Assembly: GCA_017465665.1 (NCBI GenBank) | Contig: JAFTVU010000003.1 | Coordinates: 38,171 to 102,170 of the forward strand | Reading direction: 5' to 3' | DNA: 64,000 bases | Origin: Oscillospiraceae bacterium | Lineage (GTDB): Bacteria > Bacillota > Clostridia > Oscillospirales > Ruminococcaceae | Part shown: piece after piece, positions 1 to 64,000 of the stretch | How positions within the stretch are numbered: position 1 is the first letter of the stretch | How the letters are laid out: every line of letters starts with the position of its first letter | The notes under the pieces: generated by a model | The model's input: only the letters and a program-made list of their open reading frames with translations | Databases searched by the model: none | What the model was told of the DNA's origin: nothing | Position numbers and translations under genes: made by a program

Positions 1-110
1 TCGGTCTGAAGGACGGCAAGGTGTGCGATTTCGATATTCAGGAAGCTCTCGCAATGAAGAAGCCGTTCAATGAAAGACTTTACAAGATCGCTAACGAGAT
101 CAGTCTTTAA
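1..110 (+). CDS. pfkA: 6-phosphofructokinase, C-terminal fragment
   Basis: Only the last 35 codons lie in the window, ending with TAA at 108-110. The tail reads GLKDGKVCDFDIQEALAMKK and then PFNERLYKIANEISL, which is the usual ending of bacterial ATP-dependent PfkA (a conserved D-I-x-E-A-L-A-M-K stretch followed by a short helix with a tyrosine). The enzyme phosphorylates fructose 6-phosphate in glycolysis. The start and active site are outside the window, so the identification rests on the tail alone. Confidence 0.72.
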   Translation, partial: GLKDGKVCDFDIQEALAMKKPFNERLYKIANEISL

Positions 111-124
111 TCATGTATGTTAAT

Positions 125-146
125 GCTTCGTATCTGCATACGGAGC
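125..146 (+). terminator. Possible pfkA terminator hairpin
   Basis: A 9-bp stem (125-133 with 138-146, one G-T pair) with a 4-nt loop sits 15 nt after the pfkA stop. It is followed by an AT-rich stretch but not a clean T run, and the next 10 nt enter the riboswitch, so termination here is uncertain. Confidence 0.35.
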
Positions 147-155
147 GTGACATAA

Positions 156-403
156 ATTTATTAACAGAGTAGAATACAACGCGTTAAGTGCCTTTCGGAC
201 GGAGAGTTGCCGAAAGGACGAAAAAGTAAATGGTGTCATCTCGCCACCGCAGTCACCTGTTGGCTGGCGAGAAAGCTGCAGATACAAGGAAGCCGACCCG
301 CAGGCGTACTTTGTGTATGTCAAGCGGTCGGGTGACGCAGTAGCTGCGGTTTTATCGCCAGCCAGCTTTGCGGTGTTGTTTTCGCATCTCGCTGTACATA
401 AAT
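156..403 (+). promoter_or_regulatory. Tetrahydrofolate (THF) riboswitch with a long P4 arm
   Basis: The 5' half (AGAGTAGAATACAACGCGTT, 166-185, then AAGTG) and the 3' half (GCGGTG...GCATCTCGCT, 370-393) match the conserved core of the THF-I riboswitch that controls folT genes. Pairings seen: P1 156-167 with 392-403, P2 173-180 with 375-382, P3 191-198 with 210-217. The L3 loop (GAGA, 202-205) can pair with TCTC at 387-390, the expected pseudoknot. Where known members have a very short P4, here about 145 nt are present (223-369) with three internal hairpins. The 3' strand of P1 (395-403) can alternatively pair perfectly with 431-439 just upstream of the folT ribosome site, a likely expression platform. 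Confidence 0.85.
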
Positions 404-460
404 CCTATGAGTTGCCATAACTTATCCGTAATTTATGTATTGCGTAAAGGAGGATGATTT

Positions 461-1096
461 ATGGCTTTTTTCAAAATGTTCGCTGACTCCGCAAAGGAGC
501 TCAAGACCCTGCGCTGCCTGACTACCACAGCAGTGCTCATCGCGCTGGATATCGCGCTGAAATCCGCAAACATCAACATTACGGATGACACCAAGATATC
601 CTTTGCGTTCCTTGCACTGGCATCCATCGGTATGCTGTTCGGTCCTACCGTCGGCTTTATCGCAGGCATTGTGACAGACCTTATCGGCATGATGCTGCCC
701 TCCGCAGTGGGCGCGTTCAATCCACTGTTTACTATCGTGGAAGCAACAGGCGCTATGGTGTACGGAATATTCCTGTACAGAATGAAGTATGTCAGGATCG
801 AATGGAAAAAGGGCAGCATACTGAAGAATTTCGTGCATGTGTGGAGGATAATCGCAGCAAAGATTGCTGTCGTTATCGTCTGCAACATAATCCTTAACCC
901 TATTGCAATGGTGCTCTCGTCCTACTGGACATGGGAAACCGCGATCTTTGTAAAGATCCCCTCCAGACTCATCAAATACGCACTCCAGACACCTATAGAT
1001 ATAGTATTGATGATACTGGTTCTGTTCCCGGTGCTGTTTGCATATAAGAGTATATTTAAAAATCAGAACACAACAAGAGCAGACGCAAAAGTCTGA
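461..1096 (+). CDS. folT: Folate ECF transporter S component FolT
   Basis: A 211-residue hydrophobic protein with about five to six membrane segments and the substrate-binding fold of energy-coupling-factor S components. The early Arg-x-Leu-Thr motif (residues 22-25), the Phe-Gly-Pro-x-x-Gly turn near residue 65 and a basic C terminus fit the folate family. It would capture folates and dock on a shared EcfA-A'-T module that is not in this window. The ATG follows a strong AGGAGG site at about 450. The THF riboswitch directly upstream independently supports folate as ligand. proC follows after 18 nt, so the two may be co-transcribed. Confidence 0.88.
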   Translation: MAFFKMFADSAKELKTLRCLTTTAVLIALDIALKSANINITDDTKISFAFLALASIGMLFGPTVGFIAGIVTDLIGMMLPSAVGAFNPLFTIVEATGAMVYGIFLYRMKYVRIEWKKGSILKNFVHVWRIIAAKIAVVIVCNIILNPIAMVLSSYWTWETAIFVKIPSRLIKYALQTPIDIVLMILVLFPVLFAYKSIFKNQNTTRADAKV

Positions 1097-1114
1097 CATG
1101 ACAAGAGGTACTAT

Positions 1115-1900
1115 ATGACTAAACTCGGCGTTATCGGAACAGGAAACATGGGTTCCGCCATAATCAATGGCATCAAAGCAAGCAGCATGGATGTGGATAT
1201 CCTTGCTTACGACAAATTCGCAGACAAGTTGGGCTCACTGCCTGTTACCGCCTGTGCGGATGAGATATCCGTAGTAAAAGAATGCAAATACATCCTGCTG
1301 GCTGTCAAGCCGCAGATGCTGGGCGAGGTGCTGGATACCATCGCTTCCGCAGTCACAAGGGATACTGTATTTATTTCTATATGTGCAGGTATCTCAGCCG
1401 AGTTCATCAGAAATCACACCATCCCCGAAGCAAAGGTCGTACTTGTAATGCCCAACACACCTATGATGCTGGGCGTTGGCGCATCTGCCATGAGCTGTGA
1501 TGACAGTGTCTCCGAGGAGGAGTTCGCGTTTGCACGCTCCGTTATCGGCAGCTGCGGTATCACCGAGGTAGTTCCTGCGGATAAGATGAAAGAGGTCATC
1601 GCCATCAACGGCAGCTCTCCTGCGTTTATCTATCTGTATGCAAAGGGCTTTGTAGACTATGCAGCCGAGGTCGGTATCGGTAAGGATGAGGCGCTGCGCC
1701 TGTTCTCCCAGACGCTGATAGGCTCTGCAAAGATGCTCACAGAATCGGGAATGACCGTTGACGAGCTGATAAAGCAGGTATCCTCCCCCGGCGGCACGAC
1801 CATTGCAGGTCTTGAAAAGCTGTACGAGGGTGATATCACAGGCGATGTGAAAAAGGCCTGCGAAGCCTGCACAAAGAGAGCCTACGAGTTAGGTCAGTAA
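1115..1900 (+). CDS. proC: Pyrroline-5-carboxylate reductase
   Basis: A 261-residue NAD(P)H-dependent reductase for the last step of proline synthesis. It starts with a Rossmann motif (GVIGTGNMGSA, residues 5-15) and ends with the family signature around VSSPGGTTIAGL, followed by the helical dimerisation domain. Length is normal for ProC. A ribosome site AAGAGG precedes the ATG by 6-7 nt. It lies 18 nt after folT and is closed by a strong terminator. Folate and proline metabolism have no obvious link, so the pairing may be simple proximity. Confidence 0.95.
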   Translation: MTKLGVIGTGNMGSAIINGIKASSMDVDILAYDKFADKLGSLPVTACADEISVVKECKYILLAVKPQMLGEVLDTIASAVTRDTVFISICAGISAEFIRNHTIPEAKVVLVMPNTPMMLGVGASAMSCDDSVSEEEFAFARSVIGSCGITEVVPADKMKEVIAINGSSPAFIYLYAKGFVDYAAEVGIGKDEALRLFSQTLIGSAKMLTESGMTVDELIKQVSSPGGTTIAGLEKLYEGDITGDVKKACEACTKRAYELGQ

Positions 1901-1912
1901 AAATAATACACC

Positions 1913-1937
1913 AGAGCCGCAACCTGCGGCTCTTTTT
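1913..1937 (+). terminator. Intrinsic terminator after proC
   Basis: An AGAGCCGC stem with AACCT-type loop closes with GCGGCTCT and runs directly into five Ts. It ends the folT-proC transcript. Confidence 0.9.
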
Positions 1938-2049
1938 ATCGTCTGTTTATAAAGAATAGTATTTTTTTCTTTTAAATATGTCACTTTTTGCCGCCGAAAA
2001 CTGTTTTATATAAGGGGGAATATTTTACGTCCCCCTTCGCGTATTCCAT

Positions 2050-2078
2050 TTGACAAATATGTACATAATGTGTATAAT
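2050..2078 (+). promoter_or_regulatory. Consensus SigA promoter for the first sigma operon
   Basis: TTGACA at 2050-2055 and TATAAT at 2073-2078 are separated by 17 nt, with a TG one base before the -10. Both boxes are perfect. The start site would lie near 2085, giving a leader of about 175 nt before the GTG at 2259. Confidence 0.85.
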
Positions 2079-2094
2079 GAAAATGTATTGCGCC

Positions 2095-2181
2095 AAAACG
2101 GCGTTAAATAGGTATCTATACCTGCCAAAACAGGATAATACAAGCTATTTATACAAATAGTTAAAAACAATTTGTATAAAT
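2095..2181 (+). promoter_or_regulatory. Hairpin-rich leader of the sigma gene
   Basis: The 1901-2258 gap holds the terminator, the promoter and this leader. It contains three short hairpins (around 2090-2104, 2110-2123 and 2121-2134) and a perfect 12-bp stem, 2147-2158 with 2170-2181, with an 11-nt A-rich loop. A short AT-rich run follows the last stem. It could slow or terminate transcription, or protect the RNA. It matches no riboswitch I know. Confidence 0.45.
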
Positions 2182-2258
2182 TTCTTAAAAAAATCTGAAA
2201 CTTTTTCAAAATAACCGCTGACTTCAATAATGAGGCGGATAAGCGAGGTGAGCTCCGC

Positions 2259-2804
2259 GTGGGAAATATCGACATAGACAGTTACTTTGACACCGTGTAC
2301 GCGGAGACTTTTAACTCCGTATCACGTTTCGTGGTCAGCCACGCGGCACGCTTTCAGGACGCAGAGGATATCGTCCAGAATGTGTATACCCGCTTCTACA
2401 AGCGCCTTAAAGATAAGGGCTGTGATGATATAGACAATGCTGAAGCATTTGTCATAAACATCGCTAAATTTGAATGTAAGAGCTTTTTCTCAGGCTTCAT
2501 CAAGCGCAAGGACAAGGTAATGAGCATGTCTGATTTCGACGAAGAACAGACAGCGGCGCTGGAGGCTGAGCTTTCGCGCGATCAGAAAAATCTTGAGGAT
2601 ATCATGTCGGATAAGATACTCGCAAAGCAGATATTTGACGATATCATGAACGACGATGAAACGGTCGGAAAGATCTTCTACCTGCACTTCGTATGTGATA
2701 TGAAGCTGGACGAGGTCGCAAAGAAGCTGGATATGAAGCTCTCAACAGTAAAAACTAAACTGTACCGAACAATGGAACGCCAGAAGAAGAAGTTCGGTAT
2801 CTGA
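2259..2804 (+). CDS. ECF-type RNA polymerase sigma factor
   Basis: A 181-residue two-domain sigma factor. Region 2 includes the DAEDIVQNVYTRFYK helix (about residues 35-50); region 4 is the helix-turn-helix around DEVAKKLDMKLSTVKTKLYR near the C terminus. The start is GTG at 2259, preceded by a GAGGTGA ribosome site; no in-frame ATG is better placed. It is followed 36 nt later by a large membrane-anchored protein with a cytoplasmic head, the typical place of an anti-sigma partner. It is driven by a consensus housekeeping promoter, so control is probably post-translational. What genes it serves cannot be read from the window. Confidence 0.85.
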   Translation: MGNIDIDSYFDTVYAETFNSVSRFVVSHAARFQDAEDIVQNVYTRFYKRLKDKGCDDIDNAEAFVINIAKFECKSFFSGFIKRKDKVMSMSDFDEEQTAALEAELSRDQKNLEDIMSDKILAKQIFDDIMNDDETVGKIFYLHFVCDMKLDEVAKKLDMKLSTVKTKLYRTMERQKKKFGI

Positions 2805-2840
2805 TACATTGTAACTCTATCATGAAAGGAGGTCGGCTTT

Positions 2841-5108
2841 GTGAATAAGAATGATTTCTACAAACAGCTTATGAGCGAATATGCGTTCGACGCTGAAAAG
2901 ATAAGAAATAACGCTAAAAAAGGCAGATTTGCAAAGCAGAAGATCTCCCCGATAGCTATCGGTCTGACAGCCGCAGTAGCTGCGGTCACAGTTACCGTCG
3001 GCACAGTTGCGGTATCTATGATAGATGACAGACATGGTGTTGATCTCGTAGGCGGAAATTCTACGCTTTCTGCACTTTCTCCCGCCGAGCGCATACAGCA
3101 TGCCATTGAACAGCAGAGCGAGTTCCAGAACAGTGATGAGCTCCAGAGCGTATTCGTAACATTTACACAGCCGCTCAGCCCCGCAGCTGCAAGATCGGTG
3201 CTGACAGCTTATACAGATGAAAATATACCTGTCAAGGCTGTATATCTCGCAAATGGCAGCCGTATAACAGGAAGCAATGAGGTTGCAGCAGTTTTCGCGT
3301 CCGAAAAGCAGATAAGCGGCGTTTATATTGAATGCGCAGGCTCTGTTATGTCGCAGCTCCAGAGCGACAACGCTGTTGCTCTTGTTGAAATAATGACAGA
3401 GAATGAGTTTGACACTATAGTTCCTATAGCTCCCGAGGATGTGGAGACAGTAGATATTCCGCTGCTTGATGATGAGCCTGTGGTAGTTCCCGAAAACGGC
3501 GGAACTTCCACTCCATCCGTTCCTGAAACCGAGGAGAGCAAGTCGCCTGTTGATATAGCTCCCACAACTGAGGAAGCCGCATCCGCGGATACCGATGAGC
3601 CCACTGCAGAGACCATCGATCAGACCAATGAGGCTGAGACTTTTGCTCCTGCAGAGACAACTGAACCTACAGAAGAGGTCGTTGTTCCCGAAACAGAGGA
3701 AGCTCCCGTAGTCGCAGAGCCTGTGAAGCCTGTTATCCAGCAGCTTCCCGATGGAGTTACTCTCCCCCTGACATATGATGCATTCATGTTTGAATCCAAG
3801 CACATGGATGCTGAGCTGGCATATTTCATCACTGATAATATGCTCTTTATCCGCACAGAAAATGGCATAGCACTGTATGAGTTCAACGGCAGTGAAATGG
3901 TGCTTGTCGATTCCGTTGAATGCAGTGAGCCCAAGACACACTGGGTAGCTGAAAACGGCGGTAGGATGCTTATCACCAGTGTTGGTCAAAACGGCAACCG
4001 CAACCAGCTGTGGCTGGTTGACGGATACAACGGTGTTATTCATGATCTGGCTGCCGAGGATATCGTAATGGACGGCGCTATAACAAGTATCGGCTATAAC
4101 GCTGACAGCAAAACAGTAATGCTTGTTATAAAGGAATACGGCACTTATTATGTCTACTCCGCGGAAATGCAGTCCAACAATACACTCGAAAACATCAGCA
4201 ATGTGTTTGAAACTACAGCCAAGACCACTCTTCTCAGCTTCAACGGCAGCAACGTTTATCTTGCTGTGAGCGACGGAGATATGACTCAGATCCATGCTGT
4301 TGATATCAGCACCTGTGATTCCAGAATAATCAAGAACTACGAAAGCAAGCCTGTTATTAGCAAGAACCTTGCATTCACATACGGCATCATCCAGCCCTCT
4401 GCGAATGCACTGACAGGTACTGTCGAAATATTCGACCCCGCAACAGAGACCTTTATCAAAACTGAATATTTTGATGAAAATATCAGCTTCGGCGCAAGCA
4501 GGAACAACTTCTCTGTGAACGGCAGCTTCTATACCGTTGCAGGCGGAACGATCTCCGCTTCGGGCGGTATCAACGCTATCGCGCAGATAGATTATAAGAA
4601 GAGCCTTTCAGGAATATACTCGGCTTATGCTGACGGCGGATATGTATACATCACTGAAAGCGTTTATTCCGATACAAATACCGCAGGTATGCTGGATTTC
4701 GGTCATATCACTTCCAGTGGTGACGCAGAGTTCATCCACGCAGTAAACGGCGCTATCGGTATGAACAATGCTCTCGTTCTCGGCCTTTGCGGAGATTGCG
4801 GAATCTATTCCCAGGCAAAGCTCCTTGAATGTCTGCCTGTTTACTATTCCGAAAATGCTGTTTCCCAGCTGAAAAAGCTGTGTAAGATATCCGAATACGG
4901 CACGCTGGATTATACAGACGGCGGTCTCACAGCTATAGACGCATCCGAAACAAAGCTGGTGATCAGCTCCAACAACGGAAAAACCGCTTCGGGTGTGCTC
5001 TACATCAAGGCAGGCGTGTTCGGCGGCAAGACAGCTTACCGCTCCGTAAGCATCAGCTTCGTGCTTGAGAATAACAGCTGGCGAGTTGATACGATAATAG
5101 GCAAATGA
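2841..5108 (+). CDS. Large membrane-anchored anti-sigma-like protein
   Basis: 755 residues beginning with GTG after a strong AGGAGGT site. A basic cytoplasmic head (1-35) is followed by one membrane helix (about 36-61), an exported alpha/beta region (about 75-200), a Pro/Glu/Thr-rich flexible linker (about 200-300) and a beta-rich C-terminal part (about 310-755) whose repeating strands and Asp-Gly turns look like a beta-propeller. Topology and position directly after an ECF sigma gene suggest an anti-sigma factor that reads an extracellular signal. I recognise no named domain, so the function is inferred from architecture and context. The linker is acidic and low in complexity. An intrinsic terminator follows. 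Confidence 0.6.
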   Translation: MNKNDFYKQLMSEYAFDAEKIRNNAKKGRFAKQKISPIAIGLTAAVAAVTVTVGTVAVSMIDDRHGVDLVGGNSTLSALSPAERIQHAIEQQSEFQNSDELQSVFVTFTQPLSPAAARSVLTAYTDENIPVKAVYLANGSRITGSNEVAAVFASEKQISGVYIECAGSVMSQLQSDNAVALVEIMTENEFDTIVPIAPEDVETVDIPLLDDEPVVVPENGGTSTPSVPETEESKSPVDIAPTTEEAASADTDEPTAETIDQTNEAETFAPAETTEPTEEVVVPETEEAPVVAEPVKPVIQQLPDGVTLPLTYDAFMFESKHMDAELAYFITDNMLFIRTENGIALYEFNGSEMVLVDSVECSEPKTHWVAENGGRMLITSVGQNGNRNQLWLVDGYNGVIHDLAAEDIVMDGAITSIGYNADSKTVMLVIKEYGTYYVYSAEMQSNNTLENISNVFETTAKTTLLSFNGSNVYLAVSDGDMTQIHAVDISTCDSRIIKNYESKPVISKNLAFTYGIIQPSANALTGTVEIFDPATETFIKTEYFDENISFGASRNNFSVNGSFYTVAGGTISASGGINAIAQIDYKKSLSGIYSAYADGGYVYITESVYSDTNTAGMLDFGHITSSGDAEFIHAVNGAIGMNNALVLGLCGDCGIYSQAKLLECLPVYYSENAVSQLKKLCKISEYGTLDYTDGGLTAIDASETKLVISSNNGKTASGVLYIKAGVFGGKTAYRSVSISFVLENNSWRVDTIIGK

Positions 5109-5113
5109 TGATC

Positions 5114-5146
5114 CTGTCCTTCCGTTTTCGGGAGGACAGTTCTTTT
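5114..5146 (+). terminator. Intrinsic terminator
   Basis: An 11-bp stem (5114-5124 with 5129-5139, one G-T pair) around a TTTT loop is followed by TTCTTTT. The AGGAGG ribosome site of the next gene begins at 5147, immediately after the T run, so read-through rather than a new promoter must supply some expression of the next gene. Confidence 0.85.
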
Positions 5147-5157
5147 AGGAGGCAGTC

Positions 5158-5529
5158 ATGAGCAAAAAAACTATCGCAGCATGGCTGACAGCTGCACTTT
5201 TATGTGTGGCGGGAATAACGCTTTTCCTGCTGCTGCGCGGCATGAACATCACCGATCCCGCCGCCGAGATATATGTTGACGGCAGCCTGTACCGCAGGGT
5301 GGATCTCGCACAGGATGCCACATTTACCGTGGAAAGCGAGCACGGCACAAACACCATCCGCGTTTCAGCGGGCAGGATCTCCGTTATATCAGCCGATTGC
5401 CCCGATCAGGTGTGCGTTGCAAGCGGCGCGATATCGGGCGGCGCAGTTCCGATAATATGTCTGCCGCACCGTCTGGAGATACGGATAGTTTCTGCCGCAG
5501 ATGATGATACAGATACTCAGATAAGATAA
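5158..5529 (+). CDS. NusG domain II-like exported protein
   Basis: A 123-residue protein with one N-terminal membrane helix (about 8-27) and an extracytoplasmic domain. The domain has the pattern of the NusG_II family common in Clostridia: YVDGSLYRRVDL, then GTNTIRV, then a Cys pair in ADCPDQVCV and a third Cys in ICLPHRLEI. The cysteine spacing is conserved in the family, whose function is not established; it is unrelated in role to transcription factor NusG. It sits between the sigma operon and a class A PBP. Confidence 0.75.
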   Translation: MSKKTIAAWLTAALLCVAGITLFLLLRGMNITDPAAEIYVDGSLYRRVDLAQDATFTVESEHGTNTIRVSAGRISVISADCPDQVCVASGAISGGAVPIICLPHRLEIRIVSAADDDTDTQIR

Positions 5530-5531
5530 GC

Positions 5532-5566
5532 AAAACAGGCAGATTTTCCCACGATCTGCCTGTTTT
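5532..5566 (+). terminator. Intrinsic terminator
   Basis: A 13-bp stem (AAAACAGGCAGAT with its complement) and 9-nt loop, ending in TTTT. It closes the NusG-II gene. Confidence 0.85.
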
Positions 5567-5600
5567 CTGCATTTATTGCTGTTTTTTTTATAAAAAGCTA

Positions 5601-5629
5601 TTAACATTCTGCCAAGAATATGATATAAT
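5601..5629 (+). promoter_or_regulatory. SigA promoter of the PBP gene
   Basis: TTAACA (5601-5606), 17 nt, TATAAT (5624-5629). The start would fall near 5636, which rules out the upstream ATG at 5635 as the PBP start. Confidence 0.75.
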
Positions 5630-5697
5630 ATAATATGTATGATTATATAATGTCATACTATGTTCACAGCAAGCCGTCTTTCAAAGGAATGGTGATA

Positions 5698-8064
5698 ATG
5701 GATAACAAGAAAAAAATAAAATACATCAAGATCAAAGATGAAGAGCAGCCTAAGCGCCGCTCAAAAAAGAAAAAGAGCAAGGTGATGAAGAACATCGGTC
5801 ACGCTCTGACCATTGTCGGAACTACCTTTTCTGCAATGATACTTATAATCGTTGTTATGATGTGTATCGTTGTTACAGTGCTGACCGTATATGTTCTGGA
5901 CTTTGCGGACAACAGCTATGACGCTAACCTGCGCGATGTTGAGATGAAATACACCAGCTTTGTCTATGCCTATGATGCCGATGGCAACGAGGTGGAGATA
6001 AAACGTCTCGCAGCTGATGAGAACCGTATCTGGGTAAACTACGAGGATATGGCTCCCTGCCTTATCGACGCGGTAGTCGCTGTTGAGGACAAGCGTTTCT
6101 ACGAGCACAAGGGCGTTGACTGGAAGCGTACCTCCTCCTCCCTTATCAAGGACGTCTTCAACATGGAGGGCGAGGGACAGGGTGGTTCTACGATAACCCA
6201 GCAGCTTATCAAGAACATCACAGGCGATGACGAGGTAACATGGGAACGTAAGCTGCGTGAGATCTTCCGTGCGCTCAGCCTTGAGGAGAAATACACCAAG
6301 ATCGATATCATCGAATCCTACCTTAACCGAATCTGGTTCGGCGGTATGATCTACGGCGTCGGCTCAGCGTCCCAGTACTATTTCGACAAGACTCCTGCCG
6401 AGCTTACCGTAGCAGAATCCGCTATACTTGCGGGTATGATACGAAGCCCTGGCAGCTACAACCCCTATGCAAACCTTGAAAAGAGCAAGGAACGACAGGT
6501 ATACGCGCTGAGAAGCATGTACGATCAGGGCCTTATCGATACCAAGACCTACGAGGATGCACGCTACAACGTAACAAAGGTATACTTCGCAAAGCCTGTT
6601 TACGGCGATGATTACGGATATATCGATGAGCGCACTCTTTCCGACGAGGACGATACCGTTCTTGAAGAGGAGATACTTGCAGATCTCGAATATGAAGCAT
6701 ACAAGTGGAACGGCAACTATGAGGTCAGCCAGAACTGGTATGTTGACGCAGGCATCGAGCAGGTCATCAACGACTATGCAGACGATAAGGGCATCTCCTA
6801 CACCTCTGCAAAGAACGAGATCTACAACGGCGGCTACAAGATCTATCTGAATATGGATATCGCCATTCAGGAGGAGCTTGAAAGGAAATACCGCGACCCC
6901 TATACCGTAGTATCTTTCTATGACAAGACGATGGAAAAGGAAAACCTCATCCAGTCCTCCTTTGTCATCATGGATTACTCGGGTACTGTAGTGGCACTGG
7001 TAGGCGGTCTTGGCGAAAAGGAGGGCGACGGTACATTCAACCGCGCTACTCAGGCAACAAGAGCCCCAGGCTCTACAATGAAGCCTATCTCGGTATACTC
7101 CACCGCTATTGAAAATAACCTCATCACCTACTCCACAATGATACCAAACTCTGGTATCGAGGTTCCCGATCCTGAAATAGATTATCCGTGGCCTAAGAAC
7201 TTTGGTAACAAGCTGGGCGATAATGTACTTTATCCCGTATGGTATGCGGTGCGTAAATCTACAAATACTGTTGCGGTAAGAGTGGCTCAGATGCTCACTC
7301 CGCAGGTATGCTATAATCAGCTGACACAGAACCTCGGCTTCTCCACACTGCTGGAAAGCGATATCGCATATTCGCCTATCGCGTTGGGCGGCTTGACTCA
7401 GGGCGTTCATCTGATAGAGCTTGCCGCATCCTATCAGATATTCGGCAACGGCGGCTACTACTATGAGCCTATGCTGTACAGCAAGGTGGTAGACAGCCGC
7501 GGCAACACCATCCTTGAGCAGGATTTCTACGGTACTCAGGCGATAAGCTCCGATACCGCATGGATAACCAACCGTGCCATGAAGACCGTTATCACCGACC
7601 CCTACGGCTCGGGTATCAACGCACAGCTTGAAAACGTTGAGGTAGTCGGCAAGACAGGTACCTCCAACGATGACTGTAATCTGCTGTTCGTGGGTCTTAC
7701 TCCCGATTATGTGGGAGCACTCTGGATAGGCCGTGATAACAACAAGGAGCTTGGCACTCAGTCTGCTTCGGGTTGGATGACTCTAGCAAAGATCTGGAAG
7801 AATGTAATGCAGGATGTACAGGACACATCCCAGCCGCTTTACTTCACTCCCGACACTACCGTACTGGAGCGCAACTACTGCTCGCAGACAGGTCTGCTCT
7901 CCACAAACAAGTGCAAGGATTCCGAGCTTGGCTATTACCGTGAAAGCAACGTACCCGATTACTGTAACGGCAAGCACGCCGAGATACAGCAGGGCATCCT
8001 CAAGGAGCACGGTGTTACCACAGATGAGGAAACAACTGAGGTATCCACCGCTGAAGCAGGATAA
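5698..8064 (+). CDS. Class A penicillin-binding protein (PBP1A-like)
   Basis: A bifunctional peptidoglycan glycosyltransferase/transpeptidase of 788 residues. A highly basic head and one membrane helix (about 35-65) precede a GT51 domain with the catalytic Glu in VAVEDKRF (Glu130) and the GGSTITQQ motif. The penicillin-binding domain shows STMK (Ser459/Lys462), STN (Ser521) and KTGT (Lys652). The ATG at 5698 is chosen because AAAGGA lies 9 nt upstream and the promoter at 5601-5629 excludes the longer frame. It polymerises and cross-links wall strands outside the membrane. The C terminus has a Cys-bearing tail (CSQTGLLSTNKC). Confidence 0.95.
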   Translation: MDNKKKIKYIKIKDEEQPKRRSKKKKSKVMKNIGHALTIVGTTFSAMILIIVVMMCIVVTVLTVYVLDFADNSYDANLRDVEMKYTSFVYAYDADGNEVEIKRLAADENRIWVNYEDMAPCLIDAVVAVEDKRFYEHKGVDWKRTSSSLIKDVFNMEGEGQGGSTITQQLIKNITGDDEVTWERKLREIFRALSLEEKYTKIDIIESYLNRIWFGGMIYGVGSASQYYFDKTPAELTVAESAILAGMIRSPGSYNPYANLEKSKERQVYALRSMYDQGLIDTKTYEDARYNVTKVYFAKPVYGDDYGYIDERTLSDEDDTVLEEEILADLEYEAYKWNGNYEVSQNWYVDAGIEQVINDYADDKGISYTSAKNEIYNGGYKIYLNMDIAIQEELERKYRDPYTVVSFYDKTMEKENLIQSSFVIMDYSGTVVALVGGLGEKEGDGTFNRATQATRAPGSTMKPISVYSTAIENNLITYSTMIPNSGIEVPDPEIDYPWPKNFGNKLGDNVLYPVWYAVRKSTNTVAVRVAQMLTPQVCYNQLTQNLGFSTLLESDIAYSPIALGGLTQGVHLIELAASYQIFGNGGYYYEPMLYSKVVDSRGNTILEQDFYGTQAISSDTAWITNRAMKTVITDPYGSGINAQLENVEVVGKTGTSNDDCNLLFVGLTPDYVGALWIGRDNNKELGTQSASGWMTLAKIWKNVMQDVQDTSQPLYFTPDTTVLERNYCSQTGLLSTNKCKDSELGYYRESNVPDYCNGKHAEIQQGILKEHGVTTDEETTEVSTAEAG

Positions 8065-8080
8065 AGCCACAATAAAAGCT

Positions 8081-8118
8081 ACAAGCCATTTCCGTTGATT
8101 CGGAGATGGCTTGTTTTT
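8081..8118 (+). terminator. Intrinsic terminator after the PBP gene
   Basis: A 14-bp stem, 8081-8094 with 8101-8114, with a T-rich 3' end (TTGTTTTTG). It also faces the convergent gene that ends at 8151. Confidence 0.85.
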
Positions 8119-8150
8119 GTATAAATTCAATATAATATTACTCAAAGTAT

Positions 8151-8468
8151 TTACTGCAGGTCAAGATCCTCTATCAACCGCGCCACATCGCTCATGCCGT
8201 AAAGACGTATACCCTCTTCAAGAAGCTTCGCGTCTGTTGGATTGATATCCTCCATAGGCGCTGAGTACACCGCAACAGGCTCTGCCTCGCCCTCCTTGAA
8301 CAATGCTATTCCGCCCTCGTGAGCTTTGAGGATATAGCAGGCGGTCTCCTGAGCTATATCTGATACATCTGCCATGACTTCGTCCGTAAGCCCCGCCACA
8401 TAAGCCATACCAAAGCCTGCAATTACGATAGCCAGCAGAGCGCTGACAAATTTACCATATATCGACAT
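8151..8468 (-). CDS. Small exported protein of unknown function
   Basis: 105 residues: an N-terminal hydrophobic helix (about 8-27), then a soluble region with the pattern ETACYILKAHEGGIALFKEGEAEPV and a C-terminal acidic helix. This pattern (a single helix followed by Y-I-L-x-x-x-x-G-x-I-A-V/L-F) is seen in many short clostridial proteins, some of which are compared with the C-terminal domain of BofC; I do not assign a role. The ribosome site GGGAGGT is 5 nt or so from the ATG and is buried in a 10-bp hairpin (see 8475-8518). Confidence 0.6.
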   Translation of the reverse strand: MSIYGKFVSALLAIVIAGFGMAYVAGLTDEVMADVSDIAQETACYILKAHEGGIALFKEGEAEPVAVYSAPMEDINPTDAKLLEEGIRLYGMSDVARLIEDLDLQ

Positions 8469-8474
8469 TTTTAT

Positions 8475-8518
8475 ACCTCCCGTTATTTGTTGGCAGTAGT
8501 ATGCGGAAAACGGGAGGT
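8475..8518 (-). promoter_or_regulatory. Hairpin sequestering the ribosome-binding site
   Basis: On the minus strand ACCTCCCGTT (8518-8509) is perfectly complementary to AACGGGAGGT (8484-8475), with a 24-nt loop. The 3' arm contains the whole Shine-Dalgarno sequence of the gene starting at 8468. If transcription begins upstream, the RBS would be closed unless something opens the stem. Confidence 0.6.
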
Positions 8519-8546
8519 TTTATTCATAAATTGATACAAACATCAA

Positions 8547-8570
8547 ACCCCTGCGATTTCTCACAGGGGT
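8547..8570 (-). terminator. Probable terminator of the ABC exporter operon
   Basis: A 7-bp stem ACCCCTG/CAGGGGT is followed on the minus strand by TTGATGTTTGT. The rest of the 8469-8707 gap is AT-rich with a weak small hairpin at about 8624-8643 and no clear promoter. Confidence 0.55.
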
Positions 8571-8707
8571 CTGATGCTGGTTTGGTTGGTAATTATATGA
8601 AAAGGGATCGGTATCTGATTTAACTGAAGCTATTTCCTTCAGTGTTTATAGTATAACCCTTATCTTTGTATTTTATAAGTCTGTTTTGTGAAAGTTTTGT
8701 GAAGATA

Positions 8708-9373
8708 TTACACAGCTGTTGCATTTTGTTGCATAGCATGGAAATCGTACTTTTTATAGAAGATACGGCTGATAACGAATGCCAGCACGGAGGTTACCAC
8801 AGCAGTACCGATATAGATCAGCAGAGCTACCCAGAGCTCCATGCCAAAGCCGCTTTCCCATACAGTATGCGGTACAAACCCAAGAAGAAGTGCCGCGGGA
8901 ATATACGCATATATCATCACTATCATGCCCCATGTAATCTGCATGGATACCGTTCCGAGCAGTGTAAATATCGCACAAACGGGCGCGGACATTATCAGCA
9001 TATCAGAAATATGCTGGATATCTTGACCTGTCACAAGAATGAACACCGCATAGATGATATTCACCAGCACAGTGACACCTGTACCCAAAATTATATTGTA
9101 AACGGGTATGGAAAACCTCCGAAGCTCCTTTGAAATAGGCGAGGAGCGTATCAGTCTCGTGCCGCACATCTCTGCGCTGAGGAAAACACAGCCAAACATG
9201 GATACAAACATTGTACCAATGTGAGCCATCAGCTTGCATAAAAGATAATCCTCCGCCTGCATAGGCTCATGGAACACCATAACCAGCACGAGCAATGCTA
9301 CTCCGATAAGCGCGGGTATACCCATTCGCAAAGGCGAAAAAGAACGTCTGAAAAGGAACTTCAAGCCTGTCAT
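8708..9373 (-). CDS. ABC transporter membrane protein (second permease)
   Basis: 221 residues with about six membrane helices, acting as an ABC-2-like permease. The ATG at 9373 overlaps the stop codon of the upstream permease (ATGA), with GGAGGGA 8 nt upstream inside that gene; the longer frame starting at 9400 lacks a ribosome site. It has no domain I can name beyond its topology. Membership in the GntR-ATPase-permease-permease operon suggests an exporter of the Ytr/bacteriocin-resistance type. The substrate is unknown. Confidence 0.7.
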   Translation of the reverse strand: MTGLKFLFRRSFSPLRMGIPALIGVALLVLVMVFHEPMQAEDYLLCKLMAHIGTMFVSMFGCVFLSAEMCGTRLIRSSPISKELRRFSIPVYNIILGTGVTVLVNIIYAVFILVTGQDIQHISDMLIMSAPVCAIFTLLGTVSMQITWGMIVMIYAYIPAALLLGFVPHTVWESGFGMELWVALLIYIGTAVVTSVLAFVISRIFYKKYDFHAMQQNATAV

Positions 9374-10059
9374 TTGTCTTCCCTCCATTTCTTTTCGCAT
9401 TTCACCATAGAGAAGATGAAGCCTGCAACAGCAACAGCCACCGCAACCGCCAGAATGATATACATAATGTTTTCATTGATAAAAATATTATCATCTTCCT
9501 CTGCTGCGGAAGTAAAGCCTACCATGAAACCGACTACGCAGCACATAGGCATGATGGATATAAGCCTTGCAAGCTGTCCCTTGACAAAGCCTGTGAAATT
9601 AACTATGCCGATACCTGCAAAGCATATAGCAAGGGTAGCAACGGGAGAAAGCATAAGCTCCCCCACCCACTTACACATCAGCCATGTGATAAGCATAGCC
9701 ATAAAGCCCAGCGCAACAGCCATGATGTTCGATGCGATGATCGCTCTCTTGAAATGCTTTGAGCTGTCGCTTACGCTGTGGAGATACTTATAACCGGGAG
9801 TGGTGGGCATATTATAGGAATACATCGCGTTCAGCAGGAATACTCCCATCAGCGGCACCATTACAGTCATACCTGGGATAAAGGATGTGAAAAAGCCTGC
9901 AATAAAGCTCTCTGGTGCTTCCTCCAGTACATTGAGCGCACCAAAGCCCATCAAGCCAATAACGATATATATGCCACCGAAAAAGGCAAGTATCTGCAGC
10001 ATGGAGGTTATGGTATACTGCGCTGTAAACAGGCGCAATGAACGTAATACCTGTTTCAT
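9370..10059 (-). CDS. ABC transporter membrane protein (first permease)
   Basis: 229 residues with six predicted membrane helices, including a long Gly/Ala/Val-rich C-terminal one (LAVAVAVAVAGFIF). Its start overlaps the stop of the ATPase gene and its stop overlaps the start of the next permease, so the three genes are translationally coupled. A short acidic extracellular loop (AAEEDDN) precedes the last helix. It is probably paired with the 8708-9373 permease as a heterodimer. Confidence 0.7.
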   Translation of the reverse strand: MKQVLRSLRLFTAQYTITSMLQILAFFGGIYIVIGLMGFGALNVLEEAPESFIAGFFTSFIPGMTVMVPLMGVFLLNAMYSYNMPTTPGYKYLHSVSDSSKHFKRAIIASNIMAVALGFMAMLITWLMCKWVGELMLSPVATLAICFAGIGIVNFTGFVKGQLARLISIMPMCCVVGFMVGFTSAAEEDDNIFINENIMYIILAVAVAVAVAGFIFSMVKCEKKWREDK

Positions 10060-10940
10060 CGTGTCTCCTCCGCATACTTCAGCAGACCGATACTCAGCTG
10101 CTGGAGAGTAGGCGCTTCGCTGTCAACGCCGAGCTTTGCAAGCTCCTCGGTATGCTCAGCCAGAGCCAGTCCGTCAAACACTGTGCGGTTCTTGCTGTGG
10201 GACATGAGCAGGTGCTGCGCCTTGTCATAATCCTCTGCCGCGCCGCGTGCGATGATATACTTTTCCTTGAGCTCCTCAACAAAGCCCTGTTCGATTATCT
10301 TGCCGTTATCCATGAAGATCGCGTAATCTGCAGCGTTCTCCATATCCGCGATGTTGTGGGTGGAAAACAGTATGGACTTTTCGCCATCGCCGTCGTCAAG
10401 ATACTCTCTCATCCTGTCACACAGGCGGTCACGCATGAGTGGATCAAGAGAAGAGCCCGGCTCGTCAAGGATGAGCAGCTCGGTATCTCTTGCAAACACC
10501 GATGCAAGCGCAGTTCTCATACGGTTACCGTCAGACTGCTTGTACATCGGCTTTGCTTTCTTTGTATGCTCGCTGTCAACTTCAAGCTGCTCGCACAGCT
10601 GTGCAAACTTCTTTCTGTCAAAGCTCTTGTAGGCTATCTCCATGGAGATAGCGATATCCTTTGCTCTCCAGCCCTGAGGGAAGAAGCCGCTGCTGGCGCA
10701 GTAGCCAATCCTCTCGCGGATAGCGGGATCGTTGATGTCTTTCGACTGACCGAAATACTCCACCTCGCCCGATGTAGTGAGCGTCACTCCGCACAGCATA
10801 TCGATAAGTGTCGTCTTACCTGCGCCGTTTGCTCCGATAAGAGCAGTTGCAAAGCCCTTGGGCAGCTCAAAATCAAGTCCGCCCAGAGTGAATTTGCTGT
10901 ATTTCTTTGTCAGCCCTTTTGCTGTAAGAATACTGTCCAT
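10056..10940 (-). CDS. ABC transporter ATP-binding protein
   Basis: 294 residues. Walker A is GANGAGKT (residues 36-43), Walker B is ELLILDEP (about 154-161), and the switch His is in FSTHN. The signature motif is unusual: QSDGN instead of LSGGQ, a degeneration seen in some YtrB-like exporters. A C-terminal extension of about 90 residues follows the nucleotide-binding domain. Operon order (GntR regulator, small protein, ATPase, two permeases) matches cell-wall-stress or peptide exporters regulated by YtrA-type repressors. Confidence 0.88.
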   Translation of the reverse strand: MDSILTAKGLTKKYSKFTLGGLDFELPKGFATALIGANGAGKTTLIDMLCGVTLTTSGEVEYFGQSKDINDPAIRERIGYCASSGFFPQGWRAKDIAISMEIAYKSFDRKKFAQLCEQLEVDSEHTKKAKPMYKQSDGNRMRTALASVFARDTELLILDEPGSSLDPLMRDRLCDRMREYLDDGDGEKSILFSTHNIADMENAADYAIFMDNGKIIEQGFVEELKEKYIIARGAAEDYDKAQHLLMSHSKNRTVFDGLALAEHTEELAKLGVDSEAPTLQQLSIGLLKYAEETR

Positions 10941-10961
10941 ATAATTACTCCTGTTGTCCGT

Positions 10962-11189
10962 TTATTCTACTCTGTATACCTTAGCGCCTGCTTCAAAAGC
11001 AGCGTAAATCTTTTCAAGCTCTGCCATAGCGCTTTCCTCATCGGGATAAGAACCAATAATAATTGCACCAAATCCGCTTGTGCTGGCTGTCAACACAAAC
11101 TTGGCCTCCTTAGAGCCACCGATATTTCTTGTAACTTCAACTATCTTGCAATCGATAATACGCTTCTTATCCTGTGCCATTATCAACAT
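10962..11189 (-). CDS. Small protein of unknown function in the exporter operon
   Basis: 75 residues, soluble, alpha/beta pattern with a central GFGAIIIGSYPDEESAMAEL segment. It has no signal peptide and no motif I recognise. It lies between the GntR gene (14 nt away) and the ATPase gene (21 nt away), so it is expressed with them. The ATG at 11189 has AGAGGT 9 nt upstream. Confidence 0.6.
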   Translation of the reverse strand: MLIMAQDKKRIIDCKIVEVTRNIGGSKEAKFVLTASTSGFGAIIIGSYPDEESAMAELEKIYAAFEAGAKVYRVE

Positions 11190-11203
11190 AACTTATATAC
11201 CTC

Positions 11204-11572
11204 TCAATCGATATCATAAAGAATATTAATCATGCTTACCAGCTCATCTCTGCTGGTTCCTGCAAGCTTCGCCGATTCAATGGCGTTCTGCAGATGCTGT
11301 TCAAGCAGCCTTAAATGCTGCTCCTTGACCATCTCTCTGTCCTGTGGATTCACGATATACCCCTTTCCCTGAACAGGAGCTATAAGCCCCTCCTCCGCAA
11401 GCTGCTCATACGCTTTCATCGTGGTGATGACGCTTATCTTCAGATCACGCGCAAGACCTCTTATAGACGGAAGATAATCCCCCTCCGAAAGTCTGCCGTT
11501 CATGATATCCTCTTTAAACTGGCTTGCTATCTGCTTATAGATCGGGATATCGGAATTTTGCAATATCTTCAA
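11204..11572 (-). CDS. GntR-family repressor, YtrA/YhcF-like
   Basis: 122 residues: a winged helix-turn-helix (about 1-75, with IYKQIASQFKEDIMNGRL and LPSIRGLARDLKIS then TTMKAYEQLAEEGLI) and a short helical dimerisation tail instead of a large effector domain, as in the YtrA subfamily. It heads the ABC exporter operon and very likely represses it through the perfect palindrome over its own -10 box (11615-11628). Confidence 0.88.
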   Translation of the reverse strand: MKILQNSDIPIYKQIASQFKEDIMNGRLSEGDYLPSIRGLARDLKISVITTMKAYEQLAEEGLIAPVQGKGYIVNPQDREMVKEQHLRLLEQHLQNAIESAKLAGTSRDELVSMINILYDID

Positions 11573-11614
11573 ACACTGACCTCCTTTCTGCGTAGGTGTT
11601 TATGTGTTGTATAT

Positions 11615-11645
11615 ACAGTATATACTGTTTTATCCGATTTGTCAA
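11615..11645 (-). promoter_or_regulatory. Promoter with overlapping palindromic operator
   Basis: On the minus strand TTGACA (11645-11640) and TATACT (11622-11617) are 17 nt apart. A perfect 14-bp palindrome, ACAGTATATACTGT, spans 11615-11628 and covers the -10. This is the expected position for the GntR repressor encoded directly downstream. Confidence 0.82.
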
Positions 11646-11659
11646 GGGGTATTTAAGAA

Positions 11660-11702
11660 TTTTTTTTAAAAAATTTACCCTATCCTGATTTCGGGATAGG
11701 GT
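11660..11702 (-). terminator. Intrinsic terminator of the 11715 gene
   Basis: On the minus strand a stem ACCCTATCC/GGATAGGGT with an 8-nt loop (11702-11677) runs into AAATTTTTT. Confidence 0.85.
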
Positions 11703-11714
11703 AACAGTATGATC

Positions 11715-12599
11715 TCATGCTGTCGAACAGCTGTCATGATATATCCTTGCCGCATGGCACATTGCCTGAACATTCGCACCTGCAATATTACTCCAGCCGT
11801 GCTGCTTATTGCCCATTGCAACCAGATCAACACATCCGCCGCCTGAGAAGAATACGGTATAAAGATCGTAGAAGCTGCTGTCGCCGTAATATGTATCGGT
11901 AGTCAGCTCAGTATCCAGAAGCGCGTCAAGTCCGTCTGTAATTACCTCTGTTTTCTTTACAACGCCGCCGAATTCCGTTCTGCGGTATACCGCCGCAACA
12001 GGCTCAGCCACAAAGGTCGGGTCGGGGATGTTGCATTCTCCCAGACACACCACGCTTGCGCCGTACATATCCGTGCCCACTCTGCCGTTCAGACCGTCAG
12101 CGTCCGCACCCCTGTCGCTTGCATTAAGACTGCCACACTCCGCGATATACAAGGTAGAGCCGTTCATGCAGGTGAACGTGCCGTTAGTCACCGAAATATC
12201 ACCGTAGCACAGGATAGTTCCGCTCAGATATGTGCTGAGCTTATCGATAACAAGCCTGCCGCCATCCTCTATGTATATATCACCGCGGATATCCGCGCCG
12301 CCTGTCAGCTTCAGCGTATTTCCTGCAGGAATTACAAGGCTCTCATTCTCTTTAAGCACAAAGCAGTTCTTGATAGTTCTGCTCTTTTTCAGTACGGGGA
12401 CTTTTATATCCGCCCAATCATCCACCACTGTATAATACAGATTGCTCTTTATATGTACCAGTCCGCGCTTCTCCGCCGCCTGACCCCACACGATGGGCGC
12501 AGGCTCCGCCGAGGAAGCCGCGGTAGTTTCCGCAGCCGCCGTAAGCGACATTCCTGCCGCCATGATACAAGCTATCAATAATGAAATGGACTTTTTCAT
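11715..12599 (-). CDS. Exported protein with beta-helix-like core, unknown function
   Basis: 294 residues with a clean signal peptide (residues 1-23, ending AAA-E). A region of about 90 residues (80-170) has regular short strands and Gly/Asn turns (GNTLKLTGGADIRGDIYIEDGGRLVID), the pattern of a right-handed beta-helix or polymer-forming domain. The C-terminal part contains four scattered cysteines and a Gly-Gly-Gly turn. I do not recognise a named family. It has its own terminator and probably its own promoter (12600-12680), so it is separate from the upstream sigma operon. Confidence 0.6.
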   Translation of the reverse strand: MKKSISLLIACIMAAGMSLTAAAETTAASSAEPAPIVWGQAAEKRGLVHIKSNLYYTVVDDWADIKVPVLKKSRTIKNCFVLKENESLVIPAGNTLKLTGGADIRGDIYIEDGGRLVIDKLSTYLSGTILCYGDISVTNGTFTCMNGSTLYIAECGSLNASDRGADADGLNGRVGTDMYGASVVCLGECNIPDPTFVAEPVAAVYRRTEFGGVVKKTEVITDGLDALLDTELTTDTYYGDSSFYDLYTVFFSGGGCVDLVAMGNKQHGWSNIAGANVQAMCHAARIYHDSCSTA

Positions 12600-12630
12600 G
12601 TGAATGCTCCTTTCAGCGTTTTGTTATAAT

Positions 12631-12653
12631 ATATACCGATAAAATATACCGAT
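12631..12653 (-). repeat. Two direct repeats in the 11715 gene promoter region
   Basis: ATATACCGAT occurs at 12631-12640 and again at 12644-12653 (read as ATCGGTATAT on the minus strand), 13 bp apart, about 30-55 bp before the start codon. They are good candidates for a regulator or alternative sigma factor site. I do not see a convincing SigA -35 here. Confidence 0.4.
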
Positions 12654-12739
12654 GGTCGCGCTCAGATAATAATAGCTTTCTTTTATTTGATTTCATGGCT
12701 TTTGTCCTTTCTGTAATGTAATATAGACGAGGCAATATA

Positions 12740-12763
12740 CCCCCGCAGGATATACCGCGGGGG
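12740..12763 (-). terminator. GC-rich hairpin ending the small-protein operon
   Basis: A 7-bp stem CCCCCGC/GCGGGGG with a 10-nt loop lies 17 nt after the stop of the 12780 gene. The T content downstream is modest. It resembles the hairpin at 15485-15512. Confidence 0.55.
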
Positions 12764-12779
12764 ATACATATTATACACC

Positions 12780-13271
12780 CTATTCAACAAGGATAAAATC
12801 GCCGTCCACCGAGCCCCATGAAATAGTGTTTTCGGCAGCGTATTCATAGCCATATCCACTCTCGCCGCTCCATGAAACAAGAATGCCTGTATAATCCAAA
12901 TCAGGAAAATATATTGCGGTATACTCAGTAGGCGTTTTGTATTCAGGACCATAATTTTCGATTATCTCCGCGATGTCTTCATCCGTAAGACTTGGATCAT
13001 CGCTTTTAAAATGCTGTGCCACCTCGTCAAAAGAAATATTCAGTAGCTGAATAGTTTTGTCCTCTGTAACTTCTATGCGGAAATCAGAAGTAGTGTCACC
13101 CTCGTAATAATAAGTTCCTACAGGTATATCCACGTGTATCTCCTTGTCCTCCGCCAATTGCTGAGCGTCAGAGGCATTGCCTTTGAGCACGATCACTGCA
13201 GCGGCAGTCAGACCTACTACGCATACCGCGCCTATAGCAGTTGATATTATTGAACGTTTTGATATTGTCAT
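12780..13271 (-). CDS. Membrane-anchored protein of unknown function
   Basis: 163 residues from the ATG at 13271, chosen because AGGAGG lies 8 nt upstream within the end of the previous gene; the longer frame from 13313 has no ribosome site. One N-terminal membrane helix (about 8-30) is followed by an acidic exported domain rich in Tyr and Asp with strand patterns (VDIPVGTYYYEGD, YTAIYFPDLDYTGILVSW). Overlap with the upstream gene suggests coupling. It is the last gene of the second sigma operon. Confidence 0.6.
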   Translation of the reverse strand: MTISKRSIISTAIGAVCVVGLTAAAVIVLKGNASDAQQLAEDKEIHVDIPVGTYYYEGDTTSDFRIEVTEDKTIQLLNISFDEVAQHFKSDDPSLTDEDIAEIIENYGPEYKTPTEYTAIYFPDLDYTGILVSWSGESGYGYEYAAENTISWGSVDGDFILVE

Positions 13272-13290
13272 TGTGGTGTCCTCCTTCAAC

Positions 13291-13692
13291 TCACTTGACA
13301 TAGGAGTGAGCATTTGCAGTAATAGATATTACATTGCTTACCGTATTCACTGTACCTATTGCTATAAAATGATTTATATAGGTATTTTCACTATAATTTC
13401 CTAAGCTGTCGCATGTTCTGATTTTTGTAGATGATACCGAAAATCTTGTAGCATCAATAAGACCTGTTGTACATATACCTCTCACATATTTTCCTGAAAT
13501 ATCGTAAAATGCATTTAAGTAAATCTGTCCTACACTAATTCCAATTACACCTTCATCATTAACTGCGTCATGATAATAACCATGATACCTGGCATTGTCA
13601 ATGATGACTTCGGCGAAAGCGTTAGTGCCACATACAGCCACAAGAATAGCAGCCGTGATTAACGCTACAAATTTTCTGCTTAACTGTTTCAT
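13291..13692 (-). CDS. Small secreted protein, unknown function
   Basis: 133 residues with a signal peptide (1-28, AFA-E). The mature part is beta-rich with two cysteines (ICTTG and RTCDS) about 20 residues apart that could form a disulphide. It lies 10 nt after the similar-sized secreted protein gene at 13703 and overlaps the start of the next gene's ribosome site. No recognised domain. Confidence 0.6.
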   Translation of the reverse strand: MKQLSRKFVALITAAILVAVCGTNAFAEVIIDNARYHGYYHDAVNDEGVIGISVGQIYLNAFYDISGKYVRGICTTGLIDATRFSVSSTKIRTCDSLGNYSENTYINHFIAIGTVNTVSNVISITANAHSYVK

Positions 13693-13702
13693 AAATTCCT
13701 CC

Positions 13703-14104
13703 TCAAATTTCCTTTTCCGCGCTGTAAACCGTAATGGTTTCAGTCTCGCCGTCTGCTGTTACTTCAAAAACTGTCTTTACACGGTATGTGCCGCTTTCAA
13801 GATTGCTTACCTTGCCCGTAAGCGTTGCAGTACTGCCGTTGACAGTTTTTGTGCGTGTACCGCCAATAGTTTCCCAAGTCCACAGGAATCCATCCTTTTC
13901 AAGGGTTTGGGTTATTACTATTTTTGTAGTACTGCCGCTATCATCTTTATAGGTACTTGTACAGGTTGCTGTTGTACCGGATATAACCAGTGAACTTGTT
14001 CTGATAGCTGAGCCCAAAGCAAACGTTCCTGCTTCAGCAAACGCTGACGCACCAAAAGCAAATACCATAACTATGGTAACAGCCAAAGATAAAAGCTTCT
14101 TCAT
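13703..14104 (-). CDS. Small secreted protein, unknown function
   Basis: 133 residues with signal peptide MKKLLSLAVTIVMVFAFGAS then AFA. The mature part is Thr/Ser-rich and almost all beta strand, looking like a single Ig-like or beta-sandwich domain (TLEKDGFLWTWETIGGTRTK). It starts 87 nt after the anti-sigma gene; no strong promoter is seen in the gap, so it is probably read from the sigma operon promoter. Likely an envelope product of the stress system, by context only. Confidence 0.6.
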   Translation of the reverse strand: MKKLLSLAVTIVMVFAFGASAFAEAGTFALGSAIRTSSLVISGTTATCTSTYKDDSGSTTKIVITQTLEKDGFLWTWETIGGTRTKTVNGSTATLTGKVSNLESGTYRVKTVFEVTADGETETITVYSAEKEI

Positions 14105-14191
14105 TTTCTCACCGCCTTTCTTTTTTGAGGTCTCCCTCTATATCGTAAACAGCGGTTATAAAATGAGCATTACATATTTTTATAAAATATT

Positions 14192-14890
14192 TTAACTTTC
14201 GACTTTTTGTACAGCTTCAGCCAGTGAAATTAGTTCATTTTTACTAATTTCATATCCCGAAATATAAAATACATATTTGTCGGTAGACCATATAACAGCA
14301 TGGGTATTATTGTATGTTTCAAAATATATTCCTTGATATCCATTTATTACGATCTCCGTGGGCTGTACAATTGCATTTTCAGTGTTCAGGAATAACTGTT
14401 CGCTAAATTCTTTTGTTGTTTGTGAAAATGTAATTGAAATCGTAATATCACCATTTGGCTTGGAATAATTGACCATATTACAGTATTCGTGCTGTAAAAT
14501 GACTTCAAAATCATACCCACTCATATCCGCACCTATCCTGTATTCCTCTTCAAGAGTTTCAGGTGAATTTTCAATATCTGTGATATAAAGCATAGAATAA
14601 AGTGAGTTATCTTCAATTCTGTAATTCTCCCACAGCTTGTACACGGCAAACGTAGCGCCTGTGAGAAGCGCTGCAAGAATTATAACAAGCATTGCGGCAG
14701 TTATTGCCCGCTTTAACGGAATGCGCCTGCCTTGCAATTCAAAGACAGGCGGCGTGTATAAAAGCCTTTTCATTTTTTTGTTGAAGCGCAGGGAAAACCT
14801 ATGATCGGATATCTTCTGATATTCAGCTATCTCCCAAGTAAGAAAGTCCTGTAGAGCCATTGCGAAGATATCCTGTTCATTCATGTTCAT
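14192..14890 (-). CDS. Anti-sigma factor-like protein with DUF4367-type domain
   Basis: 232 residues: a cytoplasmic head (about 1-60) that should bind the sigma factor, one membrane helix (about 62-84) and an extracellular domain whose ending (IVINGYQGIYFETYNNTHAVIWSTDKYVFYISGY) fits the DUF4367 family found in anti-sigma partners of Clostridia. It overlaps the sigma gene by 14 nt, as usual for such pairs. Confidence 0.75.
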   Translation of the reverse strand: MNMNEQDIFAMALQDFLTWEIAEYQKISDHRFSLRFNKKMKRLLYTPPVFELQGRRIPLKRAITAAMLVIILAALLTGATFAVYKLWENYRIEDNSLYSMLYITDIENSPETLEEEYRIGADMSGYDFEVILQHEYCNMVNYSKPNGDITISITFSQTTKEFSEQLFLNTENAIVQPTEIVINGYQGIYFETYNNTHAVIWSTDKYVFYISGYEISKNELISLAEAVQKVES

Positions 14891-15410
14891 TCTCCTTATC
14901 CATTTTTCTTAAAAGCTTCCTCGCCCTCATCAAAGAGACCCGCACAGTGTTGATGTTCATATCCAGCATTTCGGATATCTCCTTTTCGGTCAGTCTGTAA
15001 GCATAATACAGCGTTGCGACATTTTTCAGCGCAGGAGAGAGCTTTCTGACATTCTCCAGTACATTTTCGTAACTGAGCCTGATCTCTGCTTCAGCTTCCA
15101 CATCCTCTGAGGATGGAGTATTTTCGTCAAGCTCCTCCGTTTTACTGCTATGCTTGAGCATATTGAGTGCAATGCCCCTTACTATAATAACAAGGTAGGA
15201 TACATTTTCATTACATGAATAACTGCGGAATTTATTCAAATTTTTTATCACTCTTAAAAAAGCCTCATGAACAGCGTCCTCCGCAAGCTCCGAGTTATGC
15301 AATATCGAAACAGCAGTCTTGAACATAAGCTGCCTGTATTCATTATAAATAAACTCTACCAGATCTTTTTCTTCTTCTGATCCTACAGCAGAAAGCAGAA
15401 AGGAAAGCAC
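14877..15410 (-). CDS. ECF-type RNA polymerase sigma factor
   Basis: 177 residues. Region 2 (ELAEDAVHEAFLRVIKNLNKF) and region 4 (YYAYRLTEKEISEMLDMNINTVRVSLMRARKLLRKM) are clear. The start is GTG at 15410 with GGTGA 7 nt upstream. It is followed by an overlapping anti-sigma gene and three genes for exported or membrane proteins. Its own promoter is a normal SigA type (15447-15475), so it is not visibly autoregulated at the DNA level. Confidence 0.88.
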   Translation of the reverse strand: MLSFLLSAVGSEEEKDLVEFIYNEYRQLMFKTAVSILHNSELAEDAVHEAFLRVIKNLNKFRSYSCNENVSYLVIIVRGIALNMLKHSSKTEELDENTPSSEDVEAEAEIRLSYENVLENVRKLSPALKNVATLYYAYRLTEKEISEMLDMNINTVRVSLMRARKLLRKMDKENEHE

Positions 15411-15446
15411 AGATGATCACCGCCGTTTTATATACTATATACATTC

Positions 15447-15475
15447 ATTATAATACCGACAGTTCATTTTTGCAA
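15447..15475 (-). promoter_or_regulatory. SigA promoter of the second sigma operon
   Basis: On the minus strand TTGCAA (15475-15470), 17 nt, TATAAT (15452-15447), about 37 bp before the GTG start. Confidence 0.75.
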
Positions 15476-15484
15476 CACAAAATT

Positions 15485-15512
15485 GACCCCTGCAGGATAT
15501 CCCGCAGGGGTC
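15485..15512 (-). terminator. Terminator after the GH130 gene
   Basis: A 9-bp stem GACCCCTGC/GCAGGGGTC with a 10-nt loop is followed on the minus strand by AATTTTGTG. Confidence 0.75.
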
Positions 15513-15526
15513 GGAGGTTTATTTGA

Positions 15527-16528
15527 TTAGAAATACTTGTTGGAGTGAGCCTTAACGTACTCAACAACTTCCTCAGCGTAGCAGAATGCCATGGAAACGC
15601 AGGTATCTGCACAGCCGTAGTAGATAGCGATTCTGCCTGTATCCTTATCGCACAGTGCAGCGCAGGGGAATGTAACGTTCTGAACGTCGCCTACGCACTC
15701 GTAGTACTCTCTGGGGTTCAGCAGGTACTCCTTGCAGCGATACTTAACCTTCCAGGGCTGATCCTTGTCGAGAATGCAAGCGCCGAAGCTGTAAACGAAG
15801 CCGTTGCAGCTCTCCAGAACGCCGTGGTAGAATACCAGCCAGCCCTCGCTTGTCTCGATCGGGATAGGACCTGCACCGATCTTCTTGGACTCCCAGCCCT
15901 TATCGGGAGCCATAACGTGTCTGTGCTTGCCCCAGTATGTCATATCCTTGGAGTGAGACAGGTACATATCGCCGAAAGGTGTATGACCACTGTCAGAAGG
16001 ACGGGAGAACATTACGTACTCGCCATTGATCTTTCTGGGGAACAGAACGCCGTTTCTGTTGAAGGGGAGATATGCATTTTCACACTGGTGGAACTCCTTG
16101 AAGTCCTTTGTCCAGCCCACACCGATTGTAGGCTTCCAGCCGTAAGCGTTGCACCATGTGATCCAGTATCTGTCCTCGATCCATACGCAGCGGGGATCGT
16201 AGCCGTACTGCCAGGGATTAGCCTCAGCAGCGGAAGGATCATCGTTGATCCACTCAACCTTTTCAGGGTTGATGTTCCAGTGGATACCGTCCTCGGAGAA
16301 ACCAGCGTGGATAGCCATGTTTCTCTCCTTATCGTCTACACGGAAAACGCCTGCAAACTTGCCCTCAAAGGGAACAACCGCAGAGTTGAAGATGGAGTTG
16401 CTTGTGGGAAGCAGATCGCGGGGGATGATGGGGTTAGCGTCATAGCGCCAAACTACATCCTTGCAGCCCTCGGGACGATCCATCCAAGGCATATTGGGAA
16501 TGCTCTGACCGATGATTTCTAAGCTCAT
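15527..16528 (-). CDS. GH130 beta-1,4-mannooligosaccharide phosphorylase
   Basis: 333 residues forming a five-bladed beta-propeller typical of GH130. Conserved stretches include [33 protein letters not shown], the [22 protein letters not shown] segment with the catalytic Asp, and [20 protein letters not shown]. Length and motifs best fit the GH130_2 group that includes R. albus RaMP2, which phosphorolyses mannooligosaccharides to mannose 1-phosphate. It is a single-gene unit with its own promoter and terminator; a mannosylglucose phosphorylase or transporter is not adjacent. The GH130_1 group or another mannoside specificity cannot be excluded by eye. Confidence 0.85.
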
Positions 16529-16602
16529 GTTCTTTACCTCTCTGAATAAATTTATTGATCCATTTGATACACACGGCTACCCCGTATGTACCTGTTGTGT
16601 TA

Positions 16603-16631
16603 AGTATATCAAATAATACCGAATAATTCAA
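16603..16631 (-). promoter_or_regulatory. SigA promoter of the GH130 gene
   Basis: On the minus strand TTGAAT (16631-16626), 17 nt, TATACT (16608-16603); the leader is about 70 nt. Confidence 0.7.
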
Positions 16632-16686
16632 TAGTCTTTTTGGATAAATCTTTCAAGATGTTTTAGTGTATGATTACTTAAAAAAC

Positions 16687-16715
16687 GTTACTTAATAAAG
16701 CATTATTTAAGTAAC
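16687..16715. promoter_or_regulatory. Palindrome in the GH130/ptsH divergent gap
   Basis: GTTACTTAA at 16687-16695 and its exact complement TTAAGTAAC at 16707-16715 are 11 nt apart. The site is about 55 bp upstream of the GH130 promoter -35. A similar half-site (GATTACTTAA) lies just before it at about 16672. The gap 16529-17097 otherwise contains the two divergent promoters and AT-rich sequence with no gene. Confidence 0.4.
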
Positions 16716-16942
16716 TAAAAAATCAGATATTCTGCATATCATTTTTATGACCAATATTATATATGGTATACCCGATCAAGCGGAAAGGCGAATAATGGCG
16801 AATGTTGAAAATAAATGGATATGTTGATTATTATGTTGAAAAGTTTTTGTCTAAAATAAACAATACCCGACAAAAAACATCGTGAATTATTCTGCAAAAA
16901 ACAGAATTTCGGCATTAATAACAACAAAATCGGAAAATGGTG

Positions 16943-16971
16943 TTGACGAAAATTATTTTTTTGGATATACT
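16943..16971 (+). promoter_or_regulatory. SigA promoter of ptsH
   Basis: TTGACG (16943-16948), 17 nt, TATACT (16966-16971). The leader is about 120 nt. Confidence 0.75.
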
Positions 16972-17097
16972 AAAACCAAGAGATAAAACAGCCTCGTGCT
17001 GTGCTCTGATAATTTGTTTTAGCAATATTTAAGTTCATCAAAGCAAAAGAAAGTAGTATTCAGTACAGGCAAATATTTTATAACGGAGGATTTCACC

Positions 17098-17361
17098 ATG
17101 TGCATGAAAGACATCGAAGTTAAAAACCAGGTAGGTCTGCACGCTAGACCCGCAACATTCTTCATCCAGAAGGCTAACGAGTTCAAGTCTTCTATCTGGG
17201 TAGAGAAGGAAGAGCGCAGAGTAAACGCTAAGTCCCTGCTCGGTATCCTTTCCCTTGGTATCGTAGGCGGCGCTAACATCCGCATCATTGCTGACGGTTC
17301 CGATGAGCAGCTCGCTGTTGACGGTCTGGTTAAGCTGGTAGAGAGCGGCTTCGCAGAGTAA
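17098..17361 (+). CDS. ptsH: HPr phosphocarrier protein
   Basis: An 87-residue HPr. The phospho-accepting His15 is in GLHARPA and the regulatory Ser46 in AKSLLGILSLG, both at the canonical positions when counting from this ATG. The presence of His15 argues against Crh. GGAGGA precedes the ATG; an alternative ATG two codons later would shift numbering by two. No enzyme I or HPr kinase gene is nearby. With both residues present it can act in sugar transport and, when Ser-phosphorylated, with CcpA. It has its own promoter and terminator. Confidence 0.93.
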   Translation: MCMKDIEVKNQVGLHARPATFFIQKANEFKSSIWVEKEERRVNAKSLLGILSLGIVGGANIRIIADGSDEQLAVDGLVKLVESGFAE

Positions 17362-17405
17362 TCGATATATTTGTTTTGTAAATTGCCGCAGCAATGCGGA
17401 CGGCA

Positions 17406-17445
17406 GGGCAGAGAACGGCTTTGGCTAGATCTCTGCCCTTTTTGT
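17406..17445 (+). terminator. Intrinsic terminator after ptsH
   Basis: A 9-bp stem GGGCAGAGA/TCTCTGCCC with a 15-nt loop is followed by TTTTTGTTTT. Confidence 0.88.
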
Positions 17446-17461
17446 TTTCCCGGAGGAACAA

Positions 17462-18175
17462 ATGAAAAAAGCATTTCTTACAGCGGTACTTGCTTCGTTG
17501 ATGGCACTCAGCGGCTGTGCTCCGTCTATGCCCGAGGGCTATGATACAGTAAGAGCTTCAAAGGACAAATACGAGACGCTGGACAGCGCCCGCGCAATAA
17601 TGACAGATCTGTCCACAGGCGAGCAGATAATGGAATTTACTTTCTTTATCAACCCTAAGGACGAGATGGTGCTCTCCTACTACGGCAAGGACGGAGAAAA
17701 TGAGATGTACGCCTACAGCAACGGTGCAGAGTACTTTTACAAGGACTCAGGCGATGAGCTGTGGTCCGTTATCTCTTCAAGCGACGAAAACTACATATAT
17801 AATATATATAACCGCGAATACCGTTATCCCTATGCCGAGGGCGGCATCTTCTTTCTCGACGGTGGCTCGGTAGAGAGCGCTGAGGTCACCAGTAACAGTG
17901 ACGGCTCCTGCGTGGTGGAATACTCCTACAACGCTGACAAGCTCAACCGCTCTACCAAAGGCATCCTTGAGGGCGTGGAGAGCTTTTCATCGCTCACCAC
18001 CACATTCATCATCGATCCCGACGGCTTCATTACGGAATTCACAGAAAAGGGCACAGTCACCGATACCGAGGGGCTGACTCAGGATGTCAATATGAGCATC
18101 AAAATAGATATGATGAATGAGGTCTACGACATCCCGTACCCTGTTGACAGACTTGATAAGTCAGGAGAAAACTGA
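17462..18175 (+). CDS. Lipoprotein of unknown function
   Basis: 237 residues with a lipoprotein signal peptide (LSGC lipobox, lipidated Cys at residue 19). The mature part is rich in acidic and aromatic residues and has a repeated beta-strand pattern, resembling the single-domain lipoproteins of the LppX/DUF-type found in Firmicutes. It begins right behind the ptsH terminator with CGGAGGA as ribosome site, so it is either expressed by read-through or from a promoter I did not identify. Confidence 0.65.
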   Translation: MKKAFLTAVLASLMALSGCAPSMPEGYDTVRASKDKYETLDSARAIMTDLSTGEQIMEFTFFINPKDEMVLSYYGKDGENEMYAYSNGAEYFYKDSGDELWSVISSSDENYIYNIYNREYRYPYAEGGIFFLDGGSVESAEVTSNSDGSCVVEYSYNADKLNRSTKGILEGVESFSSLTTTFIIDPDGFITEFTEKGTVTDTEGLTQDVNMSIKIDMMNEVYDIPYPVDRLDKSGEN

Positions 18176-18257
18176 CAATTCCGCCTACGTTTTTGTGATA
18201 TATTACAGTTGGTTTGCTTTGCAATTGTACACATATCACAAAAAAGACGTTCAAAAG

Positions 18258-18308
18258 GTTACAAAACGGTTACAAAAGGTTGCAAAAGTATTACAAAGAT
18301 GGTATACT
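18258..18308 (+). promoter_or_regulatory. SigA promoter with four WalR(YycF)-like boxes
   Basis: TTGCAA (18280-18285), 17 nt, TATACT (18303-18308). Hexamers GTTACA 18258, GTTACA 18269, GTTGCA 18279 and ATTACA 18290 recur every 10-11 bp. On the minus strand the first two read TGTAAC-N5-TGTAAC, the published WalR consensus (TGTWAH-N5-TGTWAH). The downstream gene is a cell-wall hydrolase, the classical WalR target. An inverted repeat (18190-18201 with 18233-18244) lies just upstream. Confidence 0.6.
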
Positions 18309-18414
18309 TGTAAAAGACATTTTGATTAAAGACTCGCTTCGCAGATAATACTGAGGATATTCCCGATATTATCTGCATTCGTTTGTAACCATATATATTA
18401 TCAAAGGAGGAAAC

Positions 18415-20184
18415 ATGGTTTCCGAAAAAGAAAAGCAGAATATCACTGCTAATGATAACGATTCCAAAAGCAGTGTATATAACGCTATGTATAATTTCGG
18501 AGAATATATATTCTCTGTATTCATACATATCATTACAGGGATCAAAAGATCGTTCCTCGCATTCATCGACCGAAACGAGGCCCGCATACAGGCTGTGGCA
18601 AAAGCAGTAGGCGGCTGGTTCAAAAAGCTTGGCGCTTCACTTGCGCGGCCCTTTGTCCGCTGGCAGAAAGCAATGAAGCTCGGCATGACCGTAGTGAACA
18701 GAATAAAGCAGGAAAAAGGCACAGGCGCAGCGGCGCTGGCGGTGATAAGAAATATAGGCAGAGCGCTTTTCGGCAAAAGAGGTCTTGCCTATTCCCTGTT
18801 CAACTATGCGCTGCCTATCGTATGCATGGTGATATTTTTTAATATAGTATCCTATGCCAACAGCATGACATACGCGCTGAAGCTTACGGTGAACGGTGAT
18901 TTCATCGGCTACGTCAATAATGAGACCGTATTCACCGAAGCGGAACGCATAGTTCAGCAGCGTATCAGCTACATGGAAAACAATACGGAGATCGTAACGT
19001 TCACCCCCTCATATCAGCTGGAGATGGCAGGCGTAAACGATTCTCTCACAAAGTATCAGCTTGCGGATAAGCTGCTTGCTTCCATGGGCGCAGAGATCGA
19101 GCACGCATACGGTCTGTATATCGGCAATGCGTTCTACGGTGCTCTGACAGAAAAGGACAAGATAGACGCAACGCTGGACAGCCTGCTGGATGTATACCGC
19201 ACAGGCTCCCCGAATGAAACAGTGGCATTTGAAAGCACGATAACCTACGAGCCAGGTCTTTATCTCTCCGAAAGTATCGTGGATGAGGATGATATCATCA
19301 AAACCATCACCTCCAAAAAGAATGTAGCGACCTATTATACCGCCGTATCGGGAGATTCCCCCATTGCTATAACCGATAAGCTCGGCATGACGATATCAGA
19401 AATGGCAGCGCTTAACCCGGGATTTTCCGAAACAACGATGGTATATATCGGCGATAAGTTCCTGATAACTCAGGAAGAGCCTTATCTTGCCGTTACCGTA
19501 ACAAGAACAGAGATCTACAACGAAAATACACCTTACGAAACCGAATACTATGATGACAGCACGAAATATCAGGGTTCAAGCGTAGTTACTCAGGACGGCG
19601 AATACGGCATTGATCGTGTTACCGCGGATGTTTCCTACATCAACGGCGTTGAGGTACGCAGAAAGGTACTTAACCGCGTTACCGTTGAAGACCCCACACC
19701 TAAGCAGGTTGCGATGGGCACAAAGGCTCCGCCTACCGATGCAGATTACAGCATTCAGGATGTAGAGGTGGGACAGATGTACTGGCCTGTAGGCGGTGCA
19801 AACGGCGGTCTTATCAGTGAGATGCCTTACGGCTACGGCGGATATTACGGACATAAGGGTCTGGATATCTCCGCAAGCTATGGAACTCCCATCTATGCGG
19901 CAGACAGCGGAACAGTCATCCTGTCAAAGTGGTACGGAGATTACGGCAACTGCATAATGATAGAGCACGATAACGGTATAGTTACCCTTTACGGACACGC
20001 AAGCTACCTGCACGTTTATGCGGGGCAGCGTGTAACGCAGGGTCAGCAGATAGCGGATGTGGGCTCTACGGGACGTTCCACAGGTAACCACCTGCACTTT
20101 GAGGTGCGTATAAACGGCGTATGCATGAACCCGATCAATTATCTGCCCGAGCACGAATTTGCTTCATGGTGTGTACGCTATTAA
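18415..20184 (+). CDS. Membrane-anchored LysM-G5-M23 peptidoglycan endopeptidase
   Basis: 589 residues. A basic, helical cytoplasmic region of about 125 residues precedes one membrane helix (about 128-148). Outside follow an alpha/beta region, a LysM domain (about 306-350), a G5 domain (about 353-431) and a C-terminal M23 metallopeptidase (about 455-580). Zinc ligands His480 and Asp484 (GHKGLD) and His559/His561 (NHLHFE) are intact, so it should be active on peptide cross-links. The ATG follows AAAGGAGGA. WalR-like boxes lie on its promoter. The long cytoplasmic head is unusual for this family and could bind an intracellular partner. Confidence 0.88.
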   Translation: MVSEKEKQNITANDNDSKSSVYNAMYNFGEYIFSVFIHIITGIKRSFLAFIDRNEARIQAVAKAVGGWFKKLGASLARPFVRWQKAMKLGMTVVNRIKQEKGTGAAALAVIRNIGRALFGKRGLAYSLFNYALPIVCMVIFFNIVSYANSMTYALKLTVNGDFIGYVNNETVFTEAERIVQQRISYMENNTEIVTFTPSYQLEMAGVNDSLTKYQLADKLLASMGAEIEHAYGLYIGNAFYGALTEKDKIDATLDSLLDVYRTGSPNETVAFESTITYEPGLYLSESIVDEDDIIKTITSKKNVATYYTAVSGDSPIAITDKLGMTISEMAALNPGFSETTMVYIGDKFLITQEEPYLAVTVTRTEIYNENTPYETEYYDDSTKYQGSSVVTQDGEYGIDRVTADVSYINGVEVRRKVLNRVTVEDPTPKQVAMGTKAPPTDADYSIQDVEVGQMYWPVGGANGGLISEMPYGYGGYYGHKGLDISASYGTPIYAADSGTVILSKWYGDYGNCIMIEHDNGIVTLYGHASYLHVYAGQRVTQGQQIADVGSTGRSTGNHLHFEVRINGVCMNPINYLPEHEFASWCVRY

Positions 20185-20190
20185 CAATTT

Positions 20191-20222
20191 ATCCTCCCCA
20201 AAATGCTTGGGGAGGATTTTTG
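20191..20222 (+). terminator. Intrinsic terminator
   Basis: A 9-bp stem ATCCTCCCC/GGGGAGGAT followed by TTTTT ends the M23 gene. Confidence 0.9.
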
Positions 20223-20318
20223 GTATTTCCTGCAACCGCAGATATTTTTCTCCGTCTTTATGTATGAGCTCAAAACTAAGGCAGACAGCTCCCTGAACTG
20301 CCGAAGGGGGAATAGAAT

Positions 20319-20870
20319 ATGACAGATCAAGAGATAGTACGGCTGTATCTTGAACGCAGCGAGAACGCTATATCCGAAACAAAGGCAGCCTATGGCAGAC
20401 TGCTCCGCAGCGTAGCCTACAATATACTTCAAAACGCGCAGGACGCGGAGGAGTGCGAGAACGAGACCTGCCTCAAGGCATGGAACAGCATACCGCCAAA
20501 CAAGCCGCAGAGGCTGTGTGCATACCTGTGCAAGATAGCGCACAGGCTGGCGCTGGACAGGTATGACTACAACACCGCCGCCAAGCGCAGCGGCAGTATA
20601 CCTCTGGATGAGCTGGAGGAGTGCATAGCCTCTGCTTACAGCGCAGAGGACAGGCTGACCGCCACAGCTCTCGGAGAGCTGCTGAACAGCTTTCTCGGCT
20701 CCCGCGATTACGATACGCGCGTTATATTCATGCGCCGTTTCTGGTTCGGAGAGAGCATCTCGGAGATAGCAAAGAACCTACACGCCACCGAAAGCATGGT
20801 GAAATCCCGCATATCCCGCACATTGAAACAGCTGCGGGAATTCCTCAAAAAGGAGGGCTATGATATATGA
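20319..20870 (+). CDS. ECF-type RNA polymerase sigma factor
   Basis: 183 residues. Region 2 includes NILQNAQDAEECENETCLKAWNSIPP; region 4 includes RRFWFGESISEIAKNLHATESMVKSRISRTLKQLREFL. This subtype is common in Ruminococcus and is normally followed by a membrane anti-sigma protein. The stop codon overlaps the start of the next gene (ATGA, 20867-20870), so sigma and partner are translationally coupled. Ribosome site AGGGGGA. No consensus promoter is evident in the short gap after the preceding terminator, which would fit autoregulation. Confidence 0.9.
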   Translation: MTDQEIVRLYLERSENAISETKAAYGRLLRSVAYNILQNAQDAEECENETCLKAWNSIPPNKPQRLCAYLCKIAHRLALDRYDYNTAAKRSGSIPLDELEECIASAYSAEDRLTATALGELLNSFLGSRDYDTRVIFMRRFWFGESISEIAKNLHATESMVKSRISRTLKQLREFLKKEGYDI

Positions 20871-23800
20871 AAAAGACGATAAACAACGCACTGAATGAAA
20901 TAAGCGACAAGTACATCGAAGAAGCATACAATGCAACAGGTCTTCAGCACTCAACTGCAAGGACTATACGCAACATAGCAATTCCTGTTGCCTCTGCCGC
21001 TGCAATAGCAGGTCTGTGCTTGGGCATGAACAAGCTGGGCGTATTCAAAAGCGGCGGCGTTGACCTTCTCCCTGCCGAATCCACAGGCGGCGCAGGCGAC
21101 ACCTCGTCCATTACAGTAAATGATCCGCAGTATGAGTATATCGGATATACACCCAGCCTGCCCGATAATATCCCGCTTGTACTTCAGACCACAGACCACA
21201 TAGAGAGCATAGTATTCGGCTCGCAGTATCCCGAAATGATTTATGCAGACGAAAATTCCGCCATGTTCACGGATGGCATATCTGGTCTTTATATCTTCGA
21301 TTTTGATACCGAGGAGATCACCTTTGCCGCCGATATCTACACCACCTTTGATATGGCGCTTACAGACTACCCCCAGAAGATAGGCACGAACTACGGCGGT
21401 GACAGCTGGAACGGGATCGAGCTTTTCGCAGGAGCAGATGGCACGCCCTACTGCTCGATGGCATATCACAGCGATATCGTACTGACAGGCAGCGGACTGC
21501 CAACACAGAGCCAGTGGCAGACAAAATACTATGAGATAGACACTGAAGCACTGACTCTCACAGCGCTCCCGTCCGATGATATGACCATACCTCTGTACGA
21601 GGGTCTGAAAGAGATCCCTTACAATGAAAATGAGAACTATCGCAATATGTCGCTTAACGCGGCGTATATCGGTGATACGGATGAATTCGTCTATGTCAGA
21701 AATTGCACGACAGACATCGACCTGCTGCCCGGATATAACATGGAATACATCGAGCTGCGCCGCTGGACTGCCGAGGAAGTCACAGGCGAGCCTATGGAGG
21801 GCGGTCATTATCCGTTCAGTGATAACGTCGGCAAGGATGTGAAGCTGTACTCCAATTACTATACAGGGGATTCCGTTGTGGGACACGAATGCCACGGAAT
21901 ATACTTTAACGGTGTGAAATTCACACTGGATATGCACGCCTCAGGCAGAGTGCCCGAGGGCTATTACACCCTTTACGGTGATATTGTTTGTATGACAGAG
22001 GAGACCAACGGCTATCAGTGGCTGTACAGAATAGAAGCCGATACCCTGCAGCCGCTTGAAGCGCTCATCAAGCAGCCCGAAAATATCGATCTTGAACAGA
22101 CCTATCACGGTATGCCTCTCATAAAGCAGACCGATACGCTTGCAGATGACGTTCTTCCGCTTCATTACGAATCGCTTATAAAGCAGATAGAAATGATAAC
22201 TGCGGCTCTCAGCGAAGATCTGAATGATATTGAAGCACGCAAAGCTCATCTTGAGGAAAAGTATGCATATATCCAGGAGCAACTCAGCAGCGATAAACTC
22301 ACGGAAGATGAACGCAATGAATACTACGAAATGGAAGCCGAACTGACAATGGAAATCAGCTATCTGGAAGCAGACCACGAGGATCTCAGGGCACTGCTAA
22401 CGAACTACCAGACAGAGCTTGATGCCATTGAATCACAGATGCAGAAATCAGGCATTTTCTCATACGAAGTACAGGACTTCCTCTCCACCCTTGACCCGAG
22501 AGTTGCTGCTGCAGTAAAGGAATTTATCGAAATCGAGCCGTCTGCGGAGTTCTGGGGCACAAGCAGCGCCACCATCTCCTACGGTATCGTAACGGCAGAG
22601 GCTATCAATATGTTCAACGAACATATCCTCAGCCTTGACGACAGTGCAGCGGAGATCATCCTCTCCGACGATCAGCTTGTATACTCCATGTGCCTGAACA
22701 GCTACTGGCGTGATAACGACACCGCAAACACAGAGGATCACAATAAGGAGCTGGAGCAGCTCAACGACCTTATCACAGATCTGATACTTTCACGTGAGCT
22801 CAGCAATGCGGGCAGCGCGGATATGGAAAATATGCTGTATCCCCTTGACCCGAAGTACAACTACATCACCTCCTATTTCGGCTATGACGCTTTCCGCGGA
22901 GGCAACCACTACGGTATCGATATTGCAGACAAGGGTATCGGCGGTGCGGATATCTACGCAGTGCAGGATGGTCTTGTTATCGCAGCTAACAACGACGGCG
23001 GCTGGAGCAACGGTCTCGGAAACTATGTGGTGATAGGCCACGGCAACGGCTACTGTACACTGTATGCACACTGCTATGAGGTATATGCAGCTGTAGGCGA
23101 TACGGTAAAGCGCGGCGATACTATCGCGACAGTCGGCACAACAGGCTGGTCCACAGGAAACCACCTGCACTTTGAAATACGCAAGGACGGTGTGGCGATC
23201 GATCCGCTGAGCTTCCCCTATGGAGATGTAGCAGTGGTAAAATATGATGCATTTGAAGCTGCACTGAAATATGCTTTTGAGAATGCAGGCGAGCCTGCCA
23301 TCCCTGATTTCATTGCACAGCCGATAGATTGTGAATCCAGCACAGGCGTGTTTGTTTACAGCGATTATTCGGAATACACATCAGATACTCCCAACGCGAA
23401 TGTTTTCGCCGCTGACTCAGGAGAGATAATCTTCGCCAATTATACAGGCGAAGCTGACAAGGTATGTATTGCTATCATGCATGACGGATATGTAACAGTA
23501 TACCGCGGTCTGAGCAGCTACACATACGAAGCAGGCGAGCACGTTCAAATGGGCTGGGTCATCGGCAAGGCTGATGACGAGGGTAAAATGCGCTTTGAAC
23601 TGCGTACTGATGCAGATGTCGTCATGAACACAAAGGGATACTGCGAGAAGATCGACCCTGCCATGAACGATTTCCCTCAGACAGGCAATGCCAAAGCGGC
23701 TTTCTGCGATGAGATACTTTATTCTAACGAGCCCTCCGTGCTGTTTGATTCCAAGATCAAAGCCTATGCCGTTAGCATAAACGGCGTTACAACAGTGCTG

Positions 23801-24568
23801 AAAAACGAAGATGGCTCTGCTGAAAAGTACGGCAATCTTTTCTTCAATGAAAACGAATCGCTGCTGGATGTCGAGTATATCGGCAACGGCTGTCTTGTGA
23901 CCTCACGCACTGCAAATCTTGCAGATGCCTCGTATATACGCAAGGAATACTATCTTGACGGATCGTATATAGATACCATCCTGCGATACAGTGTTGCTGC
24001 TGACGGAACTGAGGAACTCATAGAAACTATCAACGTGGATTATCTCATGACAGACGAGGATATTGCAGCATACGAATACGACCCTGCAACCTGCCGACCT
24101 GAACTTGAGCCTGTCAACAACGCAATCACACAGGCGTTCGCTGATGCAGGCAAGGCAAATATTCCTGCAAAACTCTATGCTCCCATAGACGACAACTTAG
24201 GCTATATAAGCGAATATTTCTATGACGATTACAGATACGGCTTCGGCGGATACTATGGTCACAAAGGCGTAGATATCTCTGCCGAGTACGGAACAGACGT
24301 AAATTCCGCCGCTGACGGTAAGGTGATTTCCGCCGCATGGTACGGCGATTACGGCTATTGTGTTATTATAATGCATGACGGTTACGCTACCGTTTACGGA
24401 CATCTTAGCGATATTTCCGTAAAGGAGGGCGATACCGTTACCGCAGGACAGCTCATAGCGGCAGTCGGCAGTACAGGCAGAGCGACGGGTAACTATCTCC
24501 ACTTTGAACTGAGGACAGCTCCTGATGAGTATATTAATCCCATCGACTATCTTCCCTATACCGAGTAA
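20867..24568 (+). CDS. Anti-sigma-like membrane protein fused to three M23 domains
   Basis: 1233 residues. The head (1-35, with ALNEISDKYIEEA) resembles the sigma-binding ends of anti-sigma proteins encoded after this sigma subtype. One membrane helix (about 36-56) leads to an exported beta-rich region (about 90-420), a long charged coiled coil (about 435-528), and three M23 peptidase-like domains. Domain 1 (about 655-790) keeps His681, Asp685, His766 and His768. Domain 2 (about 815-915) lacks all zinc ligands. Domain 3 (about 1110-1230) keeps His1132 and Asp1136 but has Tyr1210 in place of the first His of HxH, with His1212 retained. Domain 3 is close in sequence to the M23 domain of the 18415 gene (GYYGHKG, WYGDYG, VGSTGR), suggesting duplication. 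A sigma regulator that itself binds or cuts peptidoglycan is inferred. Confidence 0.75.
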   Translation: MKKTINNALNEISDKYIEEAYNATGLQHSTARTIRNIAIPVASAAAIAGLCLGMNKLGVFKSGGVDLLPAESTGGAGDTSSITVNDPQYEYIGYTPSLPDNIPLVLQTTDHIESIVFGSQYPEMIYADENSAMFTDGISGLYIFDFDTEEITFAADIYTTFDMALTDYPQKIGTNYGGDSWNGIELFAGADGTPYCSMAYHSDIVLTGSGLPTQSQWQTKYYEIDTEALTLTALPSDDMTIPLYEGLKEIPYNENENYRNMSLNAAYIGDTDEFVYVRNCTTDIDLLPGYNMEYIELRRWTAEEVTGEPMEGGHYPFSDNVGKDVKLYSNYYTGDSVVGHECHGIYFNGVKFTLDMHASGRVPEGYYTLYGDIVCMTEETNGYQWLYRIEADTLQPLEALIKQPENIDLEQTYHGMPLIKQTDTLADDVLPLHYESLIKQIEMITAALSEDLNDIEARKAHLEEKYAYIQEQLSSDKLTEDERNEYYEMEAELTMEISYLEADHEDLRALLTNYQTELDAIESQMQKSGIFSYEVQDFLSTLDPRVAAAVKEFIEIEPSAEFWGTSSATISYGIVTAEAINMFNEHILSLDDSAAEIILSDDQLVYSMCLNSYWRDNDTANTEDHNKELEQLNDLITDLILSRELSNAGSADMENMLYPLDPKYNYITSYFGYDAFRGGNHYGIDIADKGIGGADIYAVQDGLVIAANNDGGWSNGLGNYVVIGHGNGYCTLYAHCYEVYAAVGDTVKRGDTIATVGTTGWSTGNHLHFEIRKDGVAIDPLSFPYGDVAVVKYDAFEAALKYAFENAGEPAIPDFIAQPIDCESSTGVFVYSDYSEYTSDTPNANVFAADSGEIIFANYTGEADKVCIAIMHDGYVTVYRGLSSYTYEAGEHVQMGWVIGKADDEGKMRFELRTDADVVMNTKGYCEKIDPAMNDFPQTGNAKAAFCDEILYSNEPSVLFDSKIKAYAVSINGVTTVLKNEDGSAEKYGNLFFNENESLLDVEYIGNGCLVTSRTANLADASYIRKEYYLDGSYIDTILRYSVAADGTEELIETINVDYLMTDEDIAAYEYDPATCRPELEPVNNAITQAFADAGKANIPAKLYAPIDDNLGYISEYFYDDYRYGFGGYYGHKGVDISAEYGTDVNSAADGKVISAAWYGDYGYCVIIMHDGYATVYGHLSDISVKEGDTVTAGQLIAAVGSTGRATGNYLHFELRTAPDEYINPIDYLPYTE

Positions 24569-24592
24569 ACCTCCCACCCCTGATATAAACGC

Positions 24593-24627
24593 AGCCCCTC
24601 CGATATCTCCTCGGAGGGGCATTGCTC
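24593..24627 (+). terminator. Terminator of the third sigma operon
   Basis: A 10-bp stem GCCCCTCCGA/TCGGAGGGGC with an 8-nt loop, followed by ATTGCTCT. The T run is weak but the stem is strong. Confidence 0.65.
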
Positions 24628-24638
24628 TGCACATAATA

Positions 24639-24662
24639 AGACCGCCCATACAAGAGCGGTCT
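24639..24662 (-). terminator. Terminator of comFB (possibly bidirectional)
   Basis: A 7-bp stem AGACCGC/GCGGTCT with a 10-nt loop lies 9 nt after the comFB stop. On the plus strand it is followed by GCTTTGTTTT, so it could work for either transcript. Confidence 0.55.
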
Positions 24663-24670
24663 GCTTTGTT

Positions 24671-24931
24671 TTAGTGGGAAGGGCGCTTGGATACCGCATC
24701 GATAGCCGCAGCAACTGCAATGTTGATATCAACGGCATTCTGACGGATAGTTGCATCCAGCTTGGAGAAAAGCTCACCATTGTGGGTGCTTACATATTTT
24801 GAAGGGAGCTTATTCAGCGCAATAGCTTTCATATCGTCAACGCAGCGCTCGCACTTGCAGCAATCCTCTGCCTCCAGCATAGCCTCGATACGTTCTCCGA
24901 CGAAGTTTTCCATAACATTTACAATAGCCAT
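24671..24931 (-). CDS. ComFB-like late competence protein
   Basis: 86 residues matching the ComFB family: an N-terminal NVMENFVGERI helix, a cysteine cluster (CCKCERC, residues 24-30) followed by VDDMKAIALNKLPSKYV. The cysteines suggest zinc binding; proteins of this family have been linked to cyclic dinucleotide binding in cyanobacteria, but the role in Firmicutes is unclear. No comFA or comFC gene is adjacent, though comEC is present elsewhere in the window. Ribosome site GGGAGG; own promoter and terminator. Confidence 0.85.
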   Translation of the reverse strand: MAIVNVMENFVGERIEAMLEAEDCCKCERCVDDMKAIALNKLPSKYVSTHNGELFSKLDATIRQNAVDINIAVAAAIDAVSKRPSH

Positions 24932-24966
24932 AATAGACCTCCCTGTTAATTTTTTAAGTTATTTAT

Positions 24967-24995
24967 ATTTTAAACGAAAACACGGCTTTTGTCAA
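24967..24995 (-). promoter_or_regulatory. SigA promoter of comFB
   Basis: On the minus strand TTGACA (24995-24990), 17 nt, TAAAAT (24972-24967). Confidence 0.72.
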
Positions 24996-25003
24996 TACTT
25001 TAC

Positions 25004-25033
25004 TGAAACACAGTGCGGATTTTTTTCATATTC
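25004..25033 (+). promoter_or_regulatory. Possible SigG-type promoter of spoVAC
   Basis: TGAAAC (25004-25009), 17 nt, CATATTC (25027-25033) resembles the forespore SigG consensus (TGAATA, CATACTA), and the spoVA operon is a classic SigG target. The match is partial. Confidence 0.4.
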
Positions 25034-25094
25034 TGCGTATTTTCGCGCAAAAGCGGCAGAAAATAACGCTGAACTCTGAAAAAGGAGATTTTAT

Positions 25095-25547
25095 ATGAAT
25101 ATTTCAAATCAGGAGTACGGCGAGCTTACCAAAAAACGCTCTCCTAACTCAAAACTGTATAAGACTCTGCCGAAAGCCTTTATCATCGGCGGGATCATCT
25201 GTACCCTCGGCGAGGGGCTGCTTAATCTGTATACCTATCTCGGTCTGGATGAAACTCAGGCAGGCGCGATAACCTCTATGACCCTTATATTCCTCAGCGC
25301 ACTGCTGACAGGTCTTGAGCTGTATGACCGCATAGCCCAGCACGGCGGCGCAGGAACGCTGGTGCCGATAACAGGCTTTGCGAATGCTGTGGTCTCCCCT
25401 GCAATAGATTTCAAGAGCGAGGGCTATGTGCTGGGACTTGGAGCAAAGATGTTCGTGATAGCAGGTCCTGTCATCGTGTACGGACTTACCGCCTCGGTGA
25501 TATATGGACTGATATATTACATCATCGGTCTTTTCACAGGAGGTTAA
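25095..25547 (+). CDS. spoVAC: Stage V sporulation protein AC
   Basis: 150 residues with four membrane helices. The family stretches KAFIIGGIICTLGEGL and GGAGTLVPITGFANAVVSPAIDFKSEGYVLGLGAKMF are present. SpoVAC sits in the inner membrane of the developing spore and takes part in dipicolinate uptake and release; the B. subtilis protein can act as a mechanosensitive channel. The ATG follows AAAGGAG. spoVAD begins one nucleotide after the stop codon. Confidence 0.95.
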   Translation: MNISNQEYGELTKKRSPNSKLYKTLPKAFIIGGIICTLGEGLLNLYTYLGLDETQAGAITSMTLIFLSALLTGLELYDRIAQHGGAGTLVPITGFANAVVSPAIDFKSEGYVLGLGAKMFVIAGPVIVYGLTASVIYGLIYYIIGLFTGG

Positions 25548-25548
25548 A

Positions 25549-26553
25549 ATGGGATATTGCTCAGGAAAAACATTCAGATACGATAAGGCTTCCATCGAGG
25601 TGTATGCGGCGGTGGTGGGAAAGATCGAAAGTGAAGGACCATACGGCAACGAATTTGATGAAGTTATAGACGACAACAAGGGCGGCACAGACACATGGGA
25701 GCAGGCAGAGGGTCTGTTCCAGAAGAAAGCCGTAAAGCATGTGCTGGATAAATCAGGGCTTGCTCCTGAAAACATCGATCTGTTGTTCGCAGGTGACCTG
25801 CTCAATCAATGCGTCGGCTCATCCTATGGGCTAAAGGATTATTATATCCCGTTCCTCGGTATCTATGGCGCCTGTTCCACCTTTGCCGAGGGTCTGCTGC
25901 TGGCAGGAGCAATGGTCAATGCAGGCTACGCAGATACCGCCATAGCAGTCACCTCCTCACATTTCAGCTCTGCGGAGCGGCAGTTCAGATTTCCGCTGAA
26001 CTACGGCGGCATACGCACTCCAACATCCCAGTGGACAGCCACTGCTTCAGGCGCGGCACTGGTCACGCAGAGCGGAAAGCCGCCGTTCATAAGAGCTGCC
26101 ACCGCAGGCAAGATAGAGGATATGGGGATAACCGATGTCAACAATATGGGTGCAGCCATGGCAGGTGCAGCATATGATACTCTGTCCAGACATTTCACGC
26201 ACCTGGGCAGCCGCCCTGAAGACTACGATCTCATAATCACAGGAGATCTGGGGCTTGTTGGCAGCGAGCTTCTGTGCGATCTGTTCATGCGGGACGGAAT
26301 TGCGATAAAGGAGCGGCACAAGGACTGCGGACTCATGCTGTTCGACCGTTCAACTCAGGATGTACACGCAGGCGGCTCGGGCTGCGGCTGCGGCGCATCC
26401 ATGATGTGTGGGCACTTCCTCAAACGCATAGAACGCGGCGAGCTGAAACGAGTTCTGTTCTGTGCTACAGGCGCACTGATGTCTACCACTATGATACAGC
26501 AGGGCGGCTCTATACCGGGAGTAGCTCATGCTGTTGAGATAACATCGTACTAG
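25549..26553 (+). CDS. spoVAD: Stage V sporulation protein AD
   Basis: 334 residues with a thiolase-like fold. Typical stretches are the LLFAGDLLNQCVGSSYG region, IYGACSTFAEGLLLAG with the Cys at the position of a thiolase active site, and GGSGCGCGASMMCGHF. SpoVAD binds dipicolinic acid during its import into the spore. It is between spoVAC and spoVAE with AGGAGG as ribosome site. Confidence 0.96.
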   Translation: MGYCSGKTFRYDKASIEVYAAVVGKIESEGPYGNEFDEVIDDNKGGTDTWEQAEGLFQKKAVKHVLDKSGLAPENIDLLFAGDLLNQCVGSSYGLKDYYIPFLGIYGACSTFAEGLLLAGAMVNAGYADTAIAVTSSHFSSAERQFRFPLNYGGIRTPTSQWTATASGAALVTQSGKPPFIRAATAGKIEDMGITDVNNMGAAMAGAAYDTLSRHFTHLGSRPEDYDLIITGDLGLVGSELLCDLFMRDGIAIKERHKDCGLMLFDRSTQDVHAGGSGCGCGASMMCGHFLKRIERGELKRVLFCATGALMSTTMIQQGGSIPGVAHAVEITSY

Positions 26554-26561
26554 GAGGATAT

Positions 26562-26939
26562 ATGGATATTTTTCTGGAATATGTCAAGGCGTTTGTGGTG
26601 GGAGGACTGCTCTGCGCCATAGGCCAGTTGCTGATAGATCTGACTAAGCTTACTCCTGCAAGGATACTGGTATCCTATGTGGTGGCAGGCGTTATCCTCG
26701 GCGGCGTGGGAATTTACCAGCCGCTCATAGATTTCGCAGGTGGCGGCGCTACAGTGCCACTGACCGGCTTCGGAGCACTGCTTGCCAAGGGCGTAAGAGA
26801 AGCCGTGGATAAGGACGGTATTCTGGGAGCATTCACAGGCGGACTTACCTCAGGTGCAGCGGGAATAACCGCAGCCGTGTTCTTCGGACTGCTTGCAGGG
26901 CTATGCTTCAAGAGTGGCAGCAAAATAAACGAAAAATAG
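26562..26939 (+). CDS. spoVAE: Stage V sporulation protein AE (AEb type)
   Basis: 125 residues with three to four membrane helices; GGLLCAIGQLLIDLTKLTPARILVSYVVAG and GGGATVPLTGFGALLAKGVREAV are family hallmarks. It completes the minimal three-gene spoVA set of Clostridia. No spoVAF, spoVAA or spoVAB follows, and a terminator comes 4 nt after the stop. Confidence 0.95.
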   Translation: MDIFLEYVKAFVVGGLLCAIGQLLIDLTKLTPARILVSYVVAGVILGGVGIYQPLIDFAGGGATVPLTGFGALLAKGVREAVDKDGILGAFTGGLTSGAAGITAAVFFGLLAGLCFKSGSKINEK

Positions 26940-26942
26940 CAC

Positions 26943-26970
26943 AAGGCGGAGCAGAAAACTCCGCCTTTTT
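26943..26970 (+). terminator. Intrinsic terminator of the spoVA operon
   Basis: A 9-bp stem AAGGCGGAG/CTCCGCCTT followed by TTT. Confidence 0.88.
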
Positions 26971-27001
26971 CGGGCATTTCAGCGATAATTCGTGTTTATC
27001 C

Positions 27002-27038
27002 TTGACAATAATGACTTAAAATGCTATAATTTAAGTCA
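27002..27038 (+). promoter_or_regulatory. Consensus promoter with an overlapping 9-bp inverted repeat
   Basis: TTGACA (27002-27007), 17 nt, TATAAT (27025-27030), both perfect. TGACTTAAA (27012-27020) and TTTAAGTCA (27030-27038) are exact complements 9 nt apart and flank the -10. Since the start site would be about 27037, the repeat cannot form in the RNA and is probably a DNA operator. Confidence 0.75.
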
Positions 27039-27088
27039 AGCGCGGGGTAATTTTGCGCTGCTTATTATTTTTGGAGGGTATTTTTATC

Positions 27089-27487
27089 ATGAGTTTCTGG
27101 AGACGTTTTAGCAAAGTCCTTTTTAACATCAGCCTTGTATTATCCGCTATCGGCGTTCTGATCGGTACTATAGCAGGTTTCAACACACATTTCCTGCTGG
27201 GTCTGGGCATTCTTATCGGCGGCGCGCTGCTTGCGCTCATACTTCATGCTATGCTTGGTACATTCCTTGAAATGTGCGACAATATAGCTGATATCAGAGC
27301 AATGACCGTAAACGGTACACTTCGCGTTCAGAACGAAGCTGCTCCTCAGAATGTACGTGACACTTTCAACAAGCTCTCTGCTATCGCAGACAGCAATAAT
27401 GATGATAACACCTGGGTATGCAGAGCCTGCGGTACAACAAACGAAAACACATCTGCTACCTGCAAGGGCTGCGGCAAGTATAAGTAA
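27089..27487 (+). CDS. Membrane protein with C-terminal zinc ribbon, unknown function
   Basis: 132 residues from the ATG at 27089, selected because TTGGAGG lies about 11 nt upstream and the longer frame has none. Two membrane helices (about 8-30 and 34-56) lead to a helical linker and a C-terminal zinc ribbon with two CxxC pairs (VCRACGTTNENTSATCKGCG), the RanBP2/zinc-ribbon style seen in many small membrane proteins. It is a single-gene unit under a very strong, apparently repressible promoter. Role unknown. Confidence 0.7.
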   Translation: MSFWRRFSKVLFNISLVLSAIGVLIGTIAGFNTHFLLGLGILIGGALLALILHAMLGTFLEMCDNIADIRAMTVNGTLRVQNEAAPQNVRDTFNKLSAIADSNNDDNTWVCRACGTTNENTSATCKGCGKYK

Positions 27488-27507
27488 TAGTCTACTTACA
27501 TATTAAA

Positions 27508-27539
27508 AAAGCTCGGCATACTTATCGATGCCGAGCTTT
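27508..27539 (+). terminator. Intrinsic terminator
   Basis: A 12-bp stem AAAGCTCGGCAT/ATGCCGAGCTTT with an 8-nt loop. The T content after it is modest. Confidence 0.7.
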
Positions 27540-27550
27540 AGTATTCTAGA

Positions 27551-27590
27551 ATAAAAACCTCCGCACTCATTAAAGTGCGGAGGAATTTTT
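27551..27590. terminator. Bidirectional terminator between convergent genes
   Basis: A 10-bp stem CCTCCGCACT/AGTGCGGAGG with T runs on both sides: TTTTT on the minus strand (27557-27553) for pckG, and AATTTTT on the plus strand. Confidence 0.85.
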
Positions 27591-27607
27591 ATGCAATTTC
27601 AGCTGAA

Positions 27608-29458
27608 TTACTTAGCCAGACGAGCCTCGAGCTTATCAAGCTCTTCCCACAGCTCTGCAGGGATCTTGCCGCCCTTAGCAGCGATATCGTCATTGTAGTA
27701 ACGGCGCATCTCTGCGATCTCCTTTGTCCAGAGATCCTTGTCAACTGCAAGCAGCATATCCTCGATCTCGGAAGTAACCTCGTCCTCAATACCTGTGAAG
27801 TCGATGTCACCCTTCTTGGGGAGGTAACCGATAGCGGTCTCATCAGCGTCAACCTTGCCCTCACATCTCTTGATGATCCAGTCAAGTACACGCATATTAT
27901 CACCGAAGCCGGGCCAGATGAAGTTGCCATTCTCGTCCTGCTTGAACCAGTTAACGTTGAAGATCTTGGGAGCCTTGTCACCGAGCTTCTTACCCATCTC
28001 GATCCAGTGTGCCCAGTAATCGCCTACGTTGTAGCCGATAAAGGGCTTCATAGCCATAGGATCGTGACGGAGCACGCCTACTGCACCTGTAGCAGCAGCT
28101 GTTGTCTCAGAGGATACAGCGGAGCCGATGTATGTGCCGTGGTTCCAGTCAAAGGACTGATATACCAGAGGAGTTGTGGAAGCACGTCTGCCGCCGAATA
28201 CGATAGCAGATACGGGCACGCCCTTGGGGTTGTTGAACTCAGGGCTGATGCAGGGGCAGTTCTCAGCGGGAGCTGTGAATCTGGAGTTGGGATGAGCAAG
28301 CTTCTGAGCCTTGCCGTCCTCACCCATAACGGATGTGAACTCAACGCCGTTTACCTTAGCACCCTTCCACTCTGTTGCGTTAACAGGAGGATTCTTGTCA
28401 AGACCTTCCCACCAAACTGTCATATCATCATTGTTGATAGCAACGTTTGTGAAGATAGTGTTCTTCTTTGTGCACTCAAGCGCATTGAAGTTGGACTTTG
28501 CATTTGTACCGGGAGCAACACCGAAGAAACCGTTCTCGGGGTTGATGGCGTACAGTCTGCCATCCTCGCCGGGCTTCATCCATGCGATATCATCACCTAC
28601 TGTGAATACCTCATAACCCTGCTCCTTATAAACAGCGGGAGGAATGAGCATTGCGAGGTTTGTCTTACCGCAAGCGGAGGGGAATGCTGCTGTGATGTAC
28701 TTAACATCGCCATCAGGCTTCTTAACACCGAGGATGAGCATGTGCTCAGCCATCCAGCCTTCCTTCCAGCCCTGGTAGGAAGCGATACGCAGTGCGAAGC
28801 ACTTCTTGCCCAGAAGAACGTTACCGCCGTAAGCGGAGTTGATGGACCAGATCGCATTGTCCTCAGGGAACTGAACGATGTATCTCTTCTCGGGATCAAC
28901 GTCAGCCTTGGAGTGCAGGCAGCGAACAAAGTCATTAGATGTATCACCCAGGTTCTCAAATGCCTGAGTACCCATTCTTGTCATGATGTTCATATTCAGA
29001 ACAACATAGATGGAGTCTGTGATCTCAACGCCTACCTTAGCGAGAGGAGAGCCGATGGGGCCCATGGAATAAGGGATAACGTACATTGTTCTGCCCTTCA
29101 TAACGCCATCGTACATGGGGGTCAGCTTAGCGTACATCTCCTCGGGATCCATCCAGTTATTTGTAGGACCTGCATTCTCCTTTGTCTTGGAGCAGATAAA
29201 GGTTCTGTCCTCTACACGAGCAACGTCGTTAGGGAGTGTTCTGTGGTACAGACAGCCGGGGAGCTTATCCTCATTGAGGTGGAACATTACATCCTTGCTG
29301 TCAGCAGGGAGAGCTGTGACCTCAGCGATCAGCTCATCGAGCTGCTCCTTGGAGCCATCGATCCATACAACGGACTCGGGCTTTGTGAGGGCGATCATCT
29401 CGTCGACCCACTTGATAACGTTAGGGTTCTTTGTTAAAACACCGGGATTTCTTGCCAT
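27608..29458 (-). CDS. pckG: Phosphoenolpyruvate carboxykinase (GTP)
   Basis: 616 residues, the usual length of the GTP-dependent enzyme. The P-loop AFPSACGKTNLAML, the Mn2+/GTP site GDDIAWM, and the FGGRRASTTPLVYQSFDWNHG motif identify the GTP class rather than the ATP class of B. subtilis. It interconverts oxaloacetate and PEP; in rumen anaerobes it commonly works in the carboxylating direction toward succinate or in anaplerosis. Monocistronic, with a strong promoter at 29561-29589 and a bidirectional terminator. Confidence 0.96.
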   Translation of the reverse strand: MARNPGVLTKNPNVIKWVDEMIALTKPESVVWIDGSKEQLDELIAEVTALPADSKDVMFHLNEDKLPGCLYHRTLPNDVARVEDRTFICSKTKENAGPTNNWMDPEEMYAKLTPMYDGVMKGRTMYVIPYSMGPIGSPLAKVGVEITDSIYVVLNMNIMTRMGTQAFENLGDTSNDFVRCLHSKADVDPEKRYIVQFPEDNAIWSINSAYGGNVLLGKKCFALRIASYQGWKEGWMAEHMLILGVKKPDGDVKYITAAFPSACGKTNLAMLIPPAVYKEQGYEVFTVGDDIAWMKPGEDGRLYAINPENGFFGVAPGTNAKSNFNALECTKKNTIFTNVAINNDDMTVWWEGLDKNPPVNATEWKGAKVNGVEFTSVMGEDGKAQKLAHPNSRFTAPAENCPCISPEFNNPKGVPVSAIVFGGRRASTTPLVYQSFDWNHGTYIGSAVSSETTAAATGAVGVLRHDPMAMKPFIGYNVGDYWAHWIEMGKKLGDKAPKIFNVNWFKQDENGNFIWPGFGDNMRVLDWIIKRCEGKVDADETAIGYLPKKGDIDFTGIEDEVTSEIEDMLLAVDKDLWTKEIAEMRRYYNDDIAAKGGKIPAELWEELDKLEARLAK

Positions 29459-29560
29459 ATTATTTATCTCCTTTTCAAATTATTATTTGATCATGGAACG
29501 CCTGATGCGGATGTGTGATTTTTTTGACAAGCCGCAAATAAAACGTTCCCCACATATAAC

Positions 29561-29589
29561 ATTATACATTATAATCTGCAATAAGTCAA
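29561..29589 (-). promoter_or_regulatory. SigA promoter of pckG
   Basis: On the minus strand TTGACT (29589-29584), 17 nt, TATAAT (29566-29561). The leader is about 100 nt. The rest of the 29459-29810 gap holds AT-rich sequence and a weak terminator-like hairpin after surE (about 29725-29757, minus strand). Confidence 0.78.
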
Positions 29590-29810
29590 TAATAATTCTT
29601 ACGCTTTGTGACAAATATTTTCTGCTAAAATACCAATTATATGCAGTTAGATATGTAAAATGTGCATAACGACATACGGACAGAGAAAAACCGCGGTTAA
29701 TAATGCCAGTAGGTATAAAGAAGTACAAACCGCGAATAATTTTCACGGTTTGTTTTAACATCTAAAGATAAAATAGGTTCTCCACTCTTTCAAACTGAAA
29801 TATGTACCTG

Positions 29811-30536
29811 CTATAGATTTAATTTTATCAATTCGTCAAAAACTGTCATGTTTGTCCGATTCAATGTCAGAGGAGTAACAGAAATGTATTCGGACAAGAT
29901 TGCATTCGTATCAATACTATTGTCATCGGAATCAGTGGGGATTTCTTTATAAGTCGGAAGATACATATCGTTGCCCTGTGGTAGAAATTTGTCAATAAAA
30001 TAGCGTTTTCCCATACGGGTAATGCGGATACCTTTATTGTGAATCGGAATGTTTATATTGTATAAGCTGTTTTTTTCCATCAAATTGTGACGAATGAAAA
30101 AATCTTTGATTGTGTCCAGCGCTTCCATGGCTTCACCAAATCCACCCGATTCGGTGGAAAGAGCTACTGCAGGAAGTTCAAAGGTGGCTGCTTCAAACAC
30201 GGCACCTAAGGTACCAGAGTATAACACGTCAACGCCAAGATTTAAGCCCCGGTTAATGCCGGAGATAACAAAATCAAAAGTGATCTGCATGCCTTCCAAA
30301 GCAAAACGGACACAGTCTGCCGGAGAAGAATCTACTGTATAAGCTGTGATATCAGGATCGTCGAAAGGAACTTGTTTTACTTCAAACGATTTGCGGAATT
30401 CGATGCAGTGGCTTTTGCCGCTCTGTTCATGTTTCGGAACAACAACTGTCACCTCGCCAAATTGTTTTGCCCACTTAGCTAATGGCACAAGAACTTCGGA
30501 GGAAATGCTGTCATCATTGGTAATTAAGATTTTCAT
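29811..30536 (-). CDS. surE: 5'/3'-nucleotidase SurE
   Basis: 241 residues. The metal-binding start ITNDDSIS (residues 4-11, with Ser in place of the usual Gly after NDD), the SGINRGLNLGVDVLYSGTLGA motif and the later NINIP segment match SurE. It dephosphorylates nucleoside monophosphates. The gene is more AT-rich than its neighbours and uses A/T-ending codons, hinting at a separate origin. It has its own promoter. Confidence 0.92.
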   Translation of the reverse strand: MKILITNDDSISSEVLVPLAKWAKQFGEVTVVVPKHEQSGKSHCIEFRKSFEVKQVPFDDPDITAYTVDSSPADCVRFALEGMQITFDFVISGINRGLNLGVDVLYSGTLGAVFEAATFELPAVALSTESGGFGEAMEALDTIKDFFIRHNLMEKNSLYNINIPIHNKGIRITRMGKRYFIDKFLPQGNDMYLPTYKEIPTDSDDNSIDTNAILSEYISVTPLTLNRTNMTVFDELIKLNL

Positions 30537-30598
30537 TGTTCAACATAGCTCCTTTACTTATCTTGTAGCCCATGAAATTATTGTTCATCGTTGAGTTA

Positions 30599-30627
30599 AT
30601 TATAACAAATTGACCATATAAAGTCAA
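30599..30627 (-). promoter_or_regulatory. SigA promoter of surE
   Basis: On the minus strand TTGACT (30627-30622), 17 nt, TATAAT (30604-30599). The sequence TTGACTTTATATGGTCAA makes a short inverted repeat that includes the -35. Confidence 0.75.
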
Positions 30628-30640
30628 TGACATCAGCAAC

Positions 30641-30676
30641 GCAAAGCCATTTTTGACATTAATATCAAAAGTGGCT
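30641..30676. repeat. Long imperfect hairpin between nth and surE
   Basis: AAAGCCATTTTTGA and TCAAAAGTGGCTTT (with one G-T or mismatch position) form a stem of about 14 bp with an 8-nt loop. No T run follows on either strand. It may end the nth transcript or be a remnant of a small inverted-repeat element. Confidence 0.4.
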
Positions 30677-30725
30677 TTGAGATACTTATATATGACTATC
30701 GGTCTTTTAGCCGCGGCAATATATT

Positions 30726-31367
30726 TTATACTGTTTTATCCTTTGACTTGCACAGCTCTCTCAGCACGCAAACTTCGCACCTCGGCGCTCTTGCTGAACA
30801 AACGCCTCGTCCATGCCATACAAGGCGGTGGCAGAAATTAAGGCTCTCCTCGGGAGGGATGACCTCACGCAGCTGCTTTTCCACCTTGCCTGCATCCTTT
30901 GTATCAGATAATCCAAGGCGGTTTGTAAGCCTTATAACATGGGTATCGCAGACGTACGCAGGCTGCCCGTACAAGTCGCCCACGATGAGATTTGCGGTCT
31001 TTCTGCCTACGCCGGGCAACTTCGTCAGCTCCTCTATACTGTCAGGAACTCTGCCGCCGTGGATATCGCGCAGCATCTGACACATCATCACGATATCCTG
31101 CGCTTTGGTCTTGAACAGACCGCAGGTACGGATAAGCTCCTCCACCTCCTGCACATCAGCGTCCGCAAAAGCGTCAACCGTGGGAAAGCGCTGAAACAGC
31201 GCAGGAGTCACCATGTTGACGCGTTTATCGGTGCACTGTGCGGAAAGGCGCGTTGCTATCAGCAGCTCATGCGGCTGTGTATAGATGAGGGCACATTTTA
31301 CCTCTGGATATTCTGTTTTAAGCAGCTCTATAATCTCGGCTGCAGCTTTTTTACGATCTCGGCGCAT
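30726..31367 (-). CDS. nth: Endonuclease III
   Basis: 213 residues. The helix-hairpin-helix LPGVGRKTANLIV carries the catalytic Lys, VCDTHVIRLTNRLGL the catalytic Asp, and the C terminus has the [4Fe-4S] cluster loop CSARAPRCEVCVLRELC. It removes oxidised pyrimidines and nicks abasic sites. It lies 15 nt after the Nudix gene and probably shares its transcript. Confidence 0.95.
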   Translation of the reverse strand: MRRDRKKAAAEIIELLKTEYPEVKCALIYTQPHELLIATRLSAQCTDKRVNMVTPALFQRFPTVDAFADADVQEVEELIRTCGLFKTKAQDIVMMCQMLRDIHGGRVPDSIEELTKLPGVGRKTANLIVGDLYGQPAYVCDTHVIRLTNRLGLSDTKDAGKVEKQLREVIPPEESLNFCHRLVWHGRGVCSARAPRCEVCVLRELCKSKDKTV

Positions 31368-31382
31368 ATCAGTTCCTTTCCA

Positions 31383-31847
31383 TCATTTACAATACAACGA
31401 ATACGGCGCGTGCTTTGTGCTGCCTGTGTAATCCTCGTAATGCAGACCACTATTATCTCTCATTGCGCTTGTTATCAGCTTCTTTGTGAGTTCAGGAACA
31501 TCCTCTCTTGCCTGTGCCTCGTTCACATCCATCCACAGCACTTCACTGTTCTCCTCTCCGTCAGAGACAGGCTCGCCCGAAACATACTCAGCCTTAAAAA
31601 CGATGTACCAGTCATGCATGTTGAAACGTACGCCGATAAGCTCTGTCGGCTCGACAACGACATGGGTTTCTTCCATATATTCACGCCTGAGCGCATCCTG
31701 CGGAGTTTCACCATAATTCACATAACCACCTGGAATTATCAGCATACCCTTTCCGCCACCGTAGGTGTGGCGCGCAAGCAGGACTTTCCCATCGCGTATC
31801 ACAACACCAGTAACGCTCTGTCCCCAATTGGTGTTTTCATTTGACAT
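31383..31847 (-). CDS. Nudix hydrolase
   Basis: 154 residues. The Nudix box is GGYVNYGETPQDALRREYMEE then THVVV; the glycine normally found after EE is replaced by His two residues on, a minor deviation. The substrate cannot be told by eye. The gene lies between a methyltransferase gene (18 nt upstream) and nth. Pairing with a repair glycosylase would suit a nucleotide-pool cleaning role, but this is inference. Confidence 0.85.
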   Translation of the reverse strand: MSNENTNWGQSVTGVVIRDGKVLLARHTYGGGKGMLIIPGGYVNYGETPQDALRREYMEETHVVVEPTELIGVRFNMHDWYIVFKAEYVSGEPVSDGEENSEVLWMDVNEAQAREDVPELTKKLITSAMRDNSGLHYEDYTGSTKHAPYSLYCK

Positions 31848-31865
31848 TATTCATCACCTTTTCCG

Positions 31866-32579
31866 TTATACTTTCATTTTTCTTACCACATAAGTAACCA
31901 CACTAGTCGTAAGATCACTTATACCATTTTCGCGCGGGATATCATACCTTTGCTCACGAACAGACGATTTCAGAATTGACCAGCCTGCGAAAACTGAACT
32001 CAATATACCTTGCAGCTCTGTCGTTGGCAGATTTACCTCAAACTGCGCTGCTTGCGGTTTGCCTGTCGCTTTGCTATACTCATGTACGTCTGAATTTATC
32101 ACCAGACATACTATGCCATTTTCCCTCACGCCGTCTCTGATCTCATTCAGCTTTGCAACGAAATTCCTTTCTTCCGCCACATGCTCCAGTGCAGACACAG
32201 CAATTACAAGATCAAAATATCCGTCTTTTATCGTATAATCCTCAATGGTACTTACTGCACCATGAATGTTACCTGCAACACCGTATTCCTTAGCATTGGA
32301 ATAAAGCTTTTCAATCGCCAGCGGCAAAATATCAACACATTCGATCATACAATCAATGTGATCATACAGCTTTGCAATCGAGATACAATTGCGCCCTACT
32401 CCGCACCCCAGATCTAATACCTTTAATTGCTTATAAGCCTCAAACCGGGGCATTAACTCTATAATAGTTTTTATCGGCTTTCTTAACCAACTATCGGTCT
32501 TGTACAATTCTTCGTTGGAGTACATTTCGATGTGCGATCTCTTTTCACTTTCGCGTATAGCCTTAATTCTTTCATTCAA
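31866..32579 (-). CDS. SAM-dependent class I methyltransferase
   Basis: 237 residues with motif I VLDLGCGVGRN (residues about 54-64), an acidic end of strand 2 (ECVDILP), and a post-motif strand FDLVIAVSALEHV. The N-terminal 45 residues are helical and charged. The substrate is not predictable; LEHV and the C-terminal layout resemble methyltransferases acting on small molecules, including tellurite-resistance TehB-like proteins. AT-rich. First gene of a probable methyltransferase-Nudix-nth unit. Confidence 0.85.
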   Translation of the reverse strand: MNERIKAIRESEKRSHIEMYSNEELYKTDSWLRKPIKTIIELMPRFEAYKQLKVLDLGCGVGRNCISIAKLYDHIDCMIECVDILPLAIEKLYSNAKEYGVAGNIHGAVSTIEDYTIKDGYFDLVIAVSALEHVAEERNFVAKLNEIRDGVRENGIVCLVINSDVHEYSKATGKPQAAQFEVNLPTTELQGILSSVFAGWSILKSSVREQRYDIPRENGISDLTTSVVTYVVRKMKV

Positions 32580-32608
32580 AAGCTCGCCCTCCTTTTGGTA
32601 CTAATATA

Positions 32609-32637
32609 ATTATATCATCAAACCTCATAAAAATCAA
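32609..32637 (-). promoter_or_regulatory. SigA promoter of the methyltransferase operon
   Basis: On the minus strand TTGATT (32637-32632), 17 nt, TATAAT (32614-32609), with AAAGGAGG before the gene. Confidence 0.75.
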
Positions 32638-32649
32638 TTCCACAAACAG

Positions 32650-32675
32650 AAAGCCGCCTGCAATGCAAGCGGCTG
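32650..32675 (-). terminator. Terminator of the corC transcript
   Basis: AGCCGC/GCGGCT stem with an 11-nt loop, followed on the minus strand by TTCTGTTTG. Confidence 0.6.
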
Positions 32676-32686
32676 AATTGTTCTTA

Positions 32687-33664
32687 TCATTCTTCGTCCT
32701 CAGGAGCATCCGCAACAGGCTCTGCCTTTGAAGCGCGCACCTTTATGATGCACCTGTCCTCAATAGTCATTGCCACCAGATGTACACCCTCGTAATCGAT
32801 ACTGGGCGGAGTAAGCTCATCGCCCTCAGGAATATATCCAAGCTTATCTGTAATAAGACCTGCAATAGTCTCGTACTCATGCTCCTCAGGAAGCTCTGCA
32901 CCGAACAGCGCAAGCACCTCTTCAGGATCAGCCTCTCCGACAACGTCGTACTGATCCTCGCCTATCCTGACGATCTCGGTCTTTTCATCATCGTACTCAT
33001 CCTGAATATTGCCCATTACCGCCTCGATGATGTCCTCAAGAGTAACTATGCCCGCGGTGCCGCCGTACTCATCCACAACGACCGCCATACCCGATTTGAG
33101 GGAGGTAAGCGACTGGAACGTATCAGAACAGGGACAAGCCTCAGGAATGAATATAACATCACGCAGAAAATCGTTGATGTTAAAGGTGGAAAGATCCTTT
33201 TCTCCCACAAGGCAAAGCAGATCCTTTACTATTATGATGCCGATTATCTTGTCGATACTTCCATCATAAACAGGGATCCTGGAAAAGCCCATATCAAGCG
33301 CCAGATAGATGATGTCATCCAGAGAAACATTCTTTTCAACGCCTACGATATTCGTGCGGTGGGTCATTACATCCTCTGCAGTAAGATCGTTGAACTCGAA
33401 AATGTTGTTTATCATCTGCGCCGAGGCTTCCTCAATGGCGCTGTCGTCACCCTCCTCGTTCGGGCTCTTGACCATAGCGTCCACCATGTCAAGCACCTCG
33501 TCTTCGGTGAAATCACGGTAATCATTACCAAGCGCCCATTTAAGGAACTTTGTAGTGCCGTCATTCAGCGCAATGAGCCAGCCCAGCAGAAATCTGCGTA
33601 TCTTGCGGCGTTTCGGCTTTTCGTTCTGTTCGTTCGTGTTAGTACTTCGACTGTCTGCGTCCAT
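32687..33664 (-). CDS. corC: CorC/HlyC-family CBS-domain protein
   Basis: 325 residues. Two CBS domains (about 95-215, with EDVMTHRTNIVGVEK and GFSRIPVYDGSIDKIIGII) and a C-terminal CorC_HlyC domain (about 230-310). The N terminus is basic and has only one weak hydrophobic stretch (RFLLGWLIALND) rather than the DUF21/CNNM membrane domain usual in Firmicutes, so this is the short, CorC-like form. Members are linked to Mg2+/Co2+ efflux. It follows tatD by 42 nt. Confidence 0.85.
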   Translation of the reverse strand: MDADSRSTNTNEQNEKPKRRKIRRFLLGWLIALNDGTTKFLKWALGNDYRDFTEDEVLDMVDAMVKSPNEEGDDSAIEEASAQMINNIFEFNDLTAEDVMTHRTNIVGVEKNVSLDDIIYLALDMGFSRIPVYDGSIDKIIGIIIVKDLLCLVGEKDLSTFNINDFLRDVIFIPEACPCSDTFQSLTSLKSGMAVVVDEYGGTAGIVTLEDIIEAVMGNIQDEYDDEKTEIVRIGEDQYDVVGEADPEEVLALFGAELPEEHEYETIAGLITDKLGYIPEGDELTPPSIDYEGVHLVAMTIEDRCIIKVRASKAEPVADAPEDEE

Positions 33665-33706
33665 ATTTACTCCTTATCAACTTATACAAATCATACTGAA
33701 CTATAC

Positions 33707-34471
33707 TCAGCTATTCAGGCGGAACAGCCTTTCTGCGTTCTGTTTAGCAATATCTATCATTTCCTCTGTGGAAACGCCCTTTATCTCAGCCATCCTTGCC
33801 GCTGTGAACTGAAGCATGGAGCTGTCACAGCGCTTTCCTCTGTGAGGAACAGGCGCCATGTACGGGCAATCCGTTTCAAGCAGCAGCCTGTCAATTGGCA
33901 CAGCCTCGCATGCCGCTACTGCCTTTTTTGCATTCTTGAATGTAAGCACTCCCGTAAAGCCGATATACATTCCCAGCCTCACTACCTCCGCTGCGGTCTC
34001 CGCGCTGCCTGAAAAGCAATGCAGCACACCCTTTGGTCTATGCTTTTTCAGCATATTCATAGTGTCCTCGCAGGCGTCACGGGAATGTATGATAACAGGA
34101 AGATCAAGCTTATCCGCAAGAAGCAGCTGCTTTTCAAACACCTCTGCCTGCACAGCCTTGTCTGTGTTGTCGTAATGATAATCAAAGCCTATTTCGCCGA
34201 GGGCACAGATGCGCTCGTCCCCAAGCATCTCTTCAAGGCTTTCAAGCCAGTCTTCGGGCAGAGCATAGCAGTTTTCGGGGTGTATTCCCGCCGCCGCAAA
34301 AACATGGCTGTATTTATGCGCCAGCGCTATCTCCTCGCGGCTGGATCTCAGATCGTATCCCACAGCGATGAGCTTTTCTACGCCAACGGATGGCAGGCTC
34401 TCAATAAGCGGAAAAAGATCTTCTCCGAAATCCTCCTCGAGATAATGCGCGTGTGTATCGATAATTCCCAT
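33707..34471 (-). CDS. tatD: TatD-family metal-dependent DNase
   Basis: 254 residues. Metal ligands include DTHAHY at the start, the GEIGFDYH strand, VIIHSRDA and LHCFSGS, and LLETDCPYMAP near the C terminus. A TIM-barrel hydrolase implicated in 3'-5' DNA/RNA processing. Its upstream neighbour ends two nucleotides before the ATG; metG precedes that, an order (metG near tatD) common in Firmicutes. Confidence 0.95.
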   Translation of the reverse strand: MGIIDTHAHYLEEDFGEDLFPLIESLPSVGVEKLIAVGYDLRSSREEIALAHKYSHVFAAAGIHPENCYALPEDWLESLEEMLGDERICALGEIGFDYHYDNTDKAVQAEVFEKQLLLADKLDLPVIIHSRDACEDTMNMLKKHRPKGVLHCFSGSAETAAEVVRLGMYIGFTGVLTFKNAKKAVAACEAVPIDRLLLETDCPYMAPVPHRGKRCDSSMLQFTAARMAEIKGVSTEEMIDIAKQNAERLFRLNS

Positions 34472-34473
34472 AG

Positions 34474-35118
34474 TTATATGCCCCGTGGACTAAAATATTT
34501 TTCCTTGATGATGGAACGGGTCTCATAGCTTTCAAGCGGAAGATGTCCCCTGCCACCGAAAAGCTCCTCCGTCTCCTTGAATGCGCCGTTGAATGCGCGG
34601 TCAAGCAGAGTAGTCTTGTCATCATCCACCGAAACACACTCAAAAAACAGCATCAGTCTGTCCGCAGTTGGCTCTGCGTTCCAGTATTCGGGAGAGCTCT
34701 CGTCCATCTTGTCATTTCCGTAAAGCTGACGTATCTGGTTGAGCAGCTCCTCCGCATACAGCTTTGCGCCAACACTCGGAACGCTGCCCGACAGCACCTC
34801 GCCCTGCTTTACGAACATAGCACGGATTATATGCTGCACGCCCTGCACCACAAGCTCCGCTTTGCCTCTGCCCTCGCCCTGCTTTACATCACCGACCTTA
34901 TCTTCGGCATTCTCGCGCTGGAGCAGGTTATTGTCGCTGTTCTGCTTTTTGGCTGAGCTTTTGGTGTAAGCAGGAGTATACGCCTGCTGCGACCTGATAT
35001 AGCTGTCTGTATGCTCGGAGGCGAGAGTGGAGTTCTTGTGCTCCGTCCTCTGCTCCGAGGACTTTGTAAGAGTCGTCTGATTTATCGAGGCAATATTCGC
35101 CATCCTTGAAATATCCAT
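34474..35118 (-). CDS. Uncharacterised protein between metG and tatD
   Basis: 214 residues, no signal or membrane helix. The first 85 residues are polar, Ser/Thr/Gln-rich and probably disordered (TLTKSSEQRTEHKNSTLASE); the rest is helical, with GKAELVVQGVQHIIRAMFVKQGEV and AEELLNQIRQLYGN. I do not recognise the family. The gene is tightly packed between metG (45 nt) and tatD (2 nt), so it is probably co-expressed with them. Confidence 0.6.
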   Translation of the reverse strand: MDISRMANIASINQTTLTKSSEQRTEHKNSTLASEHTDSYIRSQQAYTPAYTKSSAKKQNSDNNLLQRENAEDKVGDVKQGEGRGKAELVVQGVQHIIRAMFVKQGEVLSGSVPSVGAKLYAEELLNQIRQLYGNDKMDESSPEYWNAEPTADRLMLFFECVSVDDDKTTLLDRAFNGAFKETEELFGGRGHLPLESYETRSIIKEKYFSPRGI

Positions 35119-35163
35119 TCTTCATGCCTCCTTGCATATGGATTTTATCTGCCTGTTATCTTA

Positions 35164-37107
35164 TCATCCTATAGGGCTGCCATTGGGAACATCGTCTTCA
35201 AGGAAGATAACGCGTACATCGTTCTCTCCTGCCTCAACAGCAAGTATCATGCCGTTGCTGTCCTCGCCGCAAAGGGGCTTTGGCGCAAGGTTTGCAACAA
35301 AGATCACCTTCTTGCCGATAAGCTCCTCGGGAGTGTACCAGTTTGCGATACCCGATACTATCTGTCTGCCGCCTCTGCCATCATCTATCTGCAGCTTCAG
35401 CAGCTTCTTGGCTTTCTTCATCTTCTCTGCGGCAACGATCTCGCCACTGCGCAGCTTCACGTCAAAGAACTTGTCAATGGTGATGATGTTTGCCTTGTCG
35501 AGATCCTCATCCTCGCGGATGGTAACTGCAGGCTTCAGCATCTCGTTGAGAGCTTCGATCTCCTTATCCATATCGATTCTTGGGAAGAGGACGTCGCCTT
35601 TCTTAACTGTAACGTCAGCAGCAAGACCGCCGAATGTTGCAAGAGTATCATAAGCAGTGCACTTTTCACACGCACCGATCTGCTCCCATACCTTGGGCAT
35701 TGTTGTGGGCATGAACGGGAACAACAGGCCTGAGCAGATACGTACAGTCTCCAGCAGATTGTACATTACTGTTGCAAGTCTTGTCTTGTTTGCCTCGTCC
35801 TTTGCAAGGATCCAAGGTGTTGTTTCATCGATATACTTGTTAGCACGGGATACTACCTTGAATATCTCCTCCAGTGCCTTGGAAAGCTGCGCCTCATCCA
35901 TCAGCGGAGCGATCTTGTCACGCAGTGCAGAAGCCATACCCTTAAGCTCATCATCCAGAGCGTCGGCCTGTCTTTCAGCAGGCAGAGTGCCGCCGAAGTA
36001 CTTCTCCACCATCGCAACGGTACGGGAAACAAGGTTTCCGAGATCGTTCGCGAGGTCTGTGTTGATGCGGCCGATCATGATCTCGTTGGAGAAGTTGCAG
36101 TCGCTGCCATAGGGCATATCGCGCAGGATCTGGTAACGTACAGCGTCAACACCGTAGCGCTCGCCGAGAATAAAGGGATCTACTACGTTTCCGAGGGACT
36201 TACTCATCTTCGCACCATTGAAAGTGATCCAGCCATGACCGTAAAGGCGCTTGGGCACGGGGATATCCAGCATCATGAGCAGAGCAGGCCATACAATGGA
36301 GTGGAAACGCACGATCTCCTTGGCGGTCATGTGCATATTTGCAGGCCAGTACTTCTCAAAATCGTCATAAGTGTTGTTCTCATAGCCCAGAGCACTGATA
36401 TAGTTGATAAGCGCATCCAGCCATACATATACGGTGTGCTTGTCATCGAACGGTATCGGAACGCCCCACTTTACAGTAGTTCTGGAAATACACAGATCCT
36501 CCAGACCGTCCTTTACGAAGTTATTCACCATCTCATTAACACGGTTCTCGGGACGGAGGAAATCGGTATTCTTCAGCAGATCAATGATCTGATCGGTATA
36601 TGCGGACAGCTTGAGGAAGTATGCTTCCTCCTCACTGTCGATCACTTCTCTGCCGCAATCGGGACACTTGCCGTCCACCAGCTGTGTTTCGGTCCAGAAG
36701 CTCTCACAGGGTACGCAGTACTTGCCTGAATAGCTGCCCTTGTAGATCAGACCCTTGTCATGCAGCTTTGTAACGATATTCTGAACAGTCTCAATGTGGT
36801 AGGGGTCTGTTGTTCGTACATAACGATCGTAGCTTACTCCCATGAAGCTCCACAGGCGCTTGAAGTTTTCTACGATCTCATCAACATACTGCTGAGGGGT
36901 CTTACCTGCCTTTTCAGCATTCTGCTGTATCTTTGCACCATGCTCATCAGTACCTGTCAGGAACATTACATCATAGCCCTGCATTCTCTTGAAACGTGCG
37001 ATAGTGTCGCACGCAACAGTAGTGTAGCAGTGACCGATATGAGGATTTCCCGAGGGATAATATATCGGGGTGGTTATATAGAACTTTTCCTTTTCGCAAT
37101 TACACAT
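35164..37107 (-). CDS. metG: Methionyl-tRNA synthetase
   Basis: 647 residues. HIGH motif NPHIGHCY (residues about 20-27), one zinc knuckle pair CVPCESFWTE...CPDCG, KMSKS motif GAKMSKSLGN, and a C-terminal EMAP/tRNA-binding domain (about 540-647) for dimerisation. This is the single-zinc, long form typical of Firmicutes. No T-box or S-box leader fits in the short upstream region; the promoter is only about 75 bp from the start. Confidence 0.97.
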   Translation of the reverse strand: MCNCEKEKFYITTPIYYPSGNPHIGHCYTTVACDTIARFKRMQGYDVMFLTGTDEHGAKIQQNAEKAGKTPQQYVDEIVENFKRLWSFMGVSYDRYVRTTDPYHIETVQNIVTKLHDKGLIYKGSYSGKYCVPCESFWTETQLVDGKCPDCGREVIDSEEEAYFLKLSAYTDQIIDLLKNTDFLRPENRVNEMVNNFVKDGLEDLCISRTTVKWGVPIPFDDKHTVYVWLDALINYISALGYENNTYDDFEKYWPANMHMTAKEIVRFHSIVWPALLMMLDIPVPKRLYGHGWITFNGAKMSKSLGNVVDPFILGERYGVDAVRYQILRDMPYGSDCNFSNEIMIGRINTDLANDLGNLVSRTVAMVEKYFGGTLPAERQADALDDELKGMASALRDKIAPLMDEAQLSKALEEIFKVVSRANKYIDETTPWILAKDEANKTRLATVMYNLLETVRICSGLLFPFMPTTMPKVWEQIGACEKCTAYDTLATFGGLAADVTVKKGDVLFPRIDMDKEIEALNEMLKPAVTIREDEDLDKANIITIDKFFDVKLRSGEIVAAEKMKKAKKLLKLQIDDGRGGRQIVSGIANWYTPEELIGKKVIFVANLAPKPLCGEDSNGMILAVEAGENDVRVIFLEDDVPNGSPIG

Positions 37108-37188
37108 AGTATAATCTACCTCTTTTTCTACAAAATTTAATATATTTTCGGAAAAATAACCCTCTCCGAAACATATCTATTCTATTTT

Positions 37189-37217
37189 ATTATATAACTT
37201 TTCCCGCGTTTTTGCAA
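37189..37217 (-). promoter_or_regulatory. SigA promoter of metG
   Basis: On the minus strand TTGCAA (37217-37212), 17 nt, TATAAT (37194-37189). Confidence 0.75.
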
Positions 37218-37265
37218 GTACGGCGAAAAAAAACAAGAAACTTTTACATATTACATAAAAAAGAC

Positions 37266-37294
37266 TTGATTTTTTTTGATTTTTTTAGTACAAT
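37266..37294 (+). promoter_or_regulatory. SigA promoter of the CdaR-like gene
   Basis: TTGATT (37266-37271), 17 nt very T-rich, TACAAT (37289-37294). The leader is about 212 nt. Confidence 0.65.
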
Positions 37295-37331
37295 ATAGAT
37301 TAGAGTATATTGCTCCGAGCGTAAGCTATGT

Positions 37332-37472
37332 CATTTTTCATGTAAACGGATGTGAAAAATGCACAAAGCACCGCCCGTTACATAAGACGACCAAAACATC
37401 ACACGACAAAGGAAAGCATTCCTCTGTTCATCCTGCCGACCCAGAGGGGTCAGACCAATGGCCGGGGATGAA
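37332..37472 (+). promoter_or_regulatory. Structured 5' leader of unknown class
   Basis: Stems seen: CATTTTTCA/TGAAAAATG (37332-37340 with 37353-37361); TTCATCC/GGATGAA (37427-37433 with 37466-37472), extendable by TCC/GGA; and inside it GACCC/GGGTC with an AGAG loop (37438-37442 with 37447-37451). No T run and no match to riboswitch consensus sequences I know. It could be a regulatory RNA or simply a folded leader. Confidence 0.4.
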
Positions 37473-37513
37473 GGAGCGGGCTTTCGGGATATTTACAGAA
37501 AGAGGTAAAAACG

Positions 37514-38599
37514 ATGTCAAACAGATTGTTCCAGGGTATTGTTCACCAGATGAAGGATGCGGTAAACCGTGTTATCGGCGTTATTGATGAAAACGGCACC
37601 ATCATCGCTTGCAGCGATCTCACAAGAGTAGGCGGCGGCAATGACTTCTTCTCCATCGAGCTCGGTGACTCCCACGAGGTATTCATCCGCGATGGCTACA
37701 CCTACAAGCCTTTCGGCGTGCACGTTAAGCCTGATTACGCAGTATTTGTAGAGGGCACAGACGAGCCTGCTGCAAAGTACGCTAACGTTATAGCTATCTC
37801 CCTCTCGGGTATCAAGCAGTACTACGACGAAAAGTATGACAGAAACAACTTCGTAAAGAACATCATCCTCGATAACGTGCTCCCCGGCGATATCAGCCTG
37901 AAGGCGCGTGAGCTTCACTTCAACGCAGACATCAGCAGAGTAGTGTTCCTCATCAACGTTATCTCCTCCAACGATGTTTCCGCTTATGACGTTATCCAGA
38001 ACCTGTTCCCTGACAAGAACAAGGATTTCGTATTCAACATCACAGAGAACGATATCGTCCTCGTTAAGGAAGTAAAGAACAACATCGATGTGCGTGACCT
38101 CGAAAAGCTGGCACGCTCCATCTCCGATACACTTTCCAGCGAATTCTTCACAAAGGTGAACGTTGGTATCGGTACTCCCGTTATGGGCGTAAAGGATCTT
38201 GCACGCTCTTTCAAGGAAGCGCAGACCGCTCTTGAGGTAGGAAAGGTATTCGATACCGACAAGAACATCGTAAGCTACGATAATCTCGGTATTGCTAGAC
38301 TTATCTATCACCTGCCCACAACTCTGTGTGAGACATTCCTGAAGGAAGTATTCAAGAAGAACTCCATCGAGTCCCTCGATCACGAGACGCTCTTCACAAT
38401 CCAGAAGTTCTTTGAGAACAGCCTGAACGTTTCTGAGACATCCAGAAAGCTGTTCGTACACAGAAATACTCTGGTATACCGTCTTGACAAGATCAAGAAG
38501 CTGACAGGTCTTGACCTGAGAGAGTTCGATCACGCTATCATCTTCAAGATCGCGCTGATGGTAAAGAAGTATCTCGCAGCTAATCCCACAAAGTTCTAA
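37514..38599 (+). CDS. CdaR/PucR-type transcriptional regulator
   Basis: 361 residues. The N terminus (1-120) resembles the sugar-diacid recognition domain of CdaR; the middle (about 140-260) is a GGDEF-like domain lacking the active motif; the C terminus is a PucR-type HTH (LFTIQKFFENSLNVSETSRKLFVHRNTLVYRLDKIKKLTGLDLREF). Its ligand and targets are unknown. Ribosome site AAGAGG. It precedes ftsE but is separated by a terminator-like hairpin. Confidence 0.85.
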   Translation: MSNRLFQGIVHQMKDAVNRVIGVIDENGTIIACSDLTRVGGGNDFFSIELGDSHEVFIRDGYTYKPFGVHVKPDYAVFVEGTDEPAAKYANVIAISLSGIKQYYDEKYDRNNFVKNIILDNVLPGDISLKARELHFNADISRVVFLINVISSNDVSAYDVIQNLFPDKNKDFVFNITENDIVLVKEVKNNIDVRDLEKLARSISDTLSSEFFTKVNVGIGTPVMGVKDLARSFKEAQTALEVGKVFDTDKNIVSYDNLGIARLIYHLPTTLCETFLKEVFKKNSIESLDHETLFTIQKFFENSLNVSETSRKLFVHRNTLVYRLDKIKKLTGLDLREFDHAIIFKIALMVKKYLAANPTKF

Positions 38600-38635
38600 G
38601 AATTCCGCAGGAGCACCTGCACAAAACAAAACTAT

Positions 38636-38680
38636 GGCTGCCCCGAATTTCTGTGATATTCGGGACAGCCTTTGAATGTA
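38636..38680 (+). terminator. Terminator after the CdaR-like gene
   Basis: GGCTG plus CCCGAAT pairs with ATTCGGG plus CAGCC (one unpaired base on each side), followed by TTTGAATGTATTT. ftsE starts 65 nt later; no clear promoter is seen in 38681-38744. Confidence 0.7.
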
Positions 38681-38744
38681 TTTAAGGCGCAGCGCAAAAA
38701 ACAAAAAAACGCTGCATGGGGAATTAAATTCAGGAGTATAAAAC

Positions 38745-39431
38745 ATGGTAGAGCTCAAGAACGTCAACGTGCATTATACAAGCGGCGTTGACGCACTTCA
38801 GGATATCAATCTGAGAATAAACGATGGTGAATTCGTATTCATCGTTGGTGAGAGCGGCGCGGGAAAATCCACGCTGATGAAGCTGCTGCTGCGCGAAGTT
38901 GCGCCCTCCTCGGGACGTGTATTCGTAAACGGCTATAATCTCTCCAAGCTCAGAGGCAATAAGATAGCAAAATTCCGCCGCTCTATAGGAGTGGTGTTCC
39001 AGGACTTCCGTCTGATACAGGAGCTGAACGTGTATGAGAACGTGGCATTCGTGCTGCGAATCGCAGATCAGCCCATCAAATTCATCAAGCAGCGAGTTCC
39101 GTACGTACTCAATCTGGTGGATCTAGCCCACAAAGCGAAAAGCCGTCCCAAGGAGCTTTCGGGTGGCGAGCAGCAGCGTGTCGCTATTGCGAGAGCGCTG
39201 GCAAACGACCCGGGTCTCATCATCGCGGACGAGCCTACAGGTAATATCGACCCCAAGCTCTCTTATGAGATAGTGGAGCTGCTCAAGGAGATCAACCGCT
39301 GCGGCACTACTGTTGTAATGGTAACACACGAGCATGATCTCGTGAAGCATTTCGGCGGCAGGATAATCAATCTTGACGGCGGTACCATTACGTTTGATGA
39401 GAATATCGGAGGTCAGAATGAGGACGAGTAA
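38745..39431 (+). CDS. ftsE: Cell-division ATP-binding protein FtsE
   Basis: 228 residues. Walker [10 protein letters not shown] (about 36-44), signature [15 protein letters not shown], Walker [14 protein letters not shown]. FtsE drives FtsX to activate a wall hydrolase at division or during elongation. The last codons overlap the start of ftsX. Confidence 0.96.
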
Positions 39432-40320
39432 TGTCACATACCTTGTAAAAAAAGGCGTATCCTCGGTATGGAAGAACCGCGTCATGTCTGTCGCCAGCTT
39501 CAGCATACTGATGGTAAGTCTGCTGCTCGTAAGCTGTACTGCACTGCTTATGATAAATGCAAATATAATCATGGGCAATATCGAAAACACCAACGAGATC
39601 GCAATATATCTTGATGAGGGCGTTTCCGATACACAGGTAGCCCACATCCGCGATGTGCTCCAGAACAACAGCGATATCACTGAAATAGAACACATCACCA
39701 AGGAGCAGGCGCTGGAGGATTTCCGCGAGGATATGGCAGAGCAGGCAGAGCTGCTGGATTATCTTGATGAAAACCCCATGCCCGAGACTTTCATGGTACG
39801 TGTGGACGATCTCACCAAGATACGTCATATCGTAAATGTGATACAGGAGATAGAGGGCGTTGAAAAGGTAAAGGCTCCGTATGATTTCGCGGGCGTGCTC
39901 ATAAACATACGCAACACATTCTCGATAATCGCAGGTGCAGTGCTCATTGCTCTGGTAATAGTAAGTATAGTGATCGTATCAAACGCAATACGCACCAGTG
40001 TTTATTCCCGAAGAAACGAAATAAGCATCATGAAATATGTAGGTGCTACAAACGGCTTTATCAAAGCCCCGTTCTTTGTTGAGGGAATGTTTATCGGCAT
40101 ACTGGCAGGCGCTGCCTCCTGGGGACTTACATGGCTCATTTATGACTCGGTATACTCCCTGTTTGCAGACGACCTGACACTCTGGCAGATGTTCGGAGTA
40201 TTCAATCTCATCCCCTTTGAGGAGATAAGATGGACCGTGCTTGCCATCAACTGTGCCGCGGGAGCGCTCCTGGGTGCTGTCGGTACAGTAATAAGCACAG
40301 GAAAGCATCTTAAGGTCTGA
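39418..40320 (+). CDS. ftsX: Cell-division membrane protein FtsX
   Basis: 300 residues from the ATG at 39418, preceded by GGAGG inside ftsE. One N-terminal membrane helix, a large extracellular loop (about 50-170, with YLDEGVSDTQVAHIRDVL) and three C-terminal helices (NAIRTSVYSRRNEISIMKYVGATNGFIKAPFFVEGMFIG is the conserved coupling region). The extracellular loop is where the partner hydrolase binds. In many Clostridia an EnvC-like coiled-coil M23 gene follows; here ctpA follows directly. Confidence 0.95.
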   Translation: MRTSNVTYLVKKGVSSVWKNRVMSVASFSILMVSLLLVSCTALLMINANIIMGNIENTNEIAIYLDEGVSDTQVAHIRDVLQNNSDITEIEHITKEQALEDFREDMAEQAELLDYLDENPMPETFMVRVDDLTKIRHIVNVIQEIEGVEKVKAPYDFAGVLINIRNTFSIIAGAVLIALVIVSIVIVSNAIRTSVYSRRNEISIMKYVGATNGFIKAPFFVEGMFIGILAGAASWGLTWLIYDSVYSLFADDLTLWQMFGVFNLIPFEEIRWTVLAINCAAGALLGAVGTVISTGKHLKV

Positions 40321-40345
40321 AAGCCAAATCGAAAGGAACTACAGC

Positions 40346-41551
40346 TTGAACAAGAAGATCTCTCTGGGCGTGGCGATAAGCCTTGTTGCCATCGGCTGCG
40401 CCATAACCTTTGTACTGACATGGGCGGTATCGCTCAATATGTACAATTCCAAGATAGGTACTGCCGAGAAATATGAGGGTATGTACGCAAAGCTGCGCGA
40501 GATAGACGCGGCTGTGCGTAACAACTATATCGGCACACTGAATGAAGACAAGATAGAAAACAGCGTTATAGACGGATATGTGGTGGGTCTTGACGACCGC
40601 TACGCAAGCTATATGTCCAGCTCCTCCTACTACGAGATACAGCAGGCAAACGAGGGCGTTATCCTCGGCGCAGGCTTTGAGGTAGAGGACGACGGCAGCG
40701 GATATCTCAAAATCACCAGCGTATATAAGGGCAGCTCCGCTGAGCTGAACGGAATACTTGCAGGAGATATAATCACCGAGATAGACGGCAAAAACCTGCT
40801 TTCCATGGAGAAAGGAACAGCCGAGGAAAGGCTTTCAGGCGAGGTGGGAACCCGTATAGCGCTGAAGCTTCTGCGCGATGGCGAGGAAGTATCGGTAAAC
40901 CTCATCCGCCAGCAGCTTGAGATAGAATCCGTTACAGGTGAGCTGCTTGAAAACAACGCGGCATATATCCGCATCACCACATTCAATGCAAAGACGGCTG
41001 AGCAGTTCGCTAATCAGCTCAATACACTGACCGAAGCAGGCGCCAGCACCCTTATAATCGACGTGCGCCAGAACAGCGGCGGTCTTGTAAGCGCACTGAA
41101 GCCTATACTGAACCGCTTCATTCCCGCTGCTACGGTAGCCACCGCCGAATACGCGGACGGCAGCCGCAAATCGTTGCTGGAAACCGATTCCGATACAAAG
41201 TTCAGTATGCCGATGGCTATTCTCGTAGATGGAGGCACAGCCTCCGCAGCAGAACTCTTTGCAGGAGCGCTGCGCGACGAATGTGGCGCTGTGCTGGTAG
41301 GAACTCAGACCTACGGCAAGGCTCTCATGCAGAACACCTATGAGTTTTCAGACGGCAGCGCGCTTACTATCTCCACCGCAAAAGTATATCTCACCAGATC
41401 AGGCACATGGGATGAAACAGGCCTGAAGCCCGATTATCTGGCAGAGCAGAACGTGGATATCTCCTTTGAAAATCTCACCTTTGAAAGCGACACTCAGCTT
41501 CAGAAGGCAATAGAAGTCATCACAGCAACCACAGGCAATTCCGCGGCATAA
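40346..41551 (+). CDS. ctpA: S41-family C-terminal processing peptidase
   Basis: 401 residues starting with TTG at 40346, with AAAGGA 9 nt upstream. An N-terminal membrane helix (about 7-30) anchors the protein outside. A PDZ domain (about 95-180, GVILGAGFEVEDDG and GDIITEIDGKNL) is followed by the peptidase with nucleophile Ser300 (GGTASAAEL) and general base Lys325 (TYGKALMQ). Proteases of this kind often trim wall hydrolases or their activators, which fits the ftsEX neighbourhood. Confidence 0.93.
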   Translation: MNKKISLGVAISLVAIGCAITFVLTWAVSLNMYNSKIGTAEKYEGMYAKLREIDAAVRNNYIGTLNEDKIENSVIDGYVVGLDDRYASYMSSSSYYEIQQANEGVILGAGFEVEDDGSGYLKITSVYKGSSAELNGILAGDIITEIDGKNLLSMEKGTAEERLSGEVGTRIALKLLRDGEEVSVNLIRQQLEIESVTGELLENNAAYIRITTFNAKTAEQFANQLNTLTEAGASTLIIDVRQNSGGLVSALKPILNRFIPAATVATAEYADGSRKSLLETDSDTKFSMPMAILVDGGTASAAELFAGALRDECGAVLVGTQTYGKALMQNTYEFSDGSALTISTAKVYLTRSGTWDETGLKPDYLAEQNVDISFENLTFESDTQLQKAIEVITATTGNSAA

Positions 41552-41586
41552 GCCCGTAAATAAATATAATTGGAGGACAACCTAAC

Positions 41587-42075
41587 ATGAACAAGCCTAT
41601 TACAGTACTGACCAAGGAAGGCGTTAAGAAGCTCGAAGAGGAGCTCGAAAACCTCAAGACCGTCAAGCGCCGTGAGGTAGCTGAAAAGATCAAGGTAGCC
41701 CTGTCTTTCGGTGACCTTTCCGAGAACAGTGAATACGATGAAGCCAAGAACGAGCAGGGTATCGTAGAATCCCGTATCGCAGAGATCGAAGCTACTCTCG
41801 CACACGCTCAGGTGATCGATGCAGACGACATCACCACAGAAAAAGTCGGTATTGGTAACGTAGTAAAAATACTGGATATCGAAATGGAAGAAGAAATGGA
41901 GTTCCAGATCGTAGGCACAAGCGAGGCTAATATTGATAAAGGTCAGATGTCCGATGAATCCCCCATCGGTGCTGCACTGCTCGGTCATAAGATCGGCGAG
42001 ACAGTTGACGTTGAAGCACCCTCCGGTATGCTTCAGTTCAAGATACTTGAGATAAGCAAGAAGGAGGAAGATTAA
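41587..42075 (+). CDS. greA: Transcription elongation factor GreA
   Basis: 162 residues. N-terminal coiled coil with [24 protein letters not shown] and the acidic tip [14 protein letters not shown], then the FKBP-like C-terminal domain ([27 protein letters not shown] pattern). It rescues backtracked RNA polymerase. It precedes lysS by 2 nt, a common pairing. Confidence 0.97.
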
Positions 42076-42077
42076 CA

Positions 42078-43583
42078 ATGGCAAACGAAGAGCTCGAAAT
42101 GACCGAGATCACCGCGGAGGAGCTGGACGAACAGCACCGCGTGAGACTTGAAAAGCTGAATGCGCTCAAGGATGCAGACAAGGATCCCTATAAGATCACA
42201 AAGTATGATGTTACCATCTACAACAAGGAGATCCGCGACCGCTTTGAGGAGCTTGAAAACACCGATGTTGCCATTGCGGGCAGAATGATGACCCGCCGCA
42301 TCATGGGCAAGGCAAGCTTCATGGATATCCGTGACGGCTCCGACAGAATGCAGGTATATGTACGCAAGGATGATGTAGGCGAAGAAGCTTACGCCGAGTT
42401 CAAGAAGTGGGACCTCGGCGATATCATCGGTATAAAGGGCAAGGTATTCCGCACAAAGATGGGCGAGATATCCGTACACGCAGAGGAGATCACTCTGCTT
42501 TCCAAGTCCCTGCTGCCTCTGCCCGAAAAGTGGCACGGTCTAAAGGACAAGGAGGAGCGCTACAGAAAGCGTTACCTTGACCTCATTGCTAACCCCGAGG
42601 TAAAGGATACTTTTGTAAAGCGTTCGCTTATCCTGCGTGAGATCAGAAACTTCCTGGATTCCCATGGTTACATCGAAGTAGACACACCTGTTCTCCACAC
42701 ACTGGAGATCGGTGCTGCTGCACGCCCCTTTAAGACACACCATAACGCTCTCGATATCGATATGTTCATGCGTATCGAAACAGAGCTGTACTTAAAGCGC
42801 CTTATCGTCGGTGGCTTTGATAAGGTATACGAAGTAGGCCGTATCTTCCGTAACGAGGGTATGGACGCTACACACAACCCCGAGTTCACCTCCATCGAGA
42901 TGTATCAGGCATACACTGATTACTTCGGCATGATGGATCTCATCGAGGATCTGTACAGAACAGTTACACTCAAGGTATGCGGCACTGATACCGTTCCCTA
43001 CATGGGTCACGAGATCGCTGTGGGCAAGCCCTGGGAGCGTCTTACAATGATCGAGGCTGTAAAGAAGTATGCAGGCGTTGATTACTTTGACTGGGCAGAC
43101 GATGCCGCTGCAAGAGCCTGCGCCAAGGAGCACCACATCGAGGACGAGCTGGACGACAACTCCACAAAGGGTCATGTTCTGATCGCATTCTTTGAGGCAT
43201 TCGTTGAAGACAAGCTCATCCAGCCTACTATCATCTACGATTATCCCGTAGAGAACTCCCCTCTCGCAAAGAGAAAGCCCGAGTTCCCTGCATTCACAGA
43301 GCGTTTCGAGTACTTCATCAACGGTACAGAGTTCGGTAACGCATTCTCCGAGCTGAACGATCCTATCGACCAGAGAGAGCGTTTCGTTAAGCAGGTTGCT
43401 GCAAAGCGCGCTCAGGGCGGTAACGACGCTCAGGTGGACGAAGACTTTATCACCGCTCTGGAATACGGTCTGCCCCCTACAGGCGGTCTGGGCTTCGGCT
43501 TCGACAGACTTGTTATGCTGCTGACTGATTCCGCAAGCATCCGCGATGTTCTGCTCTTCCCCACAATGAAGCCTATCAGCTAA
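42078..43583 (+). CDS. lysS: Lysyl-tRNA synthetase (class II)
   Basis: 501 residues. OB-fold anticodon-binding domain (about 55-165), class II motif 2 YEVGRIFRNEGMDATHNPEFT, and motif 3 GLPPTGGLGFGFDRLVMLLT. Normal length. Co-transcribed with greA; a strong hairpin follows. Confidence 0.97.
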   Translation: MANEELEMTEITAEELDEQHRVRLEKLNALKDADKDPYKITKYDVTIYNKEIRDRFEELENTDVAIAGRMMTRRIMGKASFMDIRDGSDRMQVYVRKDDVGEEAYAEFKKWDLGDIIGIKGKVFRTKMGEISVHAEEITLLSKSLLPLPEKWHGLKDKEERYRKRYLDLIANPEVKDTFVKRSLILREIRNFLDSHGYIEVDTPVLHTLEIGAAARPFKTHHNALDIDMFMRIETELYLKRLIVGGFDKVYEVGRIFRNEGMDATHNPEFTSIEMYQAYTDYFGMMDLIEDLYRTVTLKVCGTDTVPYMGHEIAVGKPWERLTMIEAVKKYAGVDYFDWADDAAARACAKEHHIEDELDDNSTKGHVLIAFFEAFVEDKLIQPTIIYDYPVENSPLAKRKPEFPAFTERFEYFINGTEFGNAFSELNDPIDQRERFVKQVAAKRAQGGNDAQVDEDFITALEYGLPPTGGLGFGFDRLVMLLTDSASIRDVLLFPTMKPIS

Positions 43584-43620
43584 GTTCCTGCCGTGGTGTA
43601 CGGCTCACCGAAACAACAAA

Positions 43621-43650
43621 GCCGCCGCATTCCGCGGCGGCTTGATAATT
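43621..43650 (+). terminator. Terminator after lysS
   Basis: An 8-bp GCCGCCGC/GCGGCGGC stem with a 5-nt loop, followed by TTGATAATT. Confidence 0.75.
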
Positions 43651-43705
43651 ACATCCGATAATTTTAAGGCGCTACCATAGCGCCGCCTATCCTATGGAGG
43701 ACAAA

Positions 43706-44503
43706 ATGGCAAACAACAAGGAAAGCGAGCAGGAGCGCCTGCTCCGCGAAAAAAGAGAGCTGCTGAAGCTGAAACAGGGACTCGTGGAGGACAGCGATAT
43801 CATTGAGGTGGATAAACACGAAGAGATACCCGAACTGCACGGCTGGAAAAAGATCGAAAACTTTTTCTACCACTACAAAGTGCCTCTGATAGTAGGCGTT
43901 GTAGCCTCTCTGTTCATCGGCTATATGATATTCGATACAGTAACAAAGGAAAAGAACGATCTGTATGTGCTGGCTATCTCCACCACCAACAAGAGCGGCA
44001 TCTACGTCAAGCAGTTCGATATCGAAGAGGCGCTGGAGCAATATTGCCCCGATTTTGACGGTAACGGCTACGTTCACGTGGGCGTGAATTTCATCAATAT
44101 TTCCACTGAAAACGGTGTGAACCAGTATACCGATGCTGATAACTACAAGTTCTCCTCTGAGGTCATCACGGGCGACAGCCAGCTCTTCCTCACCGATGAG
44201 GGAATTGTAAATATCATAGCCGAAATGGCAAATGATGACGAATTACAATTCTTCCTCGACCTTTCCGAGAAATACCCTGACGCACCACTTTATGACGGAG
44301 TAGGCTATCAGCTCAACACCACAGATTTCACCGAGGCAGCCCGTTGGGAAAGCTGCCCCGATATGGTAGGTCTGTATGTCCGCGGCGAATACAAGGATAT
44401 GACAGGCAACACCGAAAATGCAAAGCTCCAGCGCGAACGCGCACTGGAAGTGCTGAACAACATTGCAACAGGCAATATCGTCAACCCGCCAGCCGAGGAT
44501 TAA
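43706..44503 (+). CDS. Membrane-anchored protein of unknown function
   Basis: 265 residues from the ATG at 43706 (GGAGG 6 nt upstream; a longer frame begins 12 nt earlier inside the ribosome site). A charged coiled-coil head (about 1-45), a helix ending HGWKKIENFFYHYK, one membrane segment (about 58-80) and an exported mixed alpha/beta domain (about 85-260). No family recognised. The pattern (HYKxPxIxGxxxxxxxGYxxxD) recurs in Ruminococcus proteins. Followed by a convergent gene. Confidence 0.6.
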   Translation: MANNKESEQERLLREKRELLKLKQGLVEDSDIIEVDKHEEIPELHGWKKIENFFYHYKVPLIVGVVASLFIGYMIFDTVTKEKNDLYVLAISTTNKSGIYVKQFDIEEALEQYCPDFDGNGYVHVGVNFINISTENGVNQYTDADNYKFSSEVITGDSQLFLTDEGIVNIIAEMANDDELQFFLDLSEKYPDAPLYDGVGYQLNTTDFTEAARWESCPDMVGLYVRGEYKDMTGNTENAKLQRERALEVLNNIATGNIVNPPAED

Positions 44504-44633
44504 TCCATCTCGGTCAGCCGCTGAAAATGCGGTGCTCCGTCTACAGGGGCTATCGGCGCAGGACTGCCGTCCGCTTCGGGAACGCCCCGTATAAGGATAT
44601 CACAGGGAATATGCTCTGTACCGCTGCGCTTTC

Positions 44634-45077
44634 TCACAGGTACTTTTTAAGATTGTCGCAGAACTGCTGCTCGCGCTTCAGAAGAGCCGCCGCGTCATTG
44701 CGGATGCGCTCCTCCGCCTTGCCCGAGCTGTTCAGCGCGTGTGACATATCGATAATACCCATCGTAGTGCCGCGCACCATCATCTCCGCAAGGCTCTGGG
44801 AGCTGGGATCCTGCATGGCTTTCATACCAATGCCCATCTTTGCCATAGCTCTTGTGAACACTGGGTATGTCTTCGGTACGCTGCCTCGGCGGACAAGCTC
44901 CGCCCGCGCCTGAGAAGCTACGCTGCGGTAACGCTCACGCTCTGCGGATATCTCACTGCGCAGCTTTGAATTTACGCAGTATTTCAGCACATCTCCGCTG
45001 GATTCATAAGCCATCTCCGCATTTTTGTAGACGCTTTTCAGTATCTCCGCACTCTGGCGGTTTTTGAAATCATTCAT
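44634..45077 (-). CDS. Helical-bundle protein, unknown function
   Basis: 147 residues, almost entirely helical with four predicted helices, reminiscent of ferritin-like four-helix bundles of the DUF2383 kind. A short internal segment GSVPKTYPVFTRAMAKMGIGMKAM breaks the helices. No catalytic ligands can be assigned. The 44504-44633 gap shows no gene. Confidence 0.6.
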   Translation of the reverse strand: MNDFKNRQSAEILKSVYKNAEMAYESSGDVLKYCVNSKLRSEISAERERYRSVASQARAELVRRGSVPKTYPVFTRAMAKMGIGMKAMQDPSSQSLAEMMVRGTTMGIIDMSHALNSSGKAEERIRNDAAALLKREQQFCDNLKKYL

Positions 45078-45161
45078 AACAAATACCTCGCTTTCGCAAT
45101 CATCTTCAGCGATATTATTCCCCGTTTCACAACGGATTATTTATATCCGAAAGGAGTTAAG

Positions 45162-45740
45162 ATGAAAAGAAGACCATTTCATATCCTGCTGCTTAAAGGC
45201 ATAGGATATATCGTGCTCGGAAATGTCATGTGCCTTATCATGACAATGGCGCTGGCTATGTTCGGACTTAATCTGTTCATGAATATACTATCTATATTAT
45301 GCTGCAGCGCAGTGTTCTTTATGCTGGTGTTCACCGTGGCTTGGAAAGACGGCTGTGATGAAAGAAGCCTTGTTAAGCACGGCAGAGTGGAAGCTCCGCT
45401 GAAGTACCGCTGGATCCTTATAGGCTCTCTGATGTTCCTTGCGGCAGCTATACCAACTATAGTGCTTCTGCTGAACAAACTGTTCTTCCCCGAAGCCGAT
45501 ACGCTGTTTCTGTACCGCTTTATAAGCGGCAGCGCATATCCTTTCGTGAATACGTTCATCCCTACCGCAGAGGCTAATGTAGATGCATGGCATACTACCC
45601 TGCGCCAGTTCGATAATATGTCAGTATGGTTCCCTGTGCTGATGCTGGTATATTACGCACTGATCCCCGCTGTTACTCAGCTAGGCTACTATATGGGATA
45701 TCACGACAAACTGAACGCCGATAAAATAATGTATAAATGA
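45162..45740 (+). CDS. Integral membrane protein, unknown function
   Basis: 192 residues with about five membrane helices and a conserved-looking cytoplasmic loop WKDGCDERSLVKHGRVE. AAAGGAG precedes the ATG. It is divergent from the 44634-45077 gene; a small CCGT/ACGG hairpin lies between them. Single-gene unit with its own terminator. Confidence 0.65.
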   Translation: MKRRPFHILLLKGIGYIVLGNVMCLIMTMALAMFGLNLFMNILSILCCSAVFFMLVFTVAWKDGCDERSLVKHGRVEAPLKYRWILIGSLMFLAAAIPTIVLLLNKLFFPEADTLFLYRFISGSAYPFVNTFIPTAEANVDAWHTTLRQFDNMSVWFPVLMLVYYALIPAVTQLGYYMGYHDKLNADKIMYK

Positions 45741-45744
45741 CCTG

Positions 45745-45773
45745 TTCCCGCCTCACAAAGGGCGGGAATTTTT
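45745..45773 (+). terminator. Intrinsic terminator
   Basis: An 8-bp TTCCCGCC/GGCGGGAA stem followed by TTTTTATC. Confidence 0.88.
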
Positions 45774-45899
45774 ATCGCGGCAAAGCGATACCGTGTAAAC
45801 GTTTCCTTGATTGTTTGAAATAAGTTAAAAAATATTGGGCAAATATGACAAAACCCTTGATAAAAAAATAGCAATAAACATGAAAAATCAACAAAACTA

Positions 45900-45928
45900 T
45901 TGAAATAATACAGGTAATGTGATACAAT
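45900..45928 (+). promoter_or_regulatory. SigA promoter of the glycogen operon
   Basis: TTGAAA (45900-45905), 17 nt, TACAAT (45923-45928), about 92 bp before glgB. Confidence 0.68.
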
Positions 45929-46019
45929 AATTACAAGGAATTATACTGTCTTGCTATGTTTTTTGGCAGATTTGTGCAAGGCGGGTATATTTTTTACTTT
46001 ATAACTAGGAGGTATGAAA

Positions 46020-48014
46020 ATGGCAATCATTGTGCCTGAAGAGTACAATGTCCCGCTTCACCTTTTCCATCAGGGTGAGAACTCCCATGCATATGAGTTC
46101 TTCGGCGCTCATAAAATGATAAATAACGGAAAAGAAGGCGCAGTCTTCAGAGTATGGGCACCTAACGCAAGATCCGTCAGCGTTGTGGGTGATTTCAACC
46201 ACTGGGACAGAGGCCACAGCTGCATGAACAAGATCAGCGAGGGCGGCATCTGGGAGCTCTTCATTGAAGGCATCAAGCAATATGACAACTACAAATTCAG
46301 TGTGGAAAGTCCCGATGGGCTGATAAAGCTCAAGGCAGACCCATACGGCTACCACATGGAGCTCCGTCCCAACACAGCCAGCAAGTTCTATGAGTTGGAT
46401 GGCTTCAAGTGGACGGACGGCAAATACATGGAAGCGCTTGCAAAGAAGAATATCTATGACAGCGCCGCAAACATCTATGAAGTAAACATCGGCTCATGGA
46501 AAAAGGACGGCGAGAGCTATTATGATTACAAGCGCCTTGCAGACGAGCTGATACCTTATGTAAAGGATATGGGCTACACTCACGTGGAGCTCATGCCCAT
46601 TGCAGAGTTCCCGTATGATGGCTCATGGGGCTATCAGCAGATAGGCTATTTTGCTCCCACATCCAGATTTGGTACTCCGCACGATTTCATGAGCTTCGTG
46701 GACAAGTGCCACAAGGCAGATATCGGCGTTATCGTGGACTGGGTTCCTGCACACTTCCCCAAGGACGCTGCAGGTCTGTATGAGTTCGACGGTACGAGCT
46801 GCTATGAATATGACGACCCCTTGAAGCGCGAGCACAAGAACTGGGGCACTCATATATTCGACTGGGGCAAGCCTGAGGTGCAGTCTTTCCTCGTATCCAA
46901 CGCTAATTACTGGATAGAAAAGTATCACATCGATGGTCTGCGTGTGGACGCTGTGGCTTCCATGCTGTACCTCGATTATGACAGACAGGGCGGCGAATGG
47001 CGACCCAATGCCTACGGCGGACACGAAAACCTTGAGGCTGTGGCTTTCCTGCAGAAGCTGAATGCAGCGCTGTTCAGAGAGCACCCCAATATAATGATGA
47101 TCGCCGAGGAATCCACCGCTTGGCCGATGGTAACAAAGCCTGCAGATATCGGTGGTCTTGGCTTCAATTTCAAATGGAACATGGGCTGGATGAACGATAT
47201 GCTCCGCTATATGTCCATGGATCCGCTTTCCAGACCATACAATCACAACCTTGTAACATTCTCGTTCTATTATGCATTCTCCGAAAACTTCATCCTGCCT
47301 ATCTCGCACGACGAGGTGGTATACGGAAAATGCTCCATGCTGGACAAGATGGGCGGCCCGAGAGAATTCCGCTTCAACTCGATGCGTACTTTCCTCGGCT
47401 ATATGACAGCTCACCCCGGCAAAAAACTGATGTTCATGGGTCAGGAATTTGCCCAGTACAAGGAATGGAACTTCCAGACAGGACTCGACTGGGAGGTCCT
47501 TGAGTTTGAGCCTCACTACCAGCTGCACCAGTATGTGAAGGATCTGAATAAATTCTATAAGAATACTCCCGCACTCTGGGAGTGCGATACAAGCTGGGAG
47601 GGCTTCCACTGGATATCCAGTGAGGATAATGCCAACAGCGTTATCGCATTCAGAAGAATTGCAAAGAACAAGGATGAGATCATCTGTGTTTGCAACTTCC
47701 AGCCGGTACGTCATGAGATATACGATATAGGTGTTCCTTACTACGCTGATTACAAGGAGATATTCAACTCCGATGACAAGAAGTACGGCGGTTCAGGTAT
47801 AACGAACGGTACTCTTACCGCTCAGGAAGCTCCGCTGCATGACGAAGCGTTCCGCATCACTCTTGATCTGCCGCCTATGTCGGTAATGTACTTCGAGGTA
47901 AAGAACAAGCGCATGACTCCTTCCGAAGAGGCAGCCGAAAAGGCAAAGGCCGCAGAGGAAAAAGCAGCAAAGGCGACAGCCAAGAAGACCGATGCTGCAA
48001 AAGCCAAGAAATAA
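46020..48014 (+). CDS. glgB: 1,4-alpha-glucan branching enzyme
   Basis: 664 residues from the second ATG (46020), because AGGAGG is 1-2 nt from the first ATG but about 8 nt from this one. A CBM48 domain (about 25-115, [21 protein letters not shown]) precedes the GH13 barrel with nucleophile Asp310 (GLRVDAVAS), acid/base in AEEST (Glu363/364) and Asp431 (SHDEVVYG). The last 30 residues are an Ala/Lys-rich tail ([18 protein letters not shown]), not part of the fold and rare in GlgB. It introduces alpha-1,6 branches. Confidence 0.95.
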
Positions 48015-48075
48015 TGAGTCACCACAATAAATAATGCTAATTTCACGACAGCAATGTCGGGACAGGAGGAAATAT

Positions 48076-49281
48076 ATGAATCACATCAAAAAAGAGTGCG
48101 TAGCCATGCTGCTTGCAGGTGGTCAGGGCAGCCGTCTTTATGCACTGACACAGGACATGGCAAAGCCCGCTGTTCCTTACGGCGGTAAGTACAGGATCAT
48201 CGACTTCCCGCTTTCCAACTGCGTTAACTCGGGTATCGATACCGTAGGCGTTCTTACACAGTATCAGCCTCTGGTGCTCAACGAGTACATAGGCAATGGT
48301 CAGCCCTGGGGTCTTGACCGCGCACACGGCGGCGTACACGTTCTGCCCCCTTACGAGACCGCTTCAGGCAAGGCATGGTACTCCGGTACAGCTAACGCTA
48401 TCTATCAGAACATAGGCTTCGTTGACAGATACAACCCTGAATATGTAGTTATCCTTTCGGGTGACCACATCTACAAGATGGATTACTCCAAGATGATCGA
48501 TTTCCATAAGGAGCAGAAGGCTGACGCTACCATCGCAGTTCTGGAGGTTCCGTGGGAAGAAGCTCCCCGTTTCGGTATCATGAGCGCTAACCCCGATGGT
48601 ACTATCTACGAGTTCGCAGAGAAGCCCGCAGAGCCCAAGTCCAACCTCGCTTCCATGGGTATCTATGTATTCACATGGGCTAAGCTCAGAAAGCACCTCA
48701 TCGATAACGAAAACGACGAGGGCGCTACAAAGGACTTTGGTAAGAACATCATCCCCATGATGCTCGCTAACAACGAAAAGATGGTTGCATACCACTTTGA
48801 CGGCTACTGGAAGGATGTTGGTACTATCGACTCCCTCTGGGAAGCTAATATGGACGTGCTGGATCCCAACGTTCCTCTTGATCTGCTGGATGACAGCTGG
48901 AAGATCTACTCCAGAAACCCTGTAATGCCTCCTCACTACACAGGCATGAACAGCAAGATCGAAAACTCTATGGTAGCAGAAGGCTGCGAGATCGATGGCA
49001 CAGTTGATTTCTCCGTGCTGTTCGCAGGCGTTACCATTGAAGAGGGCGCAGTTGTAACAGACAGTATCATCATGCCCGGCTCTACTATCAAGAAGGGCGC
49101 AGTTGTTGAATACGCTATCGTAGGCGAAAACTGCGTTATCGGTGAGGGAGCTCATGTAGGCGATCGTCCCGAGCGTATCGAGGACAAGTCGCAGTGGGGC
49201 GTTGCGGTAATCGGTCACAACGTAAACGTATCTCCCAACGCTGTTGCCGCACCCAAGGCAATGATCTCTAAGGATATTTGA
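48076..49281 (+). CDS. glgC: Glucose-1-phosphate adenylyltransferase, catalytic subunit
   Basis: 401 residues from the ATG at 48076 with AGGAGG 8 nt upstream. The nucleotide-binding motif [14 protein letters not shown] is intact; the ADP-glucose site includes the FAEKP segment and [17 protein letters not shown]; a left-handed beta-helix forms the C terminus. It makes ADP-glucose for glycogen. glgD follows after 22 nt. Confidence 0.96.
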
Positions 49282-49303
49282 TATTGGAAAGGATGTTTTT
49301 GAT

Positions 49304-50428
49304 ATGGCAAGTATGGCTAATGTTTTAGGACTTATTTTTGCTAATATGCATGAAGCAAACCTTCCCGAACTGACAAAAGGCAGAGCAATGGCGAGCGTTC
49401 CCTTCGGTGCAAGATACCGTATGATCGACTTCCCTCTCTCCAACATGGTCAACTCGGGAATCACACAGGTTGGTATTATTACAAAGCAGAACTACTACTC
49501 CCTGATGGATCATCTCGGAATGGGTAGTGAGTGGGATCTGGCAAGAAAGACAGGCGGTCTGCATATCCTGCCTCCCTACAGAAGCGAAGGCAGCGGCATC
49601 TACAGAGGTCGTCTTGAGGCTCTGGCAGGCGCAGCTGAATTCATCCGCGAGTCTGATGCTGAATACGTAGTACTGGCTGACTCCAACGTTGTTGCAAACA
49701 TGGATATCAAGCCCATGGTCGACTTCCATGAGAAGAGCGGCGCAGACATCACCTGCGTTTACGGCAGAGGCGTTTACACCACCGAAAGAACAATGACCAT
49801 GACTGTTCTCTCCGTTGACGAGGACAACAAGGTATATGATGTTCTGGCAAGACCTGCTATCAGCGGTGAGATGAACGTAGCTCTCGATGTTTACGTTATG
49901 AGAAGAAAGTTCCTGGAGGATCTCATCAGAGAATCCGAATGCCGCGGACTGTACAGCTTTGAAACAGATATCCTGCTGCACAAGCTGCATGATTACAAGA
50001 TCATGGGCTACAAGTATGACAAGTACTATGAGATCATCGACAGCATGAAAACCTACTACAAGGCTAACGCTGACATGATGAACAGAGATATCTGCCACGA
50101 GGTATTCAACCTTGAGCGTCCCATCTACACCAAGATCCGTGACGTAGCTCCCGCTAAGTACGGCATTGAGGCTGATGTTAAGGGCTCTCTTATCGCTGAC
50201 GGCTGTATCATCGAGGGCAAGGTTGAGAACAGCGTGCTGTTCAGAGGCGTTGTTGTTCAGAAGGGCGCAGTTGTCAAGGATTCCATCGTAATGCAGGGCT
50301 CTGTTATTGAGGAAAAGGCAAACTGCATCAACGTTATCGCAGATAAGGATGTTAAGCTCACAAAGAACCGTACTATCACTGGTTCCTCTGAGTATCCCGT
50401 ATTCATCTCCAAGGGCGCAAACGTATAA
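49304..50428 (+). CDS. glgD: GlgD, regulatory subunit of ADP-glucose pyrophosphorylase
   Basis: 374 residues homologous to GlgC (PFGARYRMIDFPLSNMVNSGI; C-terminal beta-helix), but lacking the GGxGxRL nucleotide motif at the N terminus, as in Firmicute GlgD. It pairs with GlgC to give a more active, regulated heterotetramer. The operon lacks glgA and glgP inside the window. Confidence 0.95.
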   Translation: MASMANVLGLIFANMHEANLPELTKGRAMASVPFGARYRMIDFPLSNMVNSGITQVGIITKQNYYSLMDHLGMGSEWDLARKTGGLHILPPYRSEGSGIYRGRLEALAGAAEFIRESDAEYVVLADSNVVANMDIKPMVDFHEKSGADITCVYGRGVYTTERTMTMTVLSVDEDNKVYDVLARPAISGEMNVALDVYVMRRKFLEDLIRESECRGLYSFETDILLHKLHDYKIMGYKYDKYYEIIDSMKTYYKANADMMNRDICHEVFNLERPIYTKIRDVAPAKYGIEADVKGSLIADGCIIEGKVENSVLFRGVVVQKGAVVKDSIVMQGSVIEEKANCINVIADKDVKLTKNRTITGSSEYPVFISKGANV

Positions 50429-50434
50429 TAAGCT

Positions 50435-50468
50435 TATCCCCGAGCGAAAGCTCGGGGATATTGTGATT
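50435..50468 (+). terminator. Intrinsic terminator of the glg operon
   Basis: An 11-bp stem TATCCCCGAGC/GCTCGGGGATA with GAAA loop, followed by TTGTGATTT. Confidence 0.78.
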
Positions 50469-50481
50469 TGAGGATACAACA

Positions 50482-51030
50482 ATGATCAATATAAAAAAGA
50501 TTATTTCCATAATATTAATCACTGCTGTTTTATTCACAGGCTGTAGTGCTGAAAAAACCAATGAAAACAACGACCAATTTAAAGATCTGCTATTTTGGAG
50601 CAATAAGGCATATTCACGTCAAAACGGCTGCGGCGTTGCAGTTTATGAGGACGGTTCAGTATATTGGTATGATTATAATTCCAAAGCACTGTTTTCATCT
50701 GCCGATGATCTACCACTGCATCTTGCCGACAAGCAAGTGTCAACGTTTGTTACCACCATACCCGAAGACGAAATGGCGGAATTTATTGAAAAACTATCCA
50801 AAAATGCAAAGCACAGCGAAACAATCTATACAGAAAGCCGTACAGATGACATAAGAGGCGATCTGAAATGCTACGCAATCTATAAAGACGAACCGTTACT
50901 GCTGGGTGGTACAGGCGACGATATCTATACCAACACTAACGAGCCACTGACTGAAATTTATGAACGATTGATAGAATTACACGAAGAAGCGGTTATAACG
51001 ACAGGTCATGAGGATGTTTATCCTTGGTAA
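50482..51030 (+). CDS. Lipoprotein of unknown function
   Basis: 182 residues, lipobox LFTGC (lipidated Cys at residue 21). The mature domain has YEDGSVYWYDYNSKALFSS and an acidic C-terminal helix. AT-rich and A/T-ending codons, unlike glgD just before it. Start ATG at 50482 is followed by a second candidate three codons later. No known family. Confidence 0.65.
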   Translation: MINIKKIISIILITAVLFTGCSAEKTNENNDQFKDLLFWSNKAYSRQNGCGVAVYEDGSVYWYDYNSKALFSSADDLPLHLADKQVSTFVTTIPEDEMAEFIEKLSKNAKHSETIYTESRTDDIRGDLKCYAIYKDEPLLLGGTGDDIYTNTNEPLTEIYERLIELHEEAVITTGHEDVYPW

Positions 51031-51077
51031 AAAGAAAACTCTATAACACGGGACAAAGCAATATTTAGGAATATAAT

Positions 51078-51518
51078 ATGAATGATTTAATAAAAATAAA
51101 CGAAGAAAGAATTTCGGCTGAGGAATATATCGACTTCCTTAAAAGAACAGATCTGGGTGCACAATACCCGAAAGAACGATTTGAAAAGAGAATAGCAAAG
51201 CTGGTGACAACAGTTTCCCTGAGCCTTGTTGCACGAAATGAGAATGGTTTGATCGTAGGCGTTTTATTTGGTCTGACTGATTATGCATACTGGCTATATG
51301 TGACCGATCTGGGCGTTGACAGAATGTACGAGAGACAGGGCGTCGGAAGCCGTCTGATGAAAACAGCACACGAAAAAGCTGGCGGCGAAAAGGATATTGC
51401 TGTATATCTGATAGCAAACGAGAATGCTATTCCGTTCTATGAAAAACTTGGAATGAAAAAAGCTGAGGATGTAATGCAGTATAATCACATTGAATGGACA
51501 GAGTTTACAGTAAAATAA
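51078..51518 (+). CDS. GNAT-family N-acetyltransferase
   Basis: 146 residues. The acetyl-CoA motif A is VTDLGVDRMYERQGVGSRLMKTA (Q/RxxGxG/A region QGVGSR), followed by NENAIPFYEKLGMKK, typical of motif B. Substrate unknown. AT-rich, close behind the lipoprotein gene (47 nt). Confidence 0.87.
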   Translation: MNDLIKINEERISAEEYIDFLKRTDLGAQYPKERFEKRIAKLVTTVSLSLVARNENGLIVGVLFGLTDYAYWLYVTDLGVDRMYERQGVGSRLMKTAHEKAGGEKDIAVYLIANENAIPFYEKLGMKKAEDVMQYNHIEWTEFTVK

Positions 51519-51531
51519 TATACCGTAACAC

Positions 51532-51577
51532 ACAAAAACGGCGGACATAAAGTCCGCCGTTCGTGCTTTGATCAGTC
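51532..51577 (+). repeat. Terminator-containing direct repeat, copy 1
   Basis: A 46-nt sequence, ACAAAAACGGCGGACATAAA and onward through AGTCCGCCGTTCGTG to ATCAGTC. The first 34 nt are identical to copy 2 at 52060-52093 and the ends are close. It contains an 11-bp hairpin (AACGGCGGACA... pairing with ...GTCCGCCGTT) that terminates the GNAT gene. Confidence 0.85.
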
Positions 51578-51585
51578 TTTTTTGA

Positions 51586-51614
51586 TTGACTTTTGGCTGT
51601 TCGCGTGCTATAAT
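51586..51614 (+). promoter_or_regulatory. SigA promoter of the 51648 gene
   Basis: TTGACT (51586-51591), 17 nt, TATAAT (51609-51614). Confidence 0.78.
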
Positions 51615-51647
51615 TAGTAATAAATCGGGATTGGAGAGGTGCAAAAT

Positions 51648-52022
51648 ATGTATGTAAGTGAAAGAGTAGCAGAGAAGGACAAGGAAATATACGAAAGATT
51701 ATATCGTTATAATTGGGATGAAAAATATAGTCATTGGGTAACAGATAGGCAAAAAGACATTTATATTGTCTGTACCGGAAAACGCGGAGTTGAAACTCCT
51801 GTTATTTTTTATATGCAGTTCAAGCAAATGAAGGTTGAATTTTGGATATGGGAAGCCGATTTTAAGTACAGCATTATAGATGTCAGGATACCTCCTGAAT
51901 TAAACAATGATAAATCGGAAATTGAAAACGAAATTCGATGTGCATATTTTGAAACGAATGGGTTGATGTGGGACTTACCTTCTAGTATTGACGATTGTAC
52001 TTTTAAATTTGAAACAATTTGA
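51648..52022 (+). CDS. Uncharacterised small protein in a repeat-flanked module
   Basis: 124 residues, soluble, acidic and rich in Tyr and Trp (YVSERVAEKDKEIYERLYRYNWDEKYSHWV). The ATG at 51648 lies 8 nt after GGAGAGG; an in-frame GTG at 51639 is inside the ribosome site and unlikely. The AT-rich gene with its own promoter lies between two copies of a 46-bp repeat, so it looks like an inserted cassette. I do not recognise its family; immunity-type small proteins often look like this but there is no toxin gene next to it. Confidence 0.6.
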   Translation: MYVSERVAEKDKEIYERLYRYNWDEKYSHWVTDRQKDIYIVCTGKRGVETPVIFYMQFKQMKVEFWIWEADFKYSIIDVRIPPELNNDKSEIENEIRCAYFETNGLMWDLPSSIDDCTFKFETI

Positions 52023-52059
52023 TAGTAATGATGGTTGGCGTTTTAAATTTCAGTTGAAT

Positions 52060-52105
52060 ACAAAAACGGCGGACATAAAGTCCGCCGTTCGTGTTTTTAT
52101 CAGTC
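52060..52105. repeat. Terminator-containing direct repeat, copy 2 (bidirectional terminator)
   Basis: Same 34-nt core as copy 1, with TTTTTATCAGTC after it. On the plus strand it ends the 51648 gene; on the minus strand the hairpin runs into TTTTTGTA right behind the khpA stop (52100-52102), so it also terminates the rpsP-khpA transcript. Confidence 0.85.
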
Positions 52106-52336
52106 GATCTCAACGGAGATCTTCTCATCGGCTCTAACTGCGCCTGCGCGCATAACAGTTCTGATCGCCTTAGCGATACGACCCTGCTTGCCGATAACTC
52201 TGCCCATATCATCGGGGGCAACGTGCAGGTGATACACCACAACGCCCTCTGCATCGGGCTCGTCTGCTGTGACCTGTACCGCGTTCTTATCCTCAACGAG
52301 GGCAGACGCGATAGTTGTCAGAAGCTCTTTCATCAT
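52100..52336 (-). CDS. khpA: RNA-binding KH-domain protein KhpA
   Basis: 78 residues: a single type II KH domain with the GxxG loop in VIGKQGRIAKAIRTVMRA. The family (YlqC/KhpA) acts with KhpB in RNA binding and cell-elongation control in Firmicutes. It follows rpsP, the conserved location. The 52337-52402 spacer contains a small CGGGC/GCCCG hairpin that may attenuate. Confidence 0.94.
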   Translation of the reverse strand: MMKELLTTIASALVEDKNAVQVTADEPDAEGVVVYHLHVAPDDMGRVIGKQGRIAKAIRTVMRAGAVRADEKISVEID

Positions 52337-52402
52337 ATATTATCCCTCCTTGGGGTGATCGTTCAAACGGGCGAAAGCCCGCCCTCAAACCTCGCTGTAA
52401 GA

Positions 52403-52630
52403 TTACTTCATCAGTCTCTTAACAGTGTCGGTAGGCTGTGCGCCCTTCTTGATCCACTCGTTAGCCTTCTCCATGTCGATCTTTACAAGAGCGGGCTCCT
52501 GAGTAGGATCATAGTAGCCGATCTCCTCGATGAAACGACCATCTCTGGGGTAACGGGAATCAGCAACAACTACACGATAGAAAGGAGCCTTCTTAGCGCC
52601 CATTCTTCTCAGTCTGATCTTTACTGCCAT
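52403..52630 (-). CDS. rpsP: 30S ribosomal protein S16
   Basis: 75 residues with [26 protein letters not shown], the family's start, and the [12 protein letters not shown] segment. Binds 16S rRNA. Lies in the ylxM-ffh-rpsP-khpA cluster. Confidence 0.97.
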
Positions 52631-52691
52631 TTTAGTTTTCTCCTTTCATAGATTTTTTATATTCCAAGCGGCGTACCGCTATGAATAAGCA

Positions 52692-52922
52692 TTACCATCC
52701 CAATATTCCGCCGATCGCTGCGACCGCTCCGATAGCCATAATGAATACGCCGAGTATTCCGTAGAATATCCTTGCGCCATTTCTGCCGAATATCGCCACA
52801 ACACCGCGTGCTCTGCGGTTGTTGAAGTACCAGTCCCAGTTCATCACCGCGCCCATCAGCGAAAACAGACCGATGGCGGCGAACACAAGACCCATCACGA
52901 TCATCATTACGGATTCTTCCAT
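52692..52922 (-). CDS. Small two-helix membrane protein (Imm17-like)
   Basis: 76 residues with two membrane helices flanking a basic loop (NWDWYFNNRRARGVVAIFGRNGARIFYGILG). The NWD and GRxGARxFY motifs resemble proteins annotated as immunity 17 family. It interrupts the otherwise standard ffh-rpsP order, so it is probably carried passively in this cluster or was inserted there. Function unknown. Confidence 0.6.
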   Translation of the reverse strand: MEESVMMIVMGLVFAAIGLFSLMGAVMNWDWYFNNRRARGVVAIFGRNGARIFYGILGVFIMAIGAVAAIGGILGW

Positions 52923-52940
52923 GGCTGCTCCTTTCGGAAA

Positions 52941-54329
52941 TTACATGGGGAAACCGGGGCCTCCGAAGCCGCCCATTCCGCCGCCCATGTTGCCCATCTG
53001 CTTCATGAGGTTCATCGGAATACGCATTTTCTTCTTGCCCTTGCCTGTCATGCCCATCTGCTTCATCATCTTCTGCATCATCTCGAACTGCTTGAGTAAC
53101 TGATTAACATCCTCTACCTTAGTGCCCGAGCCTGCCGCGATCCTGCGCTTGCGCTTTGCATCGATAATGGAGGGCTTTTCACGCTCCTTAGGAGTCATCG
53201 AGGAGATGATAGCCTTTGTACGGGGCATCTTCTTCTCATCTATCTGGCTCTCATCGATCTTATTCGCGCCGGGAAGCATCTTCACAATGGAGGATATGCT
53301 GCCCATCTTCTCTATCTGAGCAAACTGCTCATAAAGATCATTGAGATCAAATTTGTTTTCCTGCATCTTCTGCATGGTCTTCATGGCTGCCTTTTCGTCA
53401 ATGGCTGTCTTAGCCTTGTCGATAAGTGTGAGCACATCGCCCATGCCGAGGATCCTGCTTGCCATTCTGTCAGGATAGAACGGTTCGATATCGTCTATCT
53501 TCTCGCCGATACCATTGAACTTTACAGGCTTGCCTGTTATCGCAAGTACGGTCAGAGCCGCACCGCCTCTTGTATCGCCATCCAGCTTTGTGAGGATAAC
53601 GCCTGTGATATCCAGTGCGTTATTGAAGCTCTCTGCTACGTTTACAGCATCCTGACCTGTCATGGAATCCACAACGAGCAGTATCTCATTGGGGTTGGTC
53701 TCTTTCTTGATGTTTTCAAGCTCCGCCATCAGCGTTTCGTCAATATGCAGACGACCTGCGGTATCCAGCAGAACAACGTCAAAGCCGTTATCCTTTGCGT
53801 GCTTTATACCCTCTTTGGCGATCTTCACAGGGTCTATCTGACCCATCTCGAAAACATGCGCACCTGCCTTTTCGCCAACGATCTTCAGCTGATCTATAGC
53901 AGCGGGACGGTAAACGTCACACGCTACCAGCAGTGGTCTGCGGTTCTGCGCGATAAGGTGCTTTGCAAGCTTTGCACAATGCGTTGTCTTACCTGCACCC
54001 TGAAGTCCGCACATCATAATAACGCATGGCGGCTTGGAGGGGAAATCAATCCTTGCAGTGGTATTGCCCATCAGCGCGATAAGCTCCTGATGAACTATAT
54101 CGATCACCTGCTGAGCAGGTGTGAGGCTTTCCATTACCTCTGCGCCTACGGCCTTTTCGCTTACCTTTGCTACGAAGTCCTTAGCTACCTTGTAGTTTAC
54201 GTCCGCGTCAAGCAGCGCCATACGCACCTCGCGCATTGCCTCCTTGATGTCCTTTTCGTTCAGCTTACCTCTGCCCTTCAGCTTGCTGAATACGCCGTTG
54301 AGCTTTCCCGAAAGTCCCTCAAAAGCCAT
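52941..54329 (-). CDS. ffh: Signal recognition particle protein Ffh
   Basis: 462 residues. N domain, GTPase G domain with P-loop GLQGAGKTTHCAKLA, DTAGRLHID and TKLDGDTRGGAAL, and a methionine-rich M domain (about 330-462) ending in MKQMGNMGGGMGGFGG. It binds the SRP RNA encoded at 58411-58542 in this window and targets nascent membrane proteins. Confidence 0.97.
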   Translation of the reverse strand: MAFEGLSGKLNGVFSKLKGRGKLNEKDIKEAMREVRMALLDADVNYKVAKDFVAKVSEKAVGAEVMESLTPAQQVIDIVHQELIALMGNTTARIDFPSKPPCVIMMCGLQGAGKTTHCAKLAKHLIAQNRRPLLVACDVYRPAAIDQLKIVGEKAGAHVFEMGQIDPVKIAKEGIKHAKDNGFDVVLLDTAGRLHIDETLMAELENIKKETNPNEILLVVDSMTGQDAVNVAESFNNALDITGVILTKLDGDTRGGAALTVLAITGKPVKFNGIGEKIDDIEPFYPDRMASRILGMGDVLTLIDKAKTAIDEKAAMKTMQKMQENKFDLNDLYEQFAQIEKMGSISSIVKMLPGANKIDESQIDEKKMPRTKAIISSMTPKEREKPSIIDAKRKRRIAAGSGTKVEDVNQLLKQFEMMQKMMKQMGMTGKGKKKMRIPMNLMKQMGNMGGGMGGFGGPGFPM

Positions 54330-54350
54330 AGTCTCACCACCGTTCTTATA

Positions 54351-54680
54351 TCAAAGCTCTCTCTTTATTTCAGAGAGCAGGAGTTTTATCTCATCGATAC
54401 TGTTGCCGCTTTCCAGAAGCGATTCCACTCTTTCCAGCTTTGCAGATACGCTGTGCAGCCTTTTCGCAAAGCCGAGCTTTTCCTCCAGCTCATTCAGGCG
54501 CTGTTCGCCTTTTTTGATGGAGTACACCACGCTCTGACGGGTAACGCCGCCCATCTCCTCCGCTATCTCGGAAAGAGAAAGATCGGCATTATAGCGCATA
54601 TCAAGAGCTTCGCGCTGGGCGTTTGCCAGCAGCTCGCCGTAGATATCAAGAAGTATCACAATATCAAAGCTGCGCTCCAT
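54351..54680 (-). CDS. ylxM: YlxM/p13-like DNA-binding protein
   Basis: 109 residues with a sigma-region-4-like helix-turn-helix (LSLSEIAEEMGGVTRQSVVYSIKKGEQRLNELEEKLG) and a helical tail. The family sits upstream of ffh in Firmicutes and is reported to modulate SRP. First gene of the operon. Confidence 0.9.
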   Translation of the reverse strand: MERSFDIVILLDIYGELLANAQREALDMRYNADLSLSEIAEEMGGVTRQSVVYSIKKGEQRLNELEEKLGFAKRLHSVSAKLERVESLLESGNSIDEIKLLLSEIKREL

Positions 54681-54733
54681 AAATACCGCCTTTTCTTTGG
54701 TGTCAGGTAAAATTACTTTACAGCAACATTGAT

Positions 54734-54762
54734 ATTATATCAAAGAGAAGCCCGTTTGTCAA
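54734..54762 (-). promoter_or_regulatory. SigA promoter of ylxM-ffh
   Basis: On the minus strand TTGACA (54762-54757), 17 nt, TATAAT (54739-54734): both boxes perfect. Confidence 0.85.
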
Positions 54763-54770
54763 GCGTTTAA

Positions 54771-54811
54771 AAGAATTTTCCCGCATTTTCACACAAAAAA
54801 TACGGGAAATC
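54771..54811 (-). terminator. Terminator of ppk
   Basis: On the minus strand TTTCCCGTATTTT pairs with AAAATGCGGGAAA (one G-T pair) and runs into ATTCTTTT. Confidence 0.75.
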
Positions 54812-54839
54812 ATTGTTGTTTGTGTAATTCGCTAAAAAC

Positions 54840-56969
54840 TCAGCGCTTTACTCTTCTTATCTTCACCCTGACCTTATTCGACTTGACAGTCACCGCATTC
54901 TCCACGGACGCAACAGGCGCAGCCGCTTCCGCCGCCTCGTAAGCCTTTTCATAGAAATACAGCTGTGAATTTAGCTTCTCCTCGCCGTCCTCGCGCACAA
55001 CATGGCTGTACTTACCGTTCTTGCCCTGCTCGCGCGCCTTTACGTTATCGCGCAGCATCACCTCGAACATCTCAGCTACCCTGTCCGCAAGACGCTTATC
55101 GGGAATGGGCGCTGCAACCTCTACGCGGCGCTCGGTGTTTCGGGTCATGAAATCGGCGCTGGAGATATACACACGCCTGCGATCGCCCTTGCCGAAGATA
55201 TAGATGCGGCTGTGCTCCAGAAAGCGTCCCACAATGGAGATGACGCGGATATTCTCAGTGTCGCCCTCAATGCCTGCCACAAGGCAGCATATTCCACGCA
55301 CCACAAGATCTATCTTCACACCCGCGCGGCTCGCCTCTGCAAGCTTGCGGATGATATCCTTATCGGTGAGGGAGTTCATCTTTATGCCGATGTAGCCGTC
55401 CTTGCCGTAGGTGATCTCATTGTCTATCATCTCTACAATGCGGCTCTTGAGACCCTTGGGAGCTACCAGCAGCTTGTTGGTGCTCTCTACGGTGTTGCCT
55501 ACTGTCAGTGCGTTGAACACCACCGAAGCATCCGAGCCGAAGTCCCTGTCTGCGGTCATCATGGTAAGGTCAGTGTAGAGCTTGGATGTGCGCTCGTTGT
55601 AATTGCCCGTACCCACCTGTGTGATGTAGCTGATATTATCACCGTTTCGTACAGTTATCAGCAGAAGCTTGGAATGTACCTTGAGCTCCTCCAGACCGTA
55701 AATAACATTTACTCCTGCGTCCTCAAGCTGCTTTGACCAGCCGATGTTGTTCTCCTCATCGAAGCGTGCACGAAGCTCCACCAGAGCCAGCACATCCTTG
55801 CCATTCTCCGCAGCGCGGATAAGCGCATTGATGATCTTACTGTCCCTCGCAACTCTGTACAAGGTGATCTTGATGGATACCACATCAGGGTTATCCGCCG
55901 CCTCATCCAGCAGACGGATGAACTGGTTTATGTTCTCATAAGGATAGGAAAGCAGGATATCACGCTGCTGTATCTGGGAAATGAGCGGTCTTTTCGGGTC
56001 GATATCGGGAGAACGCTGTGGGGTGAGCGGCCTGAAGAACAGCTCGCTCTGCTTTTCCAGACGTCTTTCCAGCGCCGAAAGGAAACCAAGGTCCAGCGGT
56101 GATTTCTGACGGAAGATAAAGTCCTCCTTAACACGCAGAGTCTTGGAAATAACTTCGATGATATCAGCCGATGGCTTGCCCTGAAACTCCACGCGCACAG
56201 GCTGGAGCTTCTTGCGCTTCTTCACCAGCTCGCTCATGATATCGCGGAAATCCACATCATGATCGTACAGACCCTCGTCCATGGCGATATCTGCATTTCT
56301 TGTTACACGGAAGATACAGCGGGATATCATCTCGAAATTCTTGAACACCAGTCCTGCATAACGGCTGATGAGCTCCTCACAGAGGATGAATTTACCTGTT
56401 CCGGGCAGCCAGATAAGGCGTGGGAAGTTCTCGGATGCAGGCAGTATTCCGAATGTCACCTTGCCTGCTGCGTCATCCTTTTTGCGTATGGTTACGCCGA
56501 TGTATATCTCGCCGTTCTTCAGGAACGGAACAGGGTGCTTCTTATCCACCACGCCCGTGAACAGCAGCGGCTGTATCTCTTTTGTGAAATAAGCACGCAG
56601 ATACGCGTCCTCATCCGGTGAAATGTCTCCTGTTAAGTGCTGTATGCCGTATGCCGACATTCCATTCATTATATCCGCATAGGCAAGGTCCTTTACAGGC
56701 AGCAGCTCCTTTACGCGCACTGCTATCTCAGTAAGCTGCTCCTTGGCGGTCATGTTGGTCTTGTTCTCCCTGTCCTTGGGATCGAACATCAGCTTGTCGT
56801 TCAGACTGCCCACGCGTATCATAAAGAACTCGTCAAGATTGGAGCAGAATATCTGCACGAAGCGCAGACGCTCAAACAGCGGAGTTTCGGTATCCTGCGC
56901 CTCTTCAAGAACGCGCTCGTTGAATTTCAGCCAGGAAAGCTCTCGGTTATCGTAGAATTTTTCGCTCAT
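54840..56969 (-). CDS. ppk1: Polyphosphate kinase 1
   Basis: 709 residues, the usual length. N-terminal helical domain (YDNRELSWLKFNERVLEEA), a phospholipase-D-like catalytic core with the phospho-accepting His in LKVHSKLLLI, and the second HKD-type site RFLEHSRIYIFGKG. It makes long-chain polyphosphate reversibly from ATP. The last 40 residues (after KGNYSHVVRED-like text) are Ala/Val-rich with a basic end (VRVKIRRVKR) beyond the core. No ppx gene is adjacent. Confidence 0.95.
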   Translation of the reverse strand: MSEKFYDNRELSWLKFNERVLEEAQDTETPLFERLRFVQIFCSNLDEFFMIRVGSLNDKLMFDPKDRENKTNMTAKEQLTEIAVRVKELLPVKDLAYADIMNGMSAYGIQHLTGDISPDEDAYLRAYFTKEIQPLLFTGVVDKKHPVPFLKNGEIYIGVTIRKKDDAAGKVTFGILPASENFPRLIWLPGTGKFILCEELISRYAGLVFKNFEMISRCIFRVTRNADIAMDEGLYDHDVDFRDIMSELVKKRKKLQPVRVEFQGKPSADIIEVISKTLRVKEDFIFRQKSPLDLGFLSALERRLEKQSELFFRPLTPQRSPDIDPKRPLISQIQQRDILLSYPYENINQFIRLLDEAADNPDVVSIKITLYRVARDSKIINALIRAAENGKDVLALVELRARFDEENNIGWSKQLEDAGVNVIYGLEELKVHSKLLLITVRNGDNISYITQVGTGNYNERTSKLYTDLTMMTADRDFGSDASVVFNALTVGNTVESTNKLLVAPKGLKSRIVEMIDNEITYGKDGYIGIKMNSLTDKDIIRKLAEASRAGVKIDLVVRGICCLVAGIEGDTENIRVISIVGRFLEHSRIYIFGKGDRRRVYISSADFMTRNTERRVEVAAPIPDKRLADRVAEMFEVMLRDNVKAREQGKNGKYSHVVREDGEEKLNSQLYFYEKAYEAAEAAAPVASVENAVTVKSNKVRVKIRRVKR

Positions 56970-57002
56970 GTTGCACCTCTTGTAGAGTTATTATCAGTTT
57001 TT

Positions 57003-57031
57003 ATTATACCTATTTTTACAGTACTATTCAA
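57003..57031 (-). promoter_or_regulatory. SigA promoter of ppk1
   Basis: On the minus strand TTGAAT (57031-57026), 17 nt, TATAAT (57008-57003). The -35 lies in the last codons of the Nudix gene. Confidence 0.7.
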
Positions 57032-57500
57032 TTTCGGTACGGATAGTAAATTCATCAGGAAGATCAAAAATATCTTTTTTCAAGAACAGCGGATAGAAAT
57101 ATTCATCTTGTAATCTTTCAAACTCCAGCCATTCAAAGGTATGTGTTCGATATCCCTCATTCGATGTAAATCTTCTGCCCTTCGCCAATAGATCAGTATC
57201 TGTAATATCCATCAAAAAGTATATACAAAGCTCATGGTAATACAGATCATCTACATCTTCCGTAAAAAACGCTTGGTTTAACCACAACGGACGAACTACC
57301 TTAGGAGTAACGCCTAATTCTTCCTGTACTTCTCTGATTACAGCCGCTTCTGCCGTTTCTCCCAATTTAACTCGTCCGCCGGGCAAATAAAAATACGGCG
57401 AACGTTCATCTCGCATAGCCAGAATGCAGCCGTCCGATATCATCATTGCACACACTCTGTAATTGAATTTCTCATTGCCTGTTATAAATGATATATCCAT
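57024..57500 (-). CDS. Nudix hydrolase
   Basis: 158 residues from the ATG at 57500 (GAGGG just upstream); the frame extends further upstream without a ribosome site. The Nudix box GGRVKLGETAEAAVIREVQE then ELGV is fully canonical. Substrate unknown. AT-rich compared with its neighbours. Confidence 0.87.
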   Translation of the reverse strand: MDISFITGNEKFNYRVCAMMISDGCILAMRDERSPYFYLPGGRVKLGETAEAAVIREVQEELGVTPKVVRPLWLNQAFFTEDVDDLYYHELCIYFLMDITDTDLLAKGRRFTSNEGYRTHTFEWLEFERLQDEYFYPLFLKKDIFDLPDEFTIRTEIE

Positions 57501-57531
57501 AATACCCTCATCTCTTACGCTCCGCTTGCTC

Positions 57532-58272
57532 TCACCACTTCCTGTCAAAGCTGGGTGCTTCAAGCAGGGGATTTGATGTTTTAAGCGGCTTTTTCGATCT
57601 CTGGTGGATGTGTTCCGCTATATTGAATTCACGCTTTTTAGGCGCATTTCTGAACAGCTCCAGATAATGCCGCGCCGAACGCTCCAGCTGCTTCGTGCTG
57701 CCGAGATCATACCTGATACGCAGCCTGTCCAGCGGCTTGTAAAAGCGGGAATCAAGCTCCGAGTTGTCGAATTGCAGCTCGCCATCCTCGTCGATATGGT
57801 ATCCAAGCTGATCTGACGGAAAGAAGTACTCCCGTATCTCCCCCGTAAAGGTGATAGCAGCAGGAGCTGTCTTAGGATCTCGCTTTATCTCTGTCAGTCC
57901 GCTAAAGGGAATGTAATATAATCTGCGATATATTGTGCGCTCTCCGTACAGATAATGCTCCCCTGCATATCGGCTGTATATCATGCCCTTTGGCAGGATG
58001 TCAAAATAGGTGAAGCGTGCATGACGGCGCTGTTTTTTCTCAACGATGTACGCGCCTGCAAAGCAGGCTGTCATCCCTGCCGCAACACAGCCTGCGATGA
58101 TACGCAGCATAAGCTCCGCAAGGCTCTTGTCGCCATCCGCACGCAGGTTGAATACGATGTTCGCCGCACAGAATACGCACACCGCGGCAAGCGGCATGAG
58201 CAGCGCTATAATAACAGTCTTCAGCCGCTTCGGATATATGGTGGTATCCGCATGGAAATACTCTCTCAACAT
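57532..58272 (-). CDS. Membrane protein of unknown function
   Basis: 246 residues starting at 58272 (GGGAGG upstream). Two membrane helices (about 20-42 and 58-80) followed by a soluble beta-rich domain (about 95-180, FDILPKGMIYSRYAG and GLTEIKRDPKTAPAAITFTGE) that resembles a bacterial PH-like fold, and a basic, probably disordered tail. YcxB-like proteins have this layout, but I would not name it so. Confidence 0.6.
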   Translation of the reverse strand: MLREYFHADTTIYPKRLKTVIIALLMPLAAVCVFCAANIVFNLRADGDKSLAELMLRIIAGCVAAGMTACFAGAYIVEKKQRRHARFTYFDILPKGMIYSRYAGEHYLYGERTIYRRLYYIPFSGLTEIKRDPKTAPAAITFTGEIREYFFPSDQLGYHIDEDGELQFDNSELDSRFYKPLDRLRIRYDLGSTKQLERSARHYLELFRNAPKKREFNIAEHIHQRSKKPLKTSNPLLEAPSFDRKW

Positions 58273-58366
58273 GCCGCCTCCCTTCATATAGTATACTTAA
58301 ATTATATCAGATACTACATCAAAAATCAACCGCAGAACCACCCTGTGAAGTTTTTCATAAAAGGAC

Positions 58367-58395
58367 TTGATTTTTTCCGCGCAATAGAGTATAAT
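58367..58395 (+). promoter_or_regulatory. SigA promoter of the SRP RNA
   Basis: TTGATT (58367-58372), 17 nt, TATAAT (58390-58395). It also may read into dnaX. Confidence 0.8.
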
Positions 58396-58410
58396 AGTAA
58401 AGGTATTTGT

Positions 58411-58542
58411 GATCGTCCTCGATTATGGGGACAGGCCCTGTGCAACGGAGTGCCGTGAACCATGTCAGGCGGGGAACCGAGCAGCATTAAGCGGATCTCT
58501 CCGTGTGCCGCAGCAAGCCTGTTCTCATAATCGAGGACGATC
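58411..58542 (+). ncRNA. ffs: Signal recognition particle RNA, small bacterial type
   Basis: About 132 nt. The ends pair over 16-17 bp (GATCGTCCTCGATTATG with its complement at 58526-58542). The apical region contains CCATGTCAGGCGGGGAACCG then AGCAGCATTAAGCGG, the Ffh-binding domain (asymmetric loop AGCAGCA). It lacks the Alu-domain of the long B. subtilis-type RNA. Position just before dnaX is the same as that of scr in B. subtilis. Confidence 0.93.
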
Positions 58543-58570
58543 TGTTTTACAAAAAAGAGGAGGTGTTGAT

Positions 58571-60469
58571 ATGTATCTTGCGCTGTATAGAAAATATCGT
58601 CCGTCTACGTTTGATGATGTTATATCCCAGCCCCATATCACCACCACACTGAAAAATCAGATAACAGGCGGAAAGCACGGCCATGCGTACCTGTTCACAG
58701 GATCACGCGGAACAGGTAAAACGACCTGCGCCAAGATACTTTCCATGGCGGTGAACTGCCTTAATCCAAAGGACGGCAACCCCTGCCTTGAATGTGAAGC
58801 CTGCCGCGAGATAGCAGATGGCTCTGCGGTGGATATCGTGGAGATGGACGCAGCCTCCAACAACGGCGTAAACGATGTGCGTATGCTCCGTGATGAAGTT
58901 GCATACACCCCCGTAAGCTGCAGGTTCCGCGTATACATCATCGACGAGGTACACATGATGAGTACCGCGGCATTCAATGCGCTGCTGAAAACGCTCGAAG
59001 AACCGCCCGCGCATGTTATCTTCATCCTCGCTACCACAGAACTTCACAAAGTCCCTGCAACTATCGTATCCCGCTGCCAGCGGTTCGAGTTCCGCAGGAT
59101 AGATATTGCCGACAGTGCTGACAGGCTCATGTCCGTTGCCGAAACAGAGGGTATCACTCTTGAACGTGACGCGGCAGAGCTGATCTCCCGTCTTTCCGAT
59201 GGCGGTATGAGAGATGCTCTCTCTATTCTTGACCGCTGCATCGCCGCAGGCGGTGTAGTCACATCGGATGTGGTAAGAAGCTGTGCAGGCGTTGCTGATA
59301 ACGACCATCTTTTCCGTTTTGCAGAGATGATAGCCAACAAGGATGTTTCAGGCTGTCTGAAGCTCATGCAGGAGCTGTACAACGGCTCAAAGGATCTTGC
59401 AAGACTGATCGATGAGCTTAGCGGTCACTACCGCGATCTCATGCTTTATAAGACTGTTCCCGAGGACAAGGAGCTTATCTCCGCGCTCCCCGATGAATAT
59501 GCAGAGCTTGATAGGCTCTGCGGCATGTACACTTTAAGCGATATACTGCGCTGTCTGGAGCTTTTACAGAAATGCGCGGATACCATAGGCAAGACGCGTC
59601 ACCGCAGAACAGCCGCTGAAATGACACTGATAAGGATGTGCCTTGGAAGTGCAGCAGAAAGCTCAGAAGCTCCACGAAAGATAGCTGAGCCTGCGCCTAA
59701 AGCGCCTGTAAGCCAGCCTATGGGACAGGAATTTGCACCCGTTCCCGATGAAAAGCTGTCACCGCAGGTCGCTGCGATAATCAACAGAACAAAGGCAATA
59801 AGCGAAGAACGCACAAAGCCCGCCGAGGAGCCTAAAAACGCTCCCGTTGCAGAATCTGCTCCCGTGCAGAGCGCACCCGTTCACACGGAAGAAGCTCCAC
59901 CACCTGCATTGGACAGTGCGCCTGCTCCTTTTGATATGGATGTGCCACCGCCCGAGCCCCCTCCCGAGGACTATGCGCCTCAGAGTGAGTTCGAAGCGAT
60001 GTCTGCTCCCACGGAACGACCGCAGCAAATGGCAGAGTTCCCTGCTGAAAAAAACGCTCCCGAGCCTGCCGCAGATATCGAAGAAGCTGAAGAAGCTCAG
60101 CCACTGCAGCCCGAGGAGCTTGTTCCAAAGCCCTCAAAGCTGCCCGATATCACTCCCGAATTCTGGCGCTCCTGCATAGAGCTTATGGGCGGAATGATGA
60201 GCTATATGCTGGATGACTCCACCGCTTCAGTAAATGCAGACGGCATGCTTGAAATACGCTCGGATAACCTACTGCTGCATAATCAGGTCAAGGAAAAGGG
60301 CTATCAGGAGCTTGAAAAGGAGCTCAGCGGCGTTATAGGAAAGAACGTCCGTGCTATCGTCGTTAATAATGACATCAAGGAAAAACCAGTGGTGGAGGAA
60401 GTCACCGCTGTGAAGCAGCTGCTTGACAAAGCAAGGCAGCTGGGAATAGAAACCGAAATCAAACAGTGA
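58571..60469 (+). CDS. dnaX: DNA polymerase III subunit gamma/tau
   Basis: 632 residues from the ATG at 58571 (GAGGAGG upstream). AAA+ core with GSRGTGKTTCAK, a zinc module (C-x8-C-x2-C-x2-C in CLNPKDGNPCLECEACREI), Walker B VYIIDEVHMMS and SRC at the sensor-1 region. The middle (about 385-530) is Pro/Ala/Glu-rich and probably flexible; the C-terminal 110 residues would bind polymerase. A heptamer A-AAA-AAC at 60049-60055 may produce a shorter gamma form. Confidence 0.95.
   Translation: MYLALYRKYRPSTFDDVISQPHITTTLKNQITGGKHGHAYLFTGSRGTGKTTCAKILSMAVNCLNPKDGNPCLECEACREIADGSAVDIVEMDAASNNGVNDVRMLRDEVAYTPVSCRFRVYIIDEVHMMSTAAFNALLKTLEEPPAHVIFILATTELHKVPATIVSRCQRFEFRRIDIADSADRLMSVAETEGITLERDAAELISRLSDGGMRDALSILDRCIAAGGVVTSDVVRSCAGVADNDHLFRFAEMIANKDVSGCLKLMQELYNGSKDLARLIDELSGHYRDLMLYKTVPEDKELISALPDEYAELDRLCGMYTLSDILRCLELLQKCADTIGKTRHRRTAAEMTLIRMCLGSAAESSEAPRKIAEPAPKAPVSQPMGQEFAPVPDEKLSPQVAAIINRTKAISEERTKPAEEPKNAPVAESAPVQSAPVHTEEAPPPALDSAPAPFDMDVPPPEPPPEDYAPQSEFEAMSAPTERPQQMAEFPAEKNAPEPAADIEEAEEAQPLQPEELVPKPSKLPDITPEFWRSCIELMGGMMSYMLDDSTASVNADGMLEIRSDNLLLHNQVKEKGYQELEKELSGVIGKNVRAIVVNNDIKEKPVVEEVTAVKQLLDKARQLGIETEIKQ
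60049..60055 (+). promoter_or_regulatory. Candidate -1 frameshift site in dnaX
   Basis: In frame the codons are GAA AAA AAC (residues 493-495), so the run is a slippery X XXY YYZ heptamer. A -1 shift would add about 13 codons and stop at TGA 60088-60090, removing the C-terminal domain. E. coli and Thermus dnaX make gamma by comparable slippage. A stimulatory stem downstream is not obvious. Confidence 0.45.
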
Positions 60470-60485
60470 AAGGAATTACATCACA

Positions 60486-60833
60486 ATGAAAGCAAGATTA
60501 CCCAAGGAATATCAGAACGCAGCTCCCAACATGAACTCCATGGACAGAAAAGCTCAGAAGATGCAGGAAGACATGACAAGAGTTCAGGAAGAGCTTGCTG
60601 AAAAGGAATTCACAAAGCAGGTTGGCGGCGGCGCTCTGGAGCTCGTTATGACAGGCGACAAGCAGCTGAAGTCCGTTACTCTCAAGCCCGAGGTCGTTGA
60701 TCCCGAGGATATCGAAATGCTGCAGGATCTCATCATCAGCGGTGTAAACGAGATACTCAAGGAAGTTGACGATTACGGCGCAAATGAGATGGAAAAGGTT
60801 ACAGGCGGAGTTTCTTTCCCCGGATTCTTTTAA
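60486..60833 (+). CDS. ybaB: YbaB/EbfC nucleoid-associated protein
   Basis: 115 residues, with a helical N terminus (MQEDMTRVQEELAEKEF) and the conserved GGGALELVMTGDKQLKSVTLKPEVVDPEDIEMLQDLI block. Binds DNA as a dimer. Between dnaX and recR, its usual neighbours, although comEC is inserted before recR here. Confidence 0.94.
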   Translation: MKARLPKEYQNAAPNMNSMDRKAQKMQEDMTRVQEELAEKEFTKQVGGGALELVMTGDKQLKSVTLKPEVVDPEDIEMLQDLIISGVNEILKEVDDYGANEMEKVTGGVSFPGFF

Positions 60834-60879
60834 ACAGACAAGCGGTCTTTGCGAAAAGGCCGCTTCTTGATATGAAATT

Positions 60880-62865
60880 ATGATCAACAAGCTGAAACAG
60901 ATACTGAAGCTGCTGCCTGTACGGACGGCGCCTTTCTTTGCGGCAGGAATACTGCTGTGTGCAGGCGGAGGTATCTTTTCTGTGATATCGGTGATGTCCG
61001 CCGCAGTGCTTTCTGTTCTTGCATACCGTTTCAGACGGGAAATGCTTGCAAGTGCACTGGCGCTACTGCTAGGTATGCTTTCGATATCTGCATATATCCT
61101 GCTGATATGCAAGCCGCTGGAGGCTTATGCGGATATCTCACAGCGGCTTACTCTGCACATCACACAGGAATACAACGCCACAGGATATTCAAGATACGAA
61201 TGCAGAACACTTATTGACGGGCGACCTGCAACGCTTTTCTTTTACTCGGCCGAGGACTATTCCGCAGGGGATATCCTCAGAGCCGATGTGCGCCTGACCG
61301 ATACCGCATACGAAATAAATACAGCAATAAAAGCAGCTATCGACGAGGTACACGAGCATATCTCTCCCACGTTCAGCCTGCGCCGAAGCGTTGCCGAATT
61401 TCGCTCAGAGCTTCAGCGGAAGATATCGGGCTATATTGAGGGGGACGCGGGCGCTCTTGCACAAGGTCTGCTGTTCGGAGATACAAGCGGCTTTTCCACT
61501 GAGCTGTATCATGCAGCAAAAATAAGCGGTGTTGTGCATTTCACTGCTGTTTCGGGCTCGCATTTTGTCATAATAATGGCAGTTCTGCTGGAGCTTGCGG
61601 GAAACCGCAAAAGACTTCGCGCAGTACTTTCACTTATCTGCGTTCCGCTGGCAGTTATGTTCTTTGGTGCAGAGCCATCGGTAGTCCGTGCAGGAATAAT
61701 GGTGTTCCTGTGCAACTGCGGACCTCTTTTCTCAAGACGTGCTGAAAGCATAAACTCGCTTTGCGTCGCCATACTTGTTATGACCGCTTTTACACCCTAC
61801 GTCATGCTGGATATCGGGTTTCAGATGTCCGTGCTGGGCGTGTTCGGTGTTTCGGTCGTTGGTCCGAGGATCACTCTGATATTGCGCCGATATACACGCA
61901 GATTCCCCGAATTTCTCAGAGGCACAGTTGACACGATAGCTATATCCGCATGCGCTGTGATATGCATTGCTCCCATAAGCGCCGCCATATTCGGAGGAGT
62001 ATCCTTAACAGGCGTATTCACAACGGTCGTGCTTACTCCCGTGTTCTCCGCCGCACTTGCGCTTGCAGTGATCTTCGCGTTTACAGGGCTCACTCCGCTG
62101 CTCCTGCCAATAGGGCTGCTCATGAAAGCCGCATATCACATAATAATGCTGTTCGGTTGTGACAGCAGGCTGTGGCTGGTACTGGATCTCAAAGCAGCAG
62201 GATTTCTTGCCCTCGTTGCCGCTGTATCATTGACCATAGCTGCTGTATTTTATGACGAAAAGCGCGGATATGCTTTCACTGTGCTGGCGCTTTCTGTTGC
62301 AGCTTCCATAGGACTAAGCATGATATCCTCTTCTTCACGCAGAAAGATAGAATTTATCTCTGACGGAACGAGCGGAGCGGCTGTGGTGTGCATAAAGGAT
62401 GAAGCTGCAGTGCTTATCTGCGGAAGCGGAAACGGGCTGGATATCCGCCTTGCAGACTGTCTGCTGCGAAACGGCACACATACTATCCGCTATATCTCGG
62501 CTGAAGACCTGACGATAAGCGGAGCGGATGCTCTGCTCACTATCGCTGAACTCTATCCGACAGAGCATATAAACACAAATGCGCTCACCTCCTCCATGCT
62601 GACTGAACAGCTGAGAGATATCAGGATGACCTCGGATAATATCGACAGCTTTACGGTCGATGGCATCTCGATAGCCTGTGCAAAGGCAGGAGATACTGAT
62701 GTAGCCGCAGACATCGTTATGTATTACGGATACAAGAAGTCCGAGCCCGCACACAATGCACGGCTTCCCTTGTACATTTCCTCAAGACAGGAGATACTCC
62801 CCGAAAACGGGATAAACATATATGATACCCCATATGAGATAAGATTAGAAAGAACGGAGAAATAA
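60880..62865 (+). CDS. comEC: ComEC/Rec2-family DNA uptake channel
   Basis: 661 residues. An N-terminal membrane pair and DUF4131-like loop (about 1-165), then the ComEC membrane channel domain (about 180-470) with HFTAVSGSHFVIIMAVLLELAG and the GAEPSVVRAGIM segment. The C-terminal region (about 485-661) is where most ComEC proteins have a metallo-beta-lactamase nuclease; here the HxHxDH motif is absent and the segment is short and divergent. The start has only a weak ribosome site. It is inserted between ybaB and recR; recR begins one nucleotide after the stop. Confidence 0.88.
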   Translation: MINKLKQILKLLPVRTAPFFAAGILLCAGGGIFSVISVMSAAVLSVLAYRFRREMLASALALLLGMLSISAYILLICKPLEAYADISQRLTLHITQEYNATGYSRYECRTLIDGRPATLFFYSAEDYSAGDILRADVRLTDTAYEINTAIKAAIDEVHEHISPTFSLRRSVAEFRSELQRKISGYIEGDAGALAQGLLFGDTSGFSTELYHAAKISGVVHFTAVSGSHFVIIMAVLLELAGNRKRLRAVLSLICVPLAVMFFGAEPSVVRAGIMVFLCNCGPLFSRRAESINSLCVAILVMTAFTPYVMLDIGFQMSVLGVFGVSVVGPRITLILRRYTRRFPEFLRGTVDTIAISACAVICIAPISAAIFGGVSLTGVFTTVVLTPVFSAALALAVIFAFTGLTPLLLPIGLLMKAAYHIIMLFGCDSRLWLVLDLKAAGFLALVAAVSLTIAAVFYDEKRGYAFTVLALSVAASIGLSMISSSSRRKIEFISDGTSGAAVVCIKDEAAVLICGSGNGLDIRLADCLLRNGTHTIRYISAEDLTISGADALLTIAELYPTEHINTNALTSSMLTEQLRDIRMTSDNIDSFTVDGISIACAKAGDTDVAADIVMYYGYKKSEPAHNARLPLYISSRQEILPENGINIYDTPYEIRLERTEK

Positions 62866-62866
62866 T

Positions 62867-63463
62867 ATGGCTGAATTTATATCCGCACCTCTCGCTCTCG
62901 CCGCTGAGCAGTTTGCAAAGCTCCCCGGCGTGGGAATCAAGACCGCACAGCGCCTTGCCTATCACATGCTGAATCTCCCTGCCGAGGAGGTAGAGGAATT
63001 TGCAAGCGCGCTCGTTAAGGCACGTAAGGGCGTGCAGCTCTGCCGCTGCTGCCAGAACTTCACCGACCGCGATATCTGCGAGCTCTGCGCTGACGATGAC
63101 CGCGACGGCGATGTTATCTGCGTGGTGGAATCCCCCAAGGATGTTTCAGCGTTTGAGCGCTCAGGCGGCTACGATGGCGTTTATCATGTGCTGCATGGTC
63201 TGCTCTCGCCTATGGACGGAATCACCGCGGAAAACCTCAAGATAAAGGAGCTCATGAGCCGCCTTGCAACTGCAAAGGAGGTCATCATGGCGACAAACCC
63301 CACCGTTGAGGGCGAGGCTACCGCAGTTTATATCGGCAGACTTATCAAGCCGATGGGAATAAAGGTATCACGTCTTGCTTACGGTCTGCCTGCAGGCTCG
63401 GCTCTGGAATTTGCAGATGACGTGACATTGCAGAAAGCCTTGGAAAACCGCAACGAGATATGA
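62867..63463 (+). CDS. recR: Recombination mediator protein RecR
   Basis: 198 residues: N-terminal HhH (LPGVGIKTAQRLAYHML), a zinc finger (CRCCQNFTDRDICELC), a Toprim domain with VICVVESPKDVSAFER, and the ending typical of RecR (GIKVSRLAYGLPAGSALEFADDVTL). Works with RecO in RecF-type recombination repair. Its stop overlaps the first ATG of bioY. Confidence 0.97.
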   Translation: MAEFISAPLALAAEQFAKLPGVGIKTAQRLAYHMLNLPAEEVEEFASALVKARKGVQLCRCCQNFTDRDICELCADDDRDGDVICVVESPKDVSAFERSGGYDGVYHVLHGLLSPMDGITAENLKIKELMSRLATAKEVIMATNPTVEGEATAVYIGRLIKPMGIKVSRLAYGLPAGSALEFADDVTLQKALENRNEI

Positions 63464-64000
63464 TGAAAAAGCCCGTTTTTTCTGCGCGGAGCATGGTATT
63501 CACCGCCATAATGGCAGCGTTGCTGTGCATTGCTGCTCCGTTCAGCCTGCCGATACCCTCGGCTGTACCGCTTTCCCTTGCGACATTCATGATATATCTG
63601 ATCGGCGCACTGCTGGGCAAGGCAAAGGGCTCTGCCGCCGTAGGCGTGTATATACTCATCGGCGCGGTGGGACTTCCTGTGTTTTCGGGCTTCATGGGCG
63701 GCTTTGCTCATGTTGTGGGAATTACAGGCGGCTACATCATCGGATATATCCCCTGCGTGTTCCTGACGGGACTTTTCACTGAGCTTTCATGCAGCAGGCT
63801 GCGCGGTATCGTCACAGGTATGACCCTCGGCACACTGGCATTGTACGCATTCGGAACGATATGGTTCATGCTGTTCACAGGCTCGGAACTGACTGTGGCT
63901 CTGGCCGGCTGCGTAATGCCGTTCCTGCCTTTTGATGTGCTGAAGATGATCGTAGCATGTGCGGTGGCTGTACCGCTGAGAAACAGACTGCTGCCTGTTA
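63460..64000 (+). CDS. bioY: Biotin ECF transporter S component BioY (3' end outside window)
   Basis: The frame opens ATGATG at 63460, overlapping the recR stop; the second ATG (63463) may equally be used. The 180 residues visible contain at least five hydrophobic segments. LCIAAPFSLPIPSAVPLSL and GGFAHVVGITGGYIIGYIP are the BioY signatures (the biotin-binding glycine-rich segment). The gene runs off the end of the window. Confidence 0.88.
   Translation, partial: MMKKPVFSARSMVFTAIMAALLCIAAPFSLPIPSAVPLSLATFMIYLIGALLGKAKGSAAVGVYILIGAVGLPVFSGFMGGFAHVVGITGGYIIGYIPCVFLTGLFTELSCSRLRGIVTGMTLGTLALYAFGTIWFMLFTGSELTVALAGCVMPFLPFDVLKMIVACAVAVPLRNRLLPV

Follow-up and report, generated by a model that had tools for sequence, protein, structure and literature searches.

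Hydrolase-like M23 domains in the putative anti-sigma partner of an ECF sigma factor from an Oscillospiraceae bacterium

The strain belongs to the Oscillospiraceae and is a gut bacterium. One of its ECF sigma factor genes overlaps a gene for a large membrane protein with three M23 domains. Does this partner cut the cell wall, or does it report the state of the wall to the sigma factor? The locus was analysed in a window of 64,000 nucleotides, the whole stretch of DNA under study. Its main features are:

18415..20184, forward strand: M23+G5+LysM gene (Pfam), probably a separate transcription unit, followed by a hairpin and T run from 20192
20231..20256, forward strand: putative promoter of the ECF type 5' of the sigma gene (TGCAAC-N15-CCGTC), conserved in orthologues
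20319..20870, forward strand: ECF sigma factor, 183 aa, with Pfam Sigma70_r2 and Sigma70_r4_2 above cut-off and with orthologues
20867..24568, forward strand: membrane sensor and putative anti-sigma factor, 1233 aa, overlapping the sigma gene by ATGA, with orthologous pairs in the genus

The sigma factor has the regions 2 and 4 and the size of about 180 aa of ECF sigma factors. It matched the sigma70-ECF profile TIGR02937 above its cut-off (best 25 of 67 NCBIfam matches considered). Nine orthologues share 60-78% identity. The ATGA overlap reported by a first-pass annotation was confirmed by the open reading frames of 183 and 1233 aa. The promoter motif lies 5' of the orthologous sigma genes at identical spacing in 11 of 11 genomes. 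As TGYRAC-N15-CCGTC it is exact in nine and has one mismatch each in G006 and G021. This sequence conservation suggests autoregulation of the sigma operon via the putative promoter.

The partner protein consists of the following parts:

20867..20947, forward strand: cytoplasmic head, residues 1-27, a putative sigma-binding helix (loose head motif; modelled helix 2-22)
20948..21034, forward strand: single membrane helix with an Ala-Ala run, model residues 28-56 (hydropathy; Ala-Ala within the helix)
21155..21784, forward strand: middle beta-rich outer domain, residues 97-306 (similar stretches in other sensors)
22136..22447, forward strand: predicted coiled-coil hairpin, residues 424-527 (AlphaFold2 helices 424-473 and 480-527)
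22877..23206, forward strand: M23 domain 1, residues 671-780, all five site residues kept (HDHHH)
23387..23629, forward strand: M23 domain 2, residues 841-921, degenerate (M23 profile match without site residues)
24236..24544, forward strand: M23 domain 3, residues 1124-1226, Tyr1210 at the first HxH position (HDHYH)

Pfam, hydropathy and AlphaFold2 agree with the previously described order of one membrane helix, a coiled coil and three M23 domains. Peptidase_M23 matched three stretches with 230 bits together, and His681, Asp685, His766, His768 and Tyr1210 sit exactly where they had been placed. The annotation had called domain 1 intact, domain 2 devoid of site residues and domain 3 altered by Tyr1210, in agreement with the sequence. 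In domain 3, only the first His of HxH is missing; His1132, Asp1136 and the second His are in place. Thus, domain 1 alone of the three has the H, D and HxH of an M23 peptidase, residues whose roles we take to be those in LytM. The head matched no Pfam family up to E 1. The membrane helix was placed at residues 34-52 by hydropathy and at 28-56 by a low-confidence model, leaving about 27-36 residues before it. This is shorter than a class I anti-sigma domain, for which a lower size limit of 50 residues has been used (PMC7406223). Class II (short) anti-sigma factors have a short sigma-binding helical segment; the length of the head and its predicted helix 2-22, modelled at a pLDDT of about 35 (AlphaFold2), fit this type.

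Sigma gene and partner occur together. Of 43 genomes of the genus, 11 have an orthologous sigma gene, and a partner of this kind follows it in every case; the 1233-aa protein is thus conserved together with the sigma factor. M23 domains are present in 7 of 8 complete orthologous partners, in varying number; the complete partner of G007 had no M23 match. Among 297 family genomes, the sigma profile at E≤1e-62 was found in this genome and G057 only, and the partner of G057, cut at 498 aa, showed no M23 domain. A wider genome scan, based on two short peptide patterns that can miss relatives, yielded 14 sigma loci: nine with at least 60% identity, matching genus genomes already counted, and five with 41-47% identity, in which no M23 domain was called.

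The preferred reading of this sequence evidence, held with slightly better than even confidence, is a membrane anti-sigma factor that uses modules derived from hydrolases, most of them able to bind but not to cut, to sense the wall, and that forms an autoregulated pair with its ECF sigma factor. The short cytoplasmic head would tether the sigma factor to the membrane. Outside, the middle sensor domain, the coiled coil and the M23 domains would grip peptidoglycan or the work sites of the cell's M23 enzymes. A change in the bound state would trigger a first cut of the partner outside and a second one inside the membrane, the latter by an M50 site-2 protease; an M50 protease is present. Degradation of the remnant would free the sigma factor, which would then transcribe its own operon. 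In some relatives it would presumably also transcribe the gene of a coiled-coil M23 hydrolase similar to the sensor. The cell may thus probe the condition of its wall with retired wall-cutting enzymes.

Loss of site residues argues for sensing. All five site positions are kept in 4 of 14 on-contig sensor domains versus 49 of 52 free-standing domains; 10 of 14 versus 3 of 52 are degenerate, where positions scored as absent ('--') may in part be the edge of a local alignment. At the four positions of H, D and HxH, the numbers are 5 of 14 versus 51 of 52. The 52 distinct free-standing domains of the fetched loci (51 plus the M23+G5+LysM gene of the window) comprise 49 HDHHH, 2 HDGHH and 1 YDHHH. 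For the counts, the proteins of L110 and L054 were taken as regulators and two truncated copies of a single gene were omitted. In five sensor domains, of which one lies on a detached contig, the first His of HxH is the sole difference (Y, Q, R, A, I in its place). Fisher tests applied one site rule to both groups, and the motif test used 20 distinct control regions; the p-values overstate the significance because the sequences are related and were treated as independent. Degenerate M23 domains also occur in partners of other sigma factors (L107 in G013, L055 in G004, L054 in G016). The partners of L107 and L054 had no match in 247 family genomes at E≤1e-25, which shows little because their home genomes, evidently outside the sample, gave no match either. 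The repeated loss of site residues in sensor domains points to sensing rather than cutting, as had been proposed for this protein.

A membrane-anchored wall hydrolase is a rather unlikely alternative. Domain 1 would cut, the degenerate domains would aid binding and the operon, which has its own promoter motif, would supply the hydrolase on demand. Domain 1 has the full set of site residues and may still cut in this genome; a domain with all five residues is retained by 4 of 7 on-contig M23 sensors. However, the sensors of G019, G021 and G024 have no such domain, and G007 has no M23 match. Sigma factor, head and promoter motif persist in these four genomes, so catalysis is not the conserved part.

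Eight sensor domains, including domain 1 of the window protein, group with a family of free-standing coiled-coil M23 proteins (93/98; 97/94 for seven of the eight). An extended promoter motif has its best match apart from the sigma promoter before the gene of this coiled-coil hydrolase in G019 and G021; G005 has a weaker one there. With up to 2 mismatches, the extended motif occurred at 10 sites in the 11 genomes: 8 before sigma genes and 2 before the coiled-coil M23 gene. This pattern was composed after the hydrolase sites had been seen, and the sigma promoters of G020 and G024 escape it. In 4500 simulated upstream regions, no site scored as high as the weakest of the three before hydrolase genes. 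In both genome searches, the total number of sites was no higher than with the reversed pattern as control; placement alone is informative. No motif was found before the coiled-coil M23 gene in 6 of 9 sigma-bearing genomes examined, including this one, so the operon itself is the sole supported target here. Directly downstream of the coiled-coil hydrolase lies an ATP-binding ORF. An FtsE/FtsX pair was not recognised by eye among ORFs of at least 150 aa in the 10 kb around the hydrolase.

The first-pass annotation had also suggested control of the M23 gene just before the sigma gene. This neighbour, the M23+G5+LysM gene, does carry a related domain, 58% identical to partner residues 1103-1231. 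It precedes the sigma gene in 2 of 10 orthologues with at least 1.7 kb upstream (this genome and G009); G005 has a different M23 gene of 237 aa about 1.4 kb upstream. A terminator-like hairpin separates it from the sigma gene, and a search of the complete M23 genes in the fetched loci (upstream score >12) found no promoter motif before it. Control of this neighbour is thus weakly supported and was rejected, and in 3 of 9 genomes examined the coiled-coil M23 gene is the better candidate target.

The ligand of the outer part may differ from the wall. It could sense a protein, such as an M23 enzyme from outside, one of the cell's own or an inhibitor, as is described for RsiV, which binds lysozyme itself (PMC5014341). 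In its coiled-coil end and domain 1, the sensor resembles the free-standing coiled-coil hydrolase, and the two might pair. The zinc-type residues retained in several M23 domains are compatible with a bound peptide substrate, and we regard a protein ligand as unlikely. A tentative extension of the preferred wall-sensing anti-sigma factor, possible and well short of probable, is a decoy whose modules are related to the cell's own M23 hydrolases, of which there are two types: it would occupy the wall sites of the enzymes, read the free substrate and set the production of the hydrolase it copies.

The assignment of the head rests on comparison with 43 distinct partners of sigma factors scoring >100 bits in the fetched loci. 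Their outer parts differ; 42 of 43 share the loose head motif and 41 of 43 the 4-base overlap with the sigma gene. Ala-Ala lies inside the membrane helix of 40 of 43, a count that has no control for Ala-rich helices in general. Because the motif is common to 42 partners of related sigma factors, the head is no chance resemblance, and the sigma-binding-like head seen in the initial annotation belongs to a widespread set. That the partner activates the sigma factor, or is a surface protein expressed along with it, a view favoured by a short head without a known family, is very improbable given the recurrence of head motif and helix with differing outer parts.

RsgI factors are defined by an RsgI-type N-terminal domain and a SigI partner, and they have a self-cleaving periplasmic domain. 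In Clostridium thermocellum, SigI/RsgI likewise combine a sigma factor and a one-helix anti-sigma factor with interchangeable outer sensors, including GH10, carbohydrate-binding and protease-like domains (PMC12203970). The fusion of a regulator with hydrolase modules, initially considered an undescribed class, is therefore not new. The window protein shares a modular outer sensor taken from enzymes, and its helix has the Ala-Ala that is recognised in RsgI after intramembrane cleavage (PMC12203970). Unlike in SigI/RsgI, the sigma factor scores as ECF type, the head has no Pfam family match, the sensors are M23 wall-hydrolase domains and the only other candidate target seen is a wall hydrolase instead of cellulosome genes. 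SigV/RsiV are an ECF pair with a membrane anti-sigma factor reading attack on the wall, and the available part of the source mentions no M23 domain for RsiV (PMC5014341). A literature search found no M23-bearing anti-sigma factor among the matches listed, which is no proof of absence, as most subscription journals were outside its coverage. The use of M23 as a sensor module, and the proposed feedback on the hydrolase that the sensor copies, appear to be new. How Gram-positive bacteria gauge wall turnover and match hydrolase supply is so far partly understood. Together with the conserved motif before the sigma gene and the hydrolase that is a candidate target in some genomes, a sensor made up of hydrolase relatives offers a loop open to direct test.

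The M23 fold of the LytM-domain factors EnvC, NlpD and ActS regulates wall enzymes, partly without catalysis. Their profiles match the M23 domains of the window below their cut-offs; we know of no coupling of these factors to a sigma factor. BlaR1/MecR1-type signalling runs through a BlaI-type repressor. Relatives of these M56 sensors carry one or the other outer module, M23 or the middle domain; the M56 domain is theirs, without a match in the window protein up to E 1 (Pfam). If the decoy reading is true, retired M23 domains would be a general bacterial sensor module, common to ECF and BlaR1-type systems. Outer modules are shared between ECF anti-sigma-like proteins and BlaR1-type sensors, so that they may help to interpret members of either family that are still uncharacterised. 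An M23 outer part is found in the M56/BlaR1-type protein of L110; four further genera contain stretches like the middle domain, in the M56/BlaR1-like proteins of L197, L199 and L200 and in an additional ECF partner.

The sigma gene and the partner that overlaps it are a real, conserved pair. The overlap of sigma stop and partner start reads ATGA, and the ORFs and Pfam matches agree with the gene pair described in the first-pass annotation:

20231-20256, TGCAAC-N15-CCGTC motif preceding the sigma gene
20319-20870, ECF sigma gene, 183 aa, Pfam sigma regions 2 and 4
20867-24568, partner gene, 1233 aa, three M23 stretches by Pfam

The three M23 domains and the single membrane helix, near the N-terminus, were likewise confirmed. 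The active site residues had been listed correctly throughout: domain 3 lacks just the first HxH histidine, and no site residue is seen in domain 2. AlphaFold2 modelled partner residues 1-650 with low confidence (mean pLDDT 53, head about 35), placing one helix at residues 2-22 and the membrane-spanning one at 28-56; it also predicted a middle part rich in beta structure and a hairpin of coiled-coil helices (424-527).

The genome assembly comprises 2.87 Mb on 155 contigs. The relatives' records are MAGs, two of them from deer gut. An orthologous sigma factor is present in 11 of 43 genus genomes (E<=1e-80). Among 297 family genomes, it passed E 1e-62 only in the window's genome and, more weakly, in one case from another genus. 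Eight of the 11 orthologous loci have a complete partner, and seven of these partners carry one to three M23 domains; the complete partner in genome G007 had no Pfam match. The partners in G006, G009 and G014 are interrupted by contig ends, with M23 domains on pieces in other contigs that are connected by homology only. In G026, as an exception, the genes do not overlap and the partner begins 310 bases past sigma.

The M23 domains of the partners look sensor-like in their site residues. Five positions were scored (His681, Asp685, His735, His766 and His768). Among the free-standing M23 domains of the fetched loci (52 distinct), 49 have the set H, D, H, H, H intact, versus 4 of 14 orthologous-partner domains located on the same contig as the sigma (Fisher p 1e-6, relatedness ignored); with the pieces on other contigs, it is intact in 7 of 20. 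Scored on H, D and HxH alone (four positions), the counts are 51/52 versus 5/14 (p 5e-7, relatedness ignored), or 8/20 with those pieces. The sole change in five partner domains, one on a detached contig, is a replacement of the first HxH histidine by Tyr, Gln, Arg, Ala or Ile; in one G021 domain it is Ser at the His735 position. The partners in G019, G021 and G024 have no domain with the five-residue set. Degenerate M23 domains also occur in the partners of three other sigma factors (loci L107, L055 and L054).

A tree of 45 M23 domains joined eight sensor domains to the free-standing M23 family with a coiled coil (support 93/98; 97/94 for seven of them). The C-terminal sensor domains lay close to the M23+G5+LysM family, a weakly supported placement. 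In the window genome, the sensor segment that runs from around residue 618 through domain 1 shares 54% identity with the coiled-coil hydrolase, and residues 1103-1231 share 58% with the M23 region of the adjoining gene. By this grouping and these identities, the outer part clearly resembles the coiled-coil type and, less surely, the M23+G5+LysM type.

The middle domain (97-306) matched proteins in four other genomes, from four other genera, among 347 family genomes (30-32% identity). Three of these proteins resemble M56/BlaR1, scoring 168-183 bits against Peptidase_M56. The remaining one is paired with a different ECF sigma through the identical four-base overlap. An M23 domain also occurs in an M56/BlaR1-type protein; the loci of these proteins are:

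L197 (G230), L199 (G368) and L200 (G239), middle domain as outer part of M56/BlaR1-like proteins
L110:3317-5194 (G017:C15), minus strand, M56/BlaR1-type protein ending in a degenerate M23

The L110 gene overlaps a short upstream ORF, BlaI-like by eye. Since both modules occur in ECF partners and in M56/BlaR1-type proteins, they are common to two unrelated transmission systems, a distribution that fits a sensing role.

Paralogous sigma factors are frequent in the genus. The highest number of profile matches among the 43 genomes was 31 in G017 (E<=1e-20). The fetched loci contained 43 distinct partners of sigma genes above 100 bits, 10 of them truncated by the locus end. The overlap is exactly four bases in 41, a loose head motif is present in 42, and Ala-Ala lies within the membrane helix in 40, a figure without control for Ala-rich helices. 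A Pfam scan of 20 sigma partners placed M23 above cut-off in five, a serpin in one and nothing above cut-off in 14. Head and helix are thus common and the outer part is variable, as an anti-sigma sensor family would be expected to look. The head is shorter than the at least 50 residues demanded of class I anti-sigma domains in PMC7406223; our guess is a putative short, class II-like inhibitor. The serpin (E 3e-53, profile 5-368 of 370) is carried by a protein paired with a different ECF sigma of the window's own genome (L106:4797-7385, G000:C34, minus strand), which makes a protease-inhibitor fold a candidate sensor. Two further ECF partners of this genome (L102:2838-6851 and L105:2731-6651) exceed 1300 aa and have no Pfam match above cut-off.

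An anti-sigma sensor is the most likely reading of the partner. The head would retain the sigma factor and the outer modules would bind the wall. A change of state would lead to cleavage outside the membrane, then inside; sigma binding, the ligand, both cleavage steps and the direction of the response are inferred. An M50 protease is encoded (200.8 bits). In the RsgI pathway, according to PMC12203970, RseP frees a fragment that ClpXP recognises via XAA sites; the Ala-Ala run of the helix fits that pathway.

The fusion of hydrolase and regulator had been annotated as an undescribed class. This did not hold: anti-sigma factors of the RsgI type carry sensors derived from enzymes, such as GH10 and a cellulose-binding protease-like domain (PMC12203970), and the principle is therefore already described. 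Unlike RsgI, the system here pairs an ECF sigma with a partner whose head belongs to no known family and whose modules are of wall-hydrolase type. PMC5014341 describes RsiV as an ECF anti-sigma factor that binds a wall enzyme and thereby detects it. No M23-bearing anti-sigma factor appeared among the papers listed in searches of an open-access library, which is limited evidence.

The promoter motif precedes all 11 orthologous sigma genes with the same spacing (nine exact, two with one mismatch). By a weight matrix built from ten sigma sites alone, three of nine sigma-bearing genomes (G005, G019 and G021) have a high-scoring site upstream of the coiled-coil M23 gene, versus none of 20 distinct upstream regions taken from genomes that lack this sigma (p 0.02). 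None of 4500 simulated regions scored as high as the weakest of the three. An extended pattern, drawn up only after the hydrolase sites were known, gave 10 sites with up to two mismatches in 11 whole genomes: eight before sigma and two before the coiled-coil M23 gene (G019 with zero mismatches, G021 with two). At three mismatches, 14 sites comprised the G021 sigma promoter and 13 others without visible pattern. Counting against these targets, in both genome searches the totals were not above the reversed-pattern control, and in G020 and G024 the extended pattern missed the sigma promoter. Six genomes, the window's among them, lack the motif upstream of the coiled-coil M23 gene; in the window's genome the sigma's own operon is the only supported target. 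The proposed regulatory loop of the system is testable. Past the sensor, three ORFs (25095-26939) resemble, by eye, a SpoVAC-SpoVAD-SpoVAE-like set.
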